A DNA stretch of 7,365 nucleotides, taken from Conexibacteraceae bacterium. GTDB lineage: Bacteria > Actinomycetota > Thermoleophilia > Solirubrobacterales > Solirubrobacteraceae. Positions 1-7,365 of this stretch are shown piece by piece. Each line of letters starts with the position of its first letter. Position 1 is the first letter of the stretch. The stretch spans positions 1-7,365 of the forward strand of contig WQWK01000094.1 of the NCBI GenBank assembly GCA_009785395.1, given 5' to 3'. The position numbers and the translations under genes were made by a program. The notes beneath the pieces are model-generated. The model had not been told where the DNA came from, did no database searches, and worked only from the letters and a program-made list of their open reading frames with translations.

Positions 1-633
<633 letters not shown>

Positions 634-640
634 AGGGGTG

Positions 641-646
641 ATGGTA
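641..646 (-). promoter_or_regulatory. Putative -10 box (TACCAT) of the ABC-F gene
   Basis: On the minus strand TACCAT is followed by CACCCCT and then the ATG at 633, a 7-nt gap. It matches the TAnnnT form of bacterial -10 elements, and transcription would begin at or next to the A of ATG. No purine-rich ribosome binding site is present. The -35 position falls at the left border of the palindromic element, and no good TTGACA match is seen. This is a prediction by eye. Confidence 0.5.
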
Positions 647-663
647 AGAGTCGGCGGCGGGTT

Positions 664-822
664 AGGGCTCACGACGGAATTAGTGGCAGGATTTGGCGAG
701 TGGCTGGGCGTGCCTGGGAAGACCGTTTCGCAAGGCAGGTACCGAGGTACCTGCCGCGAGACGGGCGCACCCAGGCGCGTCCAGACGCCGTCAAAGACGT
801 CAATAATTCCGTCGTGAGCCCT
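664..822. repeat. 159-bp palindromic (MITE-like) element filling the divergent spacer
   Basis: Seen: the outer 19 bp at 664-682 (AGGGCTCACGACGGAATTA) are perfectly repeated in inverted orientation at 804-822. Further inward, collinear pairs continue: 709-718 with 770-779 (9 of 10), 722-731 with 756-765 (8 of 10), and 734-743 with 746-755 (10 of 10, leaving 2 nt at the centre). Only the stretch 683-708 against 780-803 matches poorly. The whole segment is therefore one long imperfect dyad that could form a hairpin or cruciform. There is no credible coding frame. If the element is taken as 665-821, it is flanked by TTA on both sides (662-664 and 822-824), a possible but weak 3-bp target duplication. 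Inference: a MITE, a REP-like palindrome, or a native bidirectional control site. Its right end touches the -10 box of the hydrolase gene and would supply that promoter's -35 region. No transposase is in the window. Confidence 0.8.
734..755. repeat. Perfect central dyad of the palindromic element
   Basis: The sequence GGCAGGTACC, then GA, then GGTACCTGCC, gives two 10-nt arms around a 2-nt centre. As RNA or cruciform DNA it would need a 4-nt loop and a 9-bp stem. As duplex it would suit a homodimeric DNA-binding protein. It lies roughly midway between the two divergent start codons (633 and 835). It may be simply the centre of the larger element or an operator in its own right. Confidence 0.75.
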
Positions 823-828
823 TAGGAT
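823..828 (+). promoter_or_regulatory. Putative -10 box (TAGGAT) of the hydrolase gene
   Basis: TAGGAT is followed by CCCCGC and the ATG at 835, a 6-nt gap that fits a leaderless start. It directly follows the right end of the palindromic element. The contained AGGA at 824-827 lies 7 nt before the ATG and could instead act as a short Shine-Dalgarno sequence, so promoter and ribosome-site readings compete here. The -35 region would fall around 799-806 inside the element, with no strong consensus. Confidence 0.45.
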
Positions 829-834
829 CCCCGC

Positions 835-1740
835 ATGGCCGCATCCCACTATCCGCCGGTTCCGCCGCACGACTTCCCGCCCGCGCGCACGATCGTCGTT
901 CCCGATCGCGGCGAGTTCTTTCTGCGCGACTCCGGTCCCGCCGACGCCGCCGGGGAGCGGCCGGTCGTGTTCATGCTGCACGGCTGGGTCGCCAGCGCCG
1001 ACCTGAACTTCGGGAACCTGTACGAGGACGTGATCGCCGCCGGTTACCGCGTGGTCGCGATCGACCACCGCGGCCACGGCCGCGGCCTGCGAGCGCTCGT
1101 TCCCTTCCGCCTGATCGACTGCGCCGCCGACGCGGCGGCGGTGATTCGCGAGCTGGGGATCGGGCCGGCGATCATCTACGGCTACTCGATGGGCGGCGCG
1201 ATCGCACAGCTGATCGCCCGCGACCACTCCGACGTCGTATCCGGGCTGGTGCTGAGCGGCACCGCGCAGCACTGGAAGGAGGAGGAGCTCAGCCGCACCT
1301 GGAAGGCGATGCCGTTCGTCGGCATCGGTCTCTCGGTGGCGCCCGGGCGCGCCTGGAGCATGGCGCTGAAGCGGGTCGGCTTCAAGCCGGGCCCGCGGAT
1401 GGCCTGGGTGCATTCAGAGATGACCCGCCACCGCGCCCGTGACGTGGCCGAGGCCGGGCGCGAGCTCGGCCGCTTCGACTCACGGCCCTGGCTGCACCCG
1501 TACAGGTTCCCCACCTCCGTCGTGCTCACCAGCAACGACGATGCCGTGCCGCCCGCCAAGCAGCGGGAGCTGGCGGCCGCCCTGAAGGCGCAGGTGTTCG
1601 AGGCGCCGGTCCGGCACATGGAGGTGGCGACGACCGCGAGCGATGCCGCAGCGGGGCGCTACAACCCGGTGCTGATCGAGGCGCTCGCATACGTGCGCGC
1701 GGCCGATGCATCCGGTAGCCTTGCGGCCAGTGAGTCCTAA
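835..1740 (+). CDS. Alpha/beta hydrolase, 301 residues
   Basis: Seen: a complete frame with the ordered signs of the alpha/beta hydrolase fold. These are the oxyanion-side HGW at residues 49-51 after strand VVFML, DHRGHG at 77-82, the nucleophile elbow GYSMG at 116-120 (Ser118), a cap region at about 141-220 rich in Trp, Arg and Met, the acid in NDDAVPP (Asp235 or Asp236), and the catalytic His261 in RHME. No signal peptide is seen, so a cytoplasmic serine hydrolase (esterase, lipase or related) is expected. The substrate cannot be read from sequence. The next gene starts inside its last codons (11-nt overlap), and a fatty acyl-CoA reductase-like gene follows. A lipid ester or thioester substrate is therefore reasonable inference, no more. 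The ATG start is preceded at once by a TAGGAT box, and the spacer upstream is the palindromic element. The C-terminal tail after about residue 288 is Ala/Ser-rich, and its DNA holds the putative promoter of the next gene. Confidence 0.95.
   Translation: MAASHYPPVPPHDFPPARTIVVPDRGEFFLRDSGPADAAGERPVVFMLHGWVASADLNFGNLYEDVIAAGYRVVAIDHRGHGRGLRALVPFRLIDCAADAAAVIRELGIGPAIIYGYSMGGAIAQLIARDHSDVVSGLVLSGTAQHWKEEELSRTWKAMPFVGIGLSVAPGRAWSMALKRVGFKPGPRMAWVHSEMTRHRARDVAEAGRELGRFDSRPWLHPYRFPTSVVLTSNDDAVPPAKQRELAAALKAQVFEAPVRHMEVATTASDAAAGRYNPVLIEALAYVRAADASGSLAASES
1716..1721 (+). promoter_or_regulatory. Putative -10 box (TAGCCT) within the hydrolase 3' end
   Basis: TAGCCT is followed by TGCGGCCA and the GTG at 1730, an 8-nt gap. 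No Shine-Dalgarno is visible. It supports an internal leaderless start for the 92-residue protein. It also argues for GTG 1730 over the upstream in-frame ATG at 1706, which lies 5' of this box and would add eight residues before the basic N-region. Confidence 0.4.
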
Positions 1741-2008
1741 GCGCAAGGTCCTCTTCGCGGTTTCGGTCATCGTGGCCATGCTGGCGCTGGCACCGGCGGC
1801 GTGTGCGACCACGCACGGCGGCCAGGGCCTCTGGGGTCCGACCGATGACAAGCAGATCACGAACGTGATGTTCCTCCTCATCGGCCTGTTCCCGGTGCTG
1901 ATCATCGTCTTCTCGCTGATCCAGGGCTGGCTGGAACACCGCAAGCACGCGCGTGTTGACGCCGCCAAGCGCCGCGCGTCCTCAGCCGAGTGGAAGGGCG
2001 GCTGGTAG
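1730..2008 (+). CDS. Small exported/membrane protein of unknown function, 92 residues
   Basis: Seen from the GTG at 1730: a basic N-terminus (SPKRK), a hydrophobic stretch at residues 7-23, and small residues ending in ACA near 24-26 that look like a signal peptidase I site. A short polar Gly-rich segment with GLWGPTDDK follows at 33-41. Next is a strong membrane span at about 46-66, then a basic C-tail with many Lys/Arg that ends in WKGGW. A cysteine at residue 25 follows PAA rather than a good lipobox, so a lipoprotein is possible but less likely. The predicted topology is an exported N-side and a cytoplasmic basic tail. I recognise no enzyme motif. The GLWGPTDDK segment plus one helix gives the impression of a conserved actinobacterial small protein, but I cannot verify that. 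It overlaps the hydrolase by 11 nt and ends 26 nt before the reductase-like gene, so it may belong to the same lipid cluster. An upstream ATG at 1706 would give 100 residues and a poorer signal peptide. Confidence 0.8.
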   Translation: MSPKRKVLFAVSVIVAMLALAPAACATTHGGQGLWGPTDDKQITNVMFLLIGLFPVLIIVFSLIQGWLEHRKHARVDAAKRRASSAEWKGGW

Positions 2009-2019
2009 CCGCCAGGCGT

Positions 2020-2025
2020 TAGGGT
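2020..2025 (+). promoter_or_regulatory. Putative -10 box (TAGGGT) of the reductase-like gene
   Basis: TAGGGT is followed by AGGCCCGCC and the ATG at 2035, a 9-nt gap. It sits in the 26-nt spacer after the small membrane protein. AGGGTAGG at 2021-2028 could also serve as a weak Shine-Dalgarno with about 6 nt to the ATG, so its role is ambiguous. Read-through from upstream genes is also likely. Confidence 0.4.
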
Positions 2026-2034
2026 AGGCCCGCC

Positions 2035-4053
2035 ATGGCCTACTTCGTAACCGGCTCCACCGGGTTCATCGGGAGCAGCCTGCTCCCGCTGTTGATCGAG
2101 CGCGCCGCCGGCGGAAGCGACGCGGATGCCGACATCTACATGCTCGTGCGCGAGAACTCGCTTCCGCGCCTCGAGCGCCGCATCGACTCCTGGACGGCGG
2201 GTTCGCCGGCGGCGCGCGCGCACGCGAAGCCGGTCACCGGCGATCTGCGCGAGCCGCGCCTCGGGCTCGACGAGTCCACGCTCGCGATGCTGCGCGAGCA
2301 GGACATCACCGGGTTCTTCCACCTCGCAGCCGTCTATGACATGACCGCCGGCGACGAGGTCAACGAGCTGGCGAACGTCGAGGGCACGGTGCACGCGCTC
2401 GACGTGGCCAATGCGATCGGCGCCCGGGTTTTCCACCACGTCTCCTCGATCGCGGTTGCGGGCACCTACCGCGGCGTCTTCACCGAGGACATGTTCGACG
2501 TCGGCCAGCCGCTGCCGCACCCGTATCACCGCACGAAGTTCGAGTCTGAGCGACTGGTGCGCGAGGAGGCGACGATGCCGTGGCGCGTGTACCGGCCGGC
2601 AATCGTCGTCGGTGATTCCAGGACCGGCCGGATCGACAAGATCGACGGCCCGTACTACTTCTTCCCGCTGCTCAAACAGGCGCATCGGTGGATTCCTGAT
2701 TGGTTGCCGCTGCTTGGCCCGGAGCTCGGCTACACGAACATCGTCCCGGTCGACTACGTCACGGCCGCACTCGACCACCTCGCCCACCAGCCGGGGCTCG
2801 ACGGACGCGCGTTCCACCTGACGGACCCGAACCCGTCGCGAGTGGTCGATGTGCTGAACGCCTTCGCGAAGGTCGCCGGGGCACCCCAGTTCGCGCTCGC
2901 AGTCGACCCGGGGCCGCTCGCCGCGATCCCGCGGACAGCCGCCGCCGCTGTGATGTCGCTGCCCGGCGCGCACGCGGCGCGCCGGGCACTGCTGGCCCAG
3001 GTCGGCATTCCCGACGAGATCGTCGAGTACATCGGCCTGACGCCCGAGTTCGAGACGGGCGCGACGCGGCAGGCGCTGGCGGGATCCGGCATCGAGGTGC
3101 CGCCGCTGTCGGCGTATGCGGCGAAGCTGTGGGACTACTGGCTGCGCCACCTCGACCCGGAACTCGCCCGCCACGCGAACGTCGCCAGCGCGGTCGCAGG
3201 CAAGACGGTCCTGATCACGGGTGCCTCGAGCGGGATCGGCCGCGCTTCGGCGCTGCTTCTGGCGCGGGCGGGCGCGACCGTGCTGCTGGTCGCCCGCGGC
3301 CTCGAGCAACTCGAGGAGACACGCGCCGAGATCGCTGAGGAGGGCGGCACCGCATATATCTACCCCGCGGACCTATCCGACCCCGAATCGGTTGACGCGC
3401 TGATCGAAAAGGTCCAGACCGAGCACCCCGAGATCGACGTGCTCGTCAACAACGCCGGACGCTCGATCCGGCGCTCGGTGGCGCTGTCGTATGACCGCTT
3501 TCACGACTTCGAGCGGACCATGCAGCTCAACTATCTCGGCACGATCAGGCTGATCATGGGCCTGCTGCCGGGGATGCGGGAGCGACGCTCGGGCCACATC
3601 ATCAACATCTCGTCGATCGGCGTTCAGACCAATCCGCCGCGCTTCTCCGCCTACGTGGCGTCCAAGTCGGCGCTCGACGCCTGGACGCGGGTCGTCAGCT
3701 CCGAGAGCATCGGTGACAACGTGCATTTCACGACCATCCACATGCCGCTGGTGAAGACGCCGATGATCGCCCCCACCAAGCTGTATGACCGCTTTCCCAC
3801 GATCTCGCCCGAGCAGGCCGCGGACCTGATCGCGGAGGCGATCCGCACGCGGCCGAAGACGATGGGCACCACGCTCGGCACGGTCGGCGAGGTCAGTTAC
3901 GCGCTGTTCCCGAAGCTGGTCGACCAGGTGCTGTCGACCGCTTACAAGGTCTTCCCCGACTCGGCCGCGGCGCGTGGCCAGCAGGAGCTGCCCGAACATA
4001 CCTCGCCACGGCAGGCGGCGTTTGCGCGGCTGATGCGCGGCGTTCACTGGTAG
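2035..4053 (+). CDS. Two-domain SDR protein, fatty acyl-CoA/aldehyde reductase-like (AcrA1/Maqu_2507 type), 672 residues
   Basis: Seen: two complete Rossmann oxidoreductases fused in one frame. The N-terminal extended SDR (about 1-375) has TGSTGFIG at 6-13, HVSSIA at 135-140 and the active-site pair Tyr164/Lys168 in YHRTK. It resembles NAD_binding_4/male-sterility reductases. The C-terminal classical SDR (about 388-645) has TGASSGIG at 395-402, DLSD at 446-449, NNAG at 472-475, Asn499, Ser526/Ser527, and Tyr540/Lys544 in YVASK. Both active sites look intact. Family knowledge: bacterial fatty acyl-CoA reductases of this architecture and size (about 650-670 residues) convert acyl-CoA or acyl-ACP through aldehyde to fatty alcohol with NADPH, one half doing each step. 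The exact substrate is inference. There is no signal peptide, so it is expected in the cytosol, perhaps membrane-associated. The upstream hydrolase and small membrane protein are probably co-transcribed. The ATG is chosen because the glycine-rich loop begins six residues in. The 3' end overlaps the convergent ppx-like gene by 10 nt. Confidence 0.92.
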   Translation: MAYFVTGSTGFIGSSLLPLLIERAAGGSDADADIYMLVRENSLPRLERRIDSWTAGSPAARAHAKPVTGDLREPRLGLDESTLAMLREQDITGFFHLAAVYDMTAGDEVNELANVEGTVHALDVANAIGARVFHHVSSIAVAGTYRGVFTEDMFDVGQPLPHPYHRTKFESERLVREEATMPWRVYRPAIVVGDSRTGRIDKIDGPYYFFPLLKQAHRWIPDWLPLLGPELGYTNIVPVDYVTAALDHLAHQPGLDGRAFHLTDPNPSRVVDVLNAFAKVAGAPQFALAVDPGPLAAIPRTAAAAVMSLPGAHAARRALLAQVGIPDEIVEYIGLTPEFETGATRQALAGSGIEVPPLSAYAAKLWDYWLRHLDPELARHANVASAVAGKTVLITGASSGIGRASALLLARAGATVLLVARGLEQLEETRAEIAEEGGTAYIYPADLSDPESVDALIEKVQTEHPEIDVLVNNAGRSIRRSVALSYDRFHDFERTMQLNYLGTIRLIMGLLPGMRERRSGHIINISSIGVQTNPPRFSAYVASKSALDAWTRVVSSESIGDNVHFTTIHMPLVKTPMIAPTKLYDRFPTISPEQAADLIAEAIRTRPKTMGTTLGTVGEVSYALFPKLVDQVLSTAYKVFPDSAAARGQQELPEHTSPRQAAFARLMRGVHW

Positions 4054-4910
4054 TCGAGCAGCAGCCCCTCGCGGAGGCCGCCGCGGCCGATCTCGAGCGG
4101 CGCCTGGAACAGTTCGGAGATCGCCTCCAGCAGCACCAGGCCGCCGGGCAGCAGCTCGGCCCGCTGAACGTCGATGCCGAACCGCGCGGCGAGCTCGGGC
4201 GGGCTGAAGCGCTGGACCGTCCCGAGCAGACCCCTGAACGCATCGGCGTCGAGCACCGAGCCGGCCAGCAGGCGCATGGTGGTCGCGCTGCCGCCGACGG
4301 CGATCACGCGCTCGACCTTCGGGGGCCGGGCCGGCGCGAAAGCAGCCCGCACGTGCTCACGGGCACGCTCGATCTCGATCGCCGGCGGTGGGCCGGAAGA
4401 CTGCCAGTGCGCGGTGATGTCGCCCGAGCCGAGCGGCAACGACACCCACCAGCGCAGGCGATCCGGCGGCTGGCCGACGGCAAGCTCCGAGGACCCGCCG
4501 CCGGCGTCGACGACACCGACGACGTCGCTCCCCCCGCCGGCACCCCAGGCCGCCCCGATGAACGCAAGCCGGGACTCATCGGCGCCACTCAGCACCTCGA
4601 CCTCCAGCCCGTCGCAGGTCGAGGCGATCAGCTCCACGAGCGCGGCGCCGTTGGTCGCTCGCCTGACCCCGGCCGTGGCGACGCAGCGGACCTGCTCGGC
4701 GCCGGCCTCGCGGGCGACCGCGAGGTGCCGCGCAACCACGGCGGCAACCTCGGCCAGCTTCATCGCGGGGATCGCGCCGGCGGCGTCGAGCGAGCGGCCG
4801 ATCTGTGTGAAGGCGCGCTCCTGCCTGCACTCGGTGAGCCTGCCGTCGACGAGATCCGCGACCAGCAGCCTTGTGGTGTTCGAGCCGATGTCGATGCAGG
4901 CGCGGAGCAA
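4044..4910 (-). CDS. ppx: Ppx/GppA family exopolyphosphatase, short form, 288 residues
   Basis: Seen: the ASKHA (actin-like) phosphatase pattern in order. It comprises DIGSNTTRLLVAD at residues 7-19, ATAGVRRATN at 78-87, SGADESRL at 108-115, VVDAGGGSSEL at 133-143, LPLGSGDIT at 158-166, VGGSATTM at 205-212, LLPGGL at 253-258 and GLREGLLLD at 278-286. The glutamate matching the catalytic Glu121 of E. coli Ppx is kept (Glu112), while the preceding Glu of the usual EEAR is Asp. Family role: removal of terminal phosphate from polyphosphate, or hydrolysis of pppGpp. At 288 residues it has only the two core domains and lacks the C-terminal HD-like part of the E. coli enzymes, as in other short actinobacterial Ppx proteins. 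Start: the TTG at 4910 puts DIGSN six residues in. No better ATG or GTG lies nearby, and a TAGCGT box lies 9 nt upstream. It ends inside the last codons of the convergent reductase-like gene. Two tandem palindromes separate it from the exporter upstream. Which of polyphosphate or pppGpp is preferred cannot be told. Confidence 0.92.
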   Translation of the reverse strand: MLRACIDIGSNTTRLLVADLVDGRLTECRQERAFTQIGRSLDAAGAIPAMKLAEVAAVVARHLAVAREAGAEQVRCVATAGVRRATNGAALVELIASTCDGLEVEVLSGADESRLAFIGAAWGAGGGSDVVGVVDAGGGSSELAVGQPPDRLRWWVSLPLGSGDITAHWQSSGPPPAIEIERAREHVRAAFAPARPPKVERVIAVGGSATTMRLLAGSVLDADAFRGLLGTVQRFSPPELAARFGIDVQRAELLPGGLVLLEAISELFQAPLEIGRGGLREGLLLDYQ

Positions 4911-4919
4911 CGCGCCGTT

Positions 4920-4925
4920 ACGCTA
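4920..4925 (-). promoter_or_regulatory. Putative -10 box (TAGCGT) of the ppx-like gene
   Basis: On the minus strand TAGCGT is followed by AACGGCGCG and the TTG at 4910, a 9-nt gap, with no Shine-Dalgarno sequence. A 17-bp spacer would put the -35 region at about 4943-4948, inside the perfect palindrome at 4939-4969. A protein bound there would compete with RNA polymerase. Confidence 0.45.
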
Positions 4926-4938
4926 CCGGCCCGCGCGA

Positions 4939-4969
4939 CGGCGAGGTGGAAACGCCTTCCACCTCGCCG
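4939..4969. repeat. Perfect 13-bp inverted repeat between exporter and ppx
   Basis: CGGCGAGGTGGAA at 4939-4951 is exactly complementary in reverse to 4957-4969, with a 5-nt loop ACGCC. It would form a very stable hairpin in RNA from either strand. It could be a rho-independent-like terminator for the exporter transcript, but no T-run follows on the minus strand. It could also be an operator, since it overlaps the expected -35 of the ppx-like promoter. The inner 18 nt recur in the next repeat. Confidence 0.85.
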
Positions 4970-4989
4970 ATGTGGAGACGCTTTCCACC
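4946..4989. repeat. Two tandem copies of an 18-nt palindromic motif, 26-bp period
   Basis: GTGGAAACGCCTTCCACC at 4946-4963 and GTGGAGACGCTTTCCACC at 4972-4989 differ at only two of 18 positions. Each copy is itself a dyad (GTGGA ... TCCAC) around a shared ACGC core. On the minus strand the shared form is GTGGAARGCGTYTCCAC. The start-to-start distance is 26 bp, about two and a half helical turns. The spacer 4911-5008 has no other gene. Duplicated operators or a double hairpin terminator are both possible. I do not recognise a known regulator box. Confidence 0.8.
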
Positions 4990-5008
4990 GCTCAGGCGGC
5001 GCCGCCGC

Positions 5009-6502
5009 TCACGCCGCGACGCCCTCGCCCGCGAGCGACTCATCATCTGCGTGCGCACCGGCAGTCGCCCGGCCGACCGGGACCAGCAGTCCGGACAGCG
5101 CGGCGACGACGAGGAAGCCCGTGGCCATCCAGTAGGACTCCGTGAAACCGGCGACCGTCGGCAGCCCGTGCAGTGTGTGGGCGGCGATGAAGGTGGCGGA
5201 AAGCTGGCCGCCGAGCGCGCCTCCGAGCGTTCGCATGACCGTGTTCATCCCGCTCGCGACACCGGTCTGGTGGGGCTCGACGGCGCCCACGATCAGGTTG
5301 CCGAGCGCCGAGAACGCGAGTCCCATGCCGATCCCGAGCAGCGCGCAGCTGATCAGGATGTCGTACGGGTGGCTGTGTTCGACGGCCGACCAGAGGAACG
5401 CCGCCGCGGTGATCGCGGAGCCGATCACGAGCGCGAACCGTGAGCCGTAGCGGCGCGCGACCATGCCGGCGAAGCTCCCGAGCGCACCCATTCCGACGGC
5501 CGCCGGGAGCAGGTACAGACTCGAGACAACCACCGACGCGCCGAAGCCGAAGCCGGTGCTCTTGGGCAGCTGCGCGAACTGCGGGAAGACGATGAACGAC
5601 GAGTACATGCCGGCGCCGATCAGGAACGCCGCCAGATTCGTCGTCCAGACGCCGCGGATGCGCATCATCGTCATGTCGACCAGCGGGTGATCGCTGCGGA
5701 CCTCGATCGCAACCCACAGCGCTATCACGAGCAGGCCGCCGAGCATCAGCGCCAGGGACTTCACGCTGCCCCAGCCCCACACCGACGTCTGGGCGATGCC
5801 GATCAGAAGCATGCTCATGCCGACGGTCATGACGGCGGCGGCCAGCCAGTTCACGCGACCGGGTGCACGCACCGGTGACTCCGGGATCCAGCGCCAGGTG
5901 CAGGCGGCCGCGAAGATCGTGACGACAAGTGGGATCCAGAACAGCCAGTGCCAGCCGAGGTGCTCGGCGATGATCGCGCCGAGGATCAGGCCGAGACCGC
6001 CGCCGACGCCGAGGATCGACGACATCAGGCCGATGCTCCCGGCAACCCGCTCGGGCGGGAATTCGTCGCGCGCGATCGAGAAGGCCAGGGGGAAGATCCC
6101 GCCGGCTACACCCTGGATCACGCGCGCCACGATCAGCATCCCCAGCGAGCTCGAGACCGCCGCCATCAGCGTGCCGGCCGCGAGGATCACCAGCGTCCAC
6201 AGAAGCAGCTTCTCCTTGCCGTACATATCCCCCAGCCGCCCGATCACCGACGTGCCGACGGACGCCGAGAGCAGGAACGCGGTCAGCAGCCAGGTCGCGC
6301 CCGTCTCCGTGGTGTGCAGCGCATGCTGGAACGTCGGCAGCGCCGGGATCACCGCCGAGGACAGCACCGAGTACGCAAGCCCGGCACTGCAGAGAACCGC
6401 AAGGATCACATTCGGATGGACGTCGTGCGTGCGGTGCGGCGCATGCGCGTGGTGCGCACGGTGCGCTTGCTGTGCGCTATCCGGGGTACCGCTGTGGGCC
6501 AT
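5009..6502 (-). CDS. MFS drug/metabolite exporter, DHA2-like, 497 residues, His-rich N-terminus
   Basis: Seen: a highly hydrophobic protein with about 12-14 predicted membrane spans. The first is at about 31-55. The loop 2-3 motif A is GRLGDMYGKEK at 88-98, motif B is RVIQGVAGG at 127-135 in span 4, and a glycine-rich antiporter-like span 5 covers about 157-178 (GVGGGLGLILGA, lacking the usual proline). WHWLFWIPL at 184-192 is typical of DHA2 exporters. Family role: proton-coupled efflux of drugs or metabolites across the cytoplasmic membrane. The substrate is unknown. Odd: the cytoplasmic N-terminus has 8 His in the first 29 residues, and a Gly/Asp/Glu-rich tail follows the last span. Start: ATG 6502. 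A longer frame reaching 6736 only reads through the upstream gene out of frame and adds low-complexity sequence. The start lies inside the last codons of the upstream hydrolase (26-nt overlap). TACAGT sits 6 nt upstream, and GGAG is only 1 nt from the ATG, too close for a Shine-Dalgarno site. Co-transcription with the hydrolase is likely. Confidence 0.93.
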   Translation of the reverse strand: MAHSGTPDSAQQAHRAHHAHAPHRTHDVHPNVILAVLCSAGLAYSVLSSAVIPALPTFQHALHTTETGATWLLTAFLLSASVGTSVIGRLGDMYGKEKLLLWTLVILAAGTLMAAVSSSLGMLIVARVIQGVAGGIFPLAFSIARDEFPPERVAGSIGLMSSILGVGGGLGLILGAIIAEHLGWHWLFWIPLVVTIFAAACTWRWIPESPVRAPGRVNWLAAAVMTVGMSMLLIGIAQTSVWGWGSVKSLALMLGGLLVIALWVAIEVRSDHPLVDMTMMRIRGVWTTNLAAFLIGAGMYSSFIVFPQFAQLPKSTGFGFGASVVVSSLYLLPAAVGMGALGSFAGMVARRYGSRFALVIGSAITAAAFLWSAVEHSHPYDILISCALLGIGMGLAFSALGNLIVGAVEPHQTGVASGMNTVMRTLGGALGGQLSATFIAAHTLHGLPTVAGFTESYWMATGFLVVAALSGLLVPVGRATAGAHADDESLAGEGVAA

Positions 6503-7365
6503 GCTCCAACTGTACGGCGGCGACCAACGCGGCGAGTATCTGGCGCAGGTTCGCCCGGAAGAAATGGTGGCCCTCATCCGGGTCGATGAAGACGCGGCAA
6601 CGCGGCAGCGCTGCGGCGAGCTGCAGCACGTGCTCGACCGGGACGAGGGGATCGGCGGCGCCGTGCCACAGGTGCACCTCGGGCTCGACCTCGCCCGGGT
6701 CGAAGCCCCAGCCGAAGGCGTAGGTGCGGAAGTCATCGATCAGTCCGCCGACGCCGTTGCAGGTGGCGTCGAGGAAGCTGTGCGAGGCCGCGGTGCGCTC
6801 TTCCGCGCTCGCTAGCCGCTCCCGCTCCGAGGGGGCCGCGTGCGCCGCAACCACGCGTGTGACCAGGCCGGGGTGGCGGGCGACCGCGGGCAGAACCGCG
6901 TCGCCGACCCCGCGCACGACGCCCGGCGCCGCGGCCAGCACGGCCAGCGGCAGGCGAATCCGTTGTTGCAGCCCGGGCGTTCGGTGCGGCGGACAGAACG
7001 GCGCAAGTGCGCTGCACAGCGCGACGCGCTGCACGCGGTCCGGAAGCCGGTGCGCGAGCGCGAGCGCGTACGGACCGCCGGCCGAGACCCCGGCGACCGA
7101 GAACCTGTCGAGCCCGAGCGCGTCGGCGAGGGTGCTGACATCGTCGGCGAAGCCCAGCACCGTGCGTCCCGGCTGCGGATCCGAGCCGCCGATGCCCGGG
7201 CGACTCGGAGCGATGTAGCGAACGCCCGCCTCGTGGGCGATGCGCTGCAGGTCGACGGTCGCGTCCAGCGGCGTGCCGATGGCGCCGTGGCAATAGAGCA
7301 CGGGGCTGCCGTCGGCCGGTCCGGCGACTGTGAAAGCGAGTCTGCGCCCGTCGCGCAGGACCAGC
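6477..7365 (-). CDS. Alpha/beta hydrolase, 5' end off the right edge
   Basis: Seen: an open frame of 295 complete codons enters from the right edge and ends at TAG 6477-6479. A GTG at 7301 lies inside the first conserved strand (PVLYCHG), so it is not the true start. The frame continues upstream with LVLRDGRRLAFTVAG, the usual N-terminal strands, and only a few residues are probably missing. Counting from the first full codon, the fold signs are oxyanion-side HGAIGTP at 26-32, SRPGIGGSD at 54-62, the nucleophile elbow GVSAGG at 92-97 (Ser94), the acid Asp238 in HGAADPLVP, and the base His266 in DEGHH. No signal peptide can be judged. This is a serine hydrolase of the broad proline iminopeptidase/haloalkane dehalogenase-like group with unknown substrate, and it is not closely similar to the hydrolase at 835. 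It overlaps the start of the MFS exporter by 26 nt. A detoxify-and-export pair is conceivable inference only. Confidence 0.92.
   Translation of the reverse strand, partial: LVLRDGRRLAFTVAGPADGSPVLYCHGAIGTPLDATVDLQRIAHEAGVRYIAPSRPGIGGSDPQPGRTVLGFADDVSTLADALGLDRFSVAGVSAGGPYALALAHRLPDRVQRVALCSALAPFCPPHRTPGLQQRIRLPLAVLAAAPGVVRGVGDAVLPAVARHPGLVTRVVAAHAAPSERERLASAEERTAASHSFLDATCNGVGGLIDDFRTYAFGWGFDPGEVEPEVHLWHGAADPLVPVEHVLQLAAALPRCRVFIDPDEGHHFFRANLRQILAALVAAVQLEHGPQRYPG
6509..6514 (-). promoter_or_regulatory. Putative -10 box (TACAGT) of the MFS gene
   Basis: On the minus strand TACAGT is followed by TGGAGC and the ATG at 6502, a 6-nt gap. It lies within the coding end of the upstream hydrolase (codons for Val-Gln-Leu), so it may be a chance match. 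The same spacing at the other visible starts makes it worth listing. Translational coupling to the upstream gene is the alternative. Confidence 0.35.

Follow-up and report, generated by a model that had tools for sequence, protein, structure and literature searches.

The locus described here raises the question of what kind of element fills the spacer between two divergent genes in a 7,365-nucleotide stretch of DNA (the window): a dispersed mobile repeat, or a control element native to the two promoters. A preliminary description, made from the letters of the window, had reported a 159-bp palindrome with perfect 19-bp ends and a perfect 10-bp central dyad, not easily explained by chance, with possible TTA duplications on either side and no transposase present. 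It proposed a MITE or REP-like element, with a native dyad as the alternative, and suggested folding both strands, searching relatives for dispersed copies and looking for an empty orthologous site.

The palindrome and its locus

Inverted-repeat searches of the window returned arms at 664-685/801-822 (22 nt, 95%), at 704-718/770-784 (15 nt, 87%) and, in the centre, at 734-743/746-755 (10 nt, 100%). The terminal 19 bp pair fully, and the longest perfect inverted arm in region 634-834 measures 19 nt, whereas the longest arm in 300 dinucleotide shuffles averaged 8.3 nt and never exceeded 14. The RNA fold of 655-830 reached -125.8 kcal/mol on the + strand (z -12.3) and -98.6 kcal/mol on the - strand (z -10.5), and on neither strand was any of 200 shuffles as good. 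The palindrome at 664-822 is therefore confirmed as real, with the ends and centre described for it. The + strand of the window is the one that gives the better-paired hairpin as RNA or single-stranded DNA (the "B" strand). Because the expected TTA is found on both sides, the preferred limits of the insertion are 665-821 (157 bp), accompanied by a duplication of 3 bp (Table 1). No Rfam family matched the window at E values up to 1, and a Pfam scan of seven products encoded in the window matched no transposase, in agreement with the preliminary description. One of these products, encoded at 2035-4053, is a 672-amino-acid protein whose N-terminal domain is of the NAD-binding/epimerase type and whose C-terminal domain is a short-chain dehydrogenase. 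An integron attC site was also considered for the palindrome and rejected: attC core sites read RYYYAAC...GTTRRRY, and by eye none is present at ends that read TTAGGGCTC...GAGCCCTTA.

Table 1. Coordinates of the element, its parts and its neighbours in the window
Feature	Position	Strand	Basis
Mobile hairpin element, 157 bp	665..821	+	Inverted repeats, RNA folds, 52 aligned relatives, 22 orthologous spacers without the element
Left outer arm (terminal inverted repeat), GGGCTCACGACGGAATTA	665..682	+	Covaries with right outer arm; differs among subfamilies
Right outer arm (terminal inverted repeat)	804..821	+	Inverted-repeat search and covariation
Left conserved inner arm, GAGTGGCTGGGCGTG	698..712	+	Nearly invariant across the 27-copy alignment
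Right conserved inner arm, CAGGCGCGTCCAGACGC	772..788	+	Kept G.U wobbles with left inner arm
Central hairpin	713..771	+	Variable sequence, near-constant length; inner-arm starts 76 nt apart in the window copy
Putative target duplication TTA, left copy	662..664	.	Sequence and flank counts on 38 copies
Putative target duplication TTA, right copy	822..824	.	Sequence and flank counts; overlaps hydrolase -10-like box
ABC-F type ATPase gene (presumed), partial, left neighbour	1..633	-	PF00005
Alpha/beta hydrolase gene, right neighbour	835..1740	+	PF00561
Predicted -10-like box TACCAT of ABC-F gene, outside the element	641..646	-	ATGGTA (+) in 19 of 22 orthologous spacers
Predicted -10-like box TAGGAT of hydrolase gene, just outside the element	823..828	+	Orthologous spacers

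The left neighbour matches PF00005, and we take it to be an ABC-F gene. With the hydrolase as query, a scan gave two close matches in MAGs (L001 and L002) and one distant locus, and in a search of 101 relatives of genome G001 the gene was detected in 33 of the genomes at E<=1e-60. Among the 30 loci listed for the hydrolase search, 22 had an adjoining ABC-F gene and a complete spacer, and the element was found in none of these 22 complete spacers. Six genomes (G001, G006, G007, G008, G012, and G027) have an empty site here and matches to the family elsewhere in the genome. The presence or absence of the element at this locus is shown by comparison; since it is absent from all 22 orthologs, we infer a gain rather than a loss. 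A bidirectional regulatory dyad native to the ABC-F/hydrolase promoter would fit a palindrome that fills the spacer, and the tight ancestral geometry had been offered as an argument for it. Such a dyad is contradicted by the orthologous spacers and by the copies carried elsewhere in other genomes, and we rejected it as scarcely credible.

The preliminary description had also predicted an ancestral spacer of about 41 bp. Removal of 160 bp from the window leaves 41 bp between the start codons, and this length is borne out by the start-to-start spacers of 33 to 42 bp in five of the seven genomes whose hydrolase is most similar (33 bp in G025, 34 bp in G001 and G027, and 42 bp, including three codons, in G013 and G021). 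Of the other two, G014 has a longer spacer of unrelated sequence and G002 contains a different insertion (described below). At the position of the window TTA, G001, G025, G013, and G021 carry TTTAA. The element would have inserted at TTA in a tight divergent promoter, probably duplicating the TTA, and the insertion would have pushed apart two predicted -10-like boxes, which are very closely spaced in the orthologs with a short spacer. The further suggestion that the element rebuilt both promoters is not shown: both boxes lie outside the element, ATGGTA (read as the ABC-F -10-like box on the opposite strand) is present in 19 of the 22 orthologous spacers, and similar hydrolase-side boxes (TTTAAGAT, TAGGAT, TAGCAT) were seen by eye near the same place in many orthologs. 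An insertion is documented here in a divergent promoter whose length, in five of the seven closest relatives, is no more than 33 to 42 bp.

The same ABC-F/hydrolase spacer hosts an unrelated hairpin repeat in genome G002. There (L002 about 3022-3119, G002:C35), a different insertion of about 98 bp contains a 48-bp palindrome (GTTCTTCCTGCC...GGCAGGAAGAA). Sequences 78 to 88% identical to the palindrome region were found at three more places in G002 (C199, C38, and C140) and in none of six other genomes searched.

A dispersed family with conserved inner arms

The search for dispersed copies was successful. With up to 8 candidates scored per genome, matches at E<=0.001 were obtained in 13 of the 101 relatives; G001, for instance, has three near-full-length matches at 70 to 72% identity and another, 81% identical, that spans 89 nt, plus shorter pieces. 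An exact pattern of both inner arms occurred in 5 of 399 genomes drawn across the class, all 5 among the 13 matching relatives, and this pattern is an insensitive one, with no hit in G006, G027, and G051, which do carry copies. No copies were detected in a plasmid collection (32-base chance matches only) or, for two patterns, in viral contigs. Across the relatives, the element is therefore neither single-copy nor confined to this locus, and the proposal of a MITE or REP-like element is supported by the dispersed copies in these genomes, which share their architecture and differ in their flanks, together with the empty orthologous sites. No description of the family was found in the open-access literature searched, and it is a new family of mobile hairpin elements in actinobacterial draft genomes.

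A copy was accepted if it had both inner arms, with a total of no more than 5 mismatches, and if 72 to 82 nt separated the starts of the arms, a rule that leaves out truncated, contig-end, and more diverged copies. The resulting alignment contains 53 distinct copies, i.e., the window copy and 52 from ten other genomes (21 in G007, 11 in G006, 7 in G024, 4 in G001, 3 in G008, 2 in G012, and one each in G027, G037, G051, and G068). The inner-arm starts are 77 nt apart in 35 of the 53 copies and 76 to 81 nt apart in the other 18, and the elements measure about 157 to 161 bp; further copies have internal deletions of 18 and 21 nt. G007 holds several subfamilies with different ends and centres and common inner arms. 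Individual copies show some peculiarities. Two copies of G007, L147 (C68) and L111 (C141), have, by eye, the apical part of the central hairpin in the opposite orientation to that of their sister copies, as though the stretch enclosed by the stem arms were able to flip. Nine G006 copies (L205 to L213) form a subfamily with CTAG-type flanks and ends reading AGTGTCCTGCACC that has mainly the inner arms and the centre in common with the rest. A single copy, L042 (G068:C1 1062132-1062181), has its left inner arm in a tandem 28-bp duplication.

A consensus structure derived from 27 representative copies of the 53 comprises 50 pairs, 36 of which have changes on both sides, and 89.2% of cells in the 27-copy structure pair. 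Two-sided cells number 253, compared with 84 when partners are shuffled and 59 to 89 when the helix is slid, the slide control favouring the structure because the structure came from the same alignment. The outer arms and the centre differ among subfamilies yet covary, and in the outer helix (helix 1) 17 of 18 pairs have two-sided changes. The inner arms are nearly invariant, and they are not perfect complements: they pair through conserved G.U wobbles, kept in 24, 25, and 23 of the 27 copies at columns 38-129, 45-122, and 48-119, respectively, a conservation that is partly built in because the copies were collected by their inner arms. An element of this family has covarying outer arms, two conserved asymmetric inner arms with about 77 nt from start to start, and a centre that covaries and is nearly fixed in length.

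Trinucleotides flanking the copies are often TAA, TTA, or TGA, on the left as on the right. With boundaries set by hand, the two flanking trinucleotides are identical in 14 of 38 copies, compared with 7.1 expected with shuffled partners (p 0.001), and in 10 of 33 compared with 4.7 expected (p 0.005) when five G024 copies are removed; these counts carry the reader's choice, since the boundaries were drawn by hand and 15 of the 53 copies (the nine of the G006 subfamily, L016, L039, L042, L043, L047, and L116) were omitted. Automatic scoring of all 53 copies gave 10 identical flanks compared with 3.8 expected, which is not significant because the maximum in 2000 shuffles was 12. A 3-bp TNA target duplication is thus likely rather than proved. 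Three near-identical G024 copies (L190, L192, and L196) start, by eye, where a gene ends in a TAA stop codon, which is consistent with a TNA target.

Strand asymmetry and a proposed moving form

The strand equivalent to the + strand of the window folds better in all 53 copies, with a mean difference of 24 kcal/mol. This uniformity is partly built in because the inner arms were the collection criterion, so that a test outside the inner arms matters more. For this purpose, the two arms of each hairpin were aligned regardless of strand, and transition mismatches were counted according to whether they form G.U on this strand or on the other. Over all copies, G.U pairs on the + -equivalent strand prevailed by 116 to 42 in the outer helix, 183 to 15 in the core (the inner arms), and 73 to 18 in the centre. 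The counts for 19 subfamily consensuses or representatives were 33 to 5, 59 to 1, and 52 to 6, respectively; after two badly registered rows (G068 and G006b) were dropped, the remaining 17 gave 33 to 5, 56 to 0, and 39 to 4 (L116 belongs to no cluster). Outside the core the bias amounts to 72 to 9, with all 17 usable subfamilies leaning the same way, and to 36 to 8 when counted by distinct position (p 3e-5); as the subfamilies are related by descent, these mismatches cannot be treated as independent of one another.

Changes private to single copies behave differently from those between subfamilies. Scored against the consensus of their cluster, at positions that pair on either strand and whose partner is unchanged, they comprised 44 wobble-keeping and 36 pair-breaking changes (p 0.43; 37 copies in seven clusters), a count that omits 76 transversions as well as 41 changes at pairs in which both sides differ. 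By cluster, the largest excess was 16 to 8, two of the seven were reversed (12 to 14 and 6 to 8), and one stood at 2 to 3, so that private changes may carry a weak strand bias. Since the bias between subfamilies is strong and the private changes are without a clear one, the bias appears to belong mainly to the spreading lineages and not to the resident copies. The source lineages keep G.U on one strand, and the decay of inserted copies shows no clear strand bias, which points to a single-stranded moving form, and selection would act on this form in the moving lineage rather than on the copies in residence. The comparative wobble test thereby separates selection on the mobile form, seen between subfamilies, from the decay of inserted copies.

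The same data bear on the idea of a dispersed RNA useful to the host, such as a terminator, an mRNA stabiliser, or a regulatory RNA, whose hairpin strand would be selected in place. The very stable one-strand fold with its conserved G.U pairs would suit it, and MITEs are described as often transcribed and as influencing neighbouring genes (PMC3733652). Nevertheless, selection in place is at odds with the 44-to-36 split among private changes in resident copies, with the absence of the element from the locus in 22 of 22 orthologs, and with the orientation of the genes around 32 of the 53 copies, which shows no clear preference (++ 8, -- 14, divergent [-+] 6, convergent [+-] 4; p 0.29; neighbour-gene calls being approximate, from a GC3 score, and copies with <350 bp of flank left out). 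We consider a host RNA of this kind improbable.

Our main reading, to which we assign a probability of about 0.88, is that 665-821 is a copy of a non-autonomous mobile hairpin family that inserted at TTA. Within this reading, a trans-acting enzyme would move the element. The putative enzyme would recognise the inner arms together with the hairpin shape, and the form that it recognises would be single-stranded, ssDNA or RNA, and that of one strand only.

The mobilising enzyme, or a parent transposon, was sought in the draft genomes that bear copies, and a missing mobiliser is weak evidence because these genomes are drafts. PF13359 was found in none of 7 genomes. PF01609 was present in 5 of 6 and missing in G007, which holds 21 of the 53 copies, and element ends at PF01609 loci were not beyond chance (9 hits in 23 loci compared with 14 in one shuffled set). 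Y1_Tnp (PF01797) was found in 1 of 6 copy-bearing genomes. Nothing convincing emerged from a search of six or seven draft genomes for a parent transposon with the element ends, the inner arms, or G024-type ends, and no inner-arm pairs in the right order and orientation lay 100 to 5000 bp apart in six genomes at up to 2 mismatches. An apparent larger unit in G024, formed by two copies with a common right flank, was discarded, as the flank reads as the end of one convergent gene.

These results weigh on two further explanations. Duplications of the TNA type are linked to IS5/Harbinger, and the family could consist of ordinary MITEs moved as double-stranded DNA by an IS5/PIF-Harbinger-type DDE transposase, with the strand bias and the inner arms inherited from the asymmetric ends of a lost parent. 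Such an origin would need no single-strand step and would agree with the terminal inverted repeats with GG...CC ends (GGG-type) and with the 3-bp TNA duplications, above chance on the 38 hand-bounded copies. It is harder to reconcile with the enzyme search, which yielded no PF13359 and no PF01609 locus with these ends, with outer repeats that differ among subfamilies of one genome although they are the parts such an enzyme would be expected to bind, while the inner arms are conserved, and with a wobble bias that extends to the variable centre (39 to 4). We hold it to be possible and less than probable. Alternatively, a REPIN-like element could be moved as single-stranded DNA by a RAYT-kind Y1 (HUH) transposase. 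The strand bias fits single-strand transposition, and the two conserved arms at a fixed distance (about 77), separated by a spacer that retains its length and, through compensatory changes, its capacity to form a hairpin, are what would be expected. The scarcity of Y1_Tnp, the long outer repeats outside the conserved arms, and the 3-bp target duplications, which to our knowledge are not expected of Y1 enzymes, make this unlikely.

We tentatively suggest, as a more specific form of our main reading that may well prove wrong, that the family represents a distinct class of mobile hairpins in which one strand is moved as RNA or ssDNA. An unrecognised type of enzyme would read the inner arms and the hairpin and leave 3-bp TNA duplications, and selection for wobbles would operate only in the moving lineage and end on insertion. 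If true, such a class would join the single-strand logic of REPIN-like elements with MITE-like ends. The same wobble test could also show, for many orphan MITE or REP families, whether a single-stranded intermediate was used, without knowledge of the enzyme.

Comparison with known systems

MITEs of the ERIC or NEMIS kind are dispersed elements of 100 to 200 bp with terminal inverted repeats, a short target duplication, and a hairpin. Tourist-like MITEs, associated with IS5/PIF-Harbinger, have a TNA-type 3-bp duplication and GGG-type ends. The element studied here has the usual features of a MITE apart from a known parent and a proved duplication, with a length of 157 bp, 19-bp perfect ends, dispersed copies in relatives, empty sites, and no Pfam transposase among seven window products. 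It resembles ERIC and NEMIS, both named among MITEs in PMC3733652, in size range, terminal inverted repeats, hairpin, dispersal, and a short target duplication (likely here). It differs from them in its conserved asymmetric inner arms, in ends that vary among subfamilies within one genome, in its host group, and in that no parent transposon was found in the draft genomes searched. The likeness to Tourist-like MITEs lies in the likely duplication and the ends, whereas no matching transposase was found near family copies or with these ends.

GTAG- and CGTC-tagged REPs are likewise dispersed palindromic repeats, and the CGTC type also lacks a dedicated transposase; they are, however, much shorter, being units of 20 to 40 bp tagged at one end (PMC3733652). 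Five phyla are given there for CGTC repeats, and the word Actinobacteria is absent from the main text of the paper.

The closest likeness in plan is to REPINs. The GI REPINs of P. fluorescens have two conserved 16-mers with 71 bp between their first residues; the spacer retains its length and its capacity to form a hairpin, and compensatory changes are common (PMC3116915). The present family similarly has conserved arm pairs at a fixed distance and a variable hairpin spacer with compensatory changes, and is non-autonomous. It differs from REPINs in its size of about 158 bp, its long covarying outer repeats, its TNA-type flanks, and its conserved motif, the inner arms GAGTGGCTGGGCGTG and CAGGCGCGTCCAGACGC being by eye without the GTAG tag, and in that 5 of the 6 copy-bearing draft genomes tested are without a Y1/RAYT gene. 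The family is thus closest to REPINs in its plan, and its ends and likely target duplications resemble those of MITEs.
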